Part shown: in pieces, positions 1-64,000 of the stretch | Position numbering within the stretch: position 1 is the first letter of the stretch | Layout: every line of letters begins with the position of its first letter | NCBI GenBank assembly: GCA_026400395.1 | Contig: JAPLPD010000111.1 | Coordinates: 1 to 64,000, forward strand | DNA length: 64,000 nucleotides | Direction: 5' to 3' | From: Alphaproteobacteria bacterium | GTDB lineage: Bacteria > Pseudomonadota > Alphaproteobacteria > Rhizobiales > Xanthobacteraceae | The notes under the pieces: model-generated | What the model saw: the letters and a program-made list of their open reading frames with translations, nothing else | Databases searched by the model: none | What the model was told of the DNA's origin: nothing | Position numbers and translations under genes: made by a program

Positions 1-220
1 GCTGTCGCTTCGATGAGTTGGCCATCGGGAAATGATGCCCAATTCAACCGCCTTACGAAACCCCGAAAACCCAGTATCCATAGGCCTTCAGGCCGCATTC
101 CCCATCAGATTCACCCACTCGTTTTCCTGATGAGCCACTTATTCGTTCGGCGACATCAGAAACGATAAAGATGTCGTATGGAACGAGTCTACGCCGATCC
201 TCGGCATTGATTGCTCGGCG

Positions 221-631
221 TTGCTGTCTCAATTCTGGAACATTAAACCTGCCGTCAGTACGGAAGATTTCATCCGGTATGCTCGAGACAAAGAGAATAA
301 TATCTGGCGGCTCCCCGAAATTAAATTTTTGAGTATGAATGACGCTCTGTTGATAAGGACGCCGGATCTTAACCACATCGCCTTGTTCCGGGAGACGCGA
401 ACATATTCTCCATCGAATGACTCCGAAACGATGCTGGTGGTGGAATCAAGTAGCTCATGCGGCGGGGCGTGCTGGACGTTCTATGACGAGAGTTTTTTTC
501 ATGGCTGGGCATTGATCAGAACGGCACCAAAACAGCCTGAATTCAAAATGTGGAAGAAGGACTATGCCAATCTTACAAAGATGCTGACCGATGCTGATGA
601 ATGGGGCGAAGTCTTTCACTTGCCGAAATGA
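221..631 (+). CDS. Hypothetical protein, possibly the 3' part of an interrupted gene
   Basis: I do not recognise this family. The 136-residue product is soluble, rich in aromatic residues (WRLPEIKF, CWTFYDESFF, FKMWKKDY), and has no signal peptide or membrane segment. The track starts it at a TTG with no clear ribosome site. The same frame stays open upstream to about 134 with protein-like sequence (VVWNESTPILGIDC), is blocked by one TGA at 131-133, and opens again back to an ATG pair at 32-37. The original gene may therefore have been about 200 codons with a single in-frame stop. The local GC content looks lower than in the neighbouring catabolic genes, which suggests acquired DNA. The overlapping minus-strand ORF (53-376) reads less like a protein. 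Confidence that something coding lies here is moderate. Confidence 0.5.
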   Translation: MLSQFWNIKPAVSTEDFIRYARDKENNIWRLPEIKFLSMNDALLIRTPDLNHIALFRETRTYSPSNDSETMLVVESSSSCGGACWTFYDESFFHGWALIRTAPKQPEFKMWKKDYANLTKMLTDADEWGEVFHLPK

Positions 632-937
632 ATTTAGTGCTGCCTCGATCAAGGTGCTCGCGCGATAACCGGCTATTCGTGGGAGCAGCAGCGTGGCCAA
701 CAGCTGTTCGAATAGCATTTTCGTTAGGCGTGTCGGCGTGGCAACGACGCTAGTGCGACAGGGGCTACATCGGGGCAACGCTGCGGCCAGACAGATCGGG
801 CATGGCCAGAGTAGGGCGCCTTCAATGACAGCGATGAAGTGTGCGCATCTCGGGGATGGGTAAAGGCCTTTCCGATAGCGTCGTATCGATCGGGTCTCCT
901 CAAGCTGATCGGCCATGAGTCACAAAACCGGGATTCT
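632..937. other. Intergenic stretch without a recognisable gene
   Basis: About 300 bases between the first ORF and the LLM monooxygenase. Both strands carry short overlapping ORFs (455-916 and 724-1014 on minus, 839-1075 on plus) with arginine- and proline-rich composition and no family resemblance that I can see. It could be the worn remains of a mobile element, but I find no terminal repeats or transposase motif. Nothing firm can be called. Confidence 0.4.
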
Positions 938-2029
938 TTATTTGCGGGACGCGAGCGCGGCCGTTCGGGAACAACTCGCCCCCCCGAGAACGGTCTCCTC
1001 GTTGGTGTCCGCAAGCTTGGGCATGACCTCGGTGCGGAACAGCTCCAGCGACCGCATCTGTTCCTGGTGCGTTAGCGAACCGAAGGCCAGAAGCAGCACG
1101 AGATAATTGTGGCCGCAGCGTTCCGCTTGTGCCTTGAATATGCGCGCGACGGTATCGGGGCTGCCGGCCACCAAGGTGCCCGCTGCTCTGGCCTGATCGA
1201 AATCGGGAGCGATCGCGATCGGCGGGAAGGTGCCGCGGACCTTCCACAGCCAGGCGAGATTGTCGAACCAGACGCCATGGGCCTTACGTGCGATGCGCTC
1301 TGCCTCCGCATCGGTGTCGGCGATGAACATGGCGCGCATTACGCCGACGAACGGGGAGATAACCGGCGAGCTGAGCGCCTTTCGCTCGTCGGCGTGGAGG
1401 GCCCACTCCTCCCGGAAACTCTGTATGATCTTGCTGACGCGGTCATCGGGGCCGAGTGTCACGCCGTTCATGCCGTGCTTCGCCGCGAACACCGGGCCGT
1501 GCTCCCCGCGGAGCCCATACCAGAACGGCGGATGCGGCTGCTGTTTCGACCGAAGCACCACGGGGACGTCCTTGAAGGTGAAATTCGGGGACGAATAGTT
1601 GATCCGATCGCGTGTGAAGCCTTGGTGGAGCACATTGAAACAATGGTCGAAGTCGGCGCCCGAGTCGGCAAAGTCCGTATCGAACGCTTCGAACTCATGG
1701 GGCGAAATTCCGCGGCCGATGCCGATGTCGAGCCGTCCGCCGGACAGTTGATCCAGCATGCACAGCTCTTCGAGTAGGCGCATCGGATGGTAGAGCGGTA
1801 GCAGGTAGAGCAGGGTACCGAGCCGAATGCGCTTAGTTTCGCGCGCCGCGGCGGCCAGAAAAATGCTCGGCGACGGCGTCATCGACAGCGGCGTCGCGTG
1901 GTGCTCCGACAGGTGATAGCCGTAGAAATCCGCCGCTTCGAGCGACTGAATGAGCGTGAGCCGCTCTTCGTAGGTCTGATCGAGAGGGATGTCGCCCGCT
2001 TCGATGTAATCGAAGACTCCGAATCTCAT
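938..2029 (-). CDS. LLM-class flavin-dependent monooxygenase (luciferase-like), copy 1
   Basis: A 363-residue bacterial-luciferase-like TIM-barrel flavoprotein, expected to use reduced FMN from a separate reductase to oxidise an organic substrate. The family signs are clear: the N-terminal strand MRFGVFDY, LSEHHATPLSMTPSPSIFLAAAA, the TKRIRLGTLLYLLPLYHP block, and LDQLSGGRLDIGIGRG, which is the classic LLM flavin/phosphate-site region. The C-terminal half has AGSPDTVARIF and FRTEVMPKL, normal for the family. The ATG at 2029 overlaps the stop of the broken acyl-CoA dehydrogenase remnant upstream (ACATGA) and is preceded by AGGGG. It is the last gene of the minus-strand operon that starts at 6300. 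The substrate is unknown. A second LLM protein sits in the same operon, which is unusual. Confidence 0.9.
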   Translation of the reverse strand: MRFGVFDYIEAGDIPLDQTYEERLTLIQSLEAADFYGYHLSEHHATPLSMTPSPSIFLAAAARETKRIRLGTLLYLLPLYHPMRLLEELCMLDQLSGGRLDIGIGRGISPHEFEAFDTDFADSGADFDHCFNVLHQGFTRDRINYSSPNFTFKDVPVVLRSKQQPHPPFWYGLRGEHGPVFAAKHGMNGVTLGPDDRVSKIIQSFREEWALHADERKALSSPVISPFVGVMRAMFIADTDAEAERIARKAHGVWFDNLAWLWKVRGTFPPIAIAPDFDQARAAGTLVAGSPDTVARIFKAQAERCGHNYLVLLLAFGSLTHQEQMRSLELFRTEVMPKLADTNEETVLGGASCSRTAALASRK

Positions 2030-2243
2030 GTTAGCCCCTGTTGTATGCCTTCGTTCTGAGCAGCAAACACCTCAAGGAGCCACAGCCCCAAGTCCTTGGC
2101 CTTGCGTTCGGCTTATTTCGAAGTTCCGGACGCATCTCCGACCCATCCATCGTCGTGCGCTCGATCGGAATAAGCTCCCGGTCGACGAAATCGCCGACCG
2201 TCTTCTTCAGGATCCGCAATTCTTCCGGCAAATCGAAGTCCAA
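2026..2243 (-). pseudogene. Acyl-CoA dehydrogenase, N-terminal remnant with frameshift
   Basis: The first 40 or so codons (MDFDLPEELRILKKTVGDFVDRELIPIE) are typical of the helical N-terminus of acyl-CoA dehydrogenases. Around 2100-2115 the ORF-track frame turns to nonsense (RPRTWGCGSLRC), while the neighbouring frame continues the family pattern (ERKAKDLGLWLLEV). That second frame then runs out after about 20 more residues, at a TGA overlapping the ATG of the next gene. About 70 codons remain of a family that is normally near 380-400 residues, so both a frameshift and a large deletion occurred. The start is TTG at 2243, one base after the stop of the CoA-transferase. The intact gene presumably oxidised the acyl-CoA made by its neighbours. 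Confidence 0.8.
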
Positions 2244-2244
2244 C

Positions 2245-3420
2245 TCAGATCACCGCCTCTGCGCGCAACTCGCCGATGCCGGATCGATCGTAGCCGAGCT
2301 CCAGCAGGACCTCGTTGGTGTGTTGCCCGAGCGTCGGTGCCGGCAGATCCGAGCCATCGCGGCCGCCATCGATGCGCACTGGCCGGCGGATGGAAACGAT
2401 GTCGCCCTCGGTCGGATGCCGGAGCGTCCGGAAGGTTTCGAGATGCTTGATCTGGGGATCGTCGATCACTTCCGGAATGTTGTGAACCGGCGCGAACGGC
2501 ACATCCTCGGCTTCAAGCTGCGTCATCCATTCGAATCGCGGCTTCGTCGCGAACGTCTCGGCGAGCACTTGGGTCAGCGCGACGTAATTCTTGATCCGGG
2601 CCTCGCGGACGGCGAACCGTTCGTCGGTCGCCAGTTCGGTTCGTCCGATCGCCGTCAGCATGCCCTCCCAGAATTTCTCCTGGGATGACAGATGGACCGC
2701 CAGCAGATTGCCGTCGGCGCAGCGGAACGCAAACGAATGCGAGCTGGCGACGCGGGTGAGCGGATCGTTCCAGATGCCCATCTGGGTGTGATTGGCGAAC
2801 GGGTCGGGAATGAACGAGATCGCCGCCTCGAGCATGTTGACCTCTACGCGCCGGCCCCGGCCGGTGCGTTCGCGTTCGTACAGCGCGCCGAGGATGCCGC
2901 AGCAGGCAAACATCCCGGTGGCGTTGTCGGGAATGGTCGGGCCGCAGGCCTGCGGATTGTCCGGATCGAGGAACAGGCTCGCGATGCCGCTCAGCGCAAG
3001 GCCGACGCTGTCGTAGGCCGGCCGTCCGCTGTACGGCCCAGACGCGCCGAACCCGGTGATAGAACAATGGATCAGCTTGGGATTTGTCGCCGCCAGCGCC
3101 TCGGCGCCGAAACCCAGCCGGTCCATGACGCCGGCGCGATAGTTCTCGAGCAGGATATCCGATCGCGCCAGAAGCTTGCGCAGCACCGCCGCGCCCGCTT
3201 TGTTGCGCAGGTCGAGCTGCATGCTGCGCTTGCCGCGGTTGTAGGCGACAAAGTGCGGGCTGTACTGGCCGCCCCGGAAACTTCGGAATGGATCGCCGCC
3301 CTGTGGGTGCTCGATCTTGATCACCTCGGCGCCGAGATCGGCCAGCATCATGCCGGCGAGCGGGGCTGTGATCATCGTTCCGAGCTCGACGACGCGCACG
3401 CCTTGGAGCACCTCGGTCAC
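2245..3420 (-). CDS. CaiB/BaiF-type (family III) CoA-transferase
   Basis: About 391 residues with the family III CoA-transferase pattern: LQGVRVVELGTMITAPLAGMMLADLGAEVIKIEHPQGGDPFR at the start, YNRGKRSMQLDLRN, LLENYRAGVMDRLGF, then CSITGFGASGPYSGRPAYDSVGLALSG. In the family, the Asp in the PAYD region is the catalytic nucleophile that carries the acyl group between CoA thioesters. The ORF track begins at 3483, but that extension overlaps the end of the SDR gene. The GTG at 3420 directly precedes the conserved VTEVLQG start and leaves 13 bases to the SDR stop, so I chose it. It likely activates a carboxylic acid to its CoA ester for the adjacent dehydrogenase and oxygenase steps. The substrate is not readable. 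Confidence 0.92.
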   Translation of the reverse strand: MTEVLQGVRVVELGTMITAPLAGMMLADLGAEVIKIEHPQGGDPFRSFRGGQYSPHFVAYNRGKRSMQLDLRNKAGAAVLRKLLARSDILLENYRAGVMDRLGFGAEALAATNPKLIHCSITGFGASGPYSGRPAYDSVGLALSGIASLFLDPDNPQACGPTIPDNATGMFACCGILGALYERERTGRGRRVEVNMLEAAISFIPDPFANHTQMGIWNDPLTRVASSHSFAFRCADGNLLAVHLSSQEKFWEGMLTAIGRTELATDERFAVREARIKNYVALTQVLAETFATKPRFEWMTQLEAEDVPFAPVHNIPEVIDDPQIKHLETFRTLRHPTEGDIVSIRRPVRIDGGRDGSDLPAPTLGQHTNEVLLELGYDRSGIGELRAEAVI

Positions 3421-3433
3421 CGGGCCGTCTCCG

Positions 3434-4198
3434 TCAGTTGATTGTCTGGCCGCCGTCGACCAGAATCGAGGCGCCATGAACAAAGCTTGCCGCGTCGGAC
3501 ACTAGAAATGCGGCGACGTTGCCGATTTCGTCGCACTCGCCGAAACGGCCAAGCATGACCTTCTGCAAGGTGCCGGCAGGGTCGGCGCGGCCGGAATCGA
3601 AATAGCCCTTCACCCGCGGCGACAGCGTGGGGCCTGGGCAGATTGAATTAACACGCAGTCCCTTGGGGCCGTAATCGACGGCCAGCTGCCGGGTGAGTGA
3701 AACGACGCCGCCTTTGGCGGCACAATAGACCGGCATATGGGCGTTACCGATGTGTGCGAAGGTCGACGCGACGTTTAGGATCGCGGGCTTTGGCGATTTC
3801 AGCAGCAGGGGAATGAAATCGCGGCACATGAAATAAACGCTGTCGAGGTCAACCGCGATCAACTCGCGCCATTTCTCGGTGGCGAGATCGGTGATCGGCG
3901 AGATGAAATTGTTGCCGGCGTTGTTGATCACCGCCTTGGCGCGTCCCCATTTTTGGCTGACGAAGTCGCGGAGTTTGCCGACGTCGGCTTCGTTCGAAAC
4001 ATCCGCCGCGAAGGCCTCGGCCTTGCCGCCGCTGTTCTCGATTGCCGATTTCACCTCGTCGAGGTTGGCCTTAGTCCGCGCCACCAGAACGACGGTTGCG
4101 CCAAGTTCGGCGAGCGCCACGGCGGTGGCGCGGCCGATCCCGGTTCCGGCGCCGGTGACCACCACCACTTCGCCGTCGAACTGCATCTGCTTCAGCAC
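3434..4198 (-). CDS. SDR family NAD(P)-dependent oxidoreductase
   Basis: A classical short-chain dehydrogenase of about 254 residues: the glycine motif TGAGTGIGRA for the nucleotide, NNAGNN, a catalytic Ser in VASTF, the YCAAK Tyr-Lys pair, and a C-terminal GASILVDGGQTIN. The ORF track runs on to 4300, but a GGGAGG ribosome site lies five bases before a GTG at 4198, giving VLKQMQFDGEVVVVTGAG. The ATG at 4186 is too far from that site, so GTG 4198 is preferred. It lies between the LLM copy 2 gene and the CoA-transferase on the same strand. The likely role is reversible oxidation of a hydroxyl on the pathway intermediate. The cofactor choice was not resolved. Confidence 0.92.
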   Translation of the reverse strand: MLKQMQFDGEVVVVTGAGTGIGRATAVALAELGATVVLVARTKANLDEVKSAIENSGGKAEAFAADVSNEADVGKLRDFVSQKWGRAKAVINNAGNNFISPITDLATEKWRELIAVDLDSVYFMCRDFIPLLLKSPKPAILNVASTFAHIGNAHMPVYCAAKGGVVSLTRQLAVDYGPKGLRVNSICPGPTLSPRVKGYFDSGRADPAGTLQKVMLGRFGECDEIGNVAAFLVSDAASFVHGASILVDGGQTIN

Positions 4199-4336
4199 GT
4201 CATCCTCCCGTTGCCGGATCCCGGTGTTCCGGTTGATCCTGGCGCATGCTGTATCGGAGGCGCCAAACGCGCCAGCCCCGGTACGGTCGCAACGATGCAC
4301 CAGAGTTCGGCCGCGTCCCGAACCGACGGCGTGCCG

Positions 4337-5524
4337 TCACTCCGCGGCGCGCACCTCCATGCCAGCGTATTCTTTGTCAGTTAAGCGCTGAAGAGCTGGC
4401 ATGACCTCGCTGGCGAACAGCCGGATGTTTCGTTCCGTCAGGTCGCGCGGCAAGGTGCCGAATTGCATCAGGCAGAGCAGGTTCTGGAAGCCGAGCAGGC
4501 GATGCGTGTCCATGAACTGCTTGCGCACGGTCTCCGGGCTGCCGCAGACGATGATGCCCTGCTGGATCAGGGTATCGATGGTGTGCTCCTGGCCGCTGAC
4601 AGAGCGCTTGTGGCTCCGCATGTTTTTCAGCGACTTGCTCGACAGATAGCCGGGCGGGAACAGCATTTCGAACGGCAGGCGCAGATATCGGTTGAACAGG
4701 TTCTCGATGTGCGGCTTCGCCTCTTCGCGCGCCTTTTCGTCGGTGTCAGAGATATAGACTGGGGTCGACCAGCCTATCTGATCGGAACTCGCCGTATAGC
4801 CGTGCATGGTCTGGGCGCATTCGCGATAGTAGTTCAGATAGCGCGCCACCGATTGGGTCGGACTGTAGGCTTGAAGGTAGGTGTACTTGCGCGAGGGATG
4901 GGCCGCCCACTCGATCGTTTCGGCCGATCCCGTCGATGGCGCCCAGATCGGCGGATGCGGCTGCTGATAAGGCCGCGGCCACATGTTGACGTACTCGAAG
5001 TGATAGAACTTGCCTTCGAACGCGAATGGCCCGGGCTTGCTCCAGGCCTGCACCACGAGGTCGTGGGCCTCTTGGAAGCGCGCGTGCGAGAACGCCGGAT
5101 TGTTTCCGGTTGAGAAATATTCGGCACCGATGCCGCGCACCATTCCGGTGATCAGCCGCCCGCCGGTGATGCAGTCGATCATGGCGTGCTCTTCGGCGAT
5201 GTTGAGCGGATGCTCGCGAAGGCAGAAGGCATTGCCTAGGATGGCGATCTTGGCCTGTTTGGTCCGCCGTGACAGCGCGGCCGCCGTCACCACCGGCGAC
5301 GGCATCAGCCCATAGGCATTCTGGTGGTGCTCGTTGACGGAAATGCCGTCGAAGCCGAGCTCCGCCGCCATTTCGAGTTCATCGAGGTAACGGTTGTAAA
5401 GTTCGTGGCCCTTCTTTGGATCGAAATAGGTATTCGGCAACACCACCCATGCGGCGCGGTGTTTTTCCGTATAGCTCATGTCCAGATGGGCATACGGCAT
5501 CAGATGGAACATGAAGACCTTCAC
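4337..5524 (-). CDS. LLM-class flavin-dependent monooxygenase (luciferase-like), copy 2
   Basis: About 395 residues of luciferase-like TIM-barrel monooxygenase: MFHLMPYAHLDMSY, GFDGISVNEHHQNAYGLMPSPVVTAAALSRRT, AILGNAFCLREHPLNIAEEHAMID and ITGGRLITGMVRGIGAEY. It is longer and clearly different from copy 1, so it is a paralogue and not a recent duplicate. The track ORF of 560 residues is an over-extension through the upstream hydrolase. The GTG at 5524 shares four bases (GTGA) with the hydrolase stop, indicating translational coupling, and gives a natural start VKVFMFHLMPY. It probably needs a flavin reductase encoded elsewhere, since none is visible in the window. Confidence 0.92.
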   Translation of the reverse strand: MKVFMFHLMPYAHLDMSYTEKHRAAWVVLPNTYFDPKKGHELYNRYLDELEMAAELGFDGISVNEHHQNAYGLMPSPVVTAAALSRRTKQAKIAILGNAFCLREHPLNIAEEHAMIDCITGGRLITGMVRGIGAEYFSTGNNPAFSHARFQEAHDLVVQAWSKPGPFAFEGKFYHFEYVNMWPRPYQQPHPPIWAPSTGSAETIEWAAHPSRKYTYLQAYSPTQSVARYLNYYRECAQTMHGYTASSDQIGWSTPVYISDTDEKAREEAKPHIENLFNRYLRLPFEMLFPPGYLSSKSLKNMRSHKRSVSGQEHTIDTLIQQGIIVCGSPETVRKQFMDTHRLLGFQNLLCLMQFGTLPRDLTERNIRLFASEVMPALQRLTDKEYAGMEVRAAE

Positions 5525-6300
5525 GGCGCGACCCTCTGGATGAATTGCGACACCTGATCCGCGAAAACCTGCGGCTGTTCGATATGCGCGAGATGCGCGC
5601 AGTCGGATAGGGTGACCACGGTCGATCCGGCGATCAGACCCTTCAGCGCATCGGCGTAGGCCGGCGGGATGACCCGATCCTCCTTGCCCCAGATAATGTG
5701 GGTCGCGACGTCGACGCGGTGCAGCCACCGGTCGAGCTTGGGATTGCACAAGCGCGGCGACCAAGAATATTTCGCCGCGGCCGCCCGGTTGCGATCGTAG
5801 ATGTCTTCGAGGTCGGGTGTGGCCCGCCAGCTCTGCAGCCATTCGGCGGCGCCATCGCCGGCAAACAACAGCTTCAGCAGTTCGGCTTCGGAGCAGATGA
5901 ACATGTCGCCGCGCGGCACGCTCTTCACGCGGATGCCCGCGCTGTTGAGCAGCACCAGCGATTTGAATCGGGCGCTCGATGTTACCGCCATCTCCAGCGC
6001 GAGCCAGCCGCCAATGCATTGGCCGACGACATGAACGCGGTCGAGTTTCAGCGTGTCGAGGAGGTCGAGATAGAACAGCGCGAGGTCGCCGACATCATCG
6101 ACAGAATCCGAACTGTCGGACAATCCGAATCCCGGATGGTCCGGTGCAATCACGTCAAAGCGCGTCGCCAAGGCGGCGAGGCCGCGCTCGTTGCCGATGA
6201 TGCCTTGCGCGCCATGCAGGAAAAGGAGCGGCTCGCCCTGGCCGGAACGCCGGATATTGATTTTGCAGCCACGCACATCGACGGCGAAGATCTGCGCCAT
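5521..6300 (-). CDS. Alpha/beta hydrolase with a cysteine nucleophile motif
   Basis: A 259-residue alpha/beta-hydrolase fold protein with no signal peptide. The oxyanion region is LLFLHGAQG and the D-H-P-G-F-G strand follows. The nucleophile elbow reads GQCIGG, so Cys95 stands where most relatives have Ser. Asp208 (WGKEDRVIPP) and His236 (CAHLAHIEQP) complete a Cys-Asp-His set. Relatives with this overall shape include meta-cleavage-product hydrolases and dienelactone hydrolases, and the latter use Cys. It is the first gene of the operon running down to 938 and is divergent from the MarR gene. It could hydrolyse an ester, lactone or ring-cleavage product made by one of the LLM monooxygenases; that is inference. 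Confidence 0.9.
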   Translation of the reverse strand: MAQIFAVDVRGCKINIRRSGQGEPLLFLHGAQGIIGNERGLAALATRFDVIAPDHPGFGLSDSSDSVDDVGDLALFYLDLLDTLKLDRVHVVGQCIGGWLALEMAVTSSARFKSLVLLNSAGIRVKSVPRGDMFICSEAELLKLLFAGDGAAEWLQSWRATPDLEDIYDRNRAAAAKYSWSPRLCNPKLDRWLHRVDVATHIIWGKEDRVIPPAYADALKGLIAGSTVVTLSDCAHLAHIEQPQVFADQVSQFIQRVAP

Positions 6301-6357
6301 TACGGCCTCCCTGATTTCCGCCGAACGCTTGTCGCGCTTTTCGGCCGTTCGACAATG

Positions 6358-6371
6358 GATAGGTTCCTATC
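6358..6371. promoter_or_regulatory. Palindromic operator candidate, probably for the adjacent MarR regulator
   Basis: GATAGG-TT-CCTATC is a perfect six-base-arm inverted repeat in the 141-base space between the divergent hydrolase operon and the marR-type gene. Many MarR proteins bind such short, AT-flanked palindromes between themselves and their target operon. Binding would be expected to repress one or both directions until a ligand, often an aromatic acid or its CoA ester, is bound. No convincing -35/-10 pair was fixed by eye. Confidence 0.6.
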
Positions 6372-6441
6372 TTTCTCCGCCGTTGTCAACGCGGGCGGGC
6401 CGCTGCATGGTGCGCGTCGCGACCCGCCGGAGAAAGTTACA

Positions 6442-6996
6442 GTGGCCAAGAAACGTTCCACATCGAACAGCGGAAAACCGGCATTGGGTCAGCCGCGTTT
6501 CGATCACCTTCGGCTTCAGGAGACGCTCGGATTCCTGCTGTCCGAAGCAACCCGCACGATGACGAGAACCTTCTCGGCGCGAATCGCCGCGCATGGCGTT
6601 GGGATGGGCATCTTTCAGTTTCTCCGAATCCTCTGGGAGGAAGATGGACTGACGCAAAGTCAGTTGGCGGCGCGCACCCGTATGCGCGAGCCCTCGGCGG
6701 CTGACGCCTTGTACGATCTGGAACGGCGCGGCCTGGTCCGTCGGGTCGCCGACCGCAACGACCGGCGGAAGGTGTGCGTCCTGCTCACCGCCGAGGGCCG
6801 CAAGCTCTATGACCTGGTGATGCCCGACATTGCGGCGACCAACGGGATTATGCTGGCGAGTTTCTCCGCGACCGAGCAGGAGTTGTTGAAATCGATGCTG
6901 CGTCGGATCCGGGAGAATCTGGCGGCTGCCGGGACCCGGCCGCCGGTTCAAAAGGTGTCGAAGCACGCGGCCAGCCCGCGCAGCCGGAGTTCCTGA
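6442..6996 (+). CDS. MarR family transcriptional regulator
   Basis: About 184 residues with the MarR winged helix: MGIFQFLRILWEEDGLTQSQLAARTRMREPSAADALYDLERRGLVRRVADRNDRRKVCVLLTAEGRKL, where the DRNDRRK wing is diagnostic. The track ORF begins far upstream inside the antisense of the hydrolase. GTG at 6442 has GGAGA eight bases before it and opens a reasonable VAKKRS N-terminus; ATG at 6355 is a weaker alternative and would overlap the palindrome. It is divergent from the hydrolase/LLM operon and probably controls it through the 6358-6371 palindrome. The C-terminal tail is basic and probably disordered. Confidence 0.9.
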   Translation: MAKKRSTSNSGKPALGQPRFDHLRLQETLGFLLSEATRTMTRTFSARIAAHGVGMGIFQFLRILWEEDGLTQSQLAARTRMREPSAADALYDLERRGLVRRVADRNDRRKVCVLLTAEGRKLYDLVMPDIAATNGIMLASFSATEQELLKSMLRRIRENLAAAGTRPPVQKVSKHAASPRSRSS

Positions 6997-7003
6997 CAGC
7001 CGG

Positions 7004-7315
7004 TCAGCTGCCGGCCTTCTCGCGTCCGCCGAGGCCGGGGCGGTACTTGCCCTCCAGGAAGTAGCCGATCCCTTCGCTGCGCCAGGAATCGTTTTAATGC
7101 AACGTGAGCTGATCGGACTTGCCGCGGAGAACTCGAGCGCTGCCTCGGTGCTCATTTCGAGCGAATGGCGATAGCCTTCTTTGCAGGCGGTCAGCGCATC
7201 GGGGTCCTTGCTGGCGATCCCGCGCGCCAGCGCTATGACCTCGCCCTTGAGATCGGCGAGCGGGTAGGCCGCATTGATGAGGCCGATTTCGGTTCCGCCA
7301 TTTCCACCCCTGGTA
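7004..7315 (-). pseudogene. Enoyl-CoA hydratase/lyase, C-terminal remnant with frameshift and stop
   Basis: The minus strand carries EIGLINAAYPLADLKGEVIALARGIASKDPDALTACKEGYRHSLEMSTEAALEFSA, a clear C-terminal half of the crotonase family (GLVN.....L..EV..LA..IA.K.P.AL...KE..R). A frame change then leads to KSDQLTLH, a stop, and GIGYFLEGKYRPGLGGREKAGS ending at 7004. That tail resembles hydroxycinnamoyl-CoA hydratase/lyases, which cleave feruloyl- or coumaroyl-CoA to aldehydes, but the subfamily call is tentative. The N-terminal half with the oxyanion-hole glycines is missing. It sits immediately downstream of the SDR of the ABC-transport operon, so the original operon probably imported and thiolytically shortened a phenylpropanoid-like acid. 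Confidence 0.75.
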
Positions 7316-7348
7316 TGAATGAATTCAGTCGGCGGTTTTTCGACGCTC

Positions 7349-8182
7349 TCACCAGCCGGCGGGGCTGCCGACGTTCTCAGGCGGCTCACGCTGCAATCGC
7401 TCGGTGTCCCATTCCTTGGCAACGATCCGGCGTCCGCTGACGCCGTCCGAATGCGATGACATCAGCCAAACGATCGGCGCCGTCATGACCTCCGGCTGAA
7501 TGAGGGTGGCGCGATCGGTCACCTCGGCCTGCGGGATCATGCGGGTGTTGGCGGGGCCTCCGGGCAGCAGGGCGTTGACGGTGACGCCGGTTCCGGCCAG
7601 ATCCTTCGCCCAGATCACGGTGGCGGATTCGAGCGCCGCCTTCGACGGCCCGTAGGGAGAAAATCCGTCCATCATCATGGTGTAGAAGCTGGTTACGATA
7701 TTGACGATTCGGCCGAAGCCTTGCTCGATCAGCTTCGGCGCGATGGCCTTGGCCATCATGAAGGCGCCGTTGAAGTTGGCGTCGATCGCCTTGCGCCAGG
7801 TGTCGGCCTCGACCTCGTAGAAGCGTTTACGGCTGCCGACCAGGACGTTTCCGATGTTCTGCATGCCGATGCCGGCGTTGTTGACCAGACCATGTATGGC
7901 GCCGAACTTGCCGGCCGTCGTGTTTACCGCGTTGACGCAGTCTTGCCACTGCGTGACGTCGCACTCGACATAGATCAGCCGACCCTGAAGTCCCTCGGTG
8001 GCAGCTTGATTCAACAGCTCGCGCGCCTCTGAGGCGCTCACCGGCAGATCGGCGACGGCAACGCGAACGCCGTTCCGGATCAAGGCCAGCGTCATCGCTC
8101 GGCCGAGGCCACGCGTTCCTCCGGTGACGATGACCACCATCCCGGGCGGATTTATAGATTCATGCGCTGATGCTCGGGCCAA
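7349..8182 (-). CDS. SDR family oxidoreductase
   Basis: A 277-residue short-chain dehydrogenase with GGTRGLGRA for the cofactor, ECDVTQW, NNAGIG, the catalytic Ser in VTSF, and the YGPSK Tyr/Lys pair. The tail (GRRIVAKEWDTERLQREP) is slightly longer than usual. The track start at 8182 is a TTG with GGAG about ten bases before it; the ATG at 8140 (MVVIVTGG) would leave almost no residues before the first strand, so the TTG is kept, with doubt. It is 66 bases downstream of the LivF-type ATPase gene, suggesting co-transcription with the uptake operon. The substrate is unknown. Confidence 0.88.
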   Translation of the reverse strand: MARASAHESINPPGMVVIVTGGTRGLGRAMTLALIRNGVRVAVADLPVSASEARELLNQAATEGLQGRLIYVECDVTQWQDCVNAVNTTAGKFGAIHGLVNNAGIGMQNIGNVLVGSRKRFYEVEADTWRKAIDANFNGAFMMAKAIAPKLIEQGFGRIVNIVTSFYTMMMDGFSPYGPSKAALESATVIWAKDLAGTGVTVNALLPGGPANTRMIPQAEVTDRATLIQPEVMTAPIVWLMSSHSDGVSGRRIVAKEWDTERLQREPPENVGSPAGW

Positions 8183-8248
8183 CTTCGATCTCCATCTCCA
8201 TATTCAGGTCAACGTCACAAACGGCGCATCACTTGGCAGATAAGCGTT

Positions 8249-8938
8249 TCACACACCGAGGTACCTGGTCTTGGTTTCCGCATCGTCCGCAAGCTCTGCG
8301 GGCGAGCACTGATGGACGATACGGCCCTTGCTCATGATGAACACGACATCGGCGTAGCGCAGAGCGAAGGCCAATTGCTGCTCGACGAGCAGGATCGAAG
8401 TGCCGGCATTCTTGAGCGCCTCGATGGTGCGGCCGAGCTCGCGCACCATCATCGGCGCCAATCCCTCCGTTGGTTCATCCATCAGCAGCAGCGCCGGATT
8501 TCCGACCAGGGCGCGCGCCGCCGCGAGCATCTGCTGTTCGCCACCGCTGAGCTTGCCGGCGAGGCTACGCAGCCGGCTGTGCAGGTTGGGAAACAGCTCG
8601 ACCACCTTGTCGAAGCCCCACCGGCCATGTCCGCGCGCGGCGACCTCGAGGTGCTCCTTCACGCTGAGGGAACGGAACACATGACGGCCCTGCGGCACCA
8701 GCCCGACGCCGAGGCGGGCGATGCGGTGCGACGGCATGTTGGTGATGTCGGTATCCTTGAAAAGGATGGTGCCGCGCTTTGCCGGCGTAAGCCCGATGAT
8801 GGAGCGCACCAAAGTCGTCTTACCGACGCCGTTGCGGCCGAGCAGGGCGACCACCTGACCAGGCTTCAATTCGAGCGACACACCCTGAAGGATGTAGCTG
8901 TCGCCGTAGTAGGTGTGAACGTCTTTGATGCTCAGCAT
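8249..8938 (-). CDS. Branched-chain-type ABC transporter ATP-binding protein (LivF type)
   Basis: A 229-residue ABC ATPase of the HAAT/LivF kind: Walker A GRNGVGKTT, the signature LSGGEQQMLAAARAL, Walker B LLLMDEPTEGLAP and the switch region LLVEQQLAFALRYAD. It should pair with the LivG-type subunit on the cytoplasmic face of a LivHM pore. Its ATG lies two bases from the end of the restored LivG frame. LivF appears intact, whereas its LivG partner is damaged. The neighbourhood (CoA enzymes, SDRs) points to an aromatic or short organic acid as cargo in place of leucine; that is inference. Confidence 0.93.
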   Translation of the reverse strand: MLSIKDVHTYYGDSYILQGVSLELKPGQVVALLGRNGVGKTTLVRSIIGLTPAKRGTILFKDTDITNMPSHRIARLGVGLVPQGRHVFRSLSVKEHLEVAARGHGRWGFDKVVELFPNLHSRLRSLAGKLSGGEQQMLAAARALVGNPALLLMDEPTEGLAPMMVRELGRTIEALKNAGTSILLVEQQLAFALRYADVVFIMSKGRIVHQCSPAELADDAETKTRYLGV

Positions 8939-8939
8939 G

Positions 8940-9651
8940 CTAGTCAGCGCCGAGGTAGATTTCGGTGACGTGAGGATCGTTGCGGATGGTGGCTACGTCG
9001 CCGTCCGCGATCAAACGTCCCTGGTGGAGGACGGATCATCAGGATTGTCATCTCGCTCGGCAGGCTGCGGATCATGCCGACGACGCGGACAACCTCGGCC
9101 GCCGACAGGCCGGCGGTGGGTTCGTCCAACAACAGCACCTTCGGCTGAACCGCCATGGCGAGGATGAGGTCGATCTGGCGTTTTTCTCCGTAGGAGATTT
9201 CTTGGGTGGTCCTTCCGGCGATCGAGGTGAGATCCCATTTTTTCAGCAGCGCGTCGGCCATCTGAAACAGGTGACGGTTGGCGCCCATGCGCTTGAGCAT
9301 GGAAAACGCCGATGGTTCGGGGGCTTGTAGGGCGAGTAGGATGTTTTCCAGGACCGTCAGGCGCGGGAACAGATTGGTGATTTGAAACGTCCGGGCGAGC
9401 CCCAGTCTGGCGCGCTCGTAGGCCGGGAGTTCGGTGATGTCGCGGCCGAACAGTGTGATCGTGCCGCTCGACACCGGAAAGCTGCCGGCCAGCATGTTGA
9501 ACAGCGTGGTCTTGCCGGCTCCATTGGGCCCGATGATGAGGCGGCGCTCCTGCGGCGCGACGGACAGCGAAACGTCGGACAGCGCCCGCACGCCGCCGAA
9601 ATTCTTGGACACGGCTTCGATCGCGAGGGCGCTCACCGTTCGGGCGCTCAA
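8940..9651 (-). pseudogene. LivG-type ABC ATPase with internal frameshifting deletion
   Basis: Intact up to MTILMI: SALAIEAVSKNFGGVRALSDVSL, Walker A GPNGAGKTT, the signature region EISYGEKRQIDLILAMAV and Walker B VLLLDEPTAGL. After MTILMI (near 9040) the ORF-track frame degenerates (RPPPGTFDRGRRRSHH), while another frame gives the proper tail LHQGRLIADGDVATIRNDPHVTEIYLGAD ending at 8940. Between them about 15 residues, including the EHD...F switch-histidine segment, are absent. A deletion of a non-multiple of three is the simplest reading; a sequencing or assembly error cannot be excluded. The start is probably TTG 9651, overlapping the LivM stop as TTGA; GTG 9636 is an alternative. Without the switch histidine the ATPase should be inactive. 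Confidence 0.8.
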
Positions 9652-10613
9652 GGTCCGCTCCTGCGCTTGCGAAGGCTCTCGATAAGTCCGGTCAGGCCGT
9701 TCGGCGTGAACAGGGCAACCAGCACGTAGACAAATCCAAGAATCATCAGCCAACGCTCGGTGTACGTGCTGATGATATTTTCCAGGAGTACAATCGCCGC
9801 CGCGCCCAACGCGGGCCCGATCAAGGTCCCGGCGCCACCCAGGATGACCATCAGCAGGACTTCGGCCGAGCGGGCCACATGGATGTAGTCGGGGCTGACA
9901 AAGCGGTTGTTGAAGACGTAAAGGCAGCCGGCCAACCCCGCGAATGCGGCGGCGAGGACGAAGACTGCGAGCTTGTATCGCCAAACATTATAGCCGAGTG
10001 CCAGCATTCGCGTTTCGCTTTCGCGGATTCCCCGCAAGGCGCAGCCGAACGGCGACGACACTATGCGAACGAGCAATAGCGTGCCTACGACAACGAAAAA
10101 CAGTACGAAGTAATAGAACGGCGTGCTGTCCGCCATTGACCAGGGCAGCGGCAGGTTCGGCCGCGGCACCTCGGGAAGGCCGTCGTCACCGCCGGTGAGC
10201 GAACGCCAGCCGAAGGCGATTCCCCACACCACCTGCGATAGAGCGAGCGTGATCATCAGGAAATAGCTGCCCCGCGTCCGCAACGCCAGCAGGCCCAGCA
10301 AGAGCGCCGTCAGCGCGGCCATAAGAATGCCCGCCGGCAGCGTGAGCCAAACGCTCCACCCCAACTTCAGCGCCAAAAGACCGGTGACATAGGCCGCCAT
10401 CCCGAAGTAGGCGGCATGTCCTAACGAGGCCATGCCGGTGTATCCCAACAGCAGATCGAGGCTCATCGCGAATAACGCGAAGATCATCATTTTAATCACC
10501 AGCCCGAGATAGTAGGGCGGCAGAAAATAGGGCAAGGCCAGCAGCACGGCGGTCCCGATCAGGGCGATTACCGCGAACTTCCGGCCGGACATATGGGGGA
10601 GGAGATTTGTCAT
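9648..10613 (-). CDS. Branched-chain-type ABC transporter permease (LivM type)
   Basis: A 321-residue integral membrane protein with about eight to ten hydrophobic segments and the LivM hallmarks: MSLDLLLGYTGMASLGHAAYFGMAAYVTGLLA near the start, GIRESETRMLALGYNVWRYKLAVFVLAAAFAGLAG for the cytoplasmic coupling loop, and EVLLMVILGGAGTLIGPALGAA. Its ATG shares four bases (ATGA) with the LivH stop, and its stop overlaps the start of the LivG gene. It forms the pore together with LivH. Confidence 0.93.
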   Translation of the reverse strand: MTNLLPHMSGRKFAVIALIGTAVLLALPYFLPPYYLGLVIKMMIFALFAMSLDLLLGYTGMASLGHAAYFGMAAYVTGLLALKLGWSVWLTLPAGILMAALTALLLGLLALRTRGSYFLMITLALSQVVWGIAFGWRSLTGGDDGLPEVPRPNLPLPWSMADSTPFYYFVLFFVVVGTLLLVRIVSSPFGCALRGIRESETRMLALGYNVWRYKLAVFVLAAAFAGLAGCLYVFNNRFVSPDYIHVARSAEVLLMVILGGAGTLIGPALGAAAIVLLENIISTYTERWLMILGFVYVLVALFTPNGLTGLIESLRKRRSGP

Positions 10614-11464
10614 TCACGCCCGAACAGGCCGGCAGGACGCACCGCCAAGATCAGCGCCATCGGCGCGAAAATGGTGAACAGCGCGAATTCCGGAAAGAAG
10701 ACCTTCCCGAAATTGTCGAGCAGTCCTACGATCAGCCCGCCCGCCAGGGCACCCTTCAGGCTTCCCAGCCCGCCGATGATCACTACGACGAAGCCCAACA
10801 ACATCACCTCGAAATCTGCCCCGGGGTAGACGCCCATGATGGGGCCACCCATGACGCCGCCCAGGGCTGCGAGAAATGCGCCCAACGCAAACACCATGGT
10901 AAAAAGCAACGACACGTTGATTCCCAAGGCCCGGGCGGTCTCCTCGTCGTCGACGCCGGCGCGCAGCATCGCGCCGACGCGCGTGCCTTCCTGCATCCAC
11001 CACAGAAGCCCGGCGATGGCGAAGCCGAATCCGATGATGAACAGCCGATAGGACGGATAGAAGAACGCGCCGAATTGCACCGACTCGCTGAACATCGCCG
11101 GTTTCGGCATCGTTTGCGGATTGCCGCCCCAGATGACGATCGCCAGGTCGGAAAATATGAAAAGGAAGCCGAAGGTGAGGAGGGTCTGCGGCAACTCCTG
11201 AAGATGAAAGCGGCGGAGCAGGAAACGCTCCATCAGGGCGCCGAGCAGCGCGATCGAGAGACTTCCGACCAGCACCGCGAGCAGCAGGCTCCCGGTGAGA
11301 TGGACCACGGCCAAGCCGATGTAGCCGCCGAGCAAATAGAAAGAGCCGTGCGTCAGATTCAGGATCTTCATTAATCCGTAGATGAGCGAAAGTCCCGATG
11401 CCAGCAGGAACAGCAGCATCCCGAACGAGATGCCGTTCAGAGTTTGGATCACCCAGAACATCAT
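10610..11464 (-). CDS. Branched-chain-type ABC transporter permease (LivH type)
   Basis: A 284-residue hydrophobic permease with family signs: LASGLSLIYGLMKILNLTHGSFYLLGGYIGL, the coupling helix GTRVGAMLRAGVDDEETARALGINV, and MLLGFVVVIIGGLGSLKGALAGGLIVGLLDNFG. It is the partner of the LivM-type permease and the first membrane gene after the binding protein. A 130-base gap separates it from the binding-protein stop at 11598, so partial termination or a second promoter there is possible, but I could not see one. Confidence 0.93.
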   Translation of the reverse strand: MMFWVIQTLNGISFGMLLFLLASGLSLIYGLMKILNLTHGSFYLLGGYIGLAVVHLTGSLLLAVLVGSLSIALLGALMERFLLRRFHLQELPQTLLTFGFLFIFSDLAIVIWGGNPQTMPKPAMFSESVQFGAFFYPSYRLFIIGFGFAIAGLLWWMQEGTRVGAMLRAGVDDEETARALGINVSLLFTMVFALGAFLAALGGVMGGPIMGVYPGADFEVMLLGFVVVIIGGLGSLKGALAGGLIVGLLDNFGKVFFPEFALFTIFAPMALILAVRPAGLFGRE

Positions 11465-11597
11465 TGCGCCGGAACCGCGCCGCGTGGCCGTGATCGAACT
11501 TCACGCCCGCCGCGCGATGTGTTGGCCTTGGCTCAAGTCGACTGATAGGCGGATATCCAATCCGCGCGTCGATCGTACTTGCCGCGATTGAGGCGTC

Positions 11598-12761
11598 TCA
11601 AGGGAAGCTGGCGTAGGGATCCTTCACCTGAGGGATGCGCTCACCGCAACGGTTCTGCAGCTGTCCGTTGCTGCCTTTCTCGACCGTGAGCACGTAGAAG
11701 TCGGCGACCATTCCATGTTGCTCGTCGAAGCTGGTTTCCCCCATCGGGCCCTTGACCTTTACCTTTCCGAGCGCGGCGATGAACGCTTCCCGGTCCTCGA
11801 CCTTGCCGTTGATGTCCTTGATGGCCTGGATCACCATTTTTGCAGCCATGTAGCCCATGTACTGATACGAGCCTGGGACCGCCTTGTAGCGGGATTGATA
11901 GCCCTCGACGAACTTCTTGTTCTCGGCCGTATCAAGCGTTCCGCAGTATGTGTAGGCGCTGAGAACTCCAACTGACGCGGCCGGCATGTCGCCCAGTAAC
12001 TCCTCACTTGTAAACGACGCTATGCCAAACAGAGGCATCTTCTTGTTCAGGCCGTACTCGACATATTGCTGAACGATCCGCGGCGCGTCGGCACCCCACA
12101 TGGCGGTGAACACGCCGTCGGCCTTCGACGTATCCATCTTGGTCAGATACGGCGCGTAGTCTGAGGTGCCGACATTCGGGAACATCGCGTCGACGACGTT
12201 TTCCTCACCGAAAACCTTCTTCACCGCCTCATATGATTCACGGCTTGGCGGCGCGTTCCAGCCAATGAAGTACACCTTTTTCCACCCCATCTTCTTGGCC
12301 ACTTCGGCAGCCGTCGTGGCGTACTGATACGACGACGGCACAAAGCGGAAGATGTACGGGCTCTTCTGCGCGCGGGTCAGGCTGGCGAGCGCTACGGTGC
12401 TGATCCAAGGCATCTTCTGTTCGTTGACGTAGGGCGCGACCGCCGCTCCAATGGAGCTCACTAATTCCGAAAGCAGCAGATGAACCTTATCACGCTCGAC
12501 CAAGGCCTTAATCTTGGTCAGCCCGGTGTCGGGACGCCCGGTGCTGTCTTCGTAGAGAAGTTCGATCTTGCGCCCGGCGATCGTGTTGTTCTCTTCATCA
12601 AAGGCTTGTTTGATGGCGTCACGCTCGGGTCGTCCTTGAGCGGAGATCGGCCCGGTGTAAGGGAACATGACGCCGATCTTGATTGGCTCCTGGCTGAAAG
12701 CGGGCTTTGCGAGCGTGCCGAAAGCTGCGAGCGCGACCGTGACGGCGATGAGTGAGCGCAT
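11598..12761 (-). CDS. Periplasmic amino-acid/organic-acid ABC substrate-binding protein (LivK/Peripla_BP_6 type)
   Basis: About 387 residues: a cleavable signal peptide (MRSLIAVTVALAAFGTLAKPAFSQ), then the type I periplasmic-binding fold opening EPIKIGVMFPYTGPISAQGRPERDAIKQAFDEENNTIAGRKIELLYEDS, LLLSELVSSIGAAVAPYVNEQKMPWIS, and a C-terminal MGYMAAKMVIQAIKDINGKVEDREAFIAALGKVKVKGPMG. The track starts one codon early at a TTG; the ATG at 12761 has GGGAGGAG about seven bases upstream. It captures the substrate for the LivHMGF transporter and heads the operon. Related proteins in catabolic clusters bind aromatic acids, but the ligand cannot be read from sequence. Confidence 0.92.
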   Translation of the reverse strand: MRSLIAVTVALAAFGTLAKPAFSQEPIKIGVMFPYTGPISAQGRPERDAIKQAFDEENNTIAGRKIELLYEDSTGRPDTGLTKIKALVERDKVHLLLSELVSSIGAAVAPYVNEQKMPWISTVALASLTRAQKSPYIFRFVPSSYQYATTAAEVAKKMGWKKVYFIGWNAPPSRESYEAVKKVFGEENVVDAMFPNVGTSDYAPYLTKMDTSKADGVFTAMWGADAPRIVQQYVEYGLNKKMPLFGIASFTSEELLGDMPAASVGVLSAYTYCGTLDTAENKKFVEGYQSRYKAVPGSYQYMGYMAAKMVIQAIKDINGKVEDREAFIAALGKVKVKGPMGETSFDEQHGMVADFYVLTVEKGSNGQLQNRCGERIPQVKDPYASFP

Positions 12762-12802
12762 CAAAAAACTCCTCCCTCTGATCTTCTGATTTTCCTGGGA
12801 TA

Positions 12803-12816
12803 CTAAGTTACCTTAG
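12803..12816. promoter_or_regulatory. Inverted repeat upstream of the ABC uptake operon
   Basis: CTAAG-TTAC-CTTAG is a perfect five-base-arm palindrome about 40 bases before the start codon of the binding-protein gene. The position fits an operator overlapping the promoter. The regulator could be a MarR-type protein or the IclR-type protein now broken just upstream. It shares a TA(A/G)G...CCT(T)A look with the 6358-6371 palindrome, but the spacing differs. Confidence 0.4.
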
Positions 12817-12914
12817 GGACAAAGCGCAAGCTAATCGGCCGCGAGGCTGTCGATTGGTCGCAGCAGCTGACACAGTCTTGCTGCCGGCAGTTGTGTGTCA
12901 TCGGCATCCCCCAG

Positions 12915-13440
12915 TTACTCGCTCAGCCGCCGCGACAGCTCCCTTGAATTGGTATGCAGCGTCTTATGCATCTTGGTGAGAGCGCTTTCCAAGATTCGGT
13001 GAGCGTGGCGAAGCACGCAAGGACCCCGATCCAGTTGGCGATGTATTGTCAAAGGGACCGCCACGGAATTGATCCCCGGGACCCACTTGCCGCGGCTGGC
13101 GGAAACCAATTTCCGGATCTCTGAAATCTTGATACAATTCCCGATCGCAAAAGGCGCTGTCTCTGGACGGCTCGAACGGCCAGCGCGTCGCCATGTCCGG
13201 CCGTTGGGACAACGCGACCATTTGCAGAGCTTAAGGCCGTTTCCTTTCATCACCACTTGGATCGGAAACGATTGTCCGAAAGAGACGACACACGCACTGG
13301 GCTTTGCGTTTCGACCGGGTCGATGAGAACCAATCCGTCGTTCTCGACACAAACACCGTGCTCTCGCCGGTCGCCTGGAACACTTCGAAGCGTCGGCCTG
13401 GCAAGGCAGCATCGAACGGACGGCGGCGCCGAATATTCTA
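12915..13440 (-). pseudogene. IclR-family regulator remnant, multiple frameshifts
   Basis: No single frame is a gene, but successive minus-strand frames give pieces of an IclR effector-binding domain in the right order: RRFEVFQATGESTVFVS, ENDGLVLIDPVETQSPVRVSSLSDNRFRSK, KLVSASRGKWVPGINSVAVPL, NWIGVLACFATLTESWKAL, and KMHKTLHTNSRELSRRLSE ending in TAA at 12915. This matches the order gesv-vfv / lvliD.Ves..PvrvsS..g.r / ...G.w.pGinsvAvPl / helical tail known for IclR proteins. The DNA-binding N-terminus is not seen. At least three frame changes and probably small deletions are needed. The intact gene was probably the local regulator of the flanking uptake or catabolic genes. Confidence 0.65.
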
Positions 13441-13515
13441 GACGACTGTGGCGGTCTTGGTCCGCACTTCGACTAGCTGTGAAATAAGCCGCATACGGTC
13501 GGCGTTTGCGAGGAT

Positions 13516-14472
13516 TTAAGGCGCCGGCTTGACGCCCTGCTCGTAATAGAAGGCGACCGCAGCGTCGTGATACGGGACCTGGAAGTTCTGATACATCCGG
13601 TCCGCGACAAGTCCCCGGAATAGCGGCATTCCGATCGCAAGCGCGTCGCGCCGTTCGATGAACACCCGCAGCAGGGCCGTCACGAGTTTTGCCGGCATGG
13701 CCGCGTTCACAACGGCGATCACATCGTACTGCGCAACCGCGAGCGGTTCCAGCACGCCCGGCAGGTCGACAGCAGGATTCACCTTGCCGACATAGCCGGT
13801 ACGGATGAATTTTCGCAGACCGGCAACTGCATCAGGCTCGGCGCTGACGGCAAGGAAGCGGATGCCGCCGACAGCCTTGTCGGCCTCCGCGACCTTGGCC
13901 TGCCCAAGCGCAAAGAAGGCGACGTCGGTCCGTCCTTGGATTAGCGCATCAACGTTGTCGATCAGGTTCTTCACGGTCACCGGCTGCACGTCCTGGATGG
14001 TCATGCCGGCATTGGCGAGCAGCGCATCGATGTTGCCCTTGCTGCTCGCCTGGTCGGTGAAGTCATAGGGCACGCGCCGCCCCCGCAAATCCTGCATCGT
14101 CTCGATCGACGAATCCTTGCGGACGAAAAGGGCGAAGCGGTTGGGGAAGAGAATGCCGATAGCGCGCAGGTTGGGGTTAGGCTTGCCTTCGGAAGAGCCG
14201 ACGCCGTGAAACGAGTCATAAAGCTCCGGCGTCCCGCAAAAGCCCAGATCGAGGCCGCCAGCATTGACCATCGGGATCAGCACGCCGGTTCCGCCTTGCG
14301 GCTGCACAGCAGAAGCTATATCGGCGTCGGCCAGCGTTTTCGACAGTGCATTGCCGAGCGCGAACATCATCGTTCCAGGTGGTGTGGTGCCGATCGAAAG
14401 TGATTGGGCCCTGGCAGCGGACCAACCGGCCACCATCGCCGCTGCCATTGCAACCAGCATGAATTGTCGCAT
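13516..14472 (-). CDS. TAXI-family TRAP transporter solute-binding protein
   Basis: About 318 residues after choosing the ATG at 14472, which opens a standard signal peptide (MRQFMLVAMAAAMVAGWSAARAQ). The mature protein follows the TAXI pattern: LSIGTTPPGTMMFALGNALSKTL, VQPQGGTGVLIPMVNAGGLDLGFCG, LFPNRFALFVRKDSSIETMQDLRGRRV, and the C-terminal TALLRVFIERRDAL. Such proteins feed a TRAP membrane pair with carboxylates; no DctQ/DctM pair is in the window, so this is an orphan receptor here. It lies downstream of the lipocalin-like gene on the same strand. The track start at 14511 would overlap that gene and lacks a signal-peptide-like beginning. Confidence 0.88.
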   Translation of the reverse strand: MRQFMLVAMAAAMVAGWSAARAQSLSIGTTPPGTMMFALGNALSKTLADADIASAVQPQGGTGVLIPMVNAGGLDLGFCGTPELYDSFHGVGSSEGKPNPNLRAIGILFPNRFALFVRKDSSIETMQDLRGRRVPYDFTDQASSKGNIDALLANAGMTIQDVQPVTVKNLIDNVDALIQGRTDVAFFALGQAKVAEADKAVGGIRFLAVSAEPDAVAGLRKFIRTGYVGKVNPAVDLPGVLEPLAVAQYDVIAVVNAAMPAKLVTALLRVFIERRDALAIGMPLFRGLVADRMYQNFQVPYHDAAVAFYYEQGVKPAP

Positions 14473-14494
14473 GAACGCCCCCAGTTCCGTTGTA

Positions 14495-14980
14495 CTATTC
14501 CTCGCGCTCAAACGTCTCCACGCCGACAGCCGCCCGTCCAGGGAAGAACAGACTGGATGAGATCGTGTTGGTAAAGGTCAGGGTGTTACCGCTGAGCAAG
14601 TAAGTGCGCGTGGTACTGGTGTTGGTCAGAAACTCGGTCCAGGACGCATCGATGTCGATCAACACTTCCTTGTCGGTCGCTCGATAGCGGCCGGTCCAGG
14701 CCGCCATCGACTGCAGCAGGGCGGCGCGGTCTGAGTCTGTCTTTGGAGGCGTGCGGCCCTCGGCGACGCGGAAATTGGTAATGTGGCCGCCTTTAGTCAG
14801 GATCATCCGCCCGTAAGGTCGCGGCCCCAGTGCGTCCTTGGTCTCCTTGGTGTCGACTAGTTCGATGCGGAACGACTTCAGCTTCCACGAGCCGACAAGA
14901 CCGGCGGGATCTTGTGCGAGCGCCGGCCCGATTGCCGCGGCGGTCACGACAAGGCCGGCGAGCAAAACGCTAATCTTCAT
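14495..14980 (-). CDS. Exported lipocalin-like domain protein
   Basis: About 161 residues from the ATG at 14980: signal peptide MKISVLLAGLVVTAAAIGPALAQ, then LVGSWKLKSFRIELVDTKETKDALGPRPYGRMILTKGGHITNFRVAEGR, the beginning of the lipocalin-like family in which a G.W.L.S strand is followed by GRMILT. The rest is beta-rich (WTGRYRATDKEVLIDIDASWTEF, RTYLLSGNTLTFTN). The role is probably binding a small hydrophobic ligand in the periplasm; this family is often found next to catabolic genes with no assigned reaction. The track start at 15025 adds a non-signal-like segment and is rejected. It ends 22 bases before the TAXI gene starts. Confidence 0.8.
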   Translation of the reverse strand: MKISVLLAGLVVTAAAIGPALAQDPAGLVGSWKLKSFRIELVDTKETKDALGPRPYGRMILTKGGHITNFRVAEGRTPPKTDSDRAALLQSMAAWTGRYRATDKEVLIDIDASWTEFLTNTSTTRTYLLSGNTLTFTNTISSSLFFPGRAAVGVETFEREE

Positions 14981-15095
14981 GGTTGAGCCCCTTATTCGTT
15001 GGCACGCCGCCCCTGCAATCCTCAAATGCCCCGACCGCGATAGTCGTAAAGCCCTTCGATGTTCATACCGCCGGCAGTCTATTGGAGAAATTGCT

Positions 15096-15518
15096 TCACT
15101 TCTCTAGCCCGGCGTTGACGCACTCCTCGTCTTTAACCGGCGAACCGGACAGGCCGACACCGCCGATTACATCGCTGCCGACCTTGATTGGAACTCCGCC
15201 GTTGATCGCTATCACATGTGGTAACGAGGTCTGCTCGCGCCTGAAGGCGTTAGCGGTATAGGCTTTTCGCCCCGCATTTTCTACCGTGTGCGGACCCGAA
15301 CCGTCGCCCGCAGCGTATCACCGCCCGCGATCGACCACGACTACGGAAGCGACGTAGCCCATTGCCTTGCAAGCATCGAGTGCGCCGTTGGCGATACTCT
15401 GTGCCATCGACAGGCTCAGATCCTTGCGCTGCAGGAGTTACGCGGACGAGGGAAAGGCGAAAGAGACGGAGAAGGCGGTGGAGGCGAATAGCGTGAAAAG
15501 GCTATGCAAGCGTGGCAT
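15096..15518 (-). pseudogene. GlcG/HbpS-family (DUF336) protein with two in-frame stops
   Basis: One minus-strand frame reads MPRLHSLF..., a signal-peptide-like stretch, a TAA, then LSLSMAQSIANGALDACKAMGYVASVVVVDRGR, a TGA, then GPHTVENAGRKAYTANAFRREQT, HVIAINGGVPIKVGSDVIGGVGLSGSP and KDEECVNAGLEK ending at 15096. This is the standard HbpS/GlcG layout (helix A.A.G, VVVVD, PHT...A..KAYTA, GGVPI, IGAIGVSG, DE.CA.AGL). Residues that normally follow VVVVDRGG seem shortened near the TGA. Because everything stays in one frame, the lesions are point stops plus perhaps an in-frame deletion. The family includes secreted haem- or cobalamin-binding proteins and small proteins of glycolate and diol operons. 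Confidence 0.75.
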
Positions 15519-15641
15519 GGCATTGAACTCCCCAGTTGATAGTTGCGCTGCTTTGTCTGGCGGCATCAACTCGATGTTTCGTAGGAGACGACTGCATTGG
15601 GCACGCGATGCCAACGATATCCTCCGCCGGTTGCAACCGGG

Positions 15642-16151
15642 CTACCGCGCGCTGACGAGCCCTGAAATGGAGCCTTCGCGCTTCGGCAATGCGTCGATCA
15701 GCACCACCGCCAGCCGGCACGGCTGGTCGCTGCGGTTCCTCCATGCGTGATATGTGCCGCGCTGGATCAGAACGTCGCCAGCTCGAAGCGTGACGAACTG
15801 GGTGTCATCGACGAACATGTCGATCTGGCCCGCGACGCAGATGACGTAGTCGACCGTGTCGGTGCGGTGTAGGCCGTCCGCCTCATTGCCGGGCAGGAAC
15901 TCCATCATAGTGAAACGGCTGCCGCCGCTCGGCGGAGCGGAGCCTAGGATGCGGGCGCCTTCATCTTCATCGCCCAGTATTTGAGTGGGGGTGGCATCGG
16001 TCGACCACATCAGCGTCGAGGATATCTTGGGATCGGGAAATTTGTGATTGGTCGCATCGCTGTCGACCCAGATCACGGGCTTGCAGTCGGCGTCGTGCTT
16101 GGTGACGATGCGCCGAAATTTCGGCTGAGGTCGTTGTTCTGGCTGCGCCAC
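15642..16151 (-). CDS. Cupin-domain protein
   Basis: A 169-residue cytoplasmic protein with one cupin barrel in the second half: FTMMEFLPGNEADGLHRTDTVDYVICVAGQIDMFVDDTQFVTLRAGDVLIQRGTYHAWRNRSDQPCRLAVVLIDA. The first cupin motif keeps a His (GLHRTDTVDY) and the second keeps TYHAW, so a metal site is possible though not classical. The N-terminal half (TNHKFPDPKISSTLMWSTDATP) is found in cupins near aromatic and gallate-like degradation genes. It lies 71 bases downstream of the M24 gene on the same strand. It could be an enzyme or a ligand sensor; I cannot tell which. Confidence 0.83.
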   Translation of the reverse strand: MAQPEQRPQPKFRRIVTKHDADCKPVIWVDSDATNHKFPDPKISSTLMWSTDATPTQILGDEDEGARILGSAPPSGGSRFTMMEFLPGNEADGLHRTDTVDYVICVAGQIDMFVDDTQFVTLRAGDVLIQRGTYHAWRNRSDQPCRLAVVLIDALPKREGSISGLVSAR

Positions 16152-16222
16152 ACTGTGCTCCCCGGCTTGTTTTGATCCTGTCGTGTGAACAGATGCGGCG
16201 GTTGCCGGCGATCGAGGGCGAT

Positions 16223-17443
16223 CTAGCCGACTCTTTGCAATTCCTGAGAGAACGCATGAAGGGAGCGAGCTCCGGTGTCGGTGATCACCACGGTGTCGGC
16301 GAACACAGCGCCGGTCTCGCCATTACGCCATTTCGGATCGAACAGGTCGATGTTGAAGGCGAACACCATCCCGGTCTTGAACTCGCCACCGATCGTTGCC
16401 AGCGCGGCTTGATCGGCCTTGAGCGCGTGGAAGCGATAACGGGGATACTCCAGCGAGGCAAGGCCATGTCCGTGGATACCAGTCTCGCAAATGCCTAGCT
16501 TGGCATCGTCGATGACGTGCTTCACCTTGTTCATGCAGTCGACGATGGACTTGCCGGGGCCGAACAGTTCCATGCCGCGGCGGAAAGCTGCGAGGCAACC
16601 GTCATGGATACGCTGCGTCTCCTTGTCCGGCTCACCGAGGCAGAACGTGCGCTCCACGTGGGTGAAGTAACCGCCGATCTTCGGATGGATCTCGCAGATG
16701 ATAAGGTCTCGCGCCTCCATCGGCCGCGTTGTTGGCAACCGGAATGGATGCGGTAACGGATATCGATCGCAGGCCCAGAGGAACAGCGTCGGCTCCTCGC
16801 CGCCGTCGGCAAGCATCGCCTCCATCATGCCGGCATGCACTTCAGATTCGCGAACGCCCGGCCGCGCGCGATTGCTGCAGGCTTGCAGCATCTTGTCGCC
16901 AAGCGCAGCTGCCTTTTCGAGCTGAGCGATTTCCTCGGCGCTCTTGATCGACCGCGTCGTCTCCAGCAGATCGCCGAGATCGACGAAGCGCACATTCGGT
17001 AGAGCCGACTTGACTGACTCGTAGATGCTGTGGGGCAGCCAGCCGTCCGGATCGAGAGGCCCGGCGAGGCCGTCCATGCCGATTGTTGCGCGCTCGAGGC
17101 CCATTTCCTTCAGACGCGTGACCACCGTCTCCGCCCATGTGCCGCGGCGGGACCGTACGTCGCCGACCCAGTCCTGGGCGCGCTTCCAGTATTCGACGAA
17201 GGTAGGCATGAAGACGAAGGATGTGGGCTCGCCTTCCAACGGGAAGATCAGCGTGTTGTTCTCCGCATTGCCGCCGATCGGACAAAGATAGCGGGCGTTG
17301 GCGGTCGTGAAGTCCCACATCGCGGGCCAGCCCCAAAGGACGAGGCACTCGATGCCCTGTGCGCGCATCTGCTTGCGCGTGATGGACCAACGTCTGTCAC
17401 GCTCGGCCATGGACATGCGGGGCAGCTCGAGGCGATCACGCAT
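16223..17443 (-). CDS. M24 (pita-bread fold) hydrolase lacking most metal ligands
   Basis: About 406 residues with an N-terminal creatinase-type domain and a C-terminal M24 domain. The ATG at 17443 (MRDRLELPRMSMAERDRRW) is chosen over the track start, which overlaps the upstream flavoprotein further. Compared with the standard M24 ligand set Asp-Asp-His-Glu-Glu, this protein has Glu (IICEIHP), His (GGYFTHVERTF), a His-rich HGHG segment, Asn (MVFAFNID) and Ala (GAVFADTVVIT). Four of five ligands are therefore altered. Creatinase is the known precedent for a metal-free member, so an amidohydrolase-like reaction on a small C-N compound is more likely than peptidase activity. The second M24 gene in this window, near 55 kb, keeps all five ligands. 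Confidence 0.88.
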   Translation of the reverse strand: MRDRLELPRMSMAERDRRWSITRKQMRAQGIECLVLWGWPAMWDFTTANARYLCPIGGNAENNTLIFPLEGEPTSFVFMPTFVEYWKRAQDWVGDVRSRRGTWAETVVTRLKEMGLERATIGMDGLAGPLDPDGWLPHSIYESVKSALPNVRFVDLGDLLETTRSIKSAEEIAQLEKAAALGDKMLQACSNRARPGVRESEVHAGMMEAMLADGGEEPTLFLWACDRYPLPHPFRLPTTRPMEARDLIICEIHPKIGGYFTHVERTFCLGEPDKETQRIHDGCLAAFRRGMELFGPGKSIVDCMNKVKHVIDDAKLGICETGIHGHGLASLEYPRYRFHALKADQAALATIGGEFKTGMVFAFNIDLFDPKWRNGETGAVFADTVVITDTGARSLHAFSQELQRVG

Positions 17444-19325
17444 GAGGTAAGCTCCGTTGAATTTCAGGCGCGTTCCAATGGCTCGGGTTCGGCGCGCCCT
17501 GCCGACGAACAAGTTTTCGGCGTCGCGGTTGCGGTGGCAGGAAACCTTCCAGGTCGGCTTTGATCAACAGCGCAGTGTAGTGCGAATACGCCCGCGCCGC
17601 TGGAAACCCGCCGCCGACCACGAAGAAACCCTCCTGAGCGGTTCGAGCGTACATGTTGCGGAGTTCGCCGTCGGCGCCGATCCCCCAGATCGGGCCGACG
17701 CGGTCGGCCATGTCATCGCCGAACATGGCGCGGACAGCCTCCTGGAGCGGCTGATAGCCCGTCGCGAGCACGAGAATATCGGCGTTCACCGGGCTACCGT
17801 CGGAGAACATTACTTTGTTCTTCGTCAGCCTCTCAATTTCGACACCGACCTTTAACTTGATCTTTCCCTGGATGATCAGATCGGATGCGCCGACGTTCAA
17901 GTAATAGCCGGACTGGGAGCGCAGCAATTTCAGGAAATAGCCGGTGTCATCTTCACCGTTATCGAGCAGAAAGCCAACCTTCATCAAGCCGGCGAGCAAT
18001 TCTTTGTCTTCTTCCGCCATCTGTCGGCTCAACGGACGGTGCAGCCGCGCCAGCAGATCGTAGGGCACCGAGCCGGTCATCAAGTCGGTGTCGGCGATCG
18101 GCCGAACCCCTTCGTTTCGGCGATACATCTCGTAGGCGCGAACCGAACTGGGCTCGAGGCTCACGACCGTGACCGACGAGCGTTGCAACATGGTCACGTC
18201 GGCGCCCCGCAGGTGCAGATTCTGCGCGATATCATGCCCGCTGGTGCCGGCGCCGACAACGACAACCGACTTGCCTTTGACGTCCAGATCGTCGGAGTCT
18301 CCGCTGGAGTGAAGGATCGTTCCGCCGAATTCCTCCATTCCCTTTAGCGCGGGGATGTTCGGAATGCCGCTGACGCCCATCGCCATGATGACGTGGCGCG
18401 GCCGCATGGTCTTGATGTTGCCGTCCGCGAGCCGCAGCCGCACCGTCCATCGCTTGTTCGAATGAACGTACTCGCCGCCCAGGAACGAGGTGCTGGTCCA
18501 GACATTGAGCTCCATGCTCTCGGCATAGAACTCAAACCAATCCGCCAGCTTGTCCTTGGGGAGAAACACCGGCCACGTGTCTGGAAACGGCATGTATGGA
18601 AAATGGTTCATGCAGATTTCATTATGCAGCTTCAGCGAGTGATAACGCTTGCGCCAGACATCCCCGATCCGTTCGGATTTATCGACCACGAGCGTGCTGA
18701 TGTTAAGCTGACCGAGCCTGGCCGCCATCATCAGCCCGGATTGTCCAGCGCCGATGATGATGACGTCCGGATCTTTGTGCCTGAATTTGCGCGTTGCGTT
18801 TCTTTGATCGAGCCAGTTTTCTAGCCCGCGTGATGAGACGCGCATGTCTTCACGCAGGCGGTTTCGTCCAACGGCTTCTGGAAAAGCCTTCAACTCCCTC
18901 ATAGTGGTCAGGATGGTGAACGCTTTCGGAGCTTCGAGTGGGTTCGGATCTGCAACCAGCCTGACAAAGCCGCGACCAAGGGCGACGTTCGTCTCGAACC
19001 CGAAGAAGAATTCAAGTGTCTCGCTGTGATCGCCGATGGCGCCGGCCCAAGGTTCTCCCTCCAGTAGAAAGTTACGCGGTGTCGTGGCATCCACGGTGTG
19101 GCGCAGCCACGATTCAACCTCGCTCACACCGTGAAGCGTTCTGAAATCCCAATCGAACGTTAGAAGATCGCGCCAATAGCCATCGTGGTGCATCAGCGCA
19201 GTCACCGCTGCAGATTTTCTCTGCTCCAGCGTCGCTCTCAACGTGGCCAGCCATGCTCGGGCGATCGGACGCTGTTCCCCTGATGATGTGCCGCGCCAGC
19301 TCCCCACGGTAGTCCCCTTCTTCAT
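17436..19325 (-). CDS. FAD-dependent monooxygenase (FMO/BVMO-like) with N-terminal NTF2-like domain
   Basis: A 629-residue protein. Residues about 25-150 resemble an NTF2-like fold (ALMHHDGYWRDLLTFDWDFRTLHG, then a beta-rich part). The rest is a two-dinucleotide flavoprotein: DVIIIGAGQSGLMMAARLG for FAD, GDVWRKRYHSLKLH, FGGTILHSSG as the FMO/Baeyer-Villiger fingerprint F.G...H, VVVVGAGTSGHDIAQNL for NAD(P)H, and VLATGYQPL. It should hydroxylate or insert oxygen using NADPH and O2. It begins the minus-strand run and overlaps the M24 gene by eight bases. The C-terminus (PQPRRRKLVRRQGAPNPSHW) looks unusual and may reflect a late frame change, but the catalytic domains are complete. Confidence 0.9.
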   Translation of the reverse strand: MKKGTTVGSWRGTSSGEQRPIARAWLATLRATLEQRKSAAVTALMHHDGYWRDLLTFDWDFRTLHGVSEVESWLRHTVDATTPRNFLLEGEPWAGAIGDHSETLEFFFGFETNVALGRGFVRLVADPNPLEAPKAFTILTTMRELKAFPEAVGRNRLREDMRVSSRGLENWLDQRNATRKFRHKDPDVIIIGAGQSGLMMAARLGQLNISTLVVDKSERIGDVWRKRYHSLKLHNEICMNHFPYMPFPDTWPVFLPKDKLADWFEFYAESMELNVWTSTSFLGGEYVHSNKRWTVRLRLADGNIKTMRPRHVIMAMGVSGIPNIPALKGMEEFGGTILHSSGDSDDLDVKGKSVVVVGAGTSGHDIAQNLHLRGADVTMLQRSSVTVVSLEPSSVRAYEMYRRNEGVRPIADTDLMTGSVPYDLLARLHRPLSRQMAEEDKELLAGLMKVGFLLDNGEDDTGYFLKLLRSQSGYYLNVGASDLIIQGKIKLKVGVEIERLTKNKVMFSDGSPVNADILVLATGYQPLQEAVRAMFGDDMADRVGPIWGIGADGELRNMYARTAQEGFFVVGGGFPAARAYSHYTALLIKADLEGFLPPQPRRRKLVRRQGAPNPSHWNAPEIQRSLPHA

Positions 19326-19755
19326 AGCCCGATAGGCAACAAACCGCCCCTAGTCTGGGGCACCCAAGCTTTGCGTCTGGGATAACGGCAAGGCCCTGCG
19401 AAAGAATGCAGCAAGCTCAACGAGCCGACTTGAGATGCAGGGGAAGGCGCCAGGAAGTGCCATCGAGGCGTTCGTTCCATATTCCTGAATCAGATTCCAA
19501 AATTTCATGGGGTGATCGACGTGTCAATTCCAGCTGGAACTGCTGCGTGTGCGCCGAAGCCCGCGACGCAGGTTTGACGGGATGACCGGCACCAAGATGC
19601 GCGACGATGAACATCCGACCTAGATGGGTGCGGGCAAGCATGGGGTTCGATAACAATTTCACAAAACTGCGCTTTGGTTTTTTGTGTTCAGCCAAGTGTT
19701 TCCAGCTCGAGGTCCGGTTCTGAATGCGAAAATCTATGATACTAAGCGCAACGCT
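19326..19755. other. Non-coding stretch before tRNA-Arg
   Basis: 430 bases with no convincing gene. The minus-strand ORF covering it (19417-19932) reads through the antisense of the tRNA (TPAGLEPATCRLEGDCSIQLSYGA) and is a known kind of false ORF. Its distal part (HEILESDSGIWNERLDGTSW) could be a worn gene fragment, but I do not recognise it. The 80 bases before the tRNA are more AT-rich and presumably hold its promoter. Confidence 0.5.
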
Positions 19756-19832
19756 GGCCCCGTAGCTCAGCTGGATAGAGCAGTCGCCTTCTAAGCGACA
19801 GGTCGCAGGTTCGAGTCCTGCCGGGGTCGCCA
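19756..19832 (+). tRNA. tRNA-Arg (anticodon TCT)
   Basis: A complete cloverleaf can be drawn. The acceptor GGCCCCG pairs with CGGGGTC (one G-U), the D arm is GCTCAGCTGGATAGAGC, and the anticodon arm GTCGC-CTTCTAA-GCGAC has anticodon TCT. The T arm is GCAGG-TTCGAGT-CCTGC, followed by discriminator G and an encoded CCA. It reads AGA codons, which are rare in high-GC genomes. tRNA-Arg genes are common integration targets for genomic islands, and this one separates the decayed catabolic region from the intact right side. Confidence 0.95.
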
Positions 19833-19949
19833 ACTTCAAATTCAAAATAATATTGCTTCCGAAAAGTGTAACCCGGCATGTTACCCCAGAGGCTCGGTTC
19901 GCTTTTGTACTCGTTTTACTTGTTCCTAACATATTGAAATATAGTCATA

Positions 19950-20019
19950 ATTTCAGCCCTCGAAATTCTAGACCTTCAGCTTAGAAGGCTGATGCTCTAT
20001 CCAACTGAGCTACGGGGCC
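19950..20019 (-). pseudogene. Truncated tRNA-Arg(TCT) remnant, inverted relative to the intact copy
   Basis: Reading minus from 20019: GGCCCCGTAGCTCAGTTGGATAGAGCA and then TCAGC-CTTCTAA-GCTGA give a perfect acceptor 5' strand, D arm and anticodon arm with anticodon TCT. After that, neither a T arm nor a matching acceptor 3' strand (expected CGGGGTC-like) appears in the AT-rich sequence that follows. The molecule is therefore cut shortly after the anticodon arm, which is a typical attachment-site break. Its 5' half closely matches the intact tRNA at 19756 but differs in the anticodon stem (TCAGC against GTCGC), so it comes from a related but not identical gene. Confidence 0.75.
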
Positions 20020-20351
20020 AAGCTTTGGCTGCGCCGCTCGCCGGGCGCAGGCCATGCATATCACATTCCGCCGGGAGCGGTCCGCAGGCTTTCGCCACGG
20101 TGGACAACGGTTCCATGGACGGTCGGTCACCGGTTTGAACCTGACCCGCGCCGTGACCGACCCATACACTCGGAGCTGCGGCGCCGCCGTGTCGGCCGGA
20201 AACCCAGGATGGATCAAGCGGATACCCCCTGCATATCGGCCAGCAAAGGTCCGGTGTTACTCGGTCAAGACCTGGACACGATTCAGGATTGTGCTTGGAT
20301 GGTCGCCCCTTCGGAAATTTCCCGTCGAAGGGGGTAGGAGGAATTTGGCCC
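20020..20351. other. Upstream region of the alpha-2-macroglobulin gene
   Basis: About 330 bases with no gene of its own. Plus-strand ORFs beginning at 20054 and 20289 are extensions or shadows, and the minus ORF ending GPVAQLDRASAF is a translated tRNA remnant. It presumably contains the promoter of the A2M-pbpC operon, and it ends with the inverted repeat listed separately. Confidence 0.5.
20306..20333 (+). repeat. Inverted repeat just before the A2M ribosome binding site
   Basis: CCCCTTCG and CGAAGGGG form perfect eight-base arms around the 12-base spacer GAAATTTCCCGT. The right arm ends two bases before the GGAGG-type ribosome site, about 18 bases from the ATG. It may be an mRNA hairpin limiting translation of the long downstream gene, or a DNA operator; the sequence alone does not decide. 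Confidence 0.5.
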
Positions 20352-23300
20352 ATGTTCGCGAATATCCGCGTCGGCCTGGTTGCCGCGCTCGTCAGTATTG
20401 CGTCCATTTCACTGGGTTTAATTCCGGCGTCAGCCGCCGGCAAAGCCTTTCAGCGCGGCGAACTCGACGAAGCCGCGATTAAACTCGAAGCTGAGATCAA
20501 GACCGATGCCGGCTCGCCGGGCAAAGCGGTCGCGCAACTGCGCCGCGACGCCGACGCGGCGTTCCAGAAGAACGACGTGCGCAGCGGCATCGTCATCCTC
20601 GGCCAGATCATCGCACAGGTTCCCGACGACAGCGCCACCTGGTTGCGGCTCTCCCGCGCGATCCAGCAGATTCGCGTGGTGATTGACCGCGATCGTACCG
20701 CGATGCTCGAACGCGCGGGCACCGCCGCTTATATCGCCTATCAGCGGGCCAAGAACCGCGGGGAGGAGGCCGACGCGCTGGTTATAATCGGGCGAAGTTT
20801 CGGCGACCGCCAGGTCTGGCGCCCGTCACTTGATGCGCTGCGGCTCGGTCTCGAATTGCGCGAGACCGCCGACGTTCGCGCGCTCTACGAGAAGATGCGC
20901 GAGGATCACGGCTTCCGCATGCTCGACTACACCATCGACGCGGATTCGGCGTCGCCGCGCGCCTGCTTCCAGTTCTCCGAGTCGCTACCGGAAAAGCGCG
21001 TCGACTTCTCGCCGTTCGTCGCGGTGGCCGGCATGGACAAGCTCGCGCTGTCGGCCGACGACAAGCAACTCTGCGTCGAGGGCTTGAAGCATGGCGAACG
21101 CTACAGCGTGACGTTGCGCGCGGGTCTGCCATCGACCGTCAAAGAGTCGCTGGCGAAATCGGCCGAGCTTACGATCTACGTGCGCGACCGCAAGCCGATG
21201 GCGCGTTTCGCCGGCAAGGCTTACGTGCTGCCGCGCACCGGCCAGCGCGGCATTCCGCTGGTCAGCGTCAATACCAAGGCGGTCAATGTTTCAGTTTACC
21301 GCATCAGCGACCGAAACCTGATCGAGACCGTGCTCGGCCGCGACTTCCAACGCAATCTTTCTCCCTACGAGATCGAACGGCTGACCGACAGCCGCGGCAT
21401 CAAGGTGTGGAGCGGTGAACTTGCCGTTGAGCAGACCCAGAATGCCGAGATCACCACCGCGTTCCCGGTCGATCTGGCGGTCGGTGACATGGCGCCCGGA
21501 GTCTATGTGATGACGGCGCAGGCCAAGGGCACGACCTCCGAAGACTACGACGATATGTCGACCCAGTGGTTCATCGTGTCCGACATGGGGCTCGCTGCCT
21601 ATTCCGGCACCGACGGCATCAACGTGTTCGTGAATTCGCTCGCCTCCACCGAGCCCAAGGGCCAGGTCGAGGTGCGGCTGATGTCGCGCGGCAATGAAGT
21701 GCTCGGCACCAAAAAGAGCGACGCCAACGGCCGCATAGCCTTCGAGGCGGGACTGTCGCGCGGCGAGGGGGCGCTGGCGCCGGCCATGCTGGTCGCGACC
21801 GACGCGAAGGGCGACTATGCTTTTCTCAATCTGAAAGGCCCGGCATTCGATCTGAGCGACCGCGGCGTCACCGGCCGCCCGGCGGCGGCGGGGCTCGACG
21901 CCTTCGTCTATACCGAACGCGGCGTCTATCGCTCGGGCGAAACCGTGCATGTCATGTCGCTGTTGCGCGATGCGCAGGGTGGGGCGGCTTTGAATCTTCC
22001 GCTCACGCTTGTGGTCGAGCGGCCCGACGGCATCGAGTATCGCCGCGTCGCGGTGCCCGATCAGGGGGTCGGCGGTCATGCGCTCGACGTGCTGATCAAT
22101 TCGGCTGCCTCGACCGGCACCTGGCGCGTGCGCGCCTTCACCGATCCGAAGCGCCCGGCCATCGGTGAGACGACCTTCCTGGTCGAAGACTACGTGGCAG
22201 ACCGGCTGGAGTTCGATCTGGCTGCGCCGGAAGGCAAGATCGCCCGCAATGCGCCCGCCAAGCTCACGGTCGATGGCCGCTATCTTTACGGTGCGCCAGC
22301 CTCGGCTCTCGACCTTGAAGGCGAGGTCGTGATCGGACTGGCGAAAGAGCGGGCAGGACTCGCAGGCTATAAGTTCGGTCTTTCCGACGAGGAGATCGAG
22401 ACCAGCCGCAAGCCGCTCGAAGACCTGCCGCAGACCGACGACAAGGGTAAGGCGAGCTTCGAGGTGTCTCTCGACAAGGTGCCGACAACGTCACGGCCCT
22501 TGGAGGCCAAGGTGATTGTGCGGCTCGCCGAATCCGGTGGCCGCGCGGTGGAACGCACCATCACGCTGCCGGTGCTTGCGTCCGGCAATATGATCGGTGT
22601 GAAGCCGCTGTTCTCCGGCCGCTCGCTCGGCGAGGGCGAGAACGCCACCTTCGACGTCGCGCTGGTCGCGCCGGACGGCAAGATGCTGTCGGGTCAGGGT
22701 CTGCGCTTCGAACTGCTCAAGGTGGAGTCGCGTTACCAGTGGTATCGCCGCGACGGCCGCTGGGACTACGAGCCGATCAAGCGCACCCGCCGCGTCGCCG
22801 ACGGTCGTATCGATGTGACGCCCGACAAGCCGGCACGCATCTCGGCGCCGGTGCAGTGGGGCCGCTATCGCCTGGAGGTGTCCAGTGCCGACCCGGACGG
22901 GCCGATGACTTCCATGGGATTCGACGCCGGCTGGTACACCGAAGCGACCGCCGATACGCCGGACATGCTGGAGATCGCGCTCGACAAGGCCGAGTACAAG
23001 GCGGGCGAGTCGATGACGGTGGCCGTGGTGGCGCGTGCCGCCGGCCGCGTTACGCTCAACGTGATGGGCGACAAGCTTCTCAGTTCCGTGACCCAGGAGG
23101 TGACGCCCGGCACAGCGCGGATCAAGTTGCCGGTCGGCTCGGACTGGGGCACCGGCGCCTATGTGGTGGCGACCCTGCGCCGTCCGCTCGACGCCCAGGC
23201 CCAGCGCATGCCGGGCCGCGCCATCGGCGTGCAGTGGTTCTCCATCGACCGCAAGGCGAAGACGCTGGCACTCGATATGAAGCTGCCGGCGCTGCACCGT

Positions 23301-25568
23301 CCGAATACGCAGTTGCGGGTGCCGATCAAGATCGACGGCCTTGGCATGCTCGATCAGGCCCGTGTCGTCGTTGCCGCGGTCGATGTCGGAATCCTGAATC
23401 TGACGAACTACAAGCCGCCAGCGCCGGACGAGTATTATCTCGGCCAGCGCCAGCTCTCGGCGGAGTTGCGCGATCTCTACGGCCAGTTGATCGACGGCAT
23501 GCAGGGCACGCGCGGCCAGATCAAAACCGGCGGCGATGGCGGCGCCGAGCTGAACGGCAGTCCGCCGACACAGGCGCCGCTCGCGCTGTTCTCGGGCATC
23601 GTCGAAGTCCGCTCCGGACAGGCCGAGGTCGTGTTCGACATCCCGGCGTTCGCCGGCAGCGTCCGCGTCATGGCGGTCGCCTGGAGCAAGGACAAGGTCG
23701 GCCGTGCCGTGGGCGACGTCGTCGTGCGCGATCCGGTGGTGCTGACAGCCACTCTGCCGCGGTTCCTGCTCACCGGCGACAAGAGTACGATGAACCTCGA
23801 TCTCGACAACGTCGAGGGCGCGGCGGGTGCTTACAGTCTCGACGTCACCGCCGAAGGCCCGGTCGCCATCGGCGAGGGCGCAGTGAAAAGCCTGCAGCTT
23901 CGCGCCAAGCAGCGCGACCGCGTGGTCGTGCCGCTCAATGCCTCAGGCGCCGGCCCCGCGACCGTCAAGGTCGCTATTAAGGGGCCGGGCAACTTCGCGC
24001 TCGAACGCAGTTACGTGATGAACGTCAAGCCCGCCACCCAGGTGCTGGCGCGGCGGACGGTGAAGCCGATCGCCAAAGGCGAGAGCCTGACGCTGTCGAG
24101 CGATCTGTTCGCCGATCTGGTGCCGGGCACCGGCGGCGTGTCGCTCTCGGTCGGTGTGTCGACCGCGCTGGACGCTGCCACTTTGCTCAAGGCGCTGGAT
24201 CGCTATCCGTATGGCTGCTCGGAACAGATCACCAGCCGGGCGATGCCGCTGCTCTACGTCAATGAACTCGCAAGCGCTGCTCACTTGGCTCTCGACGACG
24301 CCATCGACCAGCGCATCCGCGACGCGATCGACCGCGTGCTGGCGCGTCAGTCGTCGAACGGCTCGTTCGGCCTCTGGGGCATCGGCGGCGACGACGCGTG
24401 GCTCGATGCCTACGTCACCGACTTCCTGACGCGGGCCAAGGAGCGCGGCTTTGCCGTACCGGACGTGGCGTTCAAGCTCGCCATCGACCGGCTGCGCAAT
24501 GTCGTCGCCACGGCGGCAGAGGCTTCCAAGGACGGTGGCCGTGATCTCGCCTACGCACTTTATGTGCTGGCGCGAAACGGCGCCGCACCGCTCGGCGACC
24601 TGCGGTATCTGGCCGACGCCAAGCTCGACGATCTGGCAACGCCGATCGCTAAAGCGCAGATCGCCGCGGCGTTGGGGCTGCTCGGCGATCGTGTACGCGC
24701 CGAGCGCGTCTACAAGGCGGCGCTCGACGATCTGAAGCCGCCGGCGCAGACTGAAATGTTCAGCCGCGCCGACTACGGCTCGACATTGCGTGATGCGGCG
24801 GCGCTGGTGACGCTCGCCAGCGAAGCGGGCGGCTCACGGCCGATGATCGTCAACGCGGTGGCGAAGATCGAGCAGGCGAGGGCGCGTGCGCCCTACACCT
24901 CGACCCAGGAGAATGCCTGGCTGGTGATGGCGGCGCGCGCGATGGCCAAGGATGCCGGGGGCGTGTCGCTCAACGTGGCTGGCTCCGACGTCAAGGGCGC
25001 GCTCTATCGCAGCGTCAAGGCGAGCGATCTGGCTCAACCGTTGAAGGTGACCAACACCGGGGAAGCGCCGTTGCAGGCGGTTCTCTCGGTCTCCGGCTCG
25101 CCGACCGTGCCGGAGCCCGCGGCGGAAAGCGGCTTCAAGATCGAGCGGCTTTATTACACGCTCGATGGCGACGAGGCCGACCCGACCAAGGCCAAGCAGA
25201 ACCAGCGCTTCGTCGTGGTGCTCAAGATCACCGAGCCCGATGCGCAGTTCGGCCGCGTGCTGGTGGCCGACTATCTGCCGGCGGGATTCGAGATCGACAA
25301 TCCGCGTCTTGTCTCAACGGGTGAGACCGGTACGCTGTCGTGGATCGAGAACGCTAAGGCGCCGTCGTACTCGGAATTCCGCGACGAACGGTTCAGCGCG
25401 GCGTTCGAGCGGCGTCCGAAGGATCCGCCGGTGTTTTCGGTGGCTTATGTGGTGCGGGCGGTATCGCCCGGGCGCTACGTGCTGCCGCAGGCCTACGTCG
25501 AGGACATGTATCGGCCCGATCGCTTTGGCAGGACCGGCACGGGCACCATCGAGATCGCGCCGAAGTAA
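20352..25568 (+). CDS. Bacterial alpha-2-macroglobulin family protein (YfhM type)
   Basis: About 1738 residues, exported. The signal peptide MFANIRVGLVAALVSIASISLGLIPASAA has no lipobox Cys, unlike the lipoprotein YfhM of Escherichia coli, so it is probably soluble in the periplasm. It has MG-type beta domains (DRGVTGRPAAAGLDAFVYTERGVYRSGETVHVMSLLRD, the conserved A2M Y..R.iYRpGe block), then the thioester site YPYGCSEQ with Cys near residue 1289, followed by an alpha-helical thioester domain (LARQSSNGSFGLWG, DAWLDAYVTDFL) and a C-terminal receptor-like part. It traps attacking proteases covalently. ATG 20352 with GGAGG upstream is preferred to the track start. It is three bases ahead of pbpC, the standard A2M partner. 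Confidence 0.95.
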   Translation: MFANIRVGLVAALVSIASISLGLIPASAAGKAFQRGELDEAAIKLEAEIKTDAGSPGKAVAQLRRDADAAFQKNDVRSGIVILGQIIAQVPDDSATWLRLSRAIQQIRVVIDRDRTAMLERAGTAAYIAYQRAKNRGEEADALVIIGRSFGDRQVWRPSLDALRLGLELRETADVRALYEKMREDHGFRMLDYTIDADSASPRACFQFSESLPEKRVDFSPFVAVAGMDKLALSADDKQLCVEGLKHGERYSVTLRAGLPSTVKESLAKSAELTIYVRDRKPMARFAGKAYVLPRTGQRGIPLVSVNTKAVNVSVYRISDRNLIETVLGRDFQRNLSPYEIERLTDSRGIKVWSGELAVEQTQNAEITTAFPVDLAVGDMAPGVYVMTAQAKGTTSEDYDDMSTQWFIVSDMGLAAYSGTDGINVFVNSLASTEPKGQVEVRLMSRGNEVLGTKKSDANGRIAFEAGLSRGEGALAPAMLVATDAKGDYAFLNLKGPAFDLSDRGVTGRPAAAGLDAFVYTERGVYRSGETVHVMSLLRDAQGGAALNLPLTLVVERPDGIEYRRVAVPDQGVGGHALDVLINSAASTGTWRVRAFTDPKRPAIGETTFLVEDYVADRLEFDLAAPEGKIARNAPAKLTVDGRYLYGAPASALDLEGEVVIGLAKERAGLAGYKFGLSDEEIETSRKPLEDLPQTDDKGKASFEVSLDKVPTTSRPLEAKVIVRLAESGGRAVERTITLPVLASGNMIGVKPLFSGRSLGEGENATFDVALVAPDGKMLSGQGLRFELLKVESRYQWYRRDGRWDYEPIKRTRRVADGRIDVTPDKPARISAPVQWGRYRLEVSSADPDGPMTSMGFDAGWYTEATADTPDMLEIALDKAEYKAGESMTVAVVARAAGRVTLNVMGDKLLSSVTQEVTPGTARIKLPVGSDWGTGAYVVATLRRPLDAQAQRMPGRAIGVQWFSIDRKAKTLALDMKLPALHRPNTQLRVPIKIDGLGMLDQARVVVAAVDVGILNLTNYKPPAPDEYYLGQRQLSAELRDLYGQLIDGMQGTRGQIKTGGDGGAELNGSPPTQAPLALFSGIVEVRSGQAEVVFDIPAFAGSVRVMAVAWSKDKVGRAVGDVVVRDPVVLTATLPRFLLTGDKSTMNLDLDNVEGAAGAYSLDVTAEGPVAIGEGAVKSLQLRAKQRDRVVVPLNASGAGPATVKVAIKGPGNFALERSYVMNVKPATQVLARRTVKPIAKGESLTLSSDLFADLVPGTGGVSLSVGVSTALDAATLLKALDRYPYGCSEQITSRAMPLLYVNELASAAHLALDDAIDQRIRDAIDRVLARQSSNGSFGLWGIGGDDAWLDAYVTDFLTRAKERGFAVPDVAFKLAIDRLRNVVATAAEASKDGGRDLAYALYVLARNGAAPLGDLRYLADAKLDDLATPIAKAQIAAALGLLGDRVRAERVYKAALDDLKPPAQTEMFSRADYGSTLRDAAALVTLASEAGGSRPMIVNAVAKIEQARARAPYTSTQENAWLVMAARAMAKDAGGVSLNVAGSDVKGALYRSVKASDLAQPLKVTNTGEAPLQAVLSVSGSPTVPEPAAESGFKIERLYYTLDGDEADPTKAKQNQRFVVVLKITEPDAQFGRVLVADYLPAGFEIDNPRLVSTGETGTLSWIENAKAPSYSEFRDERFSAAFERRPKDPPVFSVAYVVRAVSPGRYVLPQAYVEDMYRPDRFGRTGTGTIEIAPK

Positions 25569-25571
25569 CCG

Positions 25572-27638
25572 ATGAAGCCGGTCCGTATCATCCTCACCAT
25601 CATTGCCGCCGCGGCGTTCGCGGCGGCCGGCGGCGGTGTGTGGTTTGTGCGGTCGCTCGGTCCGGTCCCGGTGCTCGCCGATACCGACCTTTCGACTCAG
25701 GTGCTCGACCGCAACGGCCGGCTCCTGCGCGCCTATGCGACGCCGGACGGCCGCTGGCGGCTGCCGGTGACGGTGTTCGACGTCGATCCGCGCTTCATCG
25801 AGATGTTGCAGATCTACGAGGATCGCCGCTTCCGCAACCATGCCGGCGTCGATCCGCTGGCGATGAGCCGCGCCGCCTGGCAGTTCCTGGCGAGCGCTCG
25901 GGTCATTTCCGGCGGCTCGACCTTGACGATGCAGGTCGCGCGTCTGCTTGAGCCGCGCGCCGAGCGCACCCTCGGCGCGAAACTTCGGCAGATCGTTCGC
26001 GCCCTCGAAATCGAGCGCAACATGAGCAAAGACGAGGTGCTCGGCCTCTACCTGACGCTCGCGCCCTATGGCGGTAATCTAGAGGGCATTCGTGCGGCGT
26101 CGCTCGCCTATTTCGGCAAGGAGCCGAAGAAGCTCTCGCTCGCTGAGGCCGCGCTGCTGGTTGCGTTGCCGCAGTCGCCGGAACTGCGCAGGCCGGACCG
26201 TTCCGCCACAGTGGCCCGCGCGGCGCGCGACCGGGTGCTCGATCGCATCGCCAAGGCTGGCCGCGTCCCCGCGGACGAGGTTGCCTTCGCCAAGCTTGAA
26301 GTCGTTGTTGCCGGACGGCGGCCGATGCCGGCGCTCGCGCCGCACGCCTCCGATCAGACGGTCGCCGCGCTGCCGAAGCAGAAGCTGCACCGGCTGACGA
26401 TCGACGCGGCGCTGCAGAAGAATCTCGAGGATTTGGCCCGCGAGCGGGCGAAGGCGCTCGGCCCCAATATTTCGGTGGCGATCATTGCGGTCGACAACGC
26501 CAGCGGCGAGGTGCTGGCCCGCGTCGCGTCGGCCGATTATTTCGACGAACGGCGCGCGGGGCAGGTCGATATGACCGATGCGCTGCGCTCGCCCGGCTCC
26601 GCGCTCAAGCCGTTCATCTACGGATTGGCCTTCGAGGACGGCATTGCGCATCCGGAAACCCTGATCGAAGATCGCCCGGTTCGTTATGGCGCCTACGCGC
26701 CGGAAAATTTCGATATGACGTTCCAAGGCACGGTGACAACGCGGCGGGCGCTGCAGATGTCGCTCAACGTGCCGGCGGTGTCGCTGCTCGATGGTGTTGG
26801 CGCGAGCCGTCTGAATGCGCGCATTGCACAGGCGGGAGGCACGCTGATGCTGCCGAAGGGCGAGGCACCCGGTCTCGCCATGGCGCTCGGCGGTCTTGGC
26901 ATCAAGCTATCCGACCTCACCATGCTTTATGTTGGTCTCGCTCGCGGCGGCAACGCCGTTTCGCTCGTTGAGCGCATCACAAGCGCCGAGCCGGCCGCGC
27001 CGCGGCGTCTGCTCGACCCGGTGGCGTCCTGGTATCTTGGCAATATCCTGGTCGGCACGCCCCCGCCGGAGAATGCCGCCGGTGGCCGCATCGCGTTCAA
27101 GACCGGCACCTCCTACGGTTATCGGGATGCCTGGTCGGTCGGATTTGACGGCAAGCGCACGATCGGCGTGTGGGTCGGCCGCCCTGACGGGGCGCCGGTT
27201 GCCGGGCTGGTCGGCCGCGTGGCCGCGGCGCCCATCCTGTTCGACGTCTTCGCGCGCCTCGGCCAGCCGGCCGCTCCGCTGCAGCATGCGCCGCGTGGCG
27301 CCGTGTTTTCGACCAGCGCCAAGCTGCCGCCGCCGCTTCGACACTTTCGTCCAAACGGCGTGGTGGCAAGCGACAGCGCTTCGCCACCCCTCCGCATTAT
27401 GTTCCCACCGAACAATGCGCGTCTCGAACTGACGACATTCGAGGGCAAGACCGATCCGTTGGCGTTGAAGATTACGGGCGGCGTCGAGCCGCTGACCGTG
27501 CTGGTCAATGGCGCACCCACGGCCGCGCGCGTCGATCGCCGCACGCTGTTCGTCGATCCGGACGGGCCTGGGTTCCTTCGTTTGACGGTGATCGACGCTC
27601 GCGGCGCCGCCGACAGCGTCATGGTTCGGCTGCAATAA
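25572..27638 (+). CDS. pbpC: Penicillin-binding protein 1C
   Basis: A 688-residue bifunctional peptidoglycan synthase. There is an N-terminal membrane anchor (IILTIIAAAAFAAAGGGVWFV), then a GT51 glycosyltransferase (YEDRRFRNHAGVDPLAMSRAAW, ISGGSTLTMQVARLLEPR, LYLTLAPYGGNLEGIRAASLAYFGKEPKKLSLAEAALLVALPQSP). The transpeptidase has the SxxK box in SPGSALKPF near residue 340, SLN in QMSLNVPA and KTGT near 509, and the PBP1C C-terminal domain follows from about 600 (PLALKITGGVEPLTVLVNGAP). Coupling to the A2M gene fits the idea that the pair repairs wall damage and captures proteases that have entered the periplasm. Confidence 0.96.
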   Translation: MKPVRIILTIIAAAAFAAAGGGVWFVRSLGPVPVLADTDLSTQVLDRNGRLLRAYATPDGRWRLPVTVFDVDPRFIEMLQIYEDRRFRNHAGVDPLAMSRAAWQFLASARVISGGSTLTMQVARLLEPRAERTLGAKLRQIVRALEIERNMSKDEVLGLYLTLAPYGGNLEGIRAASLAYFGKEPKKLSLAEAALLVALPQSPELRRPDRSATVARAARDRVLDRIAKAGRVPADEVAFAKLEVVVAGRRPMPALAPHASDQTVAALPKQKLHRLTIDAALQKNLEDLARERAKALGPNISVAIIAVDNASGEVLARVASADYFDERRAGQVDMTDALRSPGSALKPFIYGLAFEDGIAHPETLIEDRPVRYGAYAPENFDMTFQGTVTTRRALQMSLNVPAVSLLDGVGASRLNARIAQAGGTLMLPKGEAPGLAMALGGLGIKLSDLTMLYVGLARGGNAVSLVERITSAEPAAPRRLLDPVASWYLGNILVGTPPPENAAGGRIAFKTGTSYGYRDAWSVGFDGKRTIGVWVGRPDGAPVAGLVGRVAAAPILFDVFARLGQPAAPLQHAPRGAVFSTSAKLPPPLRHFRPNGVVASDSASPPLRIMFPPNNARLELTTFEGKTDPLALKITGGVEPLTVLVNGAPTAARVDRRTLFVDPDGPGFLRLTVIDARGAADSVMVRLQ

Positions 27639-27699
27639 GCCGCATTTCCAACCTCCCGCCAGCGTTGTAACGTTGTTCTCGAAATTGGGGAGGGCTTTT

Positions 27700-28023
27700 A
27701 TGCTGATCGATCATCGCACCTACACGGTGCGGGCGGGCGCACTGCGCAAGCAACTCGCACTCTACGAGAAGCACGGCCTCGTTCATCAAAAGCGTCATTT
27801 CGGCGAGCCGCTCGCCTGGCTGGTCAGCGAGACCGGCGACGTCAACAGTTACGTCCACATCTGGGTCTATGAGGATGCCGAGGACCGCAACCGCAAGCGC
27901 GCGGCACTGTTCAAAGATCCGGAGTGGCTCAAGTATATCGAGATGAACGCGGAGGCGGGCTATCTGCTCAAGCAGGAGAGCAAGCTGATGTCGCCTGCGG
28001 CGTTCGCGCCGATCAAACGTTGA
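27700..28023 (+). CDS. NIPSNAP family protein
   Basis: A 107-residue ferredoxin-like alpha-beta-barrel protein: MLIDHRTYTVRAGALRKQLALYEKHGLVHQKRHFGEPLAWLVSETGDVNSYVHIWVYEDAEDRNRKRAALFKDPEWLKYI. This is the usual bacterial NIPSNAP pattern. The start at ATG 27700 has GGGGAGGG upstream; the track start at 27673 is out of range of that site. Bacterial members accompany catabolic operons and have no fixed reaction. It is followed by a Bug receptor and a class II aldolase, so it may belong to uptake and use of a carboxylic acid. Confidence 0.88.
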   Translation: MLIDHRTYTVRAGALRKQLALYEKHGLVHQKRHFGEPLAWLVSETGDVNSYVHIWVYEDAEDRNRKRAALFKDPEWLKYIEMNAEAGYLLKQESKLMSPAAFAPIKR

Positions 28024-28048
28024 GAATAGAAGCGTTGGGAGGACGATT

Positions 28049-29023
28049 GTGATCGGATCGCGTTTTGCACATTTGATTGTGGCCGGTTTTGTCAGCTTTG
28101 CGATAGCCCTGCCGGTGTCAGCCCAGGAGTTTCCGTCCCGGACCGTCAAGATCGTCATGGGTTTCGGGCCGGGTGGTCTCGGCGACATTGCTGGCCGTGC
28201 CATCGGCGAGGTGATGTCGAAGTCGATCGGCCAGCCGGTGATTATCGAGAATATGCCGGGGGCGGGCGGGGCGACCTCGGCGCTTGCTGTGGCTCGCGCA
28301 ACGCCTGACGGACACTCGATGCTCTGGGTGAGCAGCCAGAACGCCATAGCGCCGTCGATGTTCAAGTCGCTGCCTTATGACTGGGCGCGCGATTTCACCC
28401 CGGTCGGACCGATGGCGACTTTCGACTTTGTGCTGTTCGTGCACAAGGACAGTCCACTCAATACCGTGCAGGACGTGATCGTGGCGGCAAAGAAGGACCC
28501 GGACAAGTTCAACTTCGGCTCGATCGCGGTCGGCACCGCGCAAAATCTCTCTACCCTGCAGTTTGTTTCGATGGCCGGGCTGAAGGTGCCGACGGTGCCG
28601 TTCCGCACCACGGGTGAAGTGATGACCGGATTGATTTCCGGCAGCATCCAGGCGGCTTTCGAGACCATTCCGGGCGTCATCGGCCAGATCAACGGCGGGC
28701 AGATGCGTGCGATCGGCGTGTCATCGACCAAGCGCAATCCGTTTCTGCCCAACGTGCCGACCATCGCAGAGAGTGGCGTGCCCAACTACCTGACCTACTC
28801 CTGGAACGGAATGGTGTTGCCGGCCAAGACACCGAACAACGTGGTGATGCGGGTCAACAGCGAGATCAACAAAGCGATCGCGACGCCGGAGATTCAAAAG
28901 CGCTTCCGTGACCTGATCATGGAGCCGCGCACCGGCACACCGGATGACCTGCAAAAAATCTACGACACCGATGTGGCGGTGTGGCGCAATATCATTACTG
29001 AGGCTAAAATTCAGCCCAACTGA
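28049..29023 (+). CDS. Bug/TctC-family tripartite tricarboxylate transporter receptor
   Basis: A 324-residue periplasmic receptor: signal peptide (FAHLIVAGFVSFAIALPVSAQ), then the family signature FPSRTVKIVMGFGPGGLGDIAGRAIGEVMSKSIGQPVIIENMPGAGGATSALAVARATPDGHSML, and NVPTIAESGVPNYLTYSWNGMVLPAKTP. It starts at a GTG with GGGAGGACG in front. Such receptors bind carboxylates or aromatic acids; the matching TctA/TctB membrane proteins are absent here, which is typical of the expanded Bug family. Confidence 0.93.
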   Translation: MIGSRFAHLIVAGFVSFAIALPVSAQEFPSRTVKIVMGFGPGGLGDIAGRAIGEVMSKSIGQPVIIENMPGAGGATSALAVARATPDGHSMLWVSSQNAIAPSMFKSLPYDWARDFTPVGPMATFDFVLFVHKDSPLNTVQDVIVAAKKDPDKFNFGSIAVGTAQNLSTLQFVSMAGLKVPTVPFRTTGEVMTGLISGSIQAAFETIPGVIGQINGGQMRAIGVSSTKRNPFLPNVPTIAESGVPNYLTYSWNGMVLPAKTPNNVVMRVNSEINKAIATPEIQKRFRDLIMEPRTGTPDDLQKIYDTDVAVWRNIITEAKIQPN

Positions 29024-29046
29024 TTTGGGCGAGCGGAGACCTTGCC

Positions 29047-29850
29047 ATGAACGAGCTTCCGAAGATCGATACCGCCAACGCGCGGCCGGCGCACATCGAT
29101 GCGGCCGAATGGGAGGTCCGAGTCGATCTCGCCGCCTGCTATCGTCTTGTCGATCTCTACGGAATGACCGACCTGCACCTCAACCACATCTCGGCGCGGG
29201 TGCCGGGGACCGACGAGCATTTTCTAATCAACCCGTTCGGCATGATGTACGAGGAGATCACGGCTTCCTCGCTGATCAAGGTCGATCTCGACGGCAAGAT
29301 CATCGCCAACTCCAATGCGGACTACGGCATCAATCTGGCGGGCTATGTAATCCACAGCGCCATCCATGGCGCGCGCCACGATGTCGGATGCGTGCTGCAC
29401 ACCCACACCAACGCCGGGATGGCGGTGTCGGTGCTCAAATGCGGATTGTTGCCGCTGACCCAGACGGCCATGCGATGGGGCAAGATCGCGTATCACGATT
29501 TCGAGGGCGTTGCAGTCGAGGTCGGGGAGCGGGAGCGGCTGGTGGCGGACCTGGGCGACTGCGAGGTGATGATCCTGCGCAACCACGGACTGCTTTCGGT
29601 CGGCGCTACCGTCGGACAAGCCTTCAACAGCATCTATCGCTTGGAGCGGGCCTGCGAGACTCAGCTGCTGGCGATGGCGTGCAACAGCGAGATGACCATG
29701 CCGCCGCAGGCGGTCATCGCCAAATCCAACGCCCAGCTTAAGACGATGCCGTCGCCGGACGTGAAGGGAAAGAAACAGGCGCATGGCTCGCTGGAATGGC
29801 CCGCCTTGAAGCGTATGTTGGACCGGCGGGACCCTTCTTATAAGAGCTGA
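29047..29850 (+). CDS. Class II aldolase/adducin family protein
   Basis: A 267-residue cytoplasmic protein with the class II aldolase fold: YRLVDLYGMTDLHLNHISARVPGTDEHFLINPFGMMYEEITASSLIKVDLDGKI, the metal-site HTHT in CVLHTHTNAGMAVSV, and MILRNHGLLSVGATVGQAFNSIYRLERACETQL. The Zn-binding histidines (HTH and the later NHG) are kept, so aldolase, epimerase or decarboxylase-like chemistry is possible. A GGAG site lies before the ATG at 29047. It forms a likely unit with the Bug receptor and the NIPSNAP gene upstream. Confidence 0.92.
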   Translation: MNELPKIDTANARPAHIDAAEWEVRVDLAACYRLVDLYGMTDLHLNHISARVPGTDEHFLINPFGMMYEEITASSLIKVDLDGKIIANSNADYGINLAGYVIHSAIHGARHDVGCVLHTHTNAGMAVSVLKCGLLPLTQTAMRWGKIAYHDFEGVAVEVGERERLVADLGDCEVMILRNHGLLSVGATVGQAFNSIYRLERACETQLLAMACNSEMTMPPQAVIAKSNAQLKTMPSPDVKGKKQAHGSLEWPALKRMLDRRDPSYKS

Positions 29851-29875
29851 CGGGCAAAAGCCGCCCGTTCCTTCG
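29850..29875 (+). terminator. Probable rho-independent-like terminator
   Basis: ACGGGC-AAAAGCC-GCCCGT forms a six-base stem directly at the aldolase stop codon, followed by a short T-containing tail (TCCTT). The tail is weak for an intrinsic terminator, but the position, ahead of a new operon, fits. Confidence 0.5.
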
Positions 29876-29958
29876 CCATTTGGATTTCCAGTGTTGCCGG
29901 GCCGTCCTATTCCGCGGCGGGCGATTTCTCTATTGTCCGCACCGATTCAGGACCAGGG

Positions 29959-31677
29959 ATGACGACGGCTAGCAATCGGGACCAGATTTCCTTCCGCGAC
30001 AAGGGTTTGACCGCGATTATGGATCTCGCGGTGGGATCGCATGCGCGCGCCGTGGCCGTGCTGCTGCTGGCGTCGCTGCTGGCCTTCCTGCCGGGCTTCT
30101 TCCAGATACCGCCAACCGATCGCGACGAGGCCCGCTTCGCCCAGGCGACCAAGCAGATGCTGGAAACCGGCGAGTACGTCGATATCCATTTCCAGGATGA
30201 GGTTCGGTACAAAAAGCCGGTCGGTATCTACTGGCTGCAGGTGGCCACCATCAAGACCGCCTCGGCCCTCGGCATATCCAATGCCCGGCAGCGGATATGG
30301 CTCTACCGCGTCCCCTCGCTGATCGGGGCAGTTGGCGCTGTGCTGCTGACCTATTGGACGGCGCTCGCCTTCGTGTCGCGCCGTGCCGCCGTCTTGGCTG
30401 CCTTGATGATGGCCAGCTCAATCCTGCTCGGTGTCGAGGCGCGTCTCGCAAAGACCGACGCCATGCTGCTGTTCACCGCGGTCGCCGCGATGGGCGCGAT
30501 GGCGCGGGTCTATCTCAGCGACCGGCGCCAGCAGTCTGGACTTGCCGGCTGGACCTGGCCGGCGATTTTTTGGACGGCGCTGGCGGCGGGCGTCCTGATC
30601 AAAGGGCCGCTGATTGTCATGTTCGTCGGTCTTGCTGTGCTGGCGCTGGCGGTGACCGATCGATCGGTGCGCTGGCTCGCGGGGCTGCGCCCGATCCCGG
30701 GCCTGCTCTGGCTCTGCCTTCTGGTGCTGCCCTGGTTTCTCGCCATCATCAGCCGGTCCGGCTCGAATTTTTTCGCTGAGTCGGTCGGCCACGACCTGAT
30801 CAGCAAGTTGGTCAGCATCCAGGAGTCGCACGGCGCGCCGCCTGGCACCTACTTTGCGCTGTTCTGGGTGACATTCTGGCCCGGGGCTACCTTGGCGGCG
30901 ATGGCGGTTCCCACCGTCTGGGCGTCGCGCCGTGAGAAGGGCGCGAAGTTCCTGCTGTGCTGGATCGTGCCGGCTTGGTTCGTTCTCGAACTGGTCATCA
31001 CCAAGCTGCCGCACTACGTGTTGCCGCTCTATCCGGCCATCGCCATCCTGATTTCCGGCGTGGTCGATCCGCATGTGCTGGCGCGGGACCGATGGCTGAC
31101 GCGCGGCGCCGGCTGGTTCTTCGTCTTCCCGGTGATCTTCGGCATCAGCACCGTCGTGGTGCTTGTGATGTTCGGGCGTCAACTGGGTCTACCGGCATGG
31201 CCGTTCGCGGCGGCGGCGATGATCTTCGGTCTGCGGGCGTGGTGGCTCTATCAAGCCGATGGCGCGGAACATGCACTCCTGCGCGGGATGGCCTCGTCCG
31301 GCCTGCTCGCCGTAGCGTTCTACGCCTTCATCGTGCCGTCGCTCGGCACCGTGTTTCCGAGCGCGGCCCTGGCACGTATGCTCCGTGAGGCGGGTTGCCG
31401 GCCCGCCATGGTGGCGTTAGCGGGGTACCAGGAGCCGAGCCTTGTGTTCATGGTCGGCACCGAAACGGCCATGGTTGATGGCACCGATGCGGCCGAATTC
31501 CTGCGCGCTGGCGGCTGCCGGTTTGCACTGGTGGAGTCGCGGCACGAACGGGCGTTCTTGCGGCGCGCCGATGCAATCGGGTTGCGCTACGCGCAACCGC
31601 AGCGCTTCGAGGGCTACAACTATTCCGTCGGCCGCGCGGTTTCGATCGCTATCTATCGGGCTGAGGGCACGCAGTGA
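29959..31677 (+). CDS. GT39/ArnT-like membrane glycosyltransferase
   Basis: A 572-residue polytopic inner-membrane GT-C enzyme with around a dozen hydrophobic segments. The first periplasmic loop carries PPTDRDEARFAQATKQMLETGEYVDIHFQDEVRYKKPVGIYWLQ, the ArnT/PMT-type catalytic acid region (Asp54-Arg-Asp-Glu). It would move a sugar from a polyprenyl-phosphate carrier to lipid A, core or another periplasmic acceptor. The following genes supply a PAP2 phosphatase, a GT2 enzyme that makes such carriers and a LAB_N protein, all tightly packed. The rhizobial RgtA-D galacturonosyltransferases are functional comparators; the sugar here is not known. Confidence 0.9.
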   Translation: MTTASNRDQISFRDKGLTAIMDLAVGSHARAVAVLLLASLLAFLPGFFQIPPTDRDEARFAQATKQMLETGEYVDIHFQDEVRYKKPVGIYWLQVATIKTASALGISNARQRIWLYRVPSLIGAVGAVLLTYWTALAFVSRRAAVLAALMMASSILLGVEARLAKTDAMLLFTAVAAMGAMARVYLSDRRQQSGLAGWTWPAIFWTALAAGVLIKGPLIVMFVGLAVLALAVTDRSVRWLAGLRPIPGLLWLCLLVLPWFLAIISRSGSNFFAESVGHDLISKLVSIQESHGAPPGTYFALFWVTFWPGATLAAMAVPTVWASRREKGAKFLLCWIVPAWFVLELVITKLPHYVLPLYPAIAILISGVVDPHVLARDRWLTRGAGWFFVFPVIFGISTVVVLVMFGRQLGLPAWPFAAAAMIFGLRAWWLYQADGAEHALLRGMASSGLLAVAFYAFIVPSLGTVFPSAALARMLREAGCRPAMVALAGYQEPSLVFMVGTETAMVDGTDAAEFLRAGGCRFALVESRHERAFLRRADAIGLRYAQPQRFEGYNYSVGRAVSIAIYRAEGTQ

Positions 31678-32522
31678 GCGCCGCTGGCGATTTTGGCGAG
31701 CGTCCAACCGCAACGCAGTCGTGGCTCCGTAAGACTGAGACTTTGGTTCGTGCGTCCATCGCGACGCTGCGGCGGCCGAGCCGCGGCCCGGTCGCATGGT
31801 GGAGCCAGCGGCGGCTTTTCGTTCTGACTGTGTTTGCAATCGCCGCGCTGCTCGCGACGATGGTTTTGTTCGATGCCTGGTCGGTGCGATCGGCGCGGGG
31901 GCTGCCGCACGGGCTGATCGTTGCGATGCGCGAGTTCACCGATCTCGGCAAGTCCGGCTGGTTCCTGTGGCCAATCGGCGCCATGCTGCTTGCGCTGGCG
32001 GCCATCGACAATCTGACGCTCACGCGGCTGTCGCGCGGGGTATTGGCGGCGTTCGCGCTGCGACTGGGATTTGTATTTCTCGCCATCGGGCTGCCCGGCT
32101 TGTTTGTCACCGTTATCAAGCGGCTGATCGGCCGCGCCCGGCCGTTCGTCCGGGGGGATGACGTCTGGGCTTATGTGCCGTTCAGCTGGCACCCGGCCTA
32201 CGCGAGTTTTCCTTCCGGGCACGCCACCACGGCCTTCGCGGCACTGGTCGCCATAGGCGCGTTATTCCCCCAGGCGCGGGCGCTGATGTGGATTTATGCC
32301 GTCCTGATCGGGCTCAGCCGGGTTGTGGTCACGGCCCACCACCCGAGCGACGTCATCGCGGGGGCGATCTTCGGCGCGATAGGGGGGCTTCTGGTGCGCA
32401 ACTGGTTTGCCGCCCGCCGTCTGGTATTTGCCGTCCGGACGGATGGTTCCGTGCGCCCGATGCCGGGACCCAGCATCTGGCGCATCATCAAAGCTGTTGC
32501 CCGCCGCCCGCTCTCTGCCTAG
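31674..32522 (+). CDS. PAP2-superfamily membrane phosphatase
   Basis: A 282-residue membrane protein with the three phosphatase motifs: KRLIGRARP near residue 148, PSGH near 179, and SRVVVTAHHPSD from about 213. About six membrane segments are visible. The GTG start shares four bases (GTGA) with the end of the GT39 gene. It could remove lipid A phosphate (LpxE/LpxF-like) or recycle the polyprenyl diphosphate carrier used by the neighbours. The N-terminal 45 residues (GDFGERPTATQSW...) are cytoplasmic and uncommon. Confidence 0.9.
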   Translation: MSAAGDFGERPTATQSWLRKTETLVRASIATLRRPSRGPVAWWSQRRLFVLTVFAIAALLATMVLFDAWSVRSARGLPHGLIVAMREFTDLGKSGWFLWPIGAMLLALAAIDNLTLTRLSRGVLAAFALRLGFVFLAIGLPGLFVTVIKRLIGRARPFVRGDDVWAYVPFSWHPAYASFPSGHATTAFAALVAIGALFPQARALMWIYAVLIGLSRVVVTAHHPSDVIAGAIFGAIGGLLVRNWFAARRLVFAVRTDGSVRPMPGPSIWRIIKAVARRPLSA

Positions 32523-32530
32523 AAGGCGGC

Positions 32531-33268
32531 ATGAGCGTCGAACCCATCTCTCCGCCCGCGGTTTCCGTCGTCGTTCCGGTCCGGAACGAGGCGGAGAATA
32601 TTGCCCCGCTGGTGGCCGAAATCGCCGCCGCGCTGGCTGGCCGGCCGTTCGAGGTGATTTATGTCAACGACGGCTCGACCGACGGGACCGCCGCCGAGCT
32701 GACCCGGTTGAAGCTCCTGCATCCCTGGCTTCGCCAGGTGCGGCACGCGCAATCCTGCGGGCAATCGTCGGCGCTGCGCAGCGGCATGGCGGCGGCGCGG
32801 GGGCGGATCATCGTCACCCTCGACGGCGACGGCCAGAACGACCCGGCTTTCCTGCCAAAGCTGATCGCGCCACTGGAACAGAGCGGCACGCGCGTCGGTC
32901 TGGTCGCCGGTCAGCGCGTCGGCCGCCAGGCCACGTCGTTCAAACGCTTCCAGTCACGTTTCGCTAACGCCGTGCGCGGCGCGCTGCTGCGCGACGGCAC
33001 GCGCGACTCCGGCTGCGGGCTCAAGGCTTTTCCTCGCGATCTCGGTTTGTCGCTGCCATATTTCGACGGACTGCATCGTTTTCTGCCGGCGCTAATCCGG
33101 CGCGAGGGCCGCGACGTTGCCTATGTCGATGTGGTGGACCGGCCGCGCCAGCATGGCGTTTCGAACTATGGATTTTGGGACCGGCTGTGGGTCGGGATTC
33201 TCGACCTTTGCGGCGTGTGGTGGCTGATCCGCCGCAGGAAGCGCGTACCGGACGTTTCGGAGGTGTGA
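32531..33268 (+). CDS. GT2 polyprenyl-phosphate glycosyltransferase (DPM1/RgtE-like)
   Basis: A 245-residue GT-A fold enzyme: VSVVVPVRNEAENIAPLVAEI, FEVIYVNDGSTDGTAAEL, RGRIIVTLDGDGQNDPAFLP (the DxD-like metal site), GCGLKAFPRDLGLSLPYFDGLHRFLPALI, and the typical RPRQHGVSNYGFWDRLWVGILDL. There is a single hydrophobic tail segment. It would load a nucleotide sugar onto polyprenyl phosphate for the GT39 enzyme. ATG 32531 is preferred; the track ORF extends back into the PAP2 gene in another frame. Its pairing with a LAB_N protein matches the RgtE-RgtF arrangement in rhizobia. Confidence 0.92.
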   Translation: MSVEPISPPAVSVVVPVRNEAENIAPLVAEIAAALAGRPFEVIYVNDGSTDGTAAELTRLKLLHPWLRQVRHAQSCGQSSALRSGMAAARGRIIVTLDGDGQNDPAFLPKLIAPLEQSGTRVGLVAGQRVGRQATSFKRFQSRFANAVRGALLRDGTRDSGCGLKAFPRDLGLSLPYFDGLHRFLPALIRREGRDVAYVDVVDRPRQHGVSNYGFWDRLWVGILDLCGVWWLIRRRKRVPDVSEV

Positions 33269-33595
33269 ATGATCGGTGATCTGGCCCATGTCGTCGGCGG
33301 GTATCTTCACGACGTGTTCGTCGTCAAGCTCGACTGGTGGGTGATCCTGGGGTTGATCGCGCAGGCTTTGTTCACCGCGCGCTTTGTCGTGCAGTGGATC
33401 GCCTCCGAACGCGTTGGCAAGAGCGTGATACCTGTTGCGTTCTGGTGGTTCTCGATCGGCGGCGGATTGTTGCTGTTCGTTTATGCGCTTTACCGCCGCG
33501 ACCCTGTGTTCATTCTCGGACAGGGCTTCGGCGTGTTCGTCTATCTGCGCAATCTCTATTTCGTCCTGCGCGAGCGAAAGCAGGCAACCGCGTAG
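33269..33595 (+). CDS. Lipid A biosynthesis N-terminal domain (LAB_N) membrane protein
   Basis: A 108-residue protein with three membrane segments and the LAB_N pattern: WWVILGLIAQALFTARFVVQWIASERVGKSVIPVAFWWFSIGGGLLLFVYALYRRDPVFILGQGFGVFVYLRNL. Its ATG follows the GT2 stop with no gap. Small LAB_N proteins next to DPM-like transferases (RgtF-like) help produce or present the polyprenyl-phosphate sugar; the exact chemical role is not settled. It is the last gene of the operon and its stop abuts the convergent amidase stop. Confidence 0.92.
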   Translation: MIGDLAHVVGGYLHDVFVVKLDWWVILGLIAQALFTARFVVQWIASERVGKSVIPVAFWWFSIGGGLLLFVYALYRRDPVFILGQGFGVFVYLRNLYFVLRERKQATA

Positions 33596-35044
33596 TCATT
33601 TTGCCGACAACAGCATTGGTGGGCGTTTGCTGACCCATTGGCTGGCTTGATCGTAGGCATGGGCGAGCTGCAGGCACGCCAACTCGCCGTGATTCGGTCC
33701 CATGATTTGCAGCCCCATGGGCAGGCTGTTCTCGCCAAAGCCGATCGGGATGCTGAGCGCCGGGCAACTCGACATTGTGACCGGGATCATAAGCTCCATC
33801 CACCGGTGGTAGGTTTCCATCGTTTTACCGGCGATCGTCTTCGGCCAGTCGGTGCCGGCGTCGAACGGGAAAACTTGGCTCGACGGCATCACCAGATAGT
33901 CGTAGCGATCGAAGAAGGCGCGCACCGCCTGATACCAGGCCGTGCGGACGGCGTTGGCGTCGTAAATATCGTAGGCCGCTAGCTTCGCGCCATTCTCGAC
34001 CTCGAATTGCGCCTCGGGCTTCATCAGCGCGCGCTTGGCCGGATCGTCGTAATAGGCTTTCAACGCCGAGCCGGACTGCCACGCGCGTAAAACCTTCCAG
34101 TTCTGCCAGACCCGCTCGATGGGATAGTCGGGCACCGCCTCTTCGACGGTGCAGCCGAGCGACTCAAAAACCTTCAGGGCCGACCGGCAGAGATCGAGAA
34201 TGCCCGCCTCGAATGGCAGGTGACCGCCGAAATCGGCCGCCCATGCAACACGGACGCTTTTGAAGTCACGCTGCAACGATCCTGCGAATTGCGTCGGGTC
34301 CTGCCGGTTCGAGAGCGGCGCGCGCGGATCGTAGCCGGCTTGTACGGACAGCAGCGCGGCAAGGTCGGGCACGTTGCGTGCCATCGGTCCCGGCGTGCCC
34401 ATGATGGCGTAGAAAGCGTCGGCCGCATTGGCCGGCACCCGGCCGAACGACGGGCGGAAGCCGAACACGTTGTTGTAGGCAGCGGGATTGCGCAGCGAAC
34501 CGCCGTGATCGGTGCCGTCGGCGACCGGCAGCATATGCAGCGCCAGCGCCACGCCCGCGCCGCCGCTCGATCCGCCCGCGGTCTTCGACTGGTCGTAGGC
34601 ATTCAGCGTGCGCCCGAACACATCGTTGTACGTGTTGGAGCCGAGCCCGAACTCCGGAGTATTGGTTTTGCCGATGATGATTGCGCCGGCGCGTTTGACG
34701 CGCTCGACGTGGATCGCGTCGGCGGTGGGCACGAAGTCCTTGAAGATGCGCGATCCCTGCGTGGTGCGGATGCCCTTGGTGGCGGTCAGGTCCTTGATCG
34801 CCTGCGGCAGGCCATGCATCCAGCCACGGTCCTCGCCGCGCGCGAGCTCGCCGTCGCGCGCCTTCGCCTGCGCCAGCAGATCGCCGCGCTCCTGGAGCGA
34901 GACGATGGCGTTGACCGTCGGATTGAGTGCGTCGATGTGGTCGAGATAAGCGTCCATCACTTCGACGCAGGAAATGCACTTGTCGTGGATCGCGCGCGAC
35001 AGCGCCAGCGCATCCATCATGACGATGCCGGAGGGTTTGTGCAT
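33596..35044 (-). CDS. Amidase (amidase-signature family)
   Basis: A 482-residue cytoplasmic enzyme with the Ser-cisSer-Lys triad: Lys84 in GLPQAIKDL, Ser159 in AGGSSGGAGVALA, and Ser183 in DGTDHGGSLRNPAA, at the normal 24-residue spacing. It hydrolyses amides to acid plus ammonia; the substrate cannot be deduced. Its ATG follows the metC stop directly (TAGATG), so the two are co-translated. The length and the C-terminal MELMIPVTMSSCPALSIPIGF are normal for the family. Confidence 0.94.
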   Translation of the reverse strand: MHKPSGIVMMDALALSRAIHDKCISCVEVMDAYLDHIDALNPTVNAIVSLQERGDLLAQAKARDGELARGEDRGWMHGLPQAIKDLTATKGIRTTQGSRIFKDFVPTADAIHVERVKRAGAIIIGKTNTPEFGLGSNTYNDVFGRTLNAYDQSKTAGGSSGGAGVALALHMLPVADGTDHGGSLRNPAAYNNVFGFRPSFGRVPANAADAFYAIMGTPGPMARNVPDLAALLSVQAGYDPRAPLSNRQDPTQFAGSLQRDFKSVRVAWAADFGGHLPFEAGILDLCRSALKVFESLGCTVEEAVPDYPIERVWQNWKVLRAWQSGSALKAYYDDPAKRALMKPEAQFEVENGAKLAAYDIYDANAVRTAWYQAVRAFFDRYDYLVMPSSQVFPFDAGTDWPKTIAGKTMETYHRWMELMIPVTMSSCPALSIPIGFGENSLPMGLQIMGPNHGELACLQLAHAYDQASQWVSKRPPMLLSAK

Positions 35045-36244
35045 CTATTTCGCAACCGCCAAGGCGGCAAAGCCGCGTTCCAGGTCCGCGATCAGATCGC
35101 CAGCGTCTTCGAGACCGATGTGGAAGCGCACCGCGGGCCCACCCGGCGACCATTGGGTTGCGCTGCGATAGCCGGTCACACCGTAAGGAATGGCTAGACT
35201 CTCGTAGCCGCCCCATGAGGCGCCGAGGCCATAAAGCGTCAGCGCGTTGAGGAAGGCGAACACGGCCTTCTCGGGCACAGGCTTTAGAATGATCCCGAAC
35301 AGGCCGCAGGCGCCGGTGAAGTCGCGCTTCCAGATGTCGTAGCCCGGCGCGCCTGGCAGCGCCGGATGAAGCACCCGCAGTACCTCCGGGCGCTGCGCCA
35401 GCCACTCGGCGACCTTGAGGCCGGATTGGTGATGCTGTCGCAGCCGCACAGCCAGCGTGCGCAGGCCGCGCAGCGCCAGGTTCATGTCATCGGGCCCGAC
35501 GCACAGGCCCATCGTGAATACCGTGTCCTTGAGGCGTTGCGCCGTTTCTTTGTTGGCGGAGACGGTGCCGAGCATCACGTCGCAATGACCGCCGATGTAT
35601 TTGCTCCCGGATTGGATCGACAGGTCGACGCCCTTTTCCAGCGCCTTAAAATGCAGCGGGCCGGCCCAGGTGTTGTCCATCAGCACCAGTGCGTTGTTGC
35701 TGTGCGCCGCCTCCGCGATGGCCGGAATGTCCTGCATCTCGAATGTCAGTGAACCGGGCGCCTCGGTGTATACCGCGCGGGTGTTAGGCTGCATCAGTGC
35801 GGCGATGCCTGAGCCGATCAGCGGGTTGTAATATGAGGTGGTCACCCCATAGCGTTGGAGCATTGTGTCGCAGAACGTCCGGCCTGGCCCGTATATGCTG
35901 TCAGTGGCCAGGACGTGATCGCCGGACTTCAGCACCGAGAGCAGGGCGGTGGATATCGCGGCGAGCCCGGATGGCAGCAGAGCCACCGCCGCGCATTCCG
36001 GCCCCTCGACGCTCTGAATGGCCTTTTCGAGGGCTTCCGATGTTGGAGTCCCGAGACGGCCATAGAAATAGGGCCCGTTGCTGGCGAGATAGTCCTCGGC
36101 GGTCCGATAAAGCACGGTGGAGGCGTGGTAGACGGGTGGATTCACGTATCCGTGATGCGCGTGCGGGTTGCGGCCCCCGATGGTGACCCTGGTCTCCGCC
36201 TTCAAGACGGCGTCTGCGTGCGTATTGCCTTCGGCCTTGGTCAT
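35045..36244 (-). CDS. metC: Cystathionine beta-lyase (Cys/Met metabolism PLP enzyme)
   Basis: A 399-residue type I PLP enzyme. The PLP lysine lies in LSIQSGSKYIGGHCDVMLG. Other family marks are HHGYVNPPVYHASTVLYRT, YFYGRLGTPTSEALEKAIQSVEGPECAAVALLPSGLAAISTALL, ALVLMDNTWAGPLHFKALEKGVD and SLAIPYGVTGYRSATQW. It would split cystathionine to homocysteine, pyruvate and ammonia. MetC is favoured over MetB/MetZ by the HHGYVNPPVYHAST start and the SLAIP tail. It is the first gene of a two-gene unit with the amidase and is divergent from aapJ. Confidence 0.9.
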   Translation of the reverse strand: MTKAEGNTHADAVLKAETRVTIGGRNPHAHHGYVNPPVYHASTVLYRTAEDYLASNGPYFYGRLGTPTSEALEKAIQSVEGPECAAVALLPSGLAAISTALLSVLKSGDHVLATDSIYGPGRTFCDTMLQRYGVTTSYYNPLIGSGIAALMQPNTRAVYTEAPGSLTFEMQDIPAIAEAAHSNNALVLMDNTWAGPLHFKALEKGVDLSIQSGSKYIGGHCDVMLGTVSANKETAQRLKDTVFTMGLCVGPDDMNLALRGLRTLAVRLRQHHQSGLKVAEWLAQRPEVLRVLHPALPGAPGYDIWKRDFTGACGLFGIILKPVPEKAVFAFLNALTLYGLGASWGGYESLAIPYGVTGYRSATQWSPGGPAVRFHIGLEDAGDLIADLERGFAALAVAK

Positions 36245-36412
36245 CGAACAGTTCCAGCTTTCAGCTCATTTACGGCGTTGGCCGAGACGATCGCAACCCC
36301 TTGACCTGACGGCCCGCCCGTTCTGTGATGGCTTCTACTGAGGGGATCGGTGGGTCAGGTAATGTCCGCGCTCGAGGCGCAAGGCGCCGGCCCGTGTTTT
36401 GGAGTTCAGGCC

Positions 36413-37429
36413 ATGAAAAGCTTTGTAGTTCGCGCGGTGTTGGCGGGTGCCCTTGCGATCGCCGCATCGGCTGCGTCGGCCCAGACCCTGAACACGATCA
36501 AGCAGCGCGGGGTGCTCAACTGCGGCTCGAACGGCACGCTCGCCGGTTTCGGCCTGCCGGACTCGCAAGGCCGCTGGACCGGCCTCGATGTCGATTTCTG
36601 CAAGGCTCTGGCGGCCGCCATCTTCAACGACGTGACCAAGGTCAAGTTCGTTCCGCTGAACACGAAGGACCGTTTCACCGCGTTGCAATCGGGCGAAGTC
36701 GATGTGCTGGCGCGCAACACCACCTGGACTTCGTCGCGTGATACGTCGCTGGGGCTCAATTTCAGCGTCGTCAATTATTTCGACGGCCAGGGTTTCATGG
36801 TGCGGAAGTCGTTGAAGCTCAATTCGGCGCTTGAGTTGGGCGACGCCGCGGTTTGCGTTCAGCAGGGCACGACGACCGAACTCAACCTTGCCGACTACTT
36901 CCGTGCCAACAAGATGAAGCTCAAGACCGTCACCTTTGCCACCGCGACTGAGGCGCTGAAGGCCTATGACGCGGGCCGCTGCGATGCCTACACCACCGAC
37001 GCCTCCGGTCTTGCCGGCGAGCGCTTGCGGCTGGCCCAGATCGACGACCACATCATCCTGCCGGAGATCATCTCCAAAGAGCCGCTCGGGCCGGCGGTGC
37101 GCCACGGCGATGACCAGTGGTTCGACATCGTCAAGTGGACGCACTACGCCATGGTCAACGCCGAGGAGCTAGGCATTACGCAGGCCAATGTCGATGATCA
37201 GAAGAAGTCCGACAATCCCGACATCAAGCGTCTGTTAGGCACCGAGGGCAAGCACGGCGAGGGGCTCGGCCTGAGCGACGACTGGGCGTACCGCATCATC
37301 AAGCAGGTCGGTAATTACGGCGAGGCGTTCGAGCGTAACGTAGGGCAAGGTTCGACTTTGAAGATCGCCCGCGGGCTGAATGCGCTGTGGAACAAGGGCG
37401 GACTGCAATTCGCTCCGTCGGTTCGCTGA
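36413..37429 (+). CDS. aapJ: General L-amino acid ABC transporter, substrate-binding protein
   Basis: About 338 residues, with signal peptide MKSFVVRAVLAGALAIAASAASA and then the AapJ pattern: TLNTIKQRGVLNCGSNGTLAGFGLPDSQGRWTGLDVDFCKALAAAIFND, TKDRFTALQSGEVDVLARNTTWTSSRD, VCVQQGTTTELNLADYFRANKMKLK, and KRLLGTEGKHGEGLGLSDDWAYRIIKQVGNYGEAFERN. ATG 36413 has GGAG nine bases before it; the track start is upstream of any signal peptide. It heads the aapJQMP operon for broad amino-acid uptake. Confidence 0.95.
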   Translation: MKSFVVRAVLAGALAIAASAASAQTLNTIKQRGVLNCGSNGTLAGFGLPDSQGRWTGLDVDFCKALAAAIFNDVTKVKFVPLNTKDRFTALQSGEVDVLARNTTWTSSRDTSLGLNFSVVNYFDGQGFMVRKSLKLNSALELGDAAVCVQQGTTTELNLADYFRANKMKLKTVTFATATEALKAYDAGRCDAYTTDASGLAGERLRLAQIDDHIILPEIISKEPLGPAVRHGDDQWFDIVKWTHYAMVNAEELGITQANVDDQKKSDNPDIKRLLGTEGKHGEGLGLSDDWAYRIIKQVGNYGEAFERNVGQGSTLKIARGLNALWNKGGLQFAPSVR

Positions 37430-37436
37430 GCGGCCT

Positions 37437-38618
37437 ATGGCCGCGGTCGAGCCCACCAGACCGAAAGCGCCGCTGATCTACAATCCGCAGGCCTGCAGCA
37501 TCGCCTATCAGGTCCTGCTATGCGCGGCGATCGTGTTCCTGGCGTGGAGCGCGATCCACAACGCGGCCGAGAACTTGGCCCGCGCCAAGATCGCGTCCGG
37601 GTTCGGCTTCTGGGACAACACCGCAGGATTCGATATCAGCCAGACGTTGATCCAATACGCGACCACATCAAGCTATGGACGCGCCTTTTGGGTAGGCCTG
37701 ATCAACACGCTGCTGGTCGCCGCTCTCGGCATCGTGCTCGCGACGATCCTCGGGTTCCTGATCGGCATCGCGCGGCTGTCGAAGAACTGGCTCTTGTCGC
37801 GCATGGCCTCCTTTTATGTCGAGACCATCCGCAACATCCCGTTACTGTTGCAGTTGCTGTTTTGGTACAACGCCGTCCTCAAGGCGCTGCCGGGTATTCG
37901 CGAAAGTTTGGCGATACCGGGCGGCGGTTTTTTGAACAACCGGGGCCTGTTCCTGCCGCAGCCGATTTTCGAGTCGGGCTCCGGGATCGCATTGGTCGCG
38001 CTCGCCGCGGGCATTGCAGCGTCCATCGCCTATGCAGTCTGGGCGAAGCGCCGGCAGATGGCGACTGGACGGCAAGCGCCGGTACTTTGGGTAGGGCTCG
38101 GCCTTATGGTCGTTATGCCGCTCGCCGTGCTCGCGCTCTCGGGCTTTCCTGTGACCTTCAACTATCCGGAAGCCGGACGGTTCAATATTCGCGGCGGCAT
38201 TGAGATTTTGCCCGAGTTCATGGCGCTGCTGTTTGGGCTTTCGATCTACACCGCGGCGTTCATCGCCGAGGTGGTGCGCGCCGGTATTACGTCAGTGGTG
38301 AAAGGGCAGACCGAGGCTGCTTATTCGCTTGGACTACGGCCTGGTGCGACCCTGCGCCTTGTGGTGATCCCGCAGGCGATGCGGGTGATTATCCCGCCGC
38401 TCACCAGCCAGTATCTGAACATCACCAAGAATTCGACGCTCGCGGTTGCGATCGGATACCCGGACCTTGTCCAGATATTCGCGGGGACCGTGCTCAACCA
38501 GACCGGCCAGGCGGTCGAGGTTATCGTGATCACCATGGCGGTCTATCTCACGATCAGTCTGGTCACGTCGGGACTGATGAACCTTTACAACCGTCGTATT
38601 TCTCTGGTCGAGCGATGA
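37437..38618 (+). CDS. aapQ: General L-amino acid ABC transporter, permease
   Basis: About 393 residues with roughly eight membrane segments. It has the AapQ long form: LYNPQ-like N-terminus (PLIYNPQACSIAYQ), WVGLINTLLVAALGIVLATILGFLIGIARLSKNW, ETIRNIPLLLQLLFWYNAVLKALPG, and the permease EAA-type loop EAAYSLGLRPGATLRLVVIPQAMRVIIPPLTSQYLNITKNSTLAVAIGYPDL. It starts seven bases after aapJ at ATG 37437. The membrane partner is AapM. Confidence 0.95.
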   Translation: MAAVEPTRPKAPLIYNPQACSIAYQVLLCAAIVFLAWSAIHNAAENLARAKIASGFGFWDNTAGFDISQTLIQYATTSSYGRAFWVGLINTLLVAALGIVLATILGFLIGIARLSKNWLLSRMASFYVETIRNIPLLLQLLFWYNAVLKALPGIRESLAIPGGGFLNNRGLFLPQPIFESGSGIALVALAAGIAASIAYAVWAKRRQMATGRQAPVLWVGLGLMVVMPLAVLALSGFPVTFNYPEAGRFNIRGGIEILPEFMALLFGLSIYTAAFIAEVVRAGITSVVKGQTEAAYSLGLRPGATLRLVVIPQAMRVIIPPLTSQYLNITKNSTLAVAIGYPDLVQIFAGTVLNQTGQAVEVIVITMAVYLTISLVTSGLMNLYNRRISLVER

Positions 38619-39790
38619 GCGACATTGCAACGACCACCGACGCTGAACTGATGGAGGGTCCGGCCTTTGTCCGTGGCCAGCCGTTGGCCCCGTTGCCGCC
38701 GCCGATCAAGGAGGGTGGCGCAGTTGGCTGGATGCGCAAGAATCTTTTTTCCGGCGTCCTCAACATCGCGCTCACTATCGTGTGCGCGGCGCTGATCGTC
38801 TGGATCGTGCCGCCGCTGATCAAATTTCTGGTGATCGACGCGGTGTGGAATGGATCGGGCCGCGCCGATTGTCTGCAGCAGCCTGGACAGCCGGAGATCG
38901 GCGCCTGCTGGGCTTACGTCTTTGATAAGATCAGCTTCTTCACTTATGGCTTCTACCCGATTGGCGAGCGCTGGCGCGTCGATGTGTTCTTTGCGTTGCT
39001 GACGATCGGGGTGGGGTGGATGGCGTGGCTGAACGCGCCGCGCCGCGACATTTGCATGATCTATTTCTTCATCGTGCTGCCGGCCGCGTCGCTGATCCTG
39101 CTGCTGGGCTGGCCGCCGATCGGCCTGCCGAAGGTTGCGACCACCCAATGGGGCGGCGTGCTGGTGACCGTGGTGGTGGCCTCCGTCGGCATCGTGTTCT
39201 CGCTGCCGATCGGCATCGTTTTGGCGCTCGGTCGTCGCTCGAAAATGCCCGCGGTGAGGCTGTTCTCGGTGATGTTCATCGAGTTCGTGCGCGGCGTACC
39301 GCTGATCACGGTGCTGTTCATGGCAAGCGTCATGCTGCCGTTGTTCGTGCCGGACACCTGGTCGCCGGACAAGCTGTTGCGCGCGCTGGTCGGTGTCTCG
39401 CTGTTCGCGGCGGCCTATATGGCGGAGGTGGTGCGCGCCGGCCTGCAGGCGATCCCGAAGGGGCAGTTCGAGGGCGCCATGGCGGTGGGGCTGGGCTACT
39501 GGCAGACCATGCGTTTCATCGTCCTGCCGCAGGCGCTGAAGATCACCATTCCGAACATCGTCAACACCACGATCGGGCTGTTCAAGGACACCACGCTGGT
39601 GTTCATCGTCGGCATCTTCGACTTCCTGATGACGGTGGAGGCCGGCCGCGGCGACCCCGCCTGGGCGACGCCGGTGACCAGCACCACCGGCTACGCGTTC
39701 GCCGCGATCTTCTATCTGGTGTTCTGCTACGGCATGTCGCGCTATGCGCGGTTCGTCGAGGCCCGGCTCGCCGCGGGCGACCGGCGATAA
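38615..39790 (+). CDS. aapM: General L-amino acid ABC transporter, permease
   Basis: A 391-residue permease: GGVLVTVVVASVGIVFSLPIGIVLALGRRSKMPAVRLFSVMFIEFVRGVPLITVLFMASVMLPLF, AAYMAEVVRAGLQAIPKGQFEGAMAVGLGYWQTMRFIVLPQALKITIPNIVNTTIGLFKDTTLVFIVGIFD. The start overlaps the aapQ stop by four bases (ATGA). It pairs with AapQ and is energised by AapP. Confidence 0.95.
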   Translation: MSDIATTTDAELMEGPAFVRGQPLAPLPPPIKEGGAVGWMRKNLFSGVLNIALTIVCAALIVWIVPPLIKFLVIDAVWNGSGRADCLQQPGQPEIGACWAYVFDKISFFTYGFYPIGERWRVDVFFALLTIGVGWMAWLNAPRRDICMIYFFIVLPAASLILLLGWPPIGLPKVATTQWGGVLVTVVVASVGIVFSLPIGIVLALGRRSKMPAVRLFSVMFIEFVRGVPLITVLFMASVMLPLFVPDTWSPDKLLRALVGVSLFAAAYMAEVVRAGLQAIPKGQFEGAMAVGLGYWQTMRFIVLPQALKITIPNIVNTTIGLFKDTTLVFIVGIFDFLMTVEAGRGDPAWATPVTSTTGYAFAAIFYLVFCYGMSRYARFVEARLAAGDRR

Positions 39791-39799
39791 GGAGCGCAA

Positions 39800-40576
39800 A
39801 TGGCATTGGCAAACTCTGCACTGAAGCCCGCGCCGCTGAAAACCGGCGTCGCCGTGGACATGATCGGCGTGCACAAGTGGTACGGCGACTTTCATGTGCT
39901 GCGCGACATCAACCTGCGCGTCACCAAGAGCGAACGCATCGTGATTTGCGGGCCGTCCGGGTCCGGCAAGTCCACCATGATCCGCTGCATCAATCGGCTG
40001 GAGGAGCATCAGAAGGGCAGCATCATCGTCGATGGCACTGAGCTTGCCAACGACCTCAAGAAGATCGACGAAGTGCGCCGCGACGTCGGCATGGTGTTCC
40101 AGCATTTCAATCTGTTCCCGCACTTGACCGTGCTGGAAAACCTCACGCTGGCGCCGATCTGGGTGCGCAAGCAGCCGAAGAAGGAAGCCGAGGAGATCGC
40201 GATGCATTATCTGCAGCGCGTCAAGATCCCCGAACAGGCCGGCAAGTTCCCCGGACAACTCTCCGGTGGCCAGCAGCAGCGGGTGGCGATCGCGCGGGCG
40301 CTCTGTATGAACCCCAAGATCATGCTGTTCGACGAGCCTACCTCGGCGCTTGATCCGGAGATGGTCAAGGAGGTGCTCGACACCATGGTGCAACTCGCCG
40401 AAGACGGCATGACCATGCTGTGCGTTACCCACGAGATGAGCTTTGCGCGGCAAGTGGCCAACCGCATCGTATTCATGGACGAGGGGCAGATCGTCGAGGT
40501 GAACGAGCCGAAGGCATTCTTCGACAATCCGCAGCACGAGCGGACCCGGCTGTTCCTGAGCCAGATATTGCATTGA
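39800..40576 (+). CDS. aapP: General L-amino acid ABC transporter, ATP-binding protein
   Basis: A 258-residue polar-amino-acid ABC ATPase: Walker A GPSGSGKST, Q-loop VFQHFNLFPHLTVLENLTLAP, signature LSGGQQQRVAIARAL, Walker B IMLFDEPTSALDPEMV, switch His in CVTHEMSFARQVANRIVFMDEGQIVE. It begins nine bases after aapM with AAGGAG in front. It completes the aapJQMP set. Confidence 0.96.
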   Translation: MALANSALKPAPLKTGVAVDMIGVHKWYGDFHVLRDINLRVTKSERIVICGPSGSGKSTMIRCINRLEEHQKGSIIVDGTELANDLKKIDEVRRDVGMVFQHFNLFPHLTVLENLTLAPIWVRKQPKKEAEEIAMHYLQRVKIPEQAGKFPGQLSGGQQQRVAIARALCMNPKIMLFDEPTSALDPEMVKEVLDTMVQLAEDGMTMLCVTHEMSFARQVANRIVFMDEGQIVEVNEPKAFFDNPQHERTRLFLSQILH

Positions 40577-40647
40577 GGCGGCCGGGCGGGCGAGGCGGGC
40601 CGCGTGCGGAAATCCTGGCAGTCAATCTATTCATCGCGCATCGCTCG

Positions 40648-40664
40648 GTCGGCCAGCGGCCGAC
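40648..40664. terminator. Possible bidirectional terminator hairpin
   Basis: GTCGGCC-AGC-GGCCGAC is a perfect seven-base stem in the 154-base space between the convergent aapP and persulfide dioxygenase genes. It has no T-run, so its action as an intrinsic terminator is uncertain. Confidence 0.4.
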
Positions 40665-40730
40665 AAGCCAGCGGCGAATGAACCGATGACCGAACTGATC
40701 ATTGGCTCTGCCGTTACATTGCCGAGAAGC

Positions 40731-41768
40731 TCAATGCGCCAGCGGGCCGCTGGCCTTCTTCCAGGCGTCGATGCCGCCCTGGATGTGGCAGGCGCTGCAG
40801 AGCCCCGCGTCCTGCGCGGCCTGCACAGCCATCGCCGAGCGTTCGCCGAACGCGCAGTAGAACAGCAGCCGCTTGCTGGTGGCCTTCGCAAGCTCGTGCA
40901 GCATGCCACCGCTGGCGATGGTTTCCTGCAGGCTCGGGTAGGGCACATGCAGCGAACCGGGGATTGTGCCGTGCCGCTCGCGCTCGGTGCGCTCGCGGAG
41001 ATCGATCAGCGCCACATCCGGCTTGCCGATTAGCGCCATCGCATTGGTCACCGACAACGCCCAGCCGCGCCGTGCGATCTCCTCCTGGTGCAGACCGACC
41101 TTCATGTTGGCCGGCACCGCCACATCCATCATCTTCGGATTGGCAAGCTTGAGGTTGTTCATCAGGGCGACGTATTCGTCCATCGACTTGACCTGAAGCC
41201 GCGGGTTGTAGGCTTTCTCTTCGCCAATTGTGGAGACGGTGTCGCCTTTGTAGTCGTGGGCCGGATAGACCAGCGTTTCGTTCGGCAGCTTGAGCAGCCG
41301 GCCGAACAGCGACTCGTATTGCTGGCGCGGGTCGCCATTCTGGAAATCGGTGCGGCCGGTGCCGCGGATCAGCAGTGTGTCGCCGGTGAACACCCGGTCC
41401 GGCATCATGAAGCTGTAGGAATCGTCGGTGTGGCCGGGCGTGTAGATCACGTCGAGGGCGAGCCCTTCGATGGTCAACTGTTCGCCATCGGCGAGCCGCA
41501 TCGAAACGACATCGGCCTTGGTCTGCTCGCCCATCACGGTGATGCAATGGGTCTTGTCGCGCAACGCGCCAAGACCGGTTATGTGGTCGGCGTGCATATG
41601 GGTGTCGACCGCCTTCACCAGCTTGAGGTCGAGTTCCCGCACCAACGACAGATAGCGATCGACCTTTTCCAGCACCGGGTCGATGATCAGCGCCTCGCCG
41701 CCGCGGCGGCTGGCGAGCAGATAGGAATAGGTGCCGGAGGTTTGATCGAACAACTGGCGGAAGATCAT
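40731..41768 (-). CDS. Persulfide dioxygenase-rhodanese fusion (MBL-fold plus sulfurtransferase)
   Basis: 345 residues in two domains. Residues 1-230 are an ETHE1-like metallo-beta-lactamase fold (DTHMHADHITGLGALR, YTPGHTDDSYSFMMPDRVFTGDTLLIRGTGRTDFQNGD, LVYPAHDYKGDTVSTIGEEKAYNPRL), which oxidises glutathione persulfide to sulfite. Residues about 245-345 are a rhodanese domain with active-site loop YCAFGERS. The fusion couples sulfur transfer with persulfide oxidation during sulfide or thiol breakdown. A separate mercaptopyruvate sulfurtransferase and a cysteine synthase lie just upstream, so this is a sulfur-handling neighbourhood. Confidence 0.93.
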   Translation of the reverse strand: MIFRQLFDQTSGTYSYLLASRRGGEALIIDPVLEKVDRYLSLVRELDLKLVKAVDTHMHADHITGLGALRDKTHCITVMGEQTKADVVSMRLADGEQLTIEGLALDVIYTPGHTDDSYSFMMPDRVFTGDTLLIRGTGRTDFQNGDPRQQYESLFGRLLKLPNETLVYPAHDYKGDTVSTIGEEKAYNPRLQVKSMDEYVALMNNLKLANPKMMDVAVPANMKVGLHQEEIARRGWALSVTNAMALIGKPDVALIDLRERTERERHGTIPGSLHVPYPSLQETIASGGMLHELAKATSKRLLFYCAFGERSAMAVQAAQDAGLCSACHIQGGIDAWKKASGPLAH

Positions 41769-41820
41769 GGGCCAATTCTCCAGCTTCGATGCAGGCGAAA
41801 GGATAGCGCTGGCGGCCTGG

Positions 41821-42582
41821 TCACTCCAGATAGATCATCTTTCGTGAGGTGCCGCCGTCCACCACGAAATTGGCGCCGGTGACGAAACCGGACTTCTCCC
41901 GGTCAAGCAGGAACGCGACGATTTCCGCTACGTCCTGCGGCTTTCCCACGCGTCCCACCGGATGCTGGGTGTGGTCTTTGCGCTTGAGCTTGGCGTACTC
42001 GCTGGTGGCGATCCAGCCCGGACTCACGCAATTGACGCGGATGTCCGGGCCGAGGCTGACCGCAAGCGAGTGGGTCAACGCGAGCAGCCCGCCCTTGGAG
42101 GCCGAATAGGATTCCGTGTTGGGTTCCGACATCAGTGCCCGCGTCGATGCGATGGTGACGATCGAACCCTTGGAGGAGCGGAGCGCGCGCTGGGCCGCGC
42201 GCGCCAGCAGGAAGGTCGCCGTCAAGTTGATGTCGAGGACGCGCCGCCAGTCTTCCAGAGAAAGCCGCCGGATCGGACGGCGGAGCATGATGCCCGCGTT
42301 GGCGACAACCGCATCGAGCCGGCCGAACCGATCGAGCGTCTGCCGCACCGCGTCGGCCACCGTGTCCTCGTCGGCAACGTCACCCTCGATGGTCAGCGAC
42401 GACCGCGCCCAGCCGCGGAACTGCTGCACCAGGCTCGTTTTCGGCAGGTCGAAGGCGGCGACGCACCAGCCGGCGTCGAGCAGGTGGTGCGAGATGGCCC
42501 GGCCGATCCCGTTCGCGGCTCCGGTCACAAGCGCGACCGGCCGGTTCGGTTTTGCCGCCACGCGTGCCCCCGCCCGCGCCAT
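41821..42582 (-). CDS. SDR family oxidoreductase
   Basis: About 253 residues: TGAANGIGRAI for the cofactor, EGDVADE, VANAGIM, ITIASTR with the catalytic Ser, YSASKGGLLAL with Tyr and Lys, and a C-terminal GANFVVDGGTSRKMIYLE. ATG 42582 directly follows the sseA stop by one base, so the two are probably translated together; the track start at 42708 lies inside sseA. It resembles 3-oxoacyl-ACP reductase/glucose dehydrogenase-like SDRs, and the substrate is unknown. It separates sseA from the persulfide dioxygenase gene. Confidence 0.9.
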   Translation of the reverse strand: MARAGARVAAKPNRPVALVTGAANGIGRAISHHLLDAGWCVAAFDLPKTSLVQQFRGWARSSLTIEGDVADEDTVADAVRQTLDRFGRLDAVVANAGIMLRRPIRRLSLEDWRRVLDINLTATFLLARAAQRALRSSKGSIVTIASTRALMSEPNTESYSASKGGLLALTHSLAVSLGPDIRVNCVSPGWIATSEYAKLKRKDHTQHPVGRVGKPQDVAEIVAFLLDREKSGFVTGANFVVDGGTSRKMIYLE

Positions 42583-42583
42583 C

Positions 42584-43444
42584 CTAGTCTTTCGTCGCAA
42601 TCGGCAGGTCTGGCCGTCCGCCCCATTCGGTCCACGAGCCGTCGTAAAGCGCCGTGGGCGTCTTGCCGATGGCGTCGAGGGCAAACCACAGGGTTGCCGC
42701 GGTGACACCCGAGCCGCAACTCGTGATGATCGGCTGGTCGAGATCGACGCCGCCGGCGATGAATTTTTCCTTGATCTTGTCCGGTGCGATCAGCCGCCCG
42801 TTTTCGATCAAACCGGTCACCGGCACGTTCTTGGCGCCGGGCATGTGGCCAGAGCGAATACCCGGCCGCGGTTCGACGTCCTCGCCACGGAAGCGGCTGG
42901 CCGGCCGCGCGTCCACCACCTGGGCGGATTTGTCGATCAGTGCCAGATGCACGTCGTCGGCGTTGGCGACCACCCGCGTGTTCAATTCGGACTGGAATTT
43001 CCGGGGCGTGCGCTGGGCCGGGCCGGTCTCGACCGCGCGGCCTTCGGCCTTCCACTTCGGCAGTCCGCCATCGAGGATATAGACCTTCTTGGCGCCGAAA
43101 ATCTTGAACGTCCACCACACCCGCGGCGAGCCGCCGAGGCCCGTGCCGTCATAGATCACGATGGTGTCGTCGCGGTCGATGCCGAGCGCGCTCACGTCCT
43201 TATCGAATTGGGTCGTCCCTGGCAGCATGTGCGGCAGGTCAGAGGAATGGTCGGCGATGGCGTCGATGTCGAAGAACGCCGCGCCGGGAATATGGCCAGC
43301 GAGAAACTCCTCCTTCGCATTGCGCTTGAGCGCGGGCAGGTAGAACGAGGCATCGACAATGCTGATTTCGGGCTCGCCCATGCGGGCGGCCAGCCATTCG
43401 GTGGTGACCAGATTTTTGCTGGCAGGGGGGTGGGGTTCGGGCAT
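42584..43444 (-). CDS. sseA: 3-Mercaptopyruvate sulfurtransferase
   Basis: 286 residues with two rhodanese domains. The second has the catalytic loop TSCGSGVTA, which fits mercaptopyruvate sulfurtransferases (CG[ST]GVT) better than thiosulfate rhodaneses. Other marks are VTTEWLAARMGEPEISIVDASFYLP, HIPGAAFFDIDAIADHSSDLPHMLP, TIVIYDGTGLGGSPRVWWTFKIFGAKKVYILDGGLPKW and DARPASRFRGEDVEPRPGIRSGHMPGAKNVP. It moves sulfur from 3-mercaptopyruvate to a thiol acceptor. It lies between cysK and the SDR gene. Confidence 0.94.
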   Translation of the reverse strand: MPEPHPPASKNLVTTEWLAARMGEPEISIVDASFYLPALKRNAKEEFLAGHIPGAAFFDIDAIADHSSDLPHMLPGTTQFDKDVSALGIDRDDTIVIYDGTGLGGSPRVWWTFKIFGAKKVYILDGGLPKWKAEGRAVETGPAQRTPRKFQSELNTRVVANADDVHLALIDKSAQVVDARPASRFRGEDVEPRPGIRSGHMPGAKNVPVTGLIENGRLIAPDKIKEKFIAGGVDLDQPIITSCGSGVTAATLWFALDAIGKTPTALYDGSWTEWGGRPDLPIATKD

Positions 43445-43602
43445 TTGGCGCTCTCACTTTCCTCGATGCAGACTACACCAACGCCATCCGCCCGCAGCGG
43501 TTCAATTCCTGCCTTTTTTGGCCTGGAGGGGGCGAAACCCCACCGAATCGGGCTGCTTGCGGTGGCCCCTGAGGCCGTCCCGGAATTGGCGGCTGCTTCC
43601 GC

Positions 43603-44643
43603 CTAGATTGTCTCGAATGGAATTTTGAGGCTCGATTTTTTCTCTAGCCAGGCCGGGACCGGTAGTTTTTTCGACCGCAGAAACTCCGGGTTGAACAGCT
43701 TCGACTGGTAGCGCGTTCCGGAATCGCAGAGCACGGTGACGATGGTTTTGCCGGGCCCCAGGTCCTTGGCCAGCTGGATGGCGCCGGCCACATTGATGCC
43801 GGACGAACCTCCGAGGCAGAGCCCCTCGTGCTCCAGCAGATCGAAGATGATCGGCACGGCCTCCTCGTCGGGGATGAGGTAGGGCTTGTCGACCGTGATG
43901 TCGTCGATGATCGGGGTGACGCGGCCGAGCCCGATGCCTTCGGTGATTGAGCCACCGTCGGTGGATTTGGCGAGGCCGGTGGAGAACAGATTGTACATCG
44001 CGGCCCCGCGCGGGTCGGCGACGCCGATCACGATGTCCTTTTTCTTTTCACGCAGAAATATCGATGTACCGGCGAGCGTGCCGCCGGTGCCGACCGAGCA
44101 GATGAAGCCATCGATCGTGCCGCCCGTCTGTTCCCAGAGTTCCGGACCAGTTGAGAGGTAGTGAGCCAGGCGGTTGTCGCGGTTGTTCCACTGATCGGCG
44201 AACAGCACGCCGCTTTTTTCGGTCTTGCGAAGGTTGTCGGCGAGGCGGCGCGCGACGTGCTGGTAATTGTCGGGATTGCTGTAGGGCAGGGCGGGCACCT
44301 CGACCAACTCGGCGCCGCAGAGCCGCAGAATGTCCTTCTTTTCCTGGCTCTGGGTGTTGGGGATGACGATGACGGTGCGGTAGCCGCGCGCGTTGGCGAC
44401 CAGCGCCAGTCCGATCCCGGTGTTGCCGGCTGTGCCCTCGACCACGAGGCCGCCGGGCTTGAGGTCGCCGCGTTTCTCGGCCTCCAGGATCATCTGGCGG
44501 CCGGGGCGGTCCTTCACCGAACCGCCTGGATTCATGAATTCGGCCTTGCCCAGAATGGTGCAGCCGGTTGCCGCCGAGGCGCGCTCGAGCTTGATCAGCG
44601 GTGTGTTGCCGATGGCTTCGACGACTCCGTCGCGGAATGACAT
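43603..44643 (-). CDS. cysK: Cysteine synthase A (O-acetylserine sulfhydrylase)
   Basis: 346 residues from ATG 44643: MSFRDGVVEAIGNTPLIKLERAS, PLP lysine in FMNPGGSVKDRPGRQMI, VVEGTAGNTGIGLALVANARGYRTVIVIPNTQSQEKKDILRLCGAELVEVP, the phosphate loop GTGGTLAGTS, and the C-terminal GGSSGINVAGAIQLAKDLGPGKTIVTVLCDSGTRYQSKLFNPEFL. The family average is about 310-330, so this is slightly long (an insertion around YNLFSTGLAKSTDGGSITEGIG). Some relatives of this longer form act as cystathionine beta-synthase-like enzymes. The track ORF adds 160 residues of non-family sequence and is trimmed. Confidence 0.9.
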   Translation of the reverse strand: MSFRDGVVEAIGNTPLIKLERASAATGCTILGKAEFMNPGGSVKDRPGRQMILEAEKRGDLKPGGLVVEGTAGNTGIGLALVANARGYRTVIVIPNTQSQEKKDILRLCGAELVEVPALPYSNPDNYQHVARRLADNLRKTEKSGVLFADQWNNRDNRLAHYLSTGPELWEQTGGTIDGFICSVGTGGTLAGTSIFLREKKKDIVIGVADPRGAAMYNLFSTGLAKSTDGGSITEGIGLGRVTPIIDDITVDKPYLIPDEEAVPIIFDLLEHEGLCLGGSSGINVAGAIQLAKDLGPGKTIVTVLCDSGTRYQSKLFNPEFLRSKKLPVPAWLEKKSSLKIPFETI

Positions 44644-44840
44644 GGGTGTTTCGCCTGTTACGAGACGCCGAAACGTAGTGGACCGCCTGTCTGGCGACAA
44701 GACCGCGCGATTGTCTGCGCGATTGTGCCGCGCGATTGTGGGGAAGTTCATGCTATCGGCACGCGGGACGGCAGCAACAGACGCGCGGAGGATGAGTTGG
44801 GACGGCGCTTGCGTTCTGTGGCGCCGCGAAACCGCTGGCG

Positions 44841-46250
44841 TCAGGTGGCGTTGGACTTGAGGCCGGAGAAGGCTTTCAAAGCGCGCTCCCGAGCGGCGCG
44901 ATGCTCGACGATGGGGGCCGGATAAGCCGTTCCGAACAGCGTGCCGCCGTCGGCCGCCTCGGGCACGAAGGTGTCCACATACGCGCCCTTCGGATCGAAT
45001 TTCTCCGCCTGGATCGCGGGATTGAACACGCGGAAGTAGGGCGCGGCGTCCGCGCCGCAGCCGGCCACCCATTGCCAGCCCGCCGGATTGTTGGCGGCGT
45101 CCGCATCGACCAGCGTATTCCAGAACCACTGCTCGCCCGCGCGCCAGTCGATCATCAGATGCTTGACCAGGAACGACGCCACCACCATGCGGACGCGGTT
45201 ATGCATCCAGCCGGTTTGCCAGAGCTGGCGCATGCCGGCATCGACCATCGGATATCCGGTCTGGCCCCGCTGCCAGGCGCGCAACGCCTTGTTGTCCGTG
45301 CGCCAGGGAAAGCGGTCGAAGCGCCGGTCGATGTTGCGGGTGGCGAGATCGGGATACTGGTGCAGCAGATGATAGGCGAACTCGCGCCAGCCGATCTCCG
45401 AAAGAAACTTTTCCAAGTCCGCCGCGCGCGGGCGAAGGCCACGGCCGGAGCCGGCTGCGATCTGGGCGGCGTGCCATATCTGGAACGGGCTGATCTCGCC
45501 GAAGCGCAGATAGGGCGACAGCCGCGACGTGCCGGGGAGGTCCGGACGGTCGCGCTGCGTGGCGTAGCCCGCAAGCTCTTTGTCGAGGAATTCGGCAAGC
45601 CGCTCCTGCGCGCCGGTTTCGCCACGCGTCCAGCTTTCGCGCATCCCTGCGGCCCAGTCGGGCTGTTCCGGTTCGAGTTTCCAGCTCGCGAGATCGTCCG
45701 ATGGGAGGCCGTGCACGCCATCGATGCGCTTTGGCGCGGGAAGGGGCGCGCGCGGCGGGCCGAGCGTCTGCGCGGTGCGCCAGAACGGCGTGAAGACCTG
45801 CAACGGGTTTCCGCTTTTGCCGAGGATTGGCGGATCGTGAAGCAGTGCCGCCTGGAAGGTGCGGACCGCGACGCCGCGTGTGGCGAGGCTGTTCGCCAGC
45901 GTTTCGTCGATGGCAGCACCGGCGTCGTGGCGGCGGTTCCAATGGACGGCGTTGGCGCCGCTGTTGGCGGCCACCGATGCGACGACCTGCGCCGCCGGCC
46001 CCCGCCGTAAAACCAAGCTCGCGCCGCGTTGCTCCAACGACCGGACGAGGGCGCGAAGCGATCCCGCCAGCCACCAGCGCGCCGCGCCGCCCAGCGGGCG
46101 GATGCCCGGCGTTTCGTCCAGCACATAAAGGCAAACGAGCGGACGGCCGGACTGGACCGCTTCCGCCAGCGCCGGATGGTCGGCCACCCGCAGATCGTCG
46201 CGGAACCAGACGATCGTCGGGGCGGTGTCGCTGCGCGGGTGGTCGGCCAT
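44841..46250 (-). CDS. phrB: Deoxyribodipyrimidine photo-lyase
   Basis: A 469-residue class I CPD photolyase: TIVWFRDDLRVADHPALAEAVQSGRPLVCLYVLDE at the start (antenna domain), then the FAD domain with TSRLSPYLRFGEISPFQIWHAAQ, LSEIGWREFAYHLLHQYPDLATRNID, ALRAWQRGQTGYPMVDAGMRQLWQTGWMHNRVRMVVASFLVKHLMIDWRAGEQWFWNTLVDADAANNPAGWQWVAGCGADAAPYFRVFNP. It repairs UV dimers with blue light. The ATG at 46250 lacks a strong ribosome site but fits the family start. The next upstream gene, a GGDEF protein, is divergent. Confidence 0.95.
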   Translation of the reverse strand: MADHPRSDTAPTIVWFRDDLRVADHPALAEAVQSGRPLVCLYVLDETPGIRPLGGAARWWLAGSLRALVRSLEQRGASLVLRRGPAAQVVASVAANSGANAVHWNRRHDAGAAIDETLANSLATRGVAVRTFQAALLHDPPILGKSGNPLQVFTPFWRTAQTLGPPRAPLPAPKRIDGVHGLPSDDLASWKLEPEQPDWAAGMRESWTRGETGAQERLAEFLDKELAGYATQRDRPDLPGTSRLSPYLRFGEISPFQIWHAAQIAAGSGRGLRPRAADLEKFLSEIGWREFAYHLLHQYPDLATRNIDRRFDRFPWRTDNKALRAWQRGQTGYPMVDAGMRQLWQTGWMHNRVRMVVASFLVKHLMIDWRAGEQWFWNTLVDADAANNPAGWQWVAGCGADAAPYFRVFNPAIQAEKFDPKGAYVDTFVPEAADGGTLFGTAYPAPIVEHRAARERALKAFSGLKSNAT

Positions 46251-46458
46251 ACGGTGCTGTCGGATTGGGGGGGAATGAACTCATTACGTCGATTGTGCCG
46301 GATCGGTTCACCCGGCATCACATTTCAACCACTTCGAAACCATAGCGCCGGCGATCGGCGCTTTTCGCACCTGCGTTCACTGACTCTTTCACACGCCACG
46401 GCTAGGAATCGCTGCGGTACGGCGGGCGTGTGCGCTGGCCTGGCCCCGCGCGGATAGG

Positions 46459-47694
46459 ATGATGGCACTCGACGTCAACACTCTGTTCCTGGTGACCATT
46501 TACGTCGAGGCCATGCTCGGCCTGCTGCTGCTGTTCGCCTGGGTCCAGAATTCCGGCATCCACGCCGTCGCATGGTGGGGCTGCGCCCACTTGCTGCGGG
46601 CGGCGTCCATTGTCCTGTTCGGCATGTACGGTTCGGTGTCGGATGCGATTTCGATCGACCTCGCCAACGCCATCCTGTTCACCGCCTTTGCGCTGACCTG
46701 GTCGGGCGCGCGCGTGTTCAATGGCCGGGCGCCGGAGCCGATGTATATCGTCGGCGGCGCGATCCTTTGGATTCTACTGACCCATACATCGTCGCTTTTC
46801 GAGTCTCTTGACGCAAAGGTGCTGCTCGCCTCGGGCATCATCTGCGCCTATACGTGGGCGACCGCCTATGAATTCTGGCACGGCCGGGGCGAACCGCTCG
46901 TCTCACGCTGGCCGGCGATCTTCATGCTGTTCGCCCACGGCGCGCTGTTCCTGCTGCGCACTCCGCTCGCCCAAGTCCTGCCGTGGTCGCCGTCCAGCCA
47001 AGTGTTCGACAGCGTGTGGCTCACGGTGCTGAGCTTCGAGGCGCTGCTGTTCACCATCGCCATCGCCTTCATCCTGCTCGCCATGGCCAAGGAGCGCACC
47101 GAAATGCGCCACAAGACCGCGGCGCTGATCGATCCGCTCACCGGTATCGCCAACCGCCGCGCCTTCCTTGAAGACGTGATGGTGATGGCCAAGCGCCAGC
47201 AGGTGGAGCACCGGCCGGCCGCGGTGCTGCTCGCCGACCTCGATCACTTCAAGTCAATCAACGACCGCTTCGGTCATGCCGTCGGCGACCGCGTGTTGCA
47301 GATATTTGCCGCCACCGCTTGCTCCAAGCTCAGCTCTGCCGATCTGATCGGACGGCTTGGCGGCGAGGAGTTTGTTATCGTTGTTTACGATGCAGGGCGC
47401 GACCAGGGCCTCGCCATCGCCGAACGAATCCGGATGGCATTCGAGGACACAGCGTCCGACGTCGAAGGCCGATCGGTCGGCGGTACCGTCAGCATGGGCG
47501 TGGCGATCGCCGATATGAATCTGTTCGACATTCCGGCATTGCTTCAGCAGAGCGACGAGGCGCTCTATTGCGCCAAGGAGCGCGGCCGGAACCGCGTCGA
47601 GGTGGCCTCGCTGCAAATGGTGCTCGATCGTGCCAACGAGGCGGAGGCGGAGGCGGGCCACGCCACGCCGAGGGTTGCGGCCAACGCGGCCTGA
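46459..47694 (+). CDS. Membrane diguanylate cyclase (GGDEF)
   Basis: 411 residues. The N-terminal 200 residues form about six membrane segments (LFLVTIYVEAMLGLLLLFAW onwards). There follows a short linker and a GGDEF domain (IDPLTGIANRRAFLEDVMVMAKRQ, VLLADLDHFKSINDRFGHAVGDRVLQ, RLGGEEFVIVVYDAG, SMGVAIADM). The catalytic GGEEF near residue 301 is intact, so c-di-GMP synthesis is expected. The five-residue-upstream inhibitory RxxD is absent (SSAD), so product inhibition through that site is unlikely. Two consecutive ATGs open the gene. It sits alone between photolyase and ferredoxin. Confidence 0.92.
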   Translation: MMALDVNTLFLVTIYVEAMLGLLLLFAWVQNSGIHAVAWWGCAHLLRAASIVLFGMYGSVSDAISIDLANAILFTAFALTWSGARVFNGRAPEPMYIVGGAILWILLTHTSSLFESLDAKVLLASGIICAYTWATAYEFWHGRGEPLVSRWPAIFMLFAHGALFLLRTPLAQVLPWSPSSQVFDSVWLTVLSFEALLFTIAIAFILLAMAKERTEMRHKTAALIDPLTGIANRRAFLEDVMVMAKRQQVEHRPAAVLLADLDHFKSINDRFGHAVGDRVLQIFAATACSKLSSADLIGRLGGEEFVIVVYDAGRDQGLAIAERIRMAFEDTASDVEGRSVGGTVSMGVAIADMNLFDIPALLQQSDEALYCAKERGRNRVEVASLQMVLDRANEAEAEAGHATPRVAANAA

Positions 47695-47746
47695 CCCTTC
47701 GATTAATGCCCGTGTCACAGTCCGTTACATCTTGCTATGACACAGC

Positions 47747-47995
47747 ATGATCGAGAGCATCGAAATCGAGAAATGCACCGGCTGCGGGGTCTGCGACGTG
47801 GTCTGCCCGGCCGATGTGATCCACATGGAAGCCCAGCCGGTCGCGGTTGAGATCGAGGGCTTGCGCCAGACTAAGCTCTTGCCGGTGATCAAGTTCCGCG
47901 AGCACTGCATCACCTGCTTCAGCTGCGAGATTTTCTGCCCGGAGCATATCGTCGATGTGCATCCGTCGGTCAAAAACCGTCCGCGACCATGGTGA
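47747..47995 (+). CDS. Two-cluster 4Fe-4S ferredoxin
   Basis: 82 residues with two cysteine motifs: CTGCGVCDVVCP starting at Cys10, and CITCFSCEIFCP. The spacing CxxCxxCxxxCP in both fits two 4Fe-4S clusters, as in the beta subunit of adenylylsulfate reductase or in succinate/fumarate-type electron carriers. The stop lies four bases before the flavoprotein start, so they almost certainly work as a pair. The middle part (EIEGLRQTKLLPVIKFREH) is longer than in typical bacterial ferredoxins. Confidence 0.92.
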   Translation: MIESIEIEKCTGCGVCDVVCPADVIHMEAQPVAVEIEGLRQTKLLPVIKFREHCITCFSCEIFCPEHIVDVHPSVKNRPRPW

Positions 47996-47999
47996 TCTG

Positions 48000-49709
48000 A
48001 TGGACGGGACTTTGATCGATACCGACGTGCTGGTGGTTGGCGGCGGCGCCGGCGGCCTGATGGCGGCGCTCTCCGCTAAGCGAAATGGCCCGCCAGGCAC
48101 CCGCGTCACCCTGGTCGATTCCTGGCTGATCGGCCGGACCGGCCACACTGCGTTTTCCAACGCCTGGACCATCGTCGCACTGCCGGGCGACGACGTCGAC
48201 GGCATCCTGCATGAGATCGTTGCCGGCAATGACGGTATTGCCGACCAGGAACTTGTGCGGCAGTCGCTGATCGATTCAGCCGCGCGCCTTGCCGATTTCG
48301 AGGCGATGGGGATGCACTTCAGCCGCGACGAGGCTGGCGCTTATAAGCGGAGGCCGACCCGCGGCCTCGATCTTGCGCGGGTGATGTATCCCGAGGGCGG
48401 CGGTCTCGAATTCGCCTGGAAGCTCCGGCTGGCGCTCGAACAGGCGGGGGTGCAACTCCTCGATCGGCTGTTCATCACCGGCCTGATGCGCTCGGGTGGC
48501 GAACGCATTGTCGGCGCGGTGGGTATCAACAGCCGCAACGGGGAGTTCAACGTCATCAAGGCGCGGACGACCATCGTTGCCACCAACGCCATCACGTTCC
48601 GCTCGGGCTTCGTGCGCGACATCACGGGCACCGGCACGCTGCTGGCCTATCGGGCGGGCGCGAGCTTGCGCAACGCCGAGTTCTCCTACGTGCGCCCCGG
48701 CACGCCGAAGTTCTATTTCGAGGGCATCACCTTCGCCATCCAGGAGGGCGCGCGGTGGCTGAACGCCAAGGGCGAGGCGTTCATGGACGAGTACGAGCCG
48801 GAGTGGGGCGATCAGGCCGATGTGCCGCGCATCGCCAAGGCGATGGCGATGGAAAACCGCAAGGGCAACACGCCGCTCTATCTCGACATGTCGCCGATCC
48901 CCGATCACCTGCGGGACTATTTCATCCAGAGCAAAGTCAAATGGATGGACAACTTCTTCCGCAAGCTTGGCGACGAGGCGAAGACCGACATGTTCGGCAA
49001 GACGCCGTACTACGCGCTCAATCAGATGACCAAGATGGGCATCCGGACCGGTGCCGATTGCCGCTCCGACGTGCCGGGCCTGCTGTCGGCGGGGCTGGCG
49101 CAGGCCGGCTGCGCCAATCATTTCGCCGGTTTCCATATCGGACTTTGCGTCGGCAACGGCTGGATCGCGGGAAAATCGGCGATCGAGGATATGGACCGCC
49201 TGCCGCCGCCGTCGCTCGATGCCGCGGAGGTGAGGGCGCTGCACGCCGAGACGCAGGCACCGCTGAAGGCGTCAGCGTCGGCGGAATCCGACCGGATCCT
49301 GCGCGACCTGCAGGGCGTGATGTTCGCTTACGACACCGGCATCCTGAAAAAGGAAGATCGTCTGCAGACGGCGCTCGATCGTGTCACGGTGCTGTCCGAC
49401 GAGTTCAAGGAGATTGCGGCGCCGCACACCCACGAATTGGTGCGCCTCAAGGAGACCGAGGCGATGTTGCTGGCGGCGCATTTCATTCTCGCTGCCTCGC
49501 TCTATCGCACCGAGTCCCGCCTCAGCCACTTCCGCGAGGATCACGATCTCCGCGACGATGATAACTGGCTGGTGTGGGTCGATGTGGCCGAGGGCGGCAA
49601 CGGGCCGTCGTTCAGCAGGACGCCGATCCCGACGCCTTATTGTCCGGTGACCTTGCCGCGAAGAAAGCCGTCACGCCTTGCGGCGAGTTCGCCGGTGGGC
49701 GGCGTCTAA
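48000..49709 (+). CDS. FAD-dependent oxidoreductase of the AprA/SdhA/FrdA flavoprotein type
   Basis: About 569 residues: FAD-binding VLVVGGGAGGLMAALSAKRN, a central capping domain (FYFEGITFAIQEGARWLNAKGEAFMDEYEP), LLSAGLAQAGCANHFAGFHIGLCVGNGWIAGKSAIE, and the helical tail characteristic of the family (LAASLYRTESRLSHFREDHDLRDDDNWLVWV). The layout is that of adenylylsulfate reductase alpha and fumarate/succinate flavoproteins. There are no apr/dsr or sdh genes around, so dissimilatory sulfur use is not implied. With the adjacent ferredoxin it is probably a two-subunit soluble reductase or dehydrogenase of unknown substrate. ATG 48000 is chosen over the track start, which overlaps the ferredoxin. 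Confidence 0.88.
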   Translation: MDGTLIDTDVLVVGGGAGGLMAALSAKRNGPPGTRVTLVDSWLIGRTGHTAFSNAWTIVALPGDDVDGILHEIVAGNDGIADQELVRQSLIDSAARLADFEAMGMHFSRDEAGAYKRRPTRGLDLARVMYPEGGGLEFAWKLRLALEQAGVQLLDRLFITGLMRSGGERIVGAVGINSRNGEFNVIKARTTIVATNAITFRSGFVRDITGTGTLLAYRAGASLRNAEFSYVRPGTPKFYFEGITFAIQEGARWLNAKGEAFMDEYEPEWGDQADVPRIAKAMAMENRKGNTPLYLDMSPIPDHLRDYFIQSKVKWMDNFFRKLGDEAKTDMFGKTPYYALNQMTKMGIRTGADCRSDVPGLLSAGLAQAGCANHFAGFHIGLCVGNGWIAGKSAIEDMDRLPPPSLDAAEVRALHAETQAPLKASASAESDRILRDLQGVMFAYDTGILKKEDRLQTALDRVTVLSDEFKEIAAPHTHELVRLKETEAMLLAAHFILAASLYRTESRLSHFREDHDLRDDDNWLVWVDVAEGGNGPSFSRTPIPTPYCPVTLPRRKPSRLAASSPVGGV

Positions 49710-49716
49710 GACAAAA

Positions 49717-51375
49717 TCAGCGCGTGGTGACGATGAAATCGGTGTATTCGCCGGTTTCCTCGGACATCTTGTTGTCGGACACGATCAACGACGAGCCGGC
49801 CGTGATCAGCGAGGAAATGCGCTCCACCAGTTCCGGGGCCATGACTAGACGATCCAGCGCGGCGGCCGGGTTCGGCACCGGCGCTTCGACGTCCTTGACC
49901 GGCTCGGCGCGTCCCTTGCGTGGGGCGTTGGAGCCCTTGAGCTCGGCCATGCGCCGGTAACCGCTCGGGATCGACACCACGGTCCAGCGGAGGCCCTCGC
50001 CGGAGACCTTCATGCCCATGGCGGTGTAGACGTGCGTGCCTACGGGCTGGTCGGGGCGCTCGAAGCTGACCGGCGCGTCGAACAGCGGCTTCCAGCCTTG
50101 ACGGACGTAGAGCTTGCTGTCCTTCAGGCTGACGAACACCGAGATCGGCCGCCCGTTGGCCTCGCGCACCGCGGCGGGCGGCATGGCCTTCGGACGTTCA
50201 TCGATCATGATCGGCGCCGGAGCGGCGAGGGGGGCCGATTTGGCCTCGACGGCCACAGCGTCAACGGCCACGGCTTCGGCAGGCTTGATGTCAGCGGGTT
50301 TGGTCGCCGCGGACTTGATCTCTGACGGCACGGGCTCGGCAGTTACGGCCGCTTCGGCCTCCGCAGGCTTGACCTCCGCAGTCTCGGCTTCCGCAGTCTT
50401 GGTTTCTACAGGGCTGGCTTCCGCAACTTGGGCGTCGGTCGCTGCCGGCCGGGCTTCGGCCTGGCCGGAATTGTGCTCAGCGGATGAGGTGGCTTCGGCA
50501 ACCAATTCCTTGGCGCTGCCGCCGGACCCGTCGGTGGACTTGGTCGCCTGCTCGGCCGCGGGCGCGTCGGCCGCAGGTTCGGTGACAACCGAGTTGGCGA
50601 CGGCCTTGGCATCGTCGCCGGTGGCCGTCATGACCGCGATCGCGTTCGAAGCGTCGGCGGTCCTGACCTTGGCGACCGACGACGTGAACGCCGGTTCGGT
50701 CGCTACGACGGCGGGAAGGGGCGTCAGCGCGGGCGCGGCGGCGGCGGGCTTGGGCGCCGGAAGGGGCAGCGGCGGCGACTCCGCCATCTGCGGCTTCGGC
50801 ACGAACAGCCGGGCATGGTCGAACTCGATCGGCGCAACCTCCGGCCGGGTGATGATCACCCGCGCGCCCATCTTGGTGGTCTTCCAGAGAAGCTGAGCGA
50901 AGTTTTCGGTCAGGCGGACGCAGCCGTGCGACGCCGGGTAGCCGGGCAAGGGCCCTTGGTGAAGCGCGGAACCCGACCAGGTGATGCGCTGCATGTACGG
51001 CATCGACGCGCCGTAGAGATTGGAGACGTGATGGCGGCTCTTCTGGATGATCGAGAACATGCCCATCGGCGTGGGGTGGCCGGGGGTTCCTGTGGAAACG
51101 GCCGTGCTTGCGATCGGGTTTCCGTCGGCGAACAGCGTCGCGCGCTGCTTGTCGATCGAAACGATGATGTGCAACGGCCCGGATGGAATGGGCGGCGACT
51201 TGTCGTTTTTGCTTTCATCGATCCGCGGCCGCGATTTGGGCTTCCGGACGACAGCCGGGCTGGGCGACGCAGCACTGCTGGAAAACCCTGGAAAATCCCA
51301 GGCTTTGACCTCAACGGGTCCGGCCGCCAGCAACGACGAAAGCGATATTCAGGCAATCAGCGCAGCGCGATTCAT
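49717..51375 (-). pseudogene. L,D-transpeptidase with a stop codon inside its signal peptide
   Basis: The body is a good L,D-transpeptidase: PLHIIVSIDKQRATLFADGNPIASTAVSTGTPGHPTPMGMFSII, then SHGCVRLTENFAQLLW with the catalytic His and Cys near residue 136, a long Ala/Glu/Lys/Pro/Val-rich linker (about residues 190-390, many EVKPAEAE-like repeats), and a second beta-rich domain (PISVFVSLKDSKLYVRQGWKPLFDAPVSF). The natural start is ATG 51375 with GGAGA upstream: MNRAALIA, TGA at 51349-51351, ISLSSLLAAGPVEVKA. Only the TTG restart at 51333 gives an open frame, and it lacks most of the signal peptide. Either the gene is silenced, or a sequencing error or readthrough is involved. The intact enzyme would cross-link peptidoglycan or attach proteins to it. 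Confidence 0.7.
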
Positions 51376-51586
51376 CGTCCAGTCTCCATCAACCCAAAGC
51401 GCCCGCACCGGCGGCAATTTAGCTCAGGTTTCCGGATTCACCAGTTGAAATTAGCCTCAATTCCCCAGGCATTTATGGGTGCTAACGGACTTGTGAGCGG
51501 ATCTGAGGCATGAGCAATCAGCGGGTACGATTTGGTCCCGAATTGGGGCATGATAGGACGGCTCGCCACCACCAGCAGGACGCGCC

Positions 51587-52570
51587 ATGAAATACCGCCG
51601 CTCGGAAGCCAAGGACCACGCCCGTGCCCACATGAAGGGCATCTGGGCCGCCGCGCTGATGCCCTACGCGCAGGATCTGTCGATCGACGAGAAGGGATTC
51701 CGCAAGAACCTGCGGCACTGGGTGGACGATCTCGGCATCGACGGCGTGTTCATCGCCGGCAAGCAGAGCGAGTTTTTCTCGATGTCGATTGCCGAGCGCA
51801 AGCGCTCCATGGAGATCGTCGTCGATGAGATCGGCAAGACGGCCGGCGTGATCGCCTCGTGTTCCGATCAGAACATGGACGTGGTGATCGATCTTGCGAA
51901 GCACGCCCAGGCAATCGGTGCGCCCTATATTGTGGTGCACGCGCCGGTGCTCCACTTCCTCGGCAAGCAGGACGAGACGCTCTACCAGTATTACAAAACG
52001 ATCAGCGAGCAGGTCGACATCGGCATCGCCATGTGGAGCCACGAGGACTCCGGCTACCTGATGAGCCCGGAGCTTTGCGCTCGGATCGCCGAACTGCCGA
52101 ACATTGTCGCCATCAAATACAGCGTGCCGCGCGAGATGTATGTGCGGCTGTCGCGGATGGTAGGCGACAAGATCCAGGTCAGCACGGCGTCGGAGGTCGA
52201 GTGGTTCGACAATATCGTCGAACTCGGCTGGCGGCTCTATCTGTGCTCGTCACCGCCGTATCTGTTCCAGACCAAGGTGGACCGCCGCATGCGCGACTAC
52301 ACCGATCTCGCGTTCAAGGGCGAGGTGGCGAAGGCGAAGGTCATCCGTGACAGTCTCAATCCGGTGCGCGAGGCGTTCCGCCGCACGCGGCCCGCCGAGA
52401 AGCCGCCGTCGCATTCGAAGTACTGGCAGGAGCTGATGGGCCAGGTCGGCGGCCGGGTGCGCCCGCCGATGCTCGAACTGACCGACGCGGAGAAGGAAGC
52501 CACGCGCAAGGCGTTCGAGACTTGCGGGTTGAAACTGCCTGGTACCGATGCGAAGCCGTCGGCGGCTTGA
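51587..52570 (+). CDS. Dihydrodipicolinate synthase family (DapA-like) aldolase/hydratase
   Basis: A 327-residue TIM barrel of the N-acetylneuraminate lyase/DapA group: GIWAAALMPYAQDLSIDEKGFRKNLRHWVDDLGIDGVFIAGKQSEFFSMSIAERKRSMEIVVDEIG, PYIVVHAPVLHFLGKQDETLYQYYKTISEQVDIGI, and the Schiff-base lysine region IVAIKYSVPREM. The usual GTTGE motif reads IAGKQSEF, so it is not a true DapA but a catabolic relative. It begins a plus-strand pair with 3-hydroxyanthranilate dioxygenase, so it may act on a pyruvate- or semialdehyde-type ring-cleavage product. Confidence 0.9.
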   Translation: MKYRRSEAKDHARAHMKGIWAAALMPYAQDLSIDEKGFRKNLRHWVDDLGIDGVFIAGKQSEFFSMSIAERKRSMEIVVDEIGKTAGVIASCSDQNMDVVIDLAKHAQAIGAPYIVVHAPVLHFLGKQDETLYQYYKTISEQVDIGIAMWSHEDSGYLMSPELCARIAELPNIVAIKYSVPREMYVRLSRMVGDKIQVSTASEVEWFDNIVELGWRLYLCSSPPYLFQTKVDRRMRDYTDLAFKGEVAKAKVIRDSLNPVREAFRRTRPAEKPPSHSKYWQELMGQVGGRVRPPMLELTDAEKEATRKAFETCGLKLPGTDAKPSAA

Positions 52571-52581
52571 GGGCGATGATC

Positions 52582-53136
52582 ATGCAAACCGGACGACTCA
52601 AGGCTTTTAACTTTCAGAAATGGATCGCCGAGAACGAACACCTGCTCAAGCCGCCGGTCGGCAACAAGAAGGTGTTCGAGGATGGTGAGATGACCGTGCA
52701 GGTGGTCGGCGGTCCAAACGAGCGCGCTGACTATCACGACGACCCGGTGGAGGAATTTTTCTACCAGCTCAAGGGCAACATGGTGCTCAAGGTCGGCGAC
52801 AACGGCAATTTTTACGACGTGCCGATCCGCGAGGGCGAGGTGTTTCTTCTGCCTGCGCATGTGCGGCACTCGCCGCAACGGCCGCCGGGTTCGATCGGTC
52901 TCGTGGTCGAGCCGAAGCGCTACGACAGCGATCCATTCGATGCGTTCGAATGGTACTGCTTCGAATGCAATGCGCTGGTCCACCGCATCGAGGTAAAGGT
53001 CGAGCATCTCGTGCGCGAACTGCCGCCGCTCTACGAGGCATTCTTTGCCGACGAGGCGGCGCGCATTTGCAAGAAATGTGGTGCACTGCATCCCGGACGC
53101 AAGCCGCCGGCGGGCTGGGCGCAGTTTCCGGCCTGA
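52582..53136 (+). CDS. nbaC: 3-Hydroxyanthranilate 3,4-dioxygenase
   Basis: 184 residues from ATG 52582, which has GAGGG eight bases upstream. Iron ligands His52, Glu58 and His96 lie in ADYHDDPVEEFFYQLKG and PAHVRHSPQRPP; substrate arginines Arg48 and Arg100 are present. The C-terminal rubredoxin-like Fe site, Cys126-x-x-Cys129 and Cys163-x-x-Cys166, is kept as in the Cupriavidus enzyme. It opens 3-hydroxyanthranilate to 2-amino-3-carboxymuconate semialdehyde in tryptophan or nitrobenzoate breakdown. It follows the DapA-like gene by 11 bases; no other kynurenine-pathway gene is in the window, so its in vivo substrate may be a relative. Confidence 0.93.
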   Translation: MQTGRLKAFNFQKWIAENEHLLKPPVGNKKVFEDGEMTVQVVGGPNERADYHDDPVEEFFYQLKGNMVLKVGDNGNFYDVPIREGEVFLLPAHVRHSPQRPPGSIGLVVEPKRYDSDPFDAFEWYCFECNALVHRIEVKVEHLVRELPPLYEAFFADEAARICKKCGALHPGRKPPAGWAQFPA

Positions 53137-53137
53137 C

Positions 53138-53614
53138 CTACTGCGCCATATCGACAGCCGTGCTGATGCCCGGGCCTTCACCGGTGATGAGGACGATCAC
53201 CTCCTCATCCTTGGCGCCGTCGTAGTGGACCTGTTTGCCGTAGTGGGTCACCGCGCCGCCGGGCTTGACGGCGATGGTCGCATCCTTGTCCCACTTGTTG
53301 CCGGTGCCGACATACCAGGTGCCTTGCAGCACGGTGATGAAGCGGTCGTTGGGATGGAAATGCGGCTTGGAGAAGTTGCCGGGTTTGAAGCGGTTCATCA
53401 CCATGTAGAAGCCGGGCTTGCTCGGATCGCCGAACAGTACTTTCTGATTGGTGGGGGCGGCGCCGGTCGGATCGCGCCATTTCAGTTCGTCGGCCTGTCT
53501 GATGGCGATGGCTTTGGGGTCGAGTTCGGCCGCGGCGGCGGAACCGGCGAGCCCGGCGAGCAGCGCTGTGGCAATGAGGTGACGGGAAATGCGGCAAGAA
53601 GCGCCGTATGACAT
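53138..53614 (-). CDS. Exported cupin-domain protein
   Basis: 158 residues with a signal peptide (RHLIATALLAGLAGSAAAA) and one cupin: NRFKPGNFSKPHFHPNDRFITVLQGTWYVGTGNKWD, then AVKPGGAVTHYGKQVHYDGAKDEEVIVLITGEGPG. The HFHPND metal motif and the VHYDG histidine are kept, so metal binding in the periplasm is likely. It is convergent with the dioxygenase gene (one base between stops) and divergent from the Bug receptor. Function is unknown; similar secreted cupins occur beside aromatic-acid genes. Confidence 0.87.
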   Translation of the reverse strand: MSYGASCRISRHLIATALLAGLAGSAAAAELDPKAIAIRQADELKWRDPTGAAPTNQKVLFGDPSKPGFYMVMNRFKPGNFSKPHFHPNDRFITVLQGTWYVGTGNKWDKDATIAVKPGGAVTHYGKQVHYDGAKDEEVIVLITGEGPGISTAVDMAQ

Positions 53615-53783
53615 GATGCCCTCCCAGCGGTTTATTGTGGCCCGATCCGATGGCCTTGGCGGTCAGTCTAGCGCAAATCGCCGGACTTGGTGGCGCTTTG
53701 GCGCGTTGACAATTTGCGCGAAGCGAGCGCGAAATCGGCAACCGCCGCCGCGGTTCGAGCGGCAGGCGCACCGGGAGGATCGA

Positions 53784-54749
53784 ATGATGAAGCGGCTTGT
53801 CGCAGCTGTTGTGGTGCTGGCCGGACTTTCGACTGCGGCTCTGGCGCAGCAGGACTATCCGAACCGAGTGATTAAGATCACCCAGGGCTTTCCGCCCGGC
53901 GGCAACGTCGACATCATCGCCCGTATCCTCGGCCATGAGATGGAGAAGGGTCTCGGCCAGTCGATGATCGTCGAAGCGAAGCCCGGTCTCGCCGGCGCAC
54001 TGGCCGCCGAGACCGTGGCGCGCAGCGATCCCGACGGCTACAGCCTCTTGGTGCTGCCGAGCGCGCATCCGGCTTATGCGGCGCTGTCGAAATACGTGAA
54101 GTTCAAGGTGGTGGACGATTTCTCCTGGATTTCGGTCGCGAGCTTCTATCCGTTCATGATCGCGGTGAAAGCGGACTCGCGCTTCAAGACGCTCAAGCAG
54201 CTGATCGAGGAGGGGCGTAGCAAGCCCGGCGAACTGAAATACGGCTCGGCCGGCATCGGCTCGATCCTGCACACCACCGTCGAGTTGCTGGGCGTCGAGA
54301 CCAAGACCAAGTACCTGCATATTCCCTATCGCGGGGAGGCGCCGGCGATCACCGCGCTGCTGCAGGGCGAGATCGACTTTATCGCCGCGACCACCGGGCC
54401 GATCAGCGCGCGCATCAAGGGCGGCGAGTTCCGCGCGCTGGCGGTGACCGGCAAGACGCGCTGGCGTGATTTCCCCGAGGTGCCGACCGTCGATGAATCC
54501 GGCATCCCGGGTTTTGAGGTGATCTCATGGACAGGCATGGCCGGGCCGGCGAACATGCCGAAGCCGATCGTCGATCGCCTCAATGCCGAGCTTCGCAAGG
54601 CGCTTGCCGTGCCCGACGTGAAGAGCAAGCTCGAGGCGATGGGCGGCGACGCGCGCGCCACCACGCCCGAGGAGATGAAGGCGCTTGTGCAGCGGCAATA
54701 CGATCTGTGGAAGAGGCTCGCCGTCGAGGCGAACCTGTCCATCAACTAG
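53784..54749 (+). CDS. Bug/TctC-family tripartite tricarboxylate transporter receptor
   Basis: About 321 residues with signal peptide MMKRLVAAVVVLAGLSTAALAQ, then DYPNRVIKITQGFPPGGNVDIIARILGHEMEKGLGQSMIVEAKPGLAGALAAETVARSDPDGYSLLVLPSAHP and PTVDESGIPGFEVISWTGMAGPANMPKPIVDRLNAELRKAL. GGGAGG precedes paired ATGs at 53784 and 53787. It probably binds the aromatic or heteroaromatic acid used by the neighbouring dioxygenase and M24 hydrolase; no TctAB is present. Confidence 0.92.
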   Translation: MMKRLVAAVVVLAGLSTAALAQQDYPNRVIKITQGFPPGGNVDIIARILGHEMEKGLGQSMIVEAKPGLAGALAAETVARSDPDGYSLLVLPSAHPAYAALSKYVKFKVVDDFSWISVASFYPFMIAVKADSRFKTLKQLIEEGRSKPGELKYGSAGIGSILHTTVELLGVETKTKYLHIPYRGEAPAITALLQGEIDFIAATTGPISARIKGGEFRALAVTGKTRWRDFPEVPTVDESGIPGFEVISWTGMAGPANMPKPIVDRLNAELRKALAVPDVKSKLEAMGGDARATTPEEMKALVQRQYDLWKRLAVEANLSIN

Positions 54750-54792
54750 CCGAGCGCATAAGCTGGAGCCCCGACAAGCCCTGAGGTCCGCC

Positions 54793-55986
54793 ATGAACGC
54801 ACCCATCAAACTGTCCACGATCCCGTTCGACGCCGCTCGCCTCGACAGGTTGATGGATGACGCTGGCATGGACGTGCTGATCGCCACCTCCAAGCACAAC
54901 GTGCAGTACCTGCTTGGCGGACACCGCGCATTCTTCTTCGACTACATGGATGCGATGGGCCTGAGCCGCTATCTGCCGGTGCTGGTCTATGCCAAAGGTG
55001 CGCCCGAAAAGGCTGCCTATTTCGGCCACCGCCTGGAAAACTTCCAGCGCGAGAACAATCCGTTCTGGACGCCGGTGCAGTTGTGCAATTCGTCGGGCTC
55101 GCTCGACACCATGCAGAAGGCGATCGAGCACATCAAAAAGGCCGGCATCAAGACGCGCGGCATCGGCGCCGAGCTTTCGTTCCTGCCGGTCGATGCCGGC
55201 CATGCTCTGCAGAGCGCCTTCGCCGACAGCAAGTTGAGCGATGCTCTTTTCGTGCTGGAGCGGATGCGCGCGATCAAGACGCCCGATGAATTGAAGAAGC
55301 TCAAGATCGCGTCGGAGGCGGTGATCGAGTCGATGAAGGCGGTGATCGCCAAGCACGGTCCCGGCGCGACCAAGGCCGAGGTCACCGAGGCGTTGCGCCG
55401 GGAGGAAACCAACCGCGGGCTGACGTTCGAATATTGCCTGATCACGGCGGGCAAGTCGCTCAACCGCGCGCCGTCCGATCAGGTCTGGGGCGAGGGCGAC
55501 ATCATGTCGATCGACTCCGGCGGCAACTATCACGGCTACATCGGCGATCTTTGCCGGATGGCGATCCAGGGCGAGCCGGACCCCGAGTTGGAGGACATGC
55601 TGGGCGACATCGAAGCGATCCAGCGCGCCTCGATGAAGCCGATCAAGGCCGGCGCCATGGGCAGCGAGGTCTATGCGGCGGGCGAAGCGATGTTGGCCAG
55701 ATCGAAGTACCACAACAACATGCATTTCCTCGGTCACGGCATGGGGCTCGTGAGCCATGAAGCGCCGCGGCTCACCGCCACCGGGCCGGTTCCCTATGAC
55801 GACTATGACGCCCACCGGCCACTCGAAGCCGGCATGGTGATCTCGGTCGAGACCACGTTGGCTCACCCCAAACGGGGCTTCATCAAGCTCGAGGACACCG
55901 CAGTTGTGACCGAGCGGGGCTGCGATATCTACGGGGAGGGGGCCCGGGGTTGGAACCGGGCCGGAACCGCTGTGCACCACGCCTGA
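54793..55986 (+). CDS. Xaa-Pro-type M24 metallohydrolase with complete metal site
   Basis: About 397 residues: an N-terminal creatinase-type domain (LDRLMDDAGMDVLIATSKHNVQYLLGGHRAFFFDYMDAMG) and a C-terminal M24 domain. All five metal ligands can be placed: two Asp in IDSGGNYHGYIGDLCRM, His in HFLGHGMGL, Glu in GMVISVETTL and Glu in FIKLEDTAVVTE. It is therefore probably a real dimetal peptidase or amidohydrolase. ATG 54793 follows the Bug receptor by 43 bases; the track start at 54685 overlaps that gene. The substrate may be a peptide-like or amide form of the imported acid. Confidence 0.92.
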   Translation: MNAPIKLSTIPFDAARLDRLMDDAGMDVLIATSKHNVQYLLGGHRAFFFDYMDAMGLSRYLPVLVYAKGAPEKAAYFGHRLENFQRENNPFWTPVQLCNSSGSLDTMQKAIEHIKKAGIKTRGIGAELSFLPVDAGHALQSAFADSKLSDALFVLERMRAIKTPDELKKLKIASEAVIESMKAVIAKHGPGATKAEVTEALRREETNRGLTFEYCLITAGKSLNRAPSDQVWGEGDIMSIDSGGNYHGYIGDLCRMAIQGEPDPELEDMLGDIEAIQRASMKPIKAGAMGSEVYAAGEAMLARSKYHNNMHFLGHGMGLVSHEAPRLTATGPVPYDDYDAHRPLEAGMVISVETTLAHPKRGFIKLEDTAVVTERGCDIYGEGARGWNRAGTAVHHA

Positions 55987-56180
55987 CAGCGGAATAAGTC
56001 GCCTGCTCGGGGTTTAGCCATCCGGAGAGCAACATCTCCTCTTGAACAAGGCATGGTGTTCGGGGATGATTTTGCCAGCAGCAAAGCGACTCAGGCATCG
56101 GATGTCGGCGGCCTTCTCGGAGGATGGCCGGAGGCCGACGTGATGCCAAAGAGAAGTCGTGCTTTGGGGGTTAGGCGTCG

Positions 56181-59100
56181 ATGATTGGTCTGGTTCGCCT
56201 CGCGCTGAGACGGCCGTACACTATGGCGATCGCCGGAATGCTCATCCTGCTGATGGGCTTCCTGTCGGCCCAGCGTATGGTCGTCGATATCTTCCCCAAC
56301 ATCGACATCCCTGTGGTCTATGTCGCGTGGAATTATCCGGGCCTGTCCGCCGAGGACATGGAGCGGCGGGTCGTTCTGGTCAGCGAGCGCTCATACTCGA
56401 CCACGGTCAACGGCATCGAGCGCATCGAGTCGCTGTCGATCCCGGGGCTTGGCATTCTCAAGGTTTACTTCAATCCGGGGACCGATATCGGCGGCGCCAT
56501 CTCGCAGATCAACGCGCAGAACAACTCCATCCTGCGCATCGCGCCGCCGGGCATCACTCCGCCGAGCATGATCCGTTTCAATGCCTCGAACGTGCCGGTG
56601 GTGCAGGTCACGCTCAACAGCAAGACCATTTCCGAGCAGCAGATCTTTGATTACGGCCTCAACTTCCTGCGCACGCGCCTGTTCACGATCCCGGGTCTCT
56701 CGATCCCCGCGCCCTATGGCGGCAAACAGCGTCAGATCATCGTTGACGTCGACCCCTCCAAGCTCAGCGCCAAGGGGTTGTCGCAGATGGATGTCGTCGG
56801 TGCGCTGCAAACCACCAACGTCATCGTTCCGGCCGGCGTCGCCCGCATTGGCGAGCGCGAGTTCAACGTCAAACTCAACTCCAGTCCGCAGATGGTGGAG
56901 CAGTTCCAGACGCTGCCGGTTGGTGTGCGTGACGGCCTGATCGTGTCGCTGAGCGACGTGGCCAAGGTCAGCGACAGTTTCGCAACCCAGCAGAACGCGG
57001 TGCGCATCAACGGTCAGCGCGCCAGCTATATGAATATCCTGAAGAACTCCGACGCTTCCACGATCGCAGTGGTGAAGGCGATCCGCGAGGTTCTGCCGGA
57101 GGTTCAGTCCACCGCGCCCGAGGGGCTCGAACTCAAACTCGACTTCGACCAGTCGGTGTTCGTGCAGGGCGCCGTCGATAACATCATTCACGAGGCCATT
57201 CTGTCGTCGATCCTGGTCTCGTTAATGATCCTGATCTTCCTCGGCAGTTGGCGGAACACCGTGATCGTGTCGCTGTCGATCCCGCTGTCGATCGCCGCGG
57301 GCGTCGCCGGCCTCTTTCTCACCGGCCAGACCATCAACCTGATGACCCTCGGCGGGCTGGCGCTGGCGATCGGACTGCTGGTCGACAACGCCACGGTGAC
57401 GATCGAGAACATTCACCGCAACCAGTCGCTCGGCAAGCCGCTCACCGTTGCCATCCTGGACGGATCGAACGAGGTGATTCAGCCGCTCACCGTCGCCACT
57501 CTGGCGATCTGCATTGTGTTCTTGCCGGTGCTGCTGCTGACCGGACCATCGCGCTTTCTGTTCATTCCGCTCGCCATCACGGTCGTGCTGGCGATGCTCG
57601 CGTCCTACGTTCTTTCGTTCTCCGTCATTCCGGCGCTGGCGCGCTATCTGCTCAAGGACCATGACGACCACGCGCCGAAAAACATCGGCGCGCGCATGTC
57701 GGCGACCTTCGATCGCGGCTTCGAGCGCGTCAAGAACGGCTATGGCGGCCTGCTGGAGATGGCCCTGGGCCGGCGGAAATTCGTACTCGGCTGTTTCGGT
57801 CTTCTGCTCGTGGCGACGGGAGCGCTGGCGCCGGTCATCGGCACCGACTTCTTCCCGACCTCCGATGTCGGCATCCTCAAGCTGCACGTTCGCGCGCCGC
57901 GCGGAATGCGGCTGGAGGAGACAGAAAAGGTCGTGGCCGGCGTGGAGCAGAGCATCCGCGAGGTGATCCCGGCCAAGGAATTGCGTACCATCAACTCGAC
58001 GATCGGGCTGCCGTTCTCGCTCAATCTCGCGTTCGTGCCGAGCGACAACACCAGCGGCATGGACGCTGAGCTTCTGATCTCGCTCAACCACGGCCACCGG
58101 CCGACCGTGGAATACCAGCGCCTCGTCCGCGAAAAACTGAACGCCGAATTTCCCGGCACGCTGTTCTATTTCCAAACCGCCGACATCGTGAGCCAGGTGC
58201 TGAACTTCGGGCTTTCGGCGCCGATCGACGTTCAGATTCAGGATTCTAACTTTCCGCGCGCCTATGCGTCCGCGCAGCGCATCCTGACGGCGATTCAAAA
58301 AATTCCGGGTGTGGTCGATCCGCGCATTGCGCAGGTGCTGGATTTCCCGACCATCCAGATCGACGTGGATCGCCAGCGCGCCGCGCGAATGGGCATCTCT
58401 CAGCGCGATGTCGCCAACAACATGCTCACGTCTCTGGCCGGCAGCGCGCTGGTCGGTCCGACCTACTTCCTCAATCCGGTGACCGGCGTGAACTACACTG
58501 TGGCGGTGCAGACCCCGGCCGACAAAATCAATTCGGTTTCGGACGTCATGAATTTGCCGGCCAATCCAGCGGCGCCCAACATCAATCCGAATATTCCGGT
58601 GACGACGCTGCTGACGGTGCCGAACTCGCCGGTGACCCGGATCGGCGACATCGCCTCGATGCGGCCGACCACCGCGATGCAATCCATCAACCACTACACC
58701 GTGCAGCGGGTCGTGGACGTGAACGCCAACATCGACAGCCGCGATCTCGGCAGCGTCGCGGCCGAAATCAAAAAAGTCATCGCCGAGGAGCAGAAGAACC
58801 TGCCATCGACGGTCAAGATATTCCTGCGCGGCCAGAACGAGGTGATGGAAACTTCGTTCCGAAACCTTGGCCTTGGACTGATCCTCGCTGTGATCCTGGT
58901 CTATGCGGTGCTGGTGGTGCTGTTCCAGTCTTGGGTCGATCCGTTCATCATCATGATGGCGGTGCCGGGCGCGCTGGTCGGGATTCTGTGGACGCTGGCG
59001 GTCACCGGCACCACGATCAATGTTGCCTCGCTGATGGGGGCGATCATGTCGATCGGCATCGCGGTGTCGAATTCGATCCTGGTCGTCAGCTTCGCCAACG

Positions 59101-59429
59101 ATCTGCGCAGCCGGAACGAGAACCTCACCCCATTCGAGGCGGTGATCGAGGCCGGCAAGACCCGGCTTCGCCCGATCCTGATGACGGCGCTGGCCATGAT
59201 CATCGGCATGCTGCCGATGGCGCTGGCGCTCGGCGAGGCCGGCGAGCAGAATGCGCCGCTCGGCCGCGCGGTGATCGGTGGGCTGGCTTTCGCGACCATT
59301 GCGACGCTGGTGCTGGTGCCGGTTTTCTACACGCTGCTGCGGAGCGCGCTGCCCACCTTGCACACTCTGGACAAGCGATTTGAAGCTGAAGCCGCGGGTT
59401 CGGCGGCTGGAGGTTCTGCTCATGGCTGA
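56181..59429 (+). CDS. RND efflux transporter permease (HAE/AcrB type)
   Basis: A 1082-residue inner-membrane RND pump with the usual two repeats: ALRRPYTMAIAGMLILLMGFLSAQRMVVDIFPNIDIPVVYVAWNYPGLSAEDME, the relay aspartate segment LTLGGLALAIGLLVDNATVTIENIHRN, and the second-half counterpart NVASLMGAIMSIGIAVSNSILVVSFANDL. Large periplasmic loops lie at about 40-330 and 560-880. Only one strong Asp is seen in TM4 (LLVDNATV). Energy comes from protons, and the substrate is unknown. The adaptor gene follows and overlaps by eight bases; an outer-membrane channel gene is not in the window. Confidence 0.95.
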   Translation: MIGLVRLALRRPYTMAIAGMLILLMGFLSAQRMVVDIFPNIDIPVVYVAWNYPGLSAEDMERRVVLVSERSYSTTVNGIERIESLSIPGLGILKVYFNPGTDIGGAISQINAQNNSILRIAPPGITPPSMIRFNASNVPVVQVTLNSKTISEQQIFDYGLNFLRTRLFTIPGLSIPAPYGGKQRQIIVDVDPSKLSAKGLSQMDVVGALQTTNVIVPAGVARIGEREFNVKLNSSPQMVEQFQTLPVGVRDGLIVSLSDVAKVSDSFATQQNAVRINGQRASYMNILKNSDASTIAVVKAIREVLPEVQSTAPEGLELKLDFDQSVFVQGAVDNIIHEAILSSILVSLMILIFLGSWRNTVIVSLSIPLSIAAGVAGLFLTGQTINLMTLGGLALAIGLLVDNATVTIENIHRNQSLGKPLTVAILDGSNEVIQPLTVATLAICIVFLPVLLLTGPSRFLFIPLAITVVLAMLASYVLSFSVIPALARYLLKDHDDHAPKNIGARMSATFDRGFERVKNGYGGLLEMALGRRKFVLGCFGLLLVATGALAPVIGTDFFPTSDVGILKLHVRAPRGMRLEETEKVVAGVEQSIREVIPAKELRTINSTIGLPFSLNLAFVPSDNTSGMDAELLISLNHGHRPTVEYQRLVREKLNAEFPGTLFYFQTADIVSQVLNFGLSAPIDVQIQDSNFPRAYASAQRILTAIQKIPGVVDPRIAQVLDFPTIQIDVDRQRAARMGISQRDVANNMLTSLAGSALVGPTYFLNPVTGVNYTVAVQTPADKINSVSDVMNLPANPAAPNINPNIPVTTLLTVPNSPVTRIGDIASMRPTTAMQSINHYTVQRVVDVNANIDSRDLGSVAAEIKKVIAEEQKNLPSTVKIFLRGQNEVMETSFRNLGLGLILAVILVYAVLVVLFQSWVDPFIIMMAVPGALVGILWTLAVTGTTINVASLMGAIMSIGIAVSNSILVVSFANDLRSRNENLTPFEAVIEAGKTRLRPILMTALAMIIGMLPMALALGEAGEQNAPLGRAVIGGLAFATIATLVLVPVFYTLLRSALPTLHTLDKRFEAEAAGSAAGGSAHG

Positions 59430-60552
59430 AGATCAACCGGCGACCGCTCCGGGGGCGGGGCGCTCCGTCAGGTTCTATCTGGTGGGGCTGGGCGTCGTCG
59501 CCGTGGCCTTCGCGGCGGTCGGATATTTCCATTTCAGCCGCACCGAGACGGTGGCGGTGGCGCGTGAGGCGAGGGCCAGCGTGGTCGAACGCGGCCCCCG
59601 CGTCGAGGTGGTGGCGGCGACGCAGGGGCCGAGCGAGCGCACGGTCACAATGCTCGCGGATGTGCGCGCCAACTCGACGGCCATCCTTTACTCCAAGGTC
59701 AGCGGCTATGTGAAAACCGTGAGCGCTGATCGCGGCGACCGGGTCCAGGCCGGGCAGGTTGTCGCGGTGATCGAGTCGCCCGAGATCGACCAGCAGTATG
59801 CCGCGGCGGTTGCCGATCTGGAGCAGAAGCGCCGCAACTTCGCGCGCTCCCAGGATCTGTTCGCCAAGGGCAACACCACCCAGGTGGCGATGTTCCAGTT
59901 CGAAACCGATACGCGGGTGGCGGAGGCCAATGTCAAAGGCCTGGAGACGATGAAGGGCTATCAGACCATCCGCGCGCCGTTTGCCGGGCGAGTGACCGCG
60001 CGCTTCGTCGATCCGGGTGGCCTGATCACCAACGCACAGACCAACATGGTCAGCGCGTTGCCGATCATGACGATCTCCGACGACAGCCGGCTGCGGGTCT
60101 ATTGCTACGTCCAGCAGACCGATGTGCCTTACATCAACGTCGGCGACCTGGCGGAGGTGATCGACGCCAGCAATCCCGAACGCCGCATGAAGGCAAAGGT
60201 GTCCCGGATGACCGGCGAACTCGAGACTCGCACGCGCACCATGCAGATCGAGATCAACATCGACAACGCCGAAGGCTTCCTCGTCGCCGGCAGCTTCGCC
60301 AACGTCAAGCTGCACATACCGATCAAGAGCTATCCGCAGATACCGGTGAGCGGGCTTGTGGTCCGCGGCAACGACCATTTCGTTGCCATGGTCGAGAACG
60401 ACACGCTTCGCTACAAGCCGGTGCGTGTCGAGACGACAGACGGCAATACGGTGACTGTGGCGGATGGGCTTAAGAAAGGCGACCGCGTCGCTGTGAACCT
60501 GCCGGACGAAATCACCGACGGTGCGAAGGTCCAGCCGATCCTCAAGAAGTAG
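59422..60552 (+). CDS. RND efflux periplasmic adaptor (membrane fusion protein)
   Basis: About 376 residues: one N-terminal membrane anchor (VRFYLVGLGVVAVAFAAVGYFHFS), a lipoyl/barrel-sandwich domain (ILYSKVSGYVKTVSADRGDRVQAGQVVAVIESPEIDQQYAAAVADLEQKRRNFARSQDLFAKGNTTQ), a hairpin, then TIRAPFAGRVTARFVDPGGLI, the beta barrel and a C-terminal membrane-proximal domain. ATG 59422 has GGAGG upstream and overlaps the permease end. The order permease then adaptor is the reverse of most acrAB-like operons. Confidence 0.94.
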   Translation: MAEDQPATAPGAGRSVRFYLVGLGVVAVAFAAVGYFHFSRTETVAVAREARASVVERGPRVEVVAATQGPSERTVTMLADVRANSTAILYSKVSGYVKTVSADRGDRVQAGQVVAVIESPEIDQQYAAAVADLEQKRRNFARSQDLFAKGNTTQVAMFQFETDTRVAEANVKGLETMKGYQTIRAPFAGRVTARFVDPGGLITNAQTNMVSALPIMTISDDSRLRVYCYVQQTDVPYINVGDLAEVIDASNPERRMKAKVSRMTGELETRTRTMQIEINIDNAEGFLVAGSFANVKLHIPIKSYPQIPVSGLVVRGNDHFVAMVENDTLRYKPVRVETTDGNTVTVADGLKKGDRVAVNLPDEITDGAKVQPILKK

Positions 60553-60561
60553 AAACGAAAT

Positions 60562-60585
60562 GGAGCGGGGTCTCGGCCCCGCTCC
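60562..60585. terminator. Strong bidirectional terminator hairpin
   Basis: GGAGCGGGG-TCTCGG-CCCCGCTCC gives a perfect nine-base GC-rich stem between the convergent adaptor and infA genes. The flanks on both strands are short T/C-rich tracts (ATCCGTTT on plus, TTTCGTTTC on minus), good enough for termination in both directions. Confidence 0.8.
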
Positions 60586-60594
60586 TCGATCCGT

Positions 60595-60873
60595 TTAGCC
60601 GCGCTTGCGCCACATCGCGCGGCGCTGACCGGTCGCGGCTGTGGTCGGCTGGGACGACTTGTGGCGGAAGGTGATCCGCCCGCGCGCCAGGTCATAGGGG
60701 GACATCTCGACCGTGACCCGGTCGCCTACGCCGGTGCGGATGCGGAACTTGCGCATCTTGCCCGCCGTGTAGGCCAGGATCATGTGTTCGTTGTCGAGCT
60801 TCACCCGGAAGTTGCCGTCCGGCAGTTCTTCGGTGACCTCGCCTTCGAATTCGAGCAGTTCTTCTTTCGCCAT
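60595..60873 (-). CDS. infA: Translation initiation factor IF-1
   Basis: A 92-residue OB-fold protein: [72 protein letters not shown], the universal IF-1 sequence. A C-terminal extension of about 20 residues ([20 protein letters not shown]) is typical of alphaproteobacteria compared with the 72-residue E. coli protein. It begins 32 bases after the DEAD-box helicase stop on the same strand, suggesting co-transcription, and ends at the strong terminator. Confidence 0.97.
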
Positions 60874-60905
60874 GGATCGTTCCCTGGATTTCGCTTGGGT
60901 GCAGT

Positions 60906-62405
60906 CTAGCGCGGCTGCATGAAAGTGACTTTAGAAAAATCGCCGATCGGCTGTGTCGAGGCGACCGGGCGGGGGCCCTGGTTGCTCGCCGGCGCCGGGT
61001 GCCGCGCGCCGCCGCGATCCGGGGCGCGCTCCTGCGCCTGATGTTCGCCGCGCTCGTTACCGCGCTTCGGCCCGCCGTTGCGCTGGCCGCCGCCGCCACC
61101 GCGCTCGTGGCGATTGCCACCGCGGGCGTGCTCGTTGCGGGACTGGCCGTTCCGCTGCTCGCCGCCGCGGCCGTTGTTCGGCTGCGCCGGGCGTGCCGGT
61201 TGACGGGTCGACTGTCCGGACGCCGGGATGGCCATCCGGATCAGCTTCTCGATGTCGCGCAGGAACGGCAGTTCGTCATGGGAGCACAGCGAGATCGCGA
61301 TGCCGTCGGCGCCGGCTCGCGCGGTGCGACCGATGCGGTGCACGTAGCTTTCCGGGATGTTGGGCAGGTCGAAGTTGACGACGTGGCTGATGCCCTCGAC
61401 GTCGATGCCGCGGGCGGCGATGTCGGTGGCCACCAGCGTGCGGATGCGGCCGCTGCGGAAGTCCTTCAATACGCGTTCGCGCTGGTTCTGTGACTTGTTG
61501 CCGTGGATTGCCTCGGCGGAGATGCCGTCTTTGTTCAGGCCGCGGACCACCTTGTCGGCGCCGTGCTTGGTGCGGGTGAACACCAGCACGCGATCGACGG
61601 TCTCTTTGCGCAGGATGTCGGTCAGCATCTGGGGCTTGTGGGCGCGATCGACGTGGATGATCTGCTGGGCGATGCGCTCCACCGTCGTGGATTGCGGCGT
61701 TACCGACACCTTGGCCGGGTCCTTCAGCATGTGGCGGGCGAGCTCCGCGATGTCCTGCGGCATGGTGGCCGAGAACAACAGCGTCTGCCGCTCCTTCGGG
61801 AGCTTGGCTACGATTTTGCGGATGTCACGGATGAAGCCCATGTCGAGCATGCGGTCGGCTTCATCGAGTACGAACATCTCGACATCGCTCAGGCGGAGCG
61901 CGTGGCTCTGGAGCAGGTCGAGGAGCCGGCCCGGCGTTGCCACCAGCACATCGACGCCGTGCGCCAGCGCGCGGACCTGCGGTCCCATGTTGACGCCGCC
62001 GATGGCAAGCGTCGTCTGGATGCGCAGATGCCGGCCGTAGGCGCGGAAGCTGTCGAGGATCTGGCCGGACAACTCACGGGTCGGGCTTAGAACCAGCACG
62101 CGGCAGGTCTTCGGCTGCGGGCGGGGGCGATTGACGGACAGAGCATTCAGGATCGGCAGTGCGAACGCCGCGGTCTTGCCGGTGCCGGTCTGTGCGATGC
62201 CGATGACGTCGCGCTTGGCGAGCAGCAGCGGGATGGTCTGTTCCTGGATCGGGGTAGGGGTGACGTATTTCTCTTCGGTCAGCGCGCGAAGGATCGGCTC
62301 TGCGAGGCCGAAGTCGTTAAAGGTGGTCAATTCAAAGTCTTTCTGTGTGCGGCCGGACCGCGTCGCACCAAAGCGCGCGGACGTCGAACGCGGGGTTCGA
62401 GACAT
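60906..62405 (-). CDS. DEAD-box RNA helicase (RhlE-like)
   Basis: 499 residues: Q motif [31 protein letters not shown], motif [24 protein letters not shown] ([13 protein letters not shown]), SAT (LLFSATMP), and domain 2 [56 protein letters not shown]. The last 110 residues are Gly/Arg/Asn-rich and disordered ([23 protein letters not shown]), an RNA-binding tail. The track ATG at 62405 has a weak ribosome site; a TTG at the LTTFNDFGL segment is the alternative. It is upstream of infA, linking RNA remodelling with translation start. Confidence 0.93.
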
Positions 62406-62733
62406 CCCGCGTGGACAGGGCTGTCAGTTGTGAGAAGTCGGAAGTCGGGGCTGAAAACCTCAGGCTGAGAAATGCGCCGAGATCGTCTTTCACGCGGCCC
62501 GGAAACGACCTGGAGAATCAGGCCTTTGATCCGACTGGCGAGTACATGGCAGGTTGCAGGGGTGTTTTCAAGGGCTATCGGCGCAAACGGGCGCTCGGCG
62601 GGATCAGGCAGCCCCGCTCCTTGGTTAACCGATGGTTAGAGATTCGCACGCCTTATCGTCTGTGAAGCTGCCGCTCGGGCTCAAACACAGCGTCCGCAGG
62701 ATGAGTTCTTTCGCCTGCGGAACTAGAGGCAAC
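62406..62733. other. Divergent intergenic region between helicase and small exported protein
   Basis: About 330 bases carrying the leaders of both flanking genes. The plus-strand ORFs at 62345 and 62632 are extensions without family resemblance. I see no obvious RNA element, although a long 5' leader is common for cold-induced DEAD-box genes. Confidence 0.4.
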
Positions 62734-63069
62734 ATGGTCAAACATCTTTGCGCCGGTTTGGCGGTGGTTGCTGTTCTAGCAACTGCGATTGCTGCTGAAG
62801 TGGCAGATTTGTCCATGACGCCCATCTACAAGTCACGGCCGTCAACGGCCTCGAACTTGAATGGCAGCCTGAAGGACGAATACCGGTTGTTCGATCCGCG
62901 TAGTTCCGGATTTCAACAGTCGGTGCCGCGGGCGGCAACCGCTTCCAACGCTCAGGCCGACGCTGGCCACTTCGGACTGCTCGGCACACTGAGCGGTGGT
63001 GCTGTTCAGACCGGCGCAGACAATCGATCTGACAGGCGGTCCGAGCGTTTGCTTCCAGCCTGGGCGTGA
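62734..63069 (+). CDS. Small exported hypothetical protein
   Basis: About 111 residues from ATG 62734, which opens MVKHLCAGLAVVAVLATAIAAEVADLSMTPIYKSRP, a likely signal peptide. The rest is hydrophilic and serine/alanine-rich with no motif I recognise (NGSLKDEYRLFDPRSSGFQQS). The upstream 34 residues of the track ORF do not look coding. It precedes a lipoprotein gene by about 40 bases and may be transcribed with it. Confidence 0.6.
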   Translation: MVKHLCAGLAVVAVLATAIAAEVADLSMTPIYKSRPSTASNLNGSLKDEYRLFDPRSSGFQQSVPRAATASNAQADAGHFGLLGTLSGGAVQTGADNRSDRRSERLLPAWA

Positions 63070-63111
63070 TCCGATACTTCCGCGGTGGCGATGATGGCCG
63101 AGGGTTGCCTC

Positions 63112-63492
63112 ATGCTGAAGCAAATCGCCGGGTTGCTCTTCGTCGCGGCAGTGCTGGGCGGGTGCTCCTCACTTGGAACGACACAGGAGAGGCCGGCCGA
63201 ACGCCCGCCGGAACAGCCGGCGACCGTCCGGCAGATTATCGCCAACAGCACCGACACGCTGTTCGACGCATCCGCCAATGCAAAGAACCCCGCCATCGGC
63301 GAGTTGCGGCGGTTCAACTCGGCGGTGGGCTCCGAGTCCGGCGTTTGCCTGCGCGCGTTGGTCACCGATCGCTCCGGCAAGAACCGCAGCACGGCGACCT
63401 ATGTACTGTTCATCGCGCGAAACCGTATTGCCGACCGCCGCAAGGCATTACCCGCCGACGGGTGTGACCGCGATATCTATCAGCCACTCTAG
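63112..63492 (+). CDS. Small lipoprotein of unknown function
   Basis: About 126 residues from ATG 63112: MLKQIAGLLFVAAVLGGCSS has a lipobox (LGGC), so it should be an outer- or inner-membrane lipoprotein. The mature part (TVRQIIANSTDTLFDASANAKNPAIGELRRFNSAVGSESGVCLRALVTDRSGKNRSTATYVLFIARNRIADRRKALPADGC) has two Cys and an alpha-beta pattern, but no family I recognise. The track start is nine codons upstream and lacks a signal-peptide-like beginning. Confidence 0.78.
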   Translation: MLKQIAGLLFVAAVLGGCSSLGTTQERPAERPPEQPATVRQIIANSTDTLFDASANAKNPAIGELRRFNSAVGSESGVCLRALVTDRSGKNRSTATYVLFIARNRIADRRKALPADGCDRDIYQPL

Positions 63493-63504
63493 CCTCGCCG
63501 GGTG

Positions 63505-63945
63505 TCAGGGCTTGCGGGCCGTACCGCGCCGCATAAGCTGGTCGGTCTGGTAGCCGCCCTCCAGTTCAGGAAATGGCGAGTACGGTTGTCCGGCGCAGGC
63601 CGCCGCCGCGTCCTCCATCAAAAACTCCGGCGGCTTGGCGACACCGTAGAGCGCAACGAGATATTGTCGCGGACTGGTGGCGTCGCCGAACGTGCTTCGG
63701 ATGTTCATGCGCACGCAGACGCGCCAGAGGCCCGCCATGTGCTTTGGCGGCGCAATGGCCGCGTTGCGGATGCTCTCCAGATTTCGCCAGAGCAGCGCGC
63801 GATGGGCGATGACAATGCCGCGCGCATCCGGTGGTTGATCCAGATTTTCCCGGCCGGAGGAGCACCCGGATATCGCCAATGTGCACAGCATCGCGGCTGC
63901 GACGCCGCATGGTCCGATCGCTGAAGGGCGACGCGGGGGCCGCAT
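63505..63945 (-). CDS. Putative lipoprotein of unknown function
   Basis: 146 residues: MRPPRRPSAIGPCGVAAAMLCTLAISGCSS has a basic start, a hydrophobic core and a lipobox ISGC. The mature region (RALLWRNLESIRNAAIAPPKHMAGLWRVCVRMNIRSTFGDATSPRQYLVALYGVAKPPEFLMEDAAAACAGQPYSPFPELEGGY) resembles small Hyphomicrobiales lipoproteins with no known role. It is convergent with the preceding lipoprotein gene, 12 bases between stops. The competing plus-strand ORF (63502-63924) has no family-like content. Confidence 0.72.
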   Translation of the reverse strand: MRPPRRPSAIGPCGVAAAMLCTLAISGCSSGRENLDQPPDARGIVIAHRALLWRNLESIRNAAIAPPKHMAGLWRVCVRMNIRSTFGDATSPRQYLVALYGVAKPPEFLMEDAAAACAGQPYSPFPELEGGYQTDQLMRRGTARKP

Positions 63946-64000
63946 CGGCTCTCCGTTGCTGGTCAGCCTGATGCCGGCTGAGCGGCGTGCATTAAGTGTA

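Follow-up and report, generated by a model that had tools for sequence, protein, structure and literature searches.

An intact foreign-type tRNA-Arg(TCT) gene facing a broken native copy: a probable scar of tRNA-splitting integration in a Xanthobacteraceae genome

Introduction

How does a genome come to hold an intact tRNA gene facing a broken, inverted copy with the same anticodon, and which of the two is native to the site? The question is raised by a window of 64,000 nucleotides (the whole stretch analysed, positions 1 to 64,000 of contig JAPLPD010000111.1, assembly GCA_026400395.1) from an alphaproteobacterium of the Xanthobacteraceae. An earlier note on this DNA had seen in such a pair an old integration or rearrangement junction. 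We argue that it is the scar of an integration that split the native tRNA gene, by an element carrying a replacement tRNA, a reading to which we assign a probability of about 0.8.

Several known systems bear on this question. In tRNA-dependent lysogeny, demonstrated experimentally in actinobacteriophages, the core measures ~10 bp, the host tRNA is not reconstituted, and a phage tRNA of the same isotype is needed for viable lysogens (Guerrero-Bustamante and Hatfull 2024, PMC10865867). Sinorhizobium meliloti prophages like Mesorhizobium phage vB_MloP_Lo5R7ANS are reported to disrupt tRNA-Leu(UAG) (PMC11476347), and phiLM21-like prophages of the same species rebuild their targets (PMC12429752).

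Results

Two facing copies of tRNA-Arg(TCT)

The two-copy arrangement, an intact tRNA-Arg(TCT) facing a 3'-truncated inverted copy, is real, as ARAGORN, Rfam and matching to congeners show when taken together (Table 1). ARAGORN called one tRNA in the window, the intact Arg(TCT) gene, which scored 68.9 bits with Rfam. The minus-strand copy reached 32.7 bits (gathering threshold of 29) only with its T arm skipped and received no ARAGORN call, and was on these grounds rejected as a complete tRNA. Its T arm and 3' acceptor strand are indeed missing, as the note had described. The remnant had been placed at 19950-20019, of which 19971-20019 is tRNA and the last ~21 nt (19950-19970) are not; it therefore measures 49 nt and stops in the variable loop, directly past the anticodon arm. 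The 138 bases separating the copies are rich in AT, and the anticodon stems of the copies differ (GTCGC/GCGAC versus TCAGC/GCTGA), two points on which the first description also held.

Table 1. Location of the features discussed, in window coordinates unless a locus is named
Feature	Location	Strand	Basis
Intact tRNA-Arg(TCT), foreign type, proposed element-borne replacement	19756..19832	+	ARAGORN, Rfam, genome pattern search, best matches in other genera
5' remnant of native tRNA-Arg(TCT), tRNA positions 1-49	19971..20019	-	Congener native-gene match, placement relative to yfhM-pbpC
CTTCTAAGCTGA, anticodon loop and 3' side of stem; same 12-mer as the G003 attachment core	19976..19987	-	Core set by the two element ends of G003
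Spacer between the two tRNA copies, proposed element end	19833..19970	.	Not tRNA; differs from DNA behind congener native genes
Possible arm-type repeat pair TGTAACCC/TGTTACCC, 12 bp apart, weak	19867..19886	.	One pair; 194/1000 shuffles equal
Bacterial alpha-2-macroglobulin (yfhM-like), native right flank, attachment-site marker	20289..25568	+	Pfam; synteny with tRNA-Arg(TCT) in congeners
Penicillin-binding protein 1C-like (pbpC), native right flank	25572..27638	+	Pfam; tblastn in congeners
Flavin monooxygenase-like gene, first gene of non-native left flank	17436..19325	-	Pfam; left flank not syntenic with congener flanks
Anticodon stem-loop core and tRNA-Arg(TCT) in five phage genomes or contigs	L312 5701-6077, L313 3196-3577, L314 3367-3577, L324 2280-2490, L325 1046-1251		

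The right flank identifies the native site. In congeners, tRNA-Arg(TCT) lies divergent from the yfhM-pbpC pair, on the strand of the remnant, and most of them keep the gene intact; a wider set of 80 related loci, drawn chiefly from Bradyrhizobium and its relatives, mostly has it upstream of the alpha-2-macroglobulin gene. Over tRNA positions 1-49, the remnant matches one native congener gene at 98% identity (E = 1e-17 in the genome, far beyond chance), and its identity to the various congener natives is 94-98%, compared with 80-89% for the intact copy, which is nearest to genes of other genera (95% in G011, 91% in G016). The genome pattern search found the window copy to be the sole intact TCT gene in the assembly, and ARAGORN read no further TCT anticodon in the remaining tRNA loci, of which it covered all but a few low-scoring ones. 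Synteny, identities and the single TCT gene together indicate, by sequence comparison, that the remnant is the native gene and its intact neighbor a gene of foreign type, bearing out the suggestion that two different tRNA-Arg genes were involved. AGA codons are used in the window genes (11 of 8,447 codons). From this use, the cloverleaf fold and the status of the copy as the only TCT gene found, the imported tRNA would be functional and essential, and the cell probably reads its AGA codons with it.

The left flank and the possibility of a rearrangement

The contig starts 19.7 kb to the left of the pair. The left-hand DNA was rejected as native flank for want of synteny with congener flanks, and as the element present in the congener G003 (see below) for want of homology. 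Neither an integrase on the contig nor a phage gene recognisable as such in the window was found, and the genome to which it belongs yielded neither the native 3' half nor a CTTCTAA core near the other integrases. The repeat pair in the spacer is compatible with a history of integration but is not significant alone (Table 1). The decay of genes to the left of the pair, giving way to intact genes across it, had been part of the original case for a junction; this is poorly supported, as the ORFs tested on the left have, in the majority, Pfam matches that span the greater part of the profile. Two long ORFs in operon-like positions (6367-7422 and 10614-11504) have a fragmentary Pfam match or none, and are possibly frameshifted genes (enoyl-CoA hydratase and a second permease).

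Two further observations concern other tRNA-site islands. The flavin monooxygenase of the left flank has a 46% homolog in G008 (L083 10196-11854). There it lies in an island of 3.7 kb that occupies the same tRNA site and is delimited by a directly repeated tRNA 3' half. Elsewhere in the window's genome, a match at C133:3262-3281 (L257, about position 1500) was rejected as the missing 3' half because it belongs to tRNA-Gln(TTG); it is a displaced 3' half of that gene, the mark of another tRNA-site island.

The pair could have arisen with no integrase at all, if the native gene had been broken by an inversion or deletion that brought it together with another tRNA-Arg(TCT) locus of the chromosome. 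Such a history would suit a contig without integrase, on which the left flank includes genes carried elsewhere in congener chromosomes (75-80% DNA identity in G001:C29 and G005:C2), although a later rearrangement of the left flank fits the integration reading too. We searched 399 family genomes for the TCT 5'-half pattern and obtained matches in 131, nearly all of which have one TCT gene only, so that a second one must come from outside; moreover, the intact copy is of foreign type, and the anticodon arm is exactly where the gene is also broken in G003, a genome that does have an integrase element. We thus consider a rearrangement of this kind quite unlikely. The arrangement is not one conserved in many genomes that lack an island: two facing TCT copies were found in 2 of the 131 genomes, those of the window (G000) and of G003, and the latter has an element.

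A complete element in a congener

G003 carries a facing pair of broken and intact tRNA genes like that of the window, with different sequences, and here the full architecture can be observed directly. Both parts missing from the window's genome are present: the native 3' half (C25:8385-8422) and, beside it, an integrase (8561-9838) of the tyrosine type with arm-binding and catalytic domains. The DNA past the 3' half is collinear with G008, placing the split gene at its native location. Between the two element ends, and inverted, lies an intact tRNA-Arg(TCT) (C25:25171-25247). The two halves are separated by ~17 kb with podovirus-like genes, whose products include a primase/helicase-like protein and a transglycosylase as well as an internal virion protein and a podovirus-type virion structural protein. 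Of the element ORFs tested, none was recognised as a capsid, portal or large terminase gene, and the prophage may therefore be defective. Both ends carry the 12-mer CTTCTAAGCTGA, which covers the anticodon loop and the 3' stem, and GGGAAGC-type repeats spaced by 10-11 bp. When the flanks are joined, the result is a full-length tRNA whose 77 nt all agree with the tRNA of G002, i.e., a perfect empty site, while in the occupied site both halves are truncated and the element does not rebuild its target. The G003 element is thus, to judge from its sequence, phage-derived; it splits the native tRNA through a 12-bp core and carries its own tRNA-Arg(TCT).

The events in G000 and G003 could be one ancestral integration that has since diverged, rather than two. 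The alpha-2-macroglobulin gene closest to that of the window is the one of G003 (86%), and the spacers align slightly better than shuffled sequences (-8.5 versus -14.8, sd 5.0). Yet the imported tRNAs are only 88% identical, the repeat motifs are unlike (GTAACCC versus GCTTCCC), the sequences depart from the native tRNA at different points, and the left-hand gene content is unrelated. A shared origin appears doubtful to us.

Broken tRNA-Arg genes elsewhere in the family

In G005, the native TCT gene is interrupted at CTTCTAAG, after which comes an integrase of 376 aa; the 3' half is on another contig, where it adjoins a different integrase. This genome also has a cluster of ~30 tRNA genes (C33, L203 4176-11478) that represents almost every isotype, Arg(TCT) and Arg(CCT) among them, and that may make up for the disrupted native gene. 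In G002, a tRNA-Arg(CCT) broken off in the variable loop stands opposite an intact CCT gene in inverted orientation (L088 1111-1299), and the DNA between the two contains a TGCCTAGG repeat pair spaced by 11 bp. G008 also has an intact CCT gene facing an inverted second copy, 2.2 kb away and with a six-base anticodon loop (L084 7571-9934). The G003 integrase has relatives in G175 and G171 that belong to elements restoring their target, so that the form that does not rebuild it is a variant.

These cases also bear on whether two contig ends were wrongly joined at a tRNA repeat, since the assembly is metagenome-derived and fragmented (369 contigs). The copies have no long exact repeat in common at the join, the same architecture is found in the independent assembly of G003, with matching native halves, and again at another tRNA in G002, which makes an artefact very improbable.

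Free phages and viral contigs

Pseudomonas phage PPpW-3 and Serratia phage MQ-4 carry a CTTCTAA stem-loop core between 12-bp repeat pairs, adjoining the integrase, with an intact tRNA-Arg(TCT) ~130 bp beyond the core. The core and the tRNA are also present in Enterobacter phage Arya, with no intact integrase annotated there, and two IMG/VR contigs (L324 and L325) have the core, repeats and tRNA of PPpW-3 and MQ-4. All five (Table 1) are candidates for tRNA-dependent lysogeny. In them the tRNA has the same orientation as the core, whereas it is inverted in the window and in G003. Neither this inverted design nor the tRNA variant looked for was found in the viral contigs searched. The G003 integrase has one relative there (44%), at a contig end without tRNA, and viral sequences with a relative of the G003 structural protein are without a tRNA.

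Discussion

We propose that a mobile element, of phage type in G003, used its tyrosine integrase to recombine with the native tRNA-Arg(UCU) gene, the exchange taking place in a short core within the anticodon loop. The gene would have been cut, with its 5' part kept in the window and its 3' part not found there, and left broken, since so short a core does not allow the element to restore it. A complete tRNA-Arg(UCU) of the element's own, located near its end, would have taken over AGA decoding and made the insertion viable. After this takeover, the rest of the element would have been lost or rearranged; the integrase end and the 3' half have presumably since been lost or left unassembled, and the imported tRNA would remain as a working gene. 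The earlier idea of a junction is thereby narrowed to integration, and its argument from decayed genes is weak. The proposal assumes that the window arose in the same way as G003 and that its intact tRNA lies on an element. As neither integrase nor 3' half was found, the most fitting view of the window is that of a relic, the imported tRNA having taken the place of the host gene.

Of the features of tRNA-dependent lysogeny (PMC10865867), the window has the one on the host side only: a disrupted host tRNA, the 49-nt remnant, that is not rebuilt at the junction. The core 12-mer is present at its one end, and its foreign-type tRNA-Arg(TCT), 138 bp from the remnant, is putatively of element origin. 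In sequence, the design of G003 is that of tRNA-dependent lysogeny, with a tyrosine integrase, the 12-bp core, no rebuilt tRNA and its own tRNA-Arg(TCT), and by analogy lysogeny would need the element's tRNA. The actinobacteriophages use Lys, Ile2 or Leu tRNAs, while the window and G003 involve tRNA-Arg(UCU) in an alphaproteobacterial host, with the tRNA inverted beside the attachment end; in the window, the element is no longer recognisable.

The Sinorhizobium prophages, as presented in the relevant part of PMC11476347, are closer in having an alphaproteobacterial host, a tRNA gene disrupted centrally and a supplied isoacceptor resembling that of unrelated bacteria. They involve Leu(UAG) instead of Arg(UCU), and that part of the account describes no relic without prophage. 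Classical tRNA-site islands (Islander database, PMC4383910) likewise result from a tyrosine integrase element splitting a tRNA gene, but they restore the target at one junction and leave the displaced fragment as a direct copy. Here, the native gene stays broken and the intact copy of the window is inverted and of another sequence type, which sets the locus apart from such islands.

The phage strategy is already known. What is new is its use of tRNA-Arg(UCU), its occurrence in Xanthobacteraceae-type hosts and the apparent relic state, and the anatomy of the attachment sites would extend it to Pseudomonas and Serratia phages. In this genus, integrase elements may repeatedly break native tRNA-Arg genes (UCU in G000, G003 and G005, and the facing broken and intact CCU pair in G002), with phage tRNAs becoming permanent host genes, as where the window's element is gone and its tRNA stays; we regard this wider pattern as evenly balanced between true and false. 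The window shows what may be an end state, with the imported tRNA as the only AGA decoder found in the genome. This bears on the replacement of tRNA genes between lineages and on the annotation of half tRNA genes and, if true, would offer a route for swapping an essential single-copy tRNA for a foreign one.
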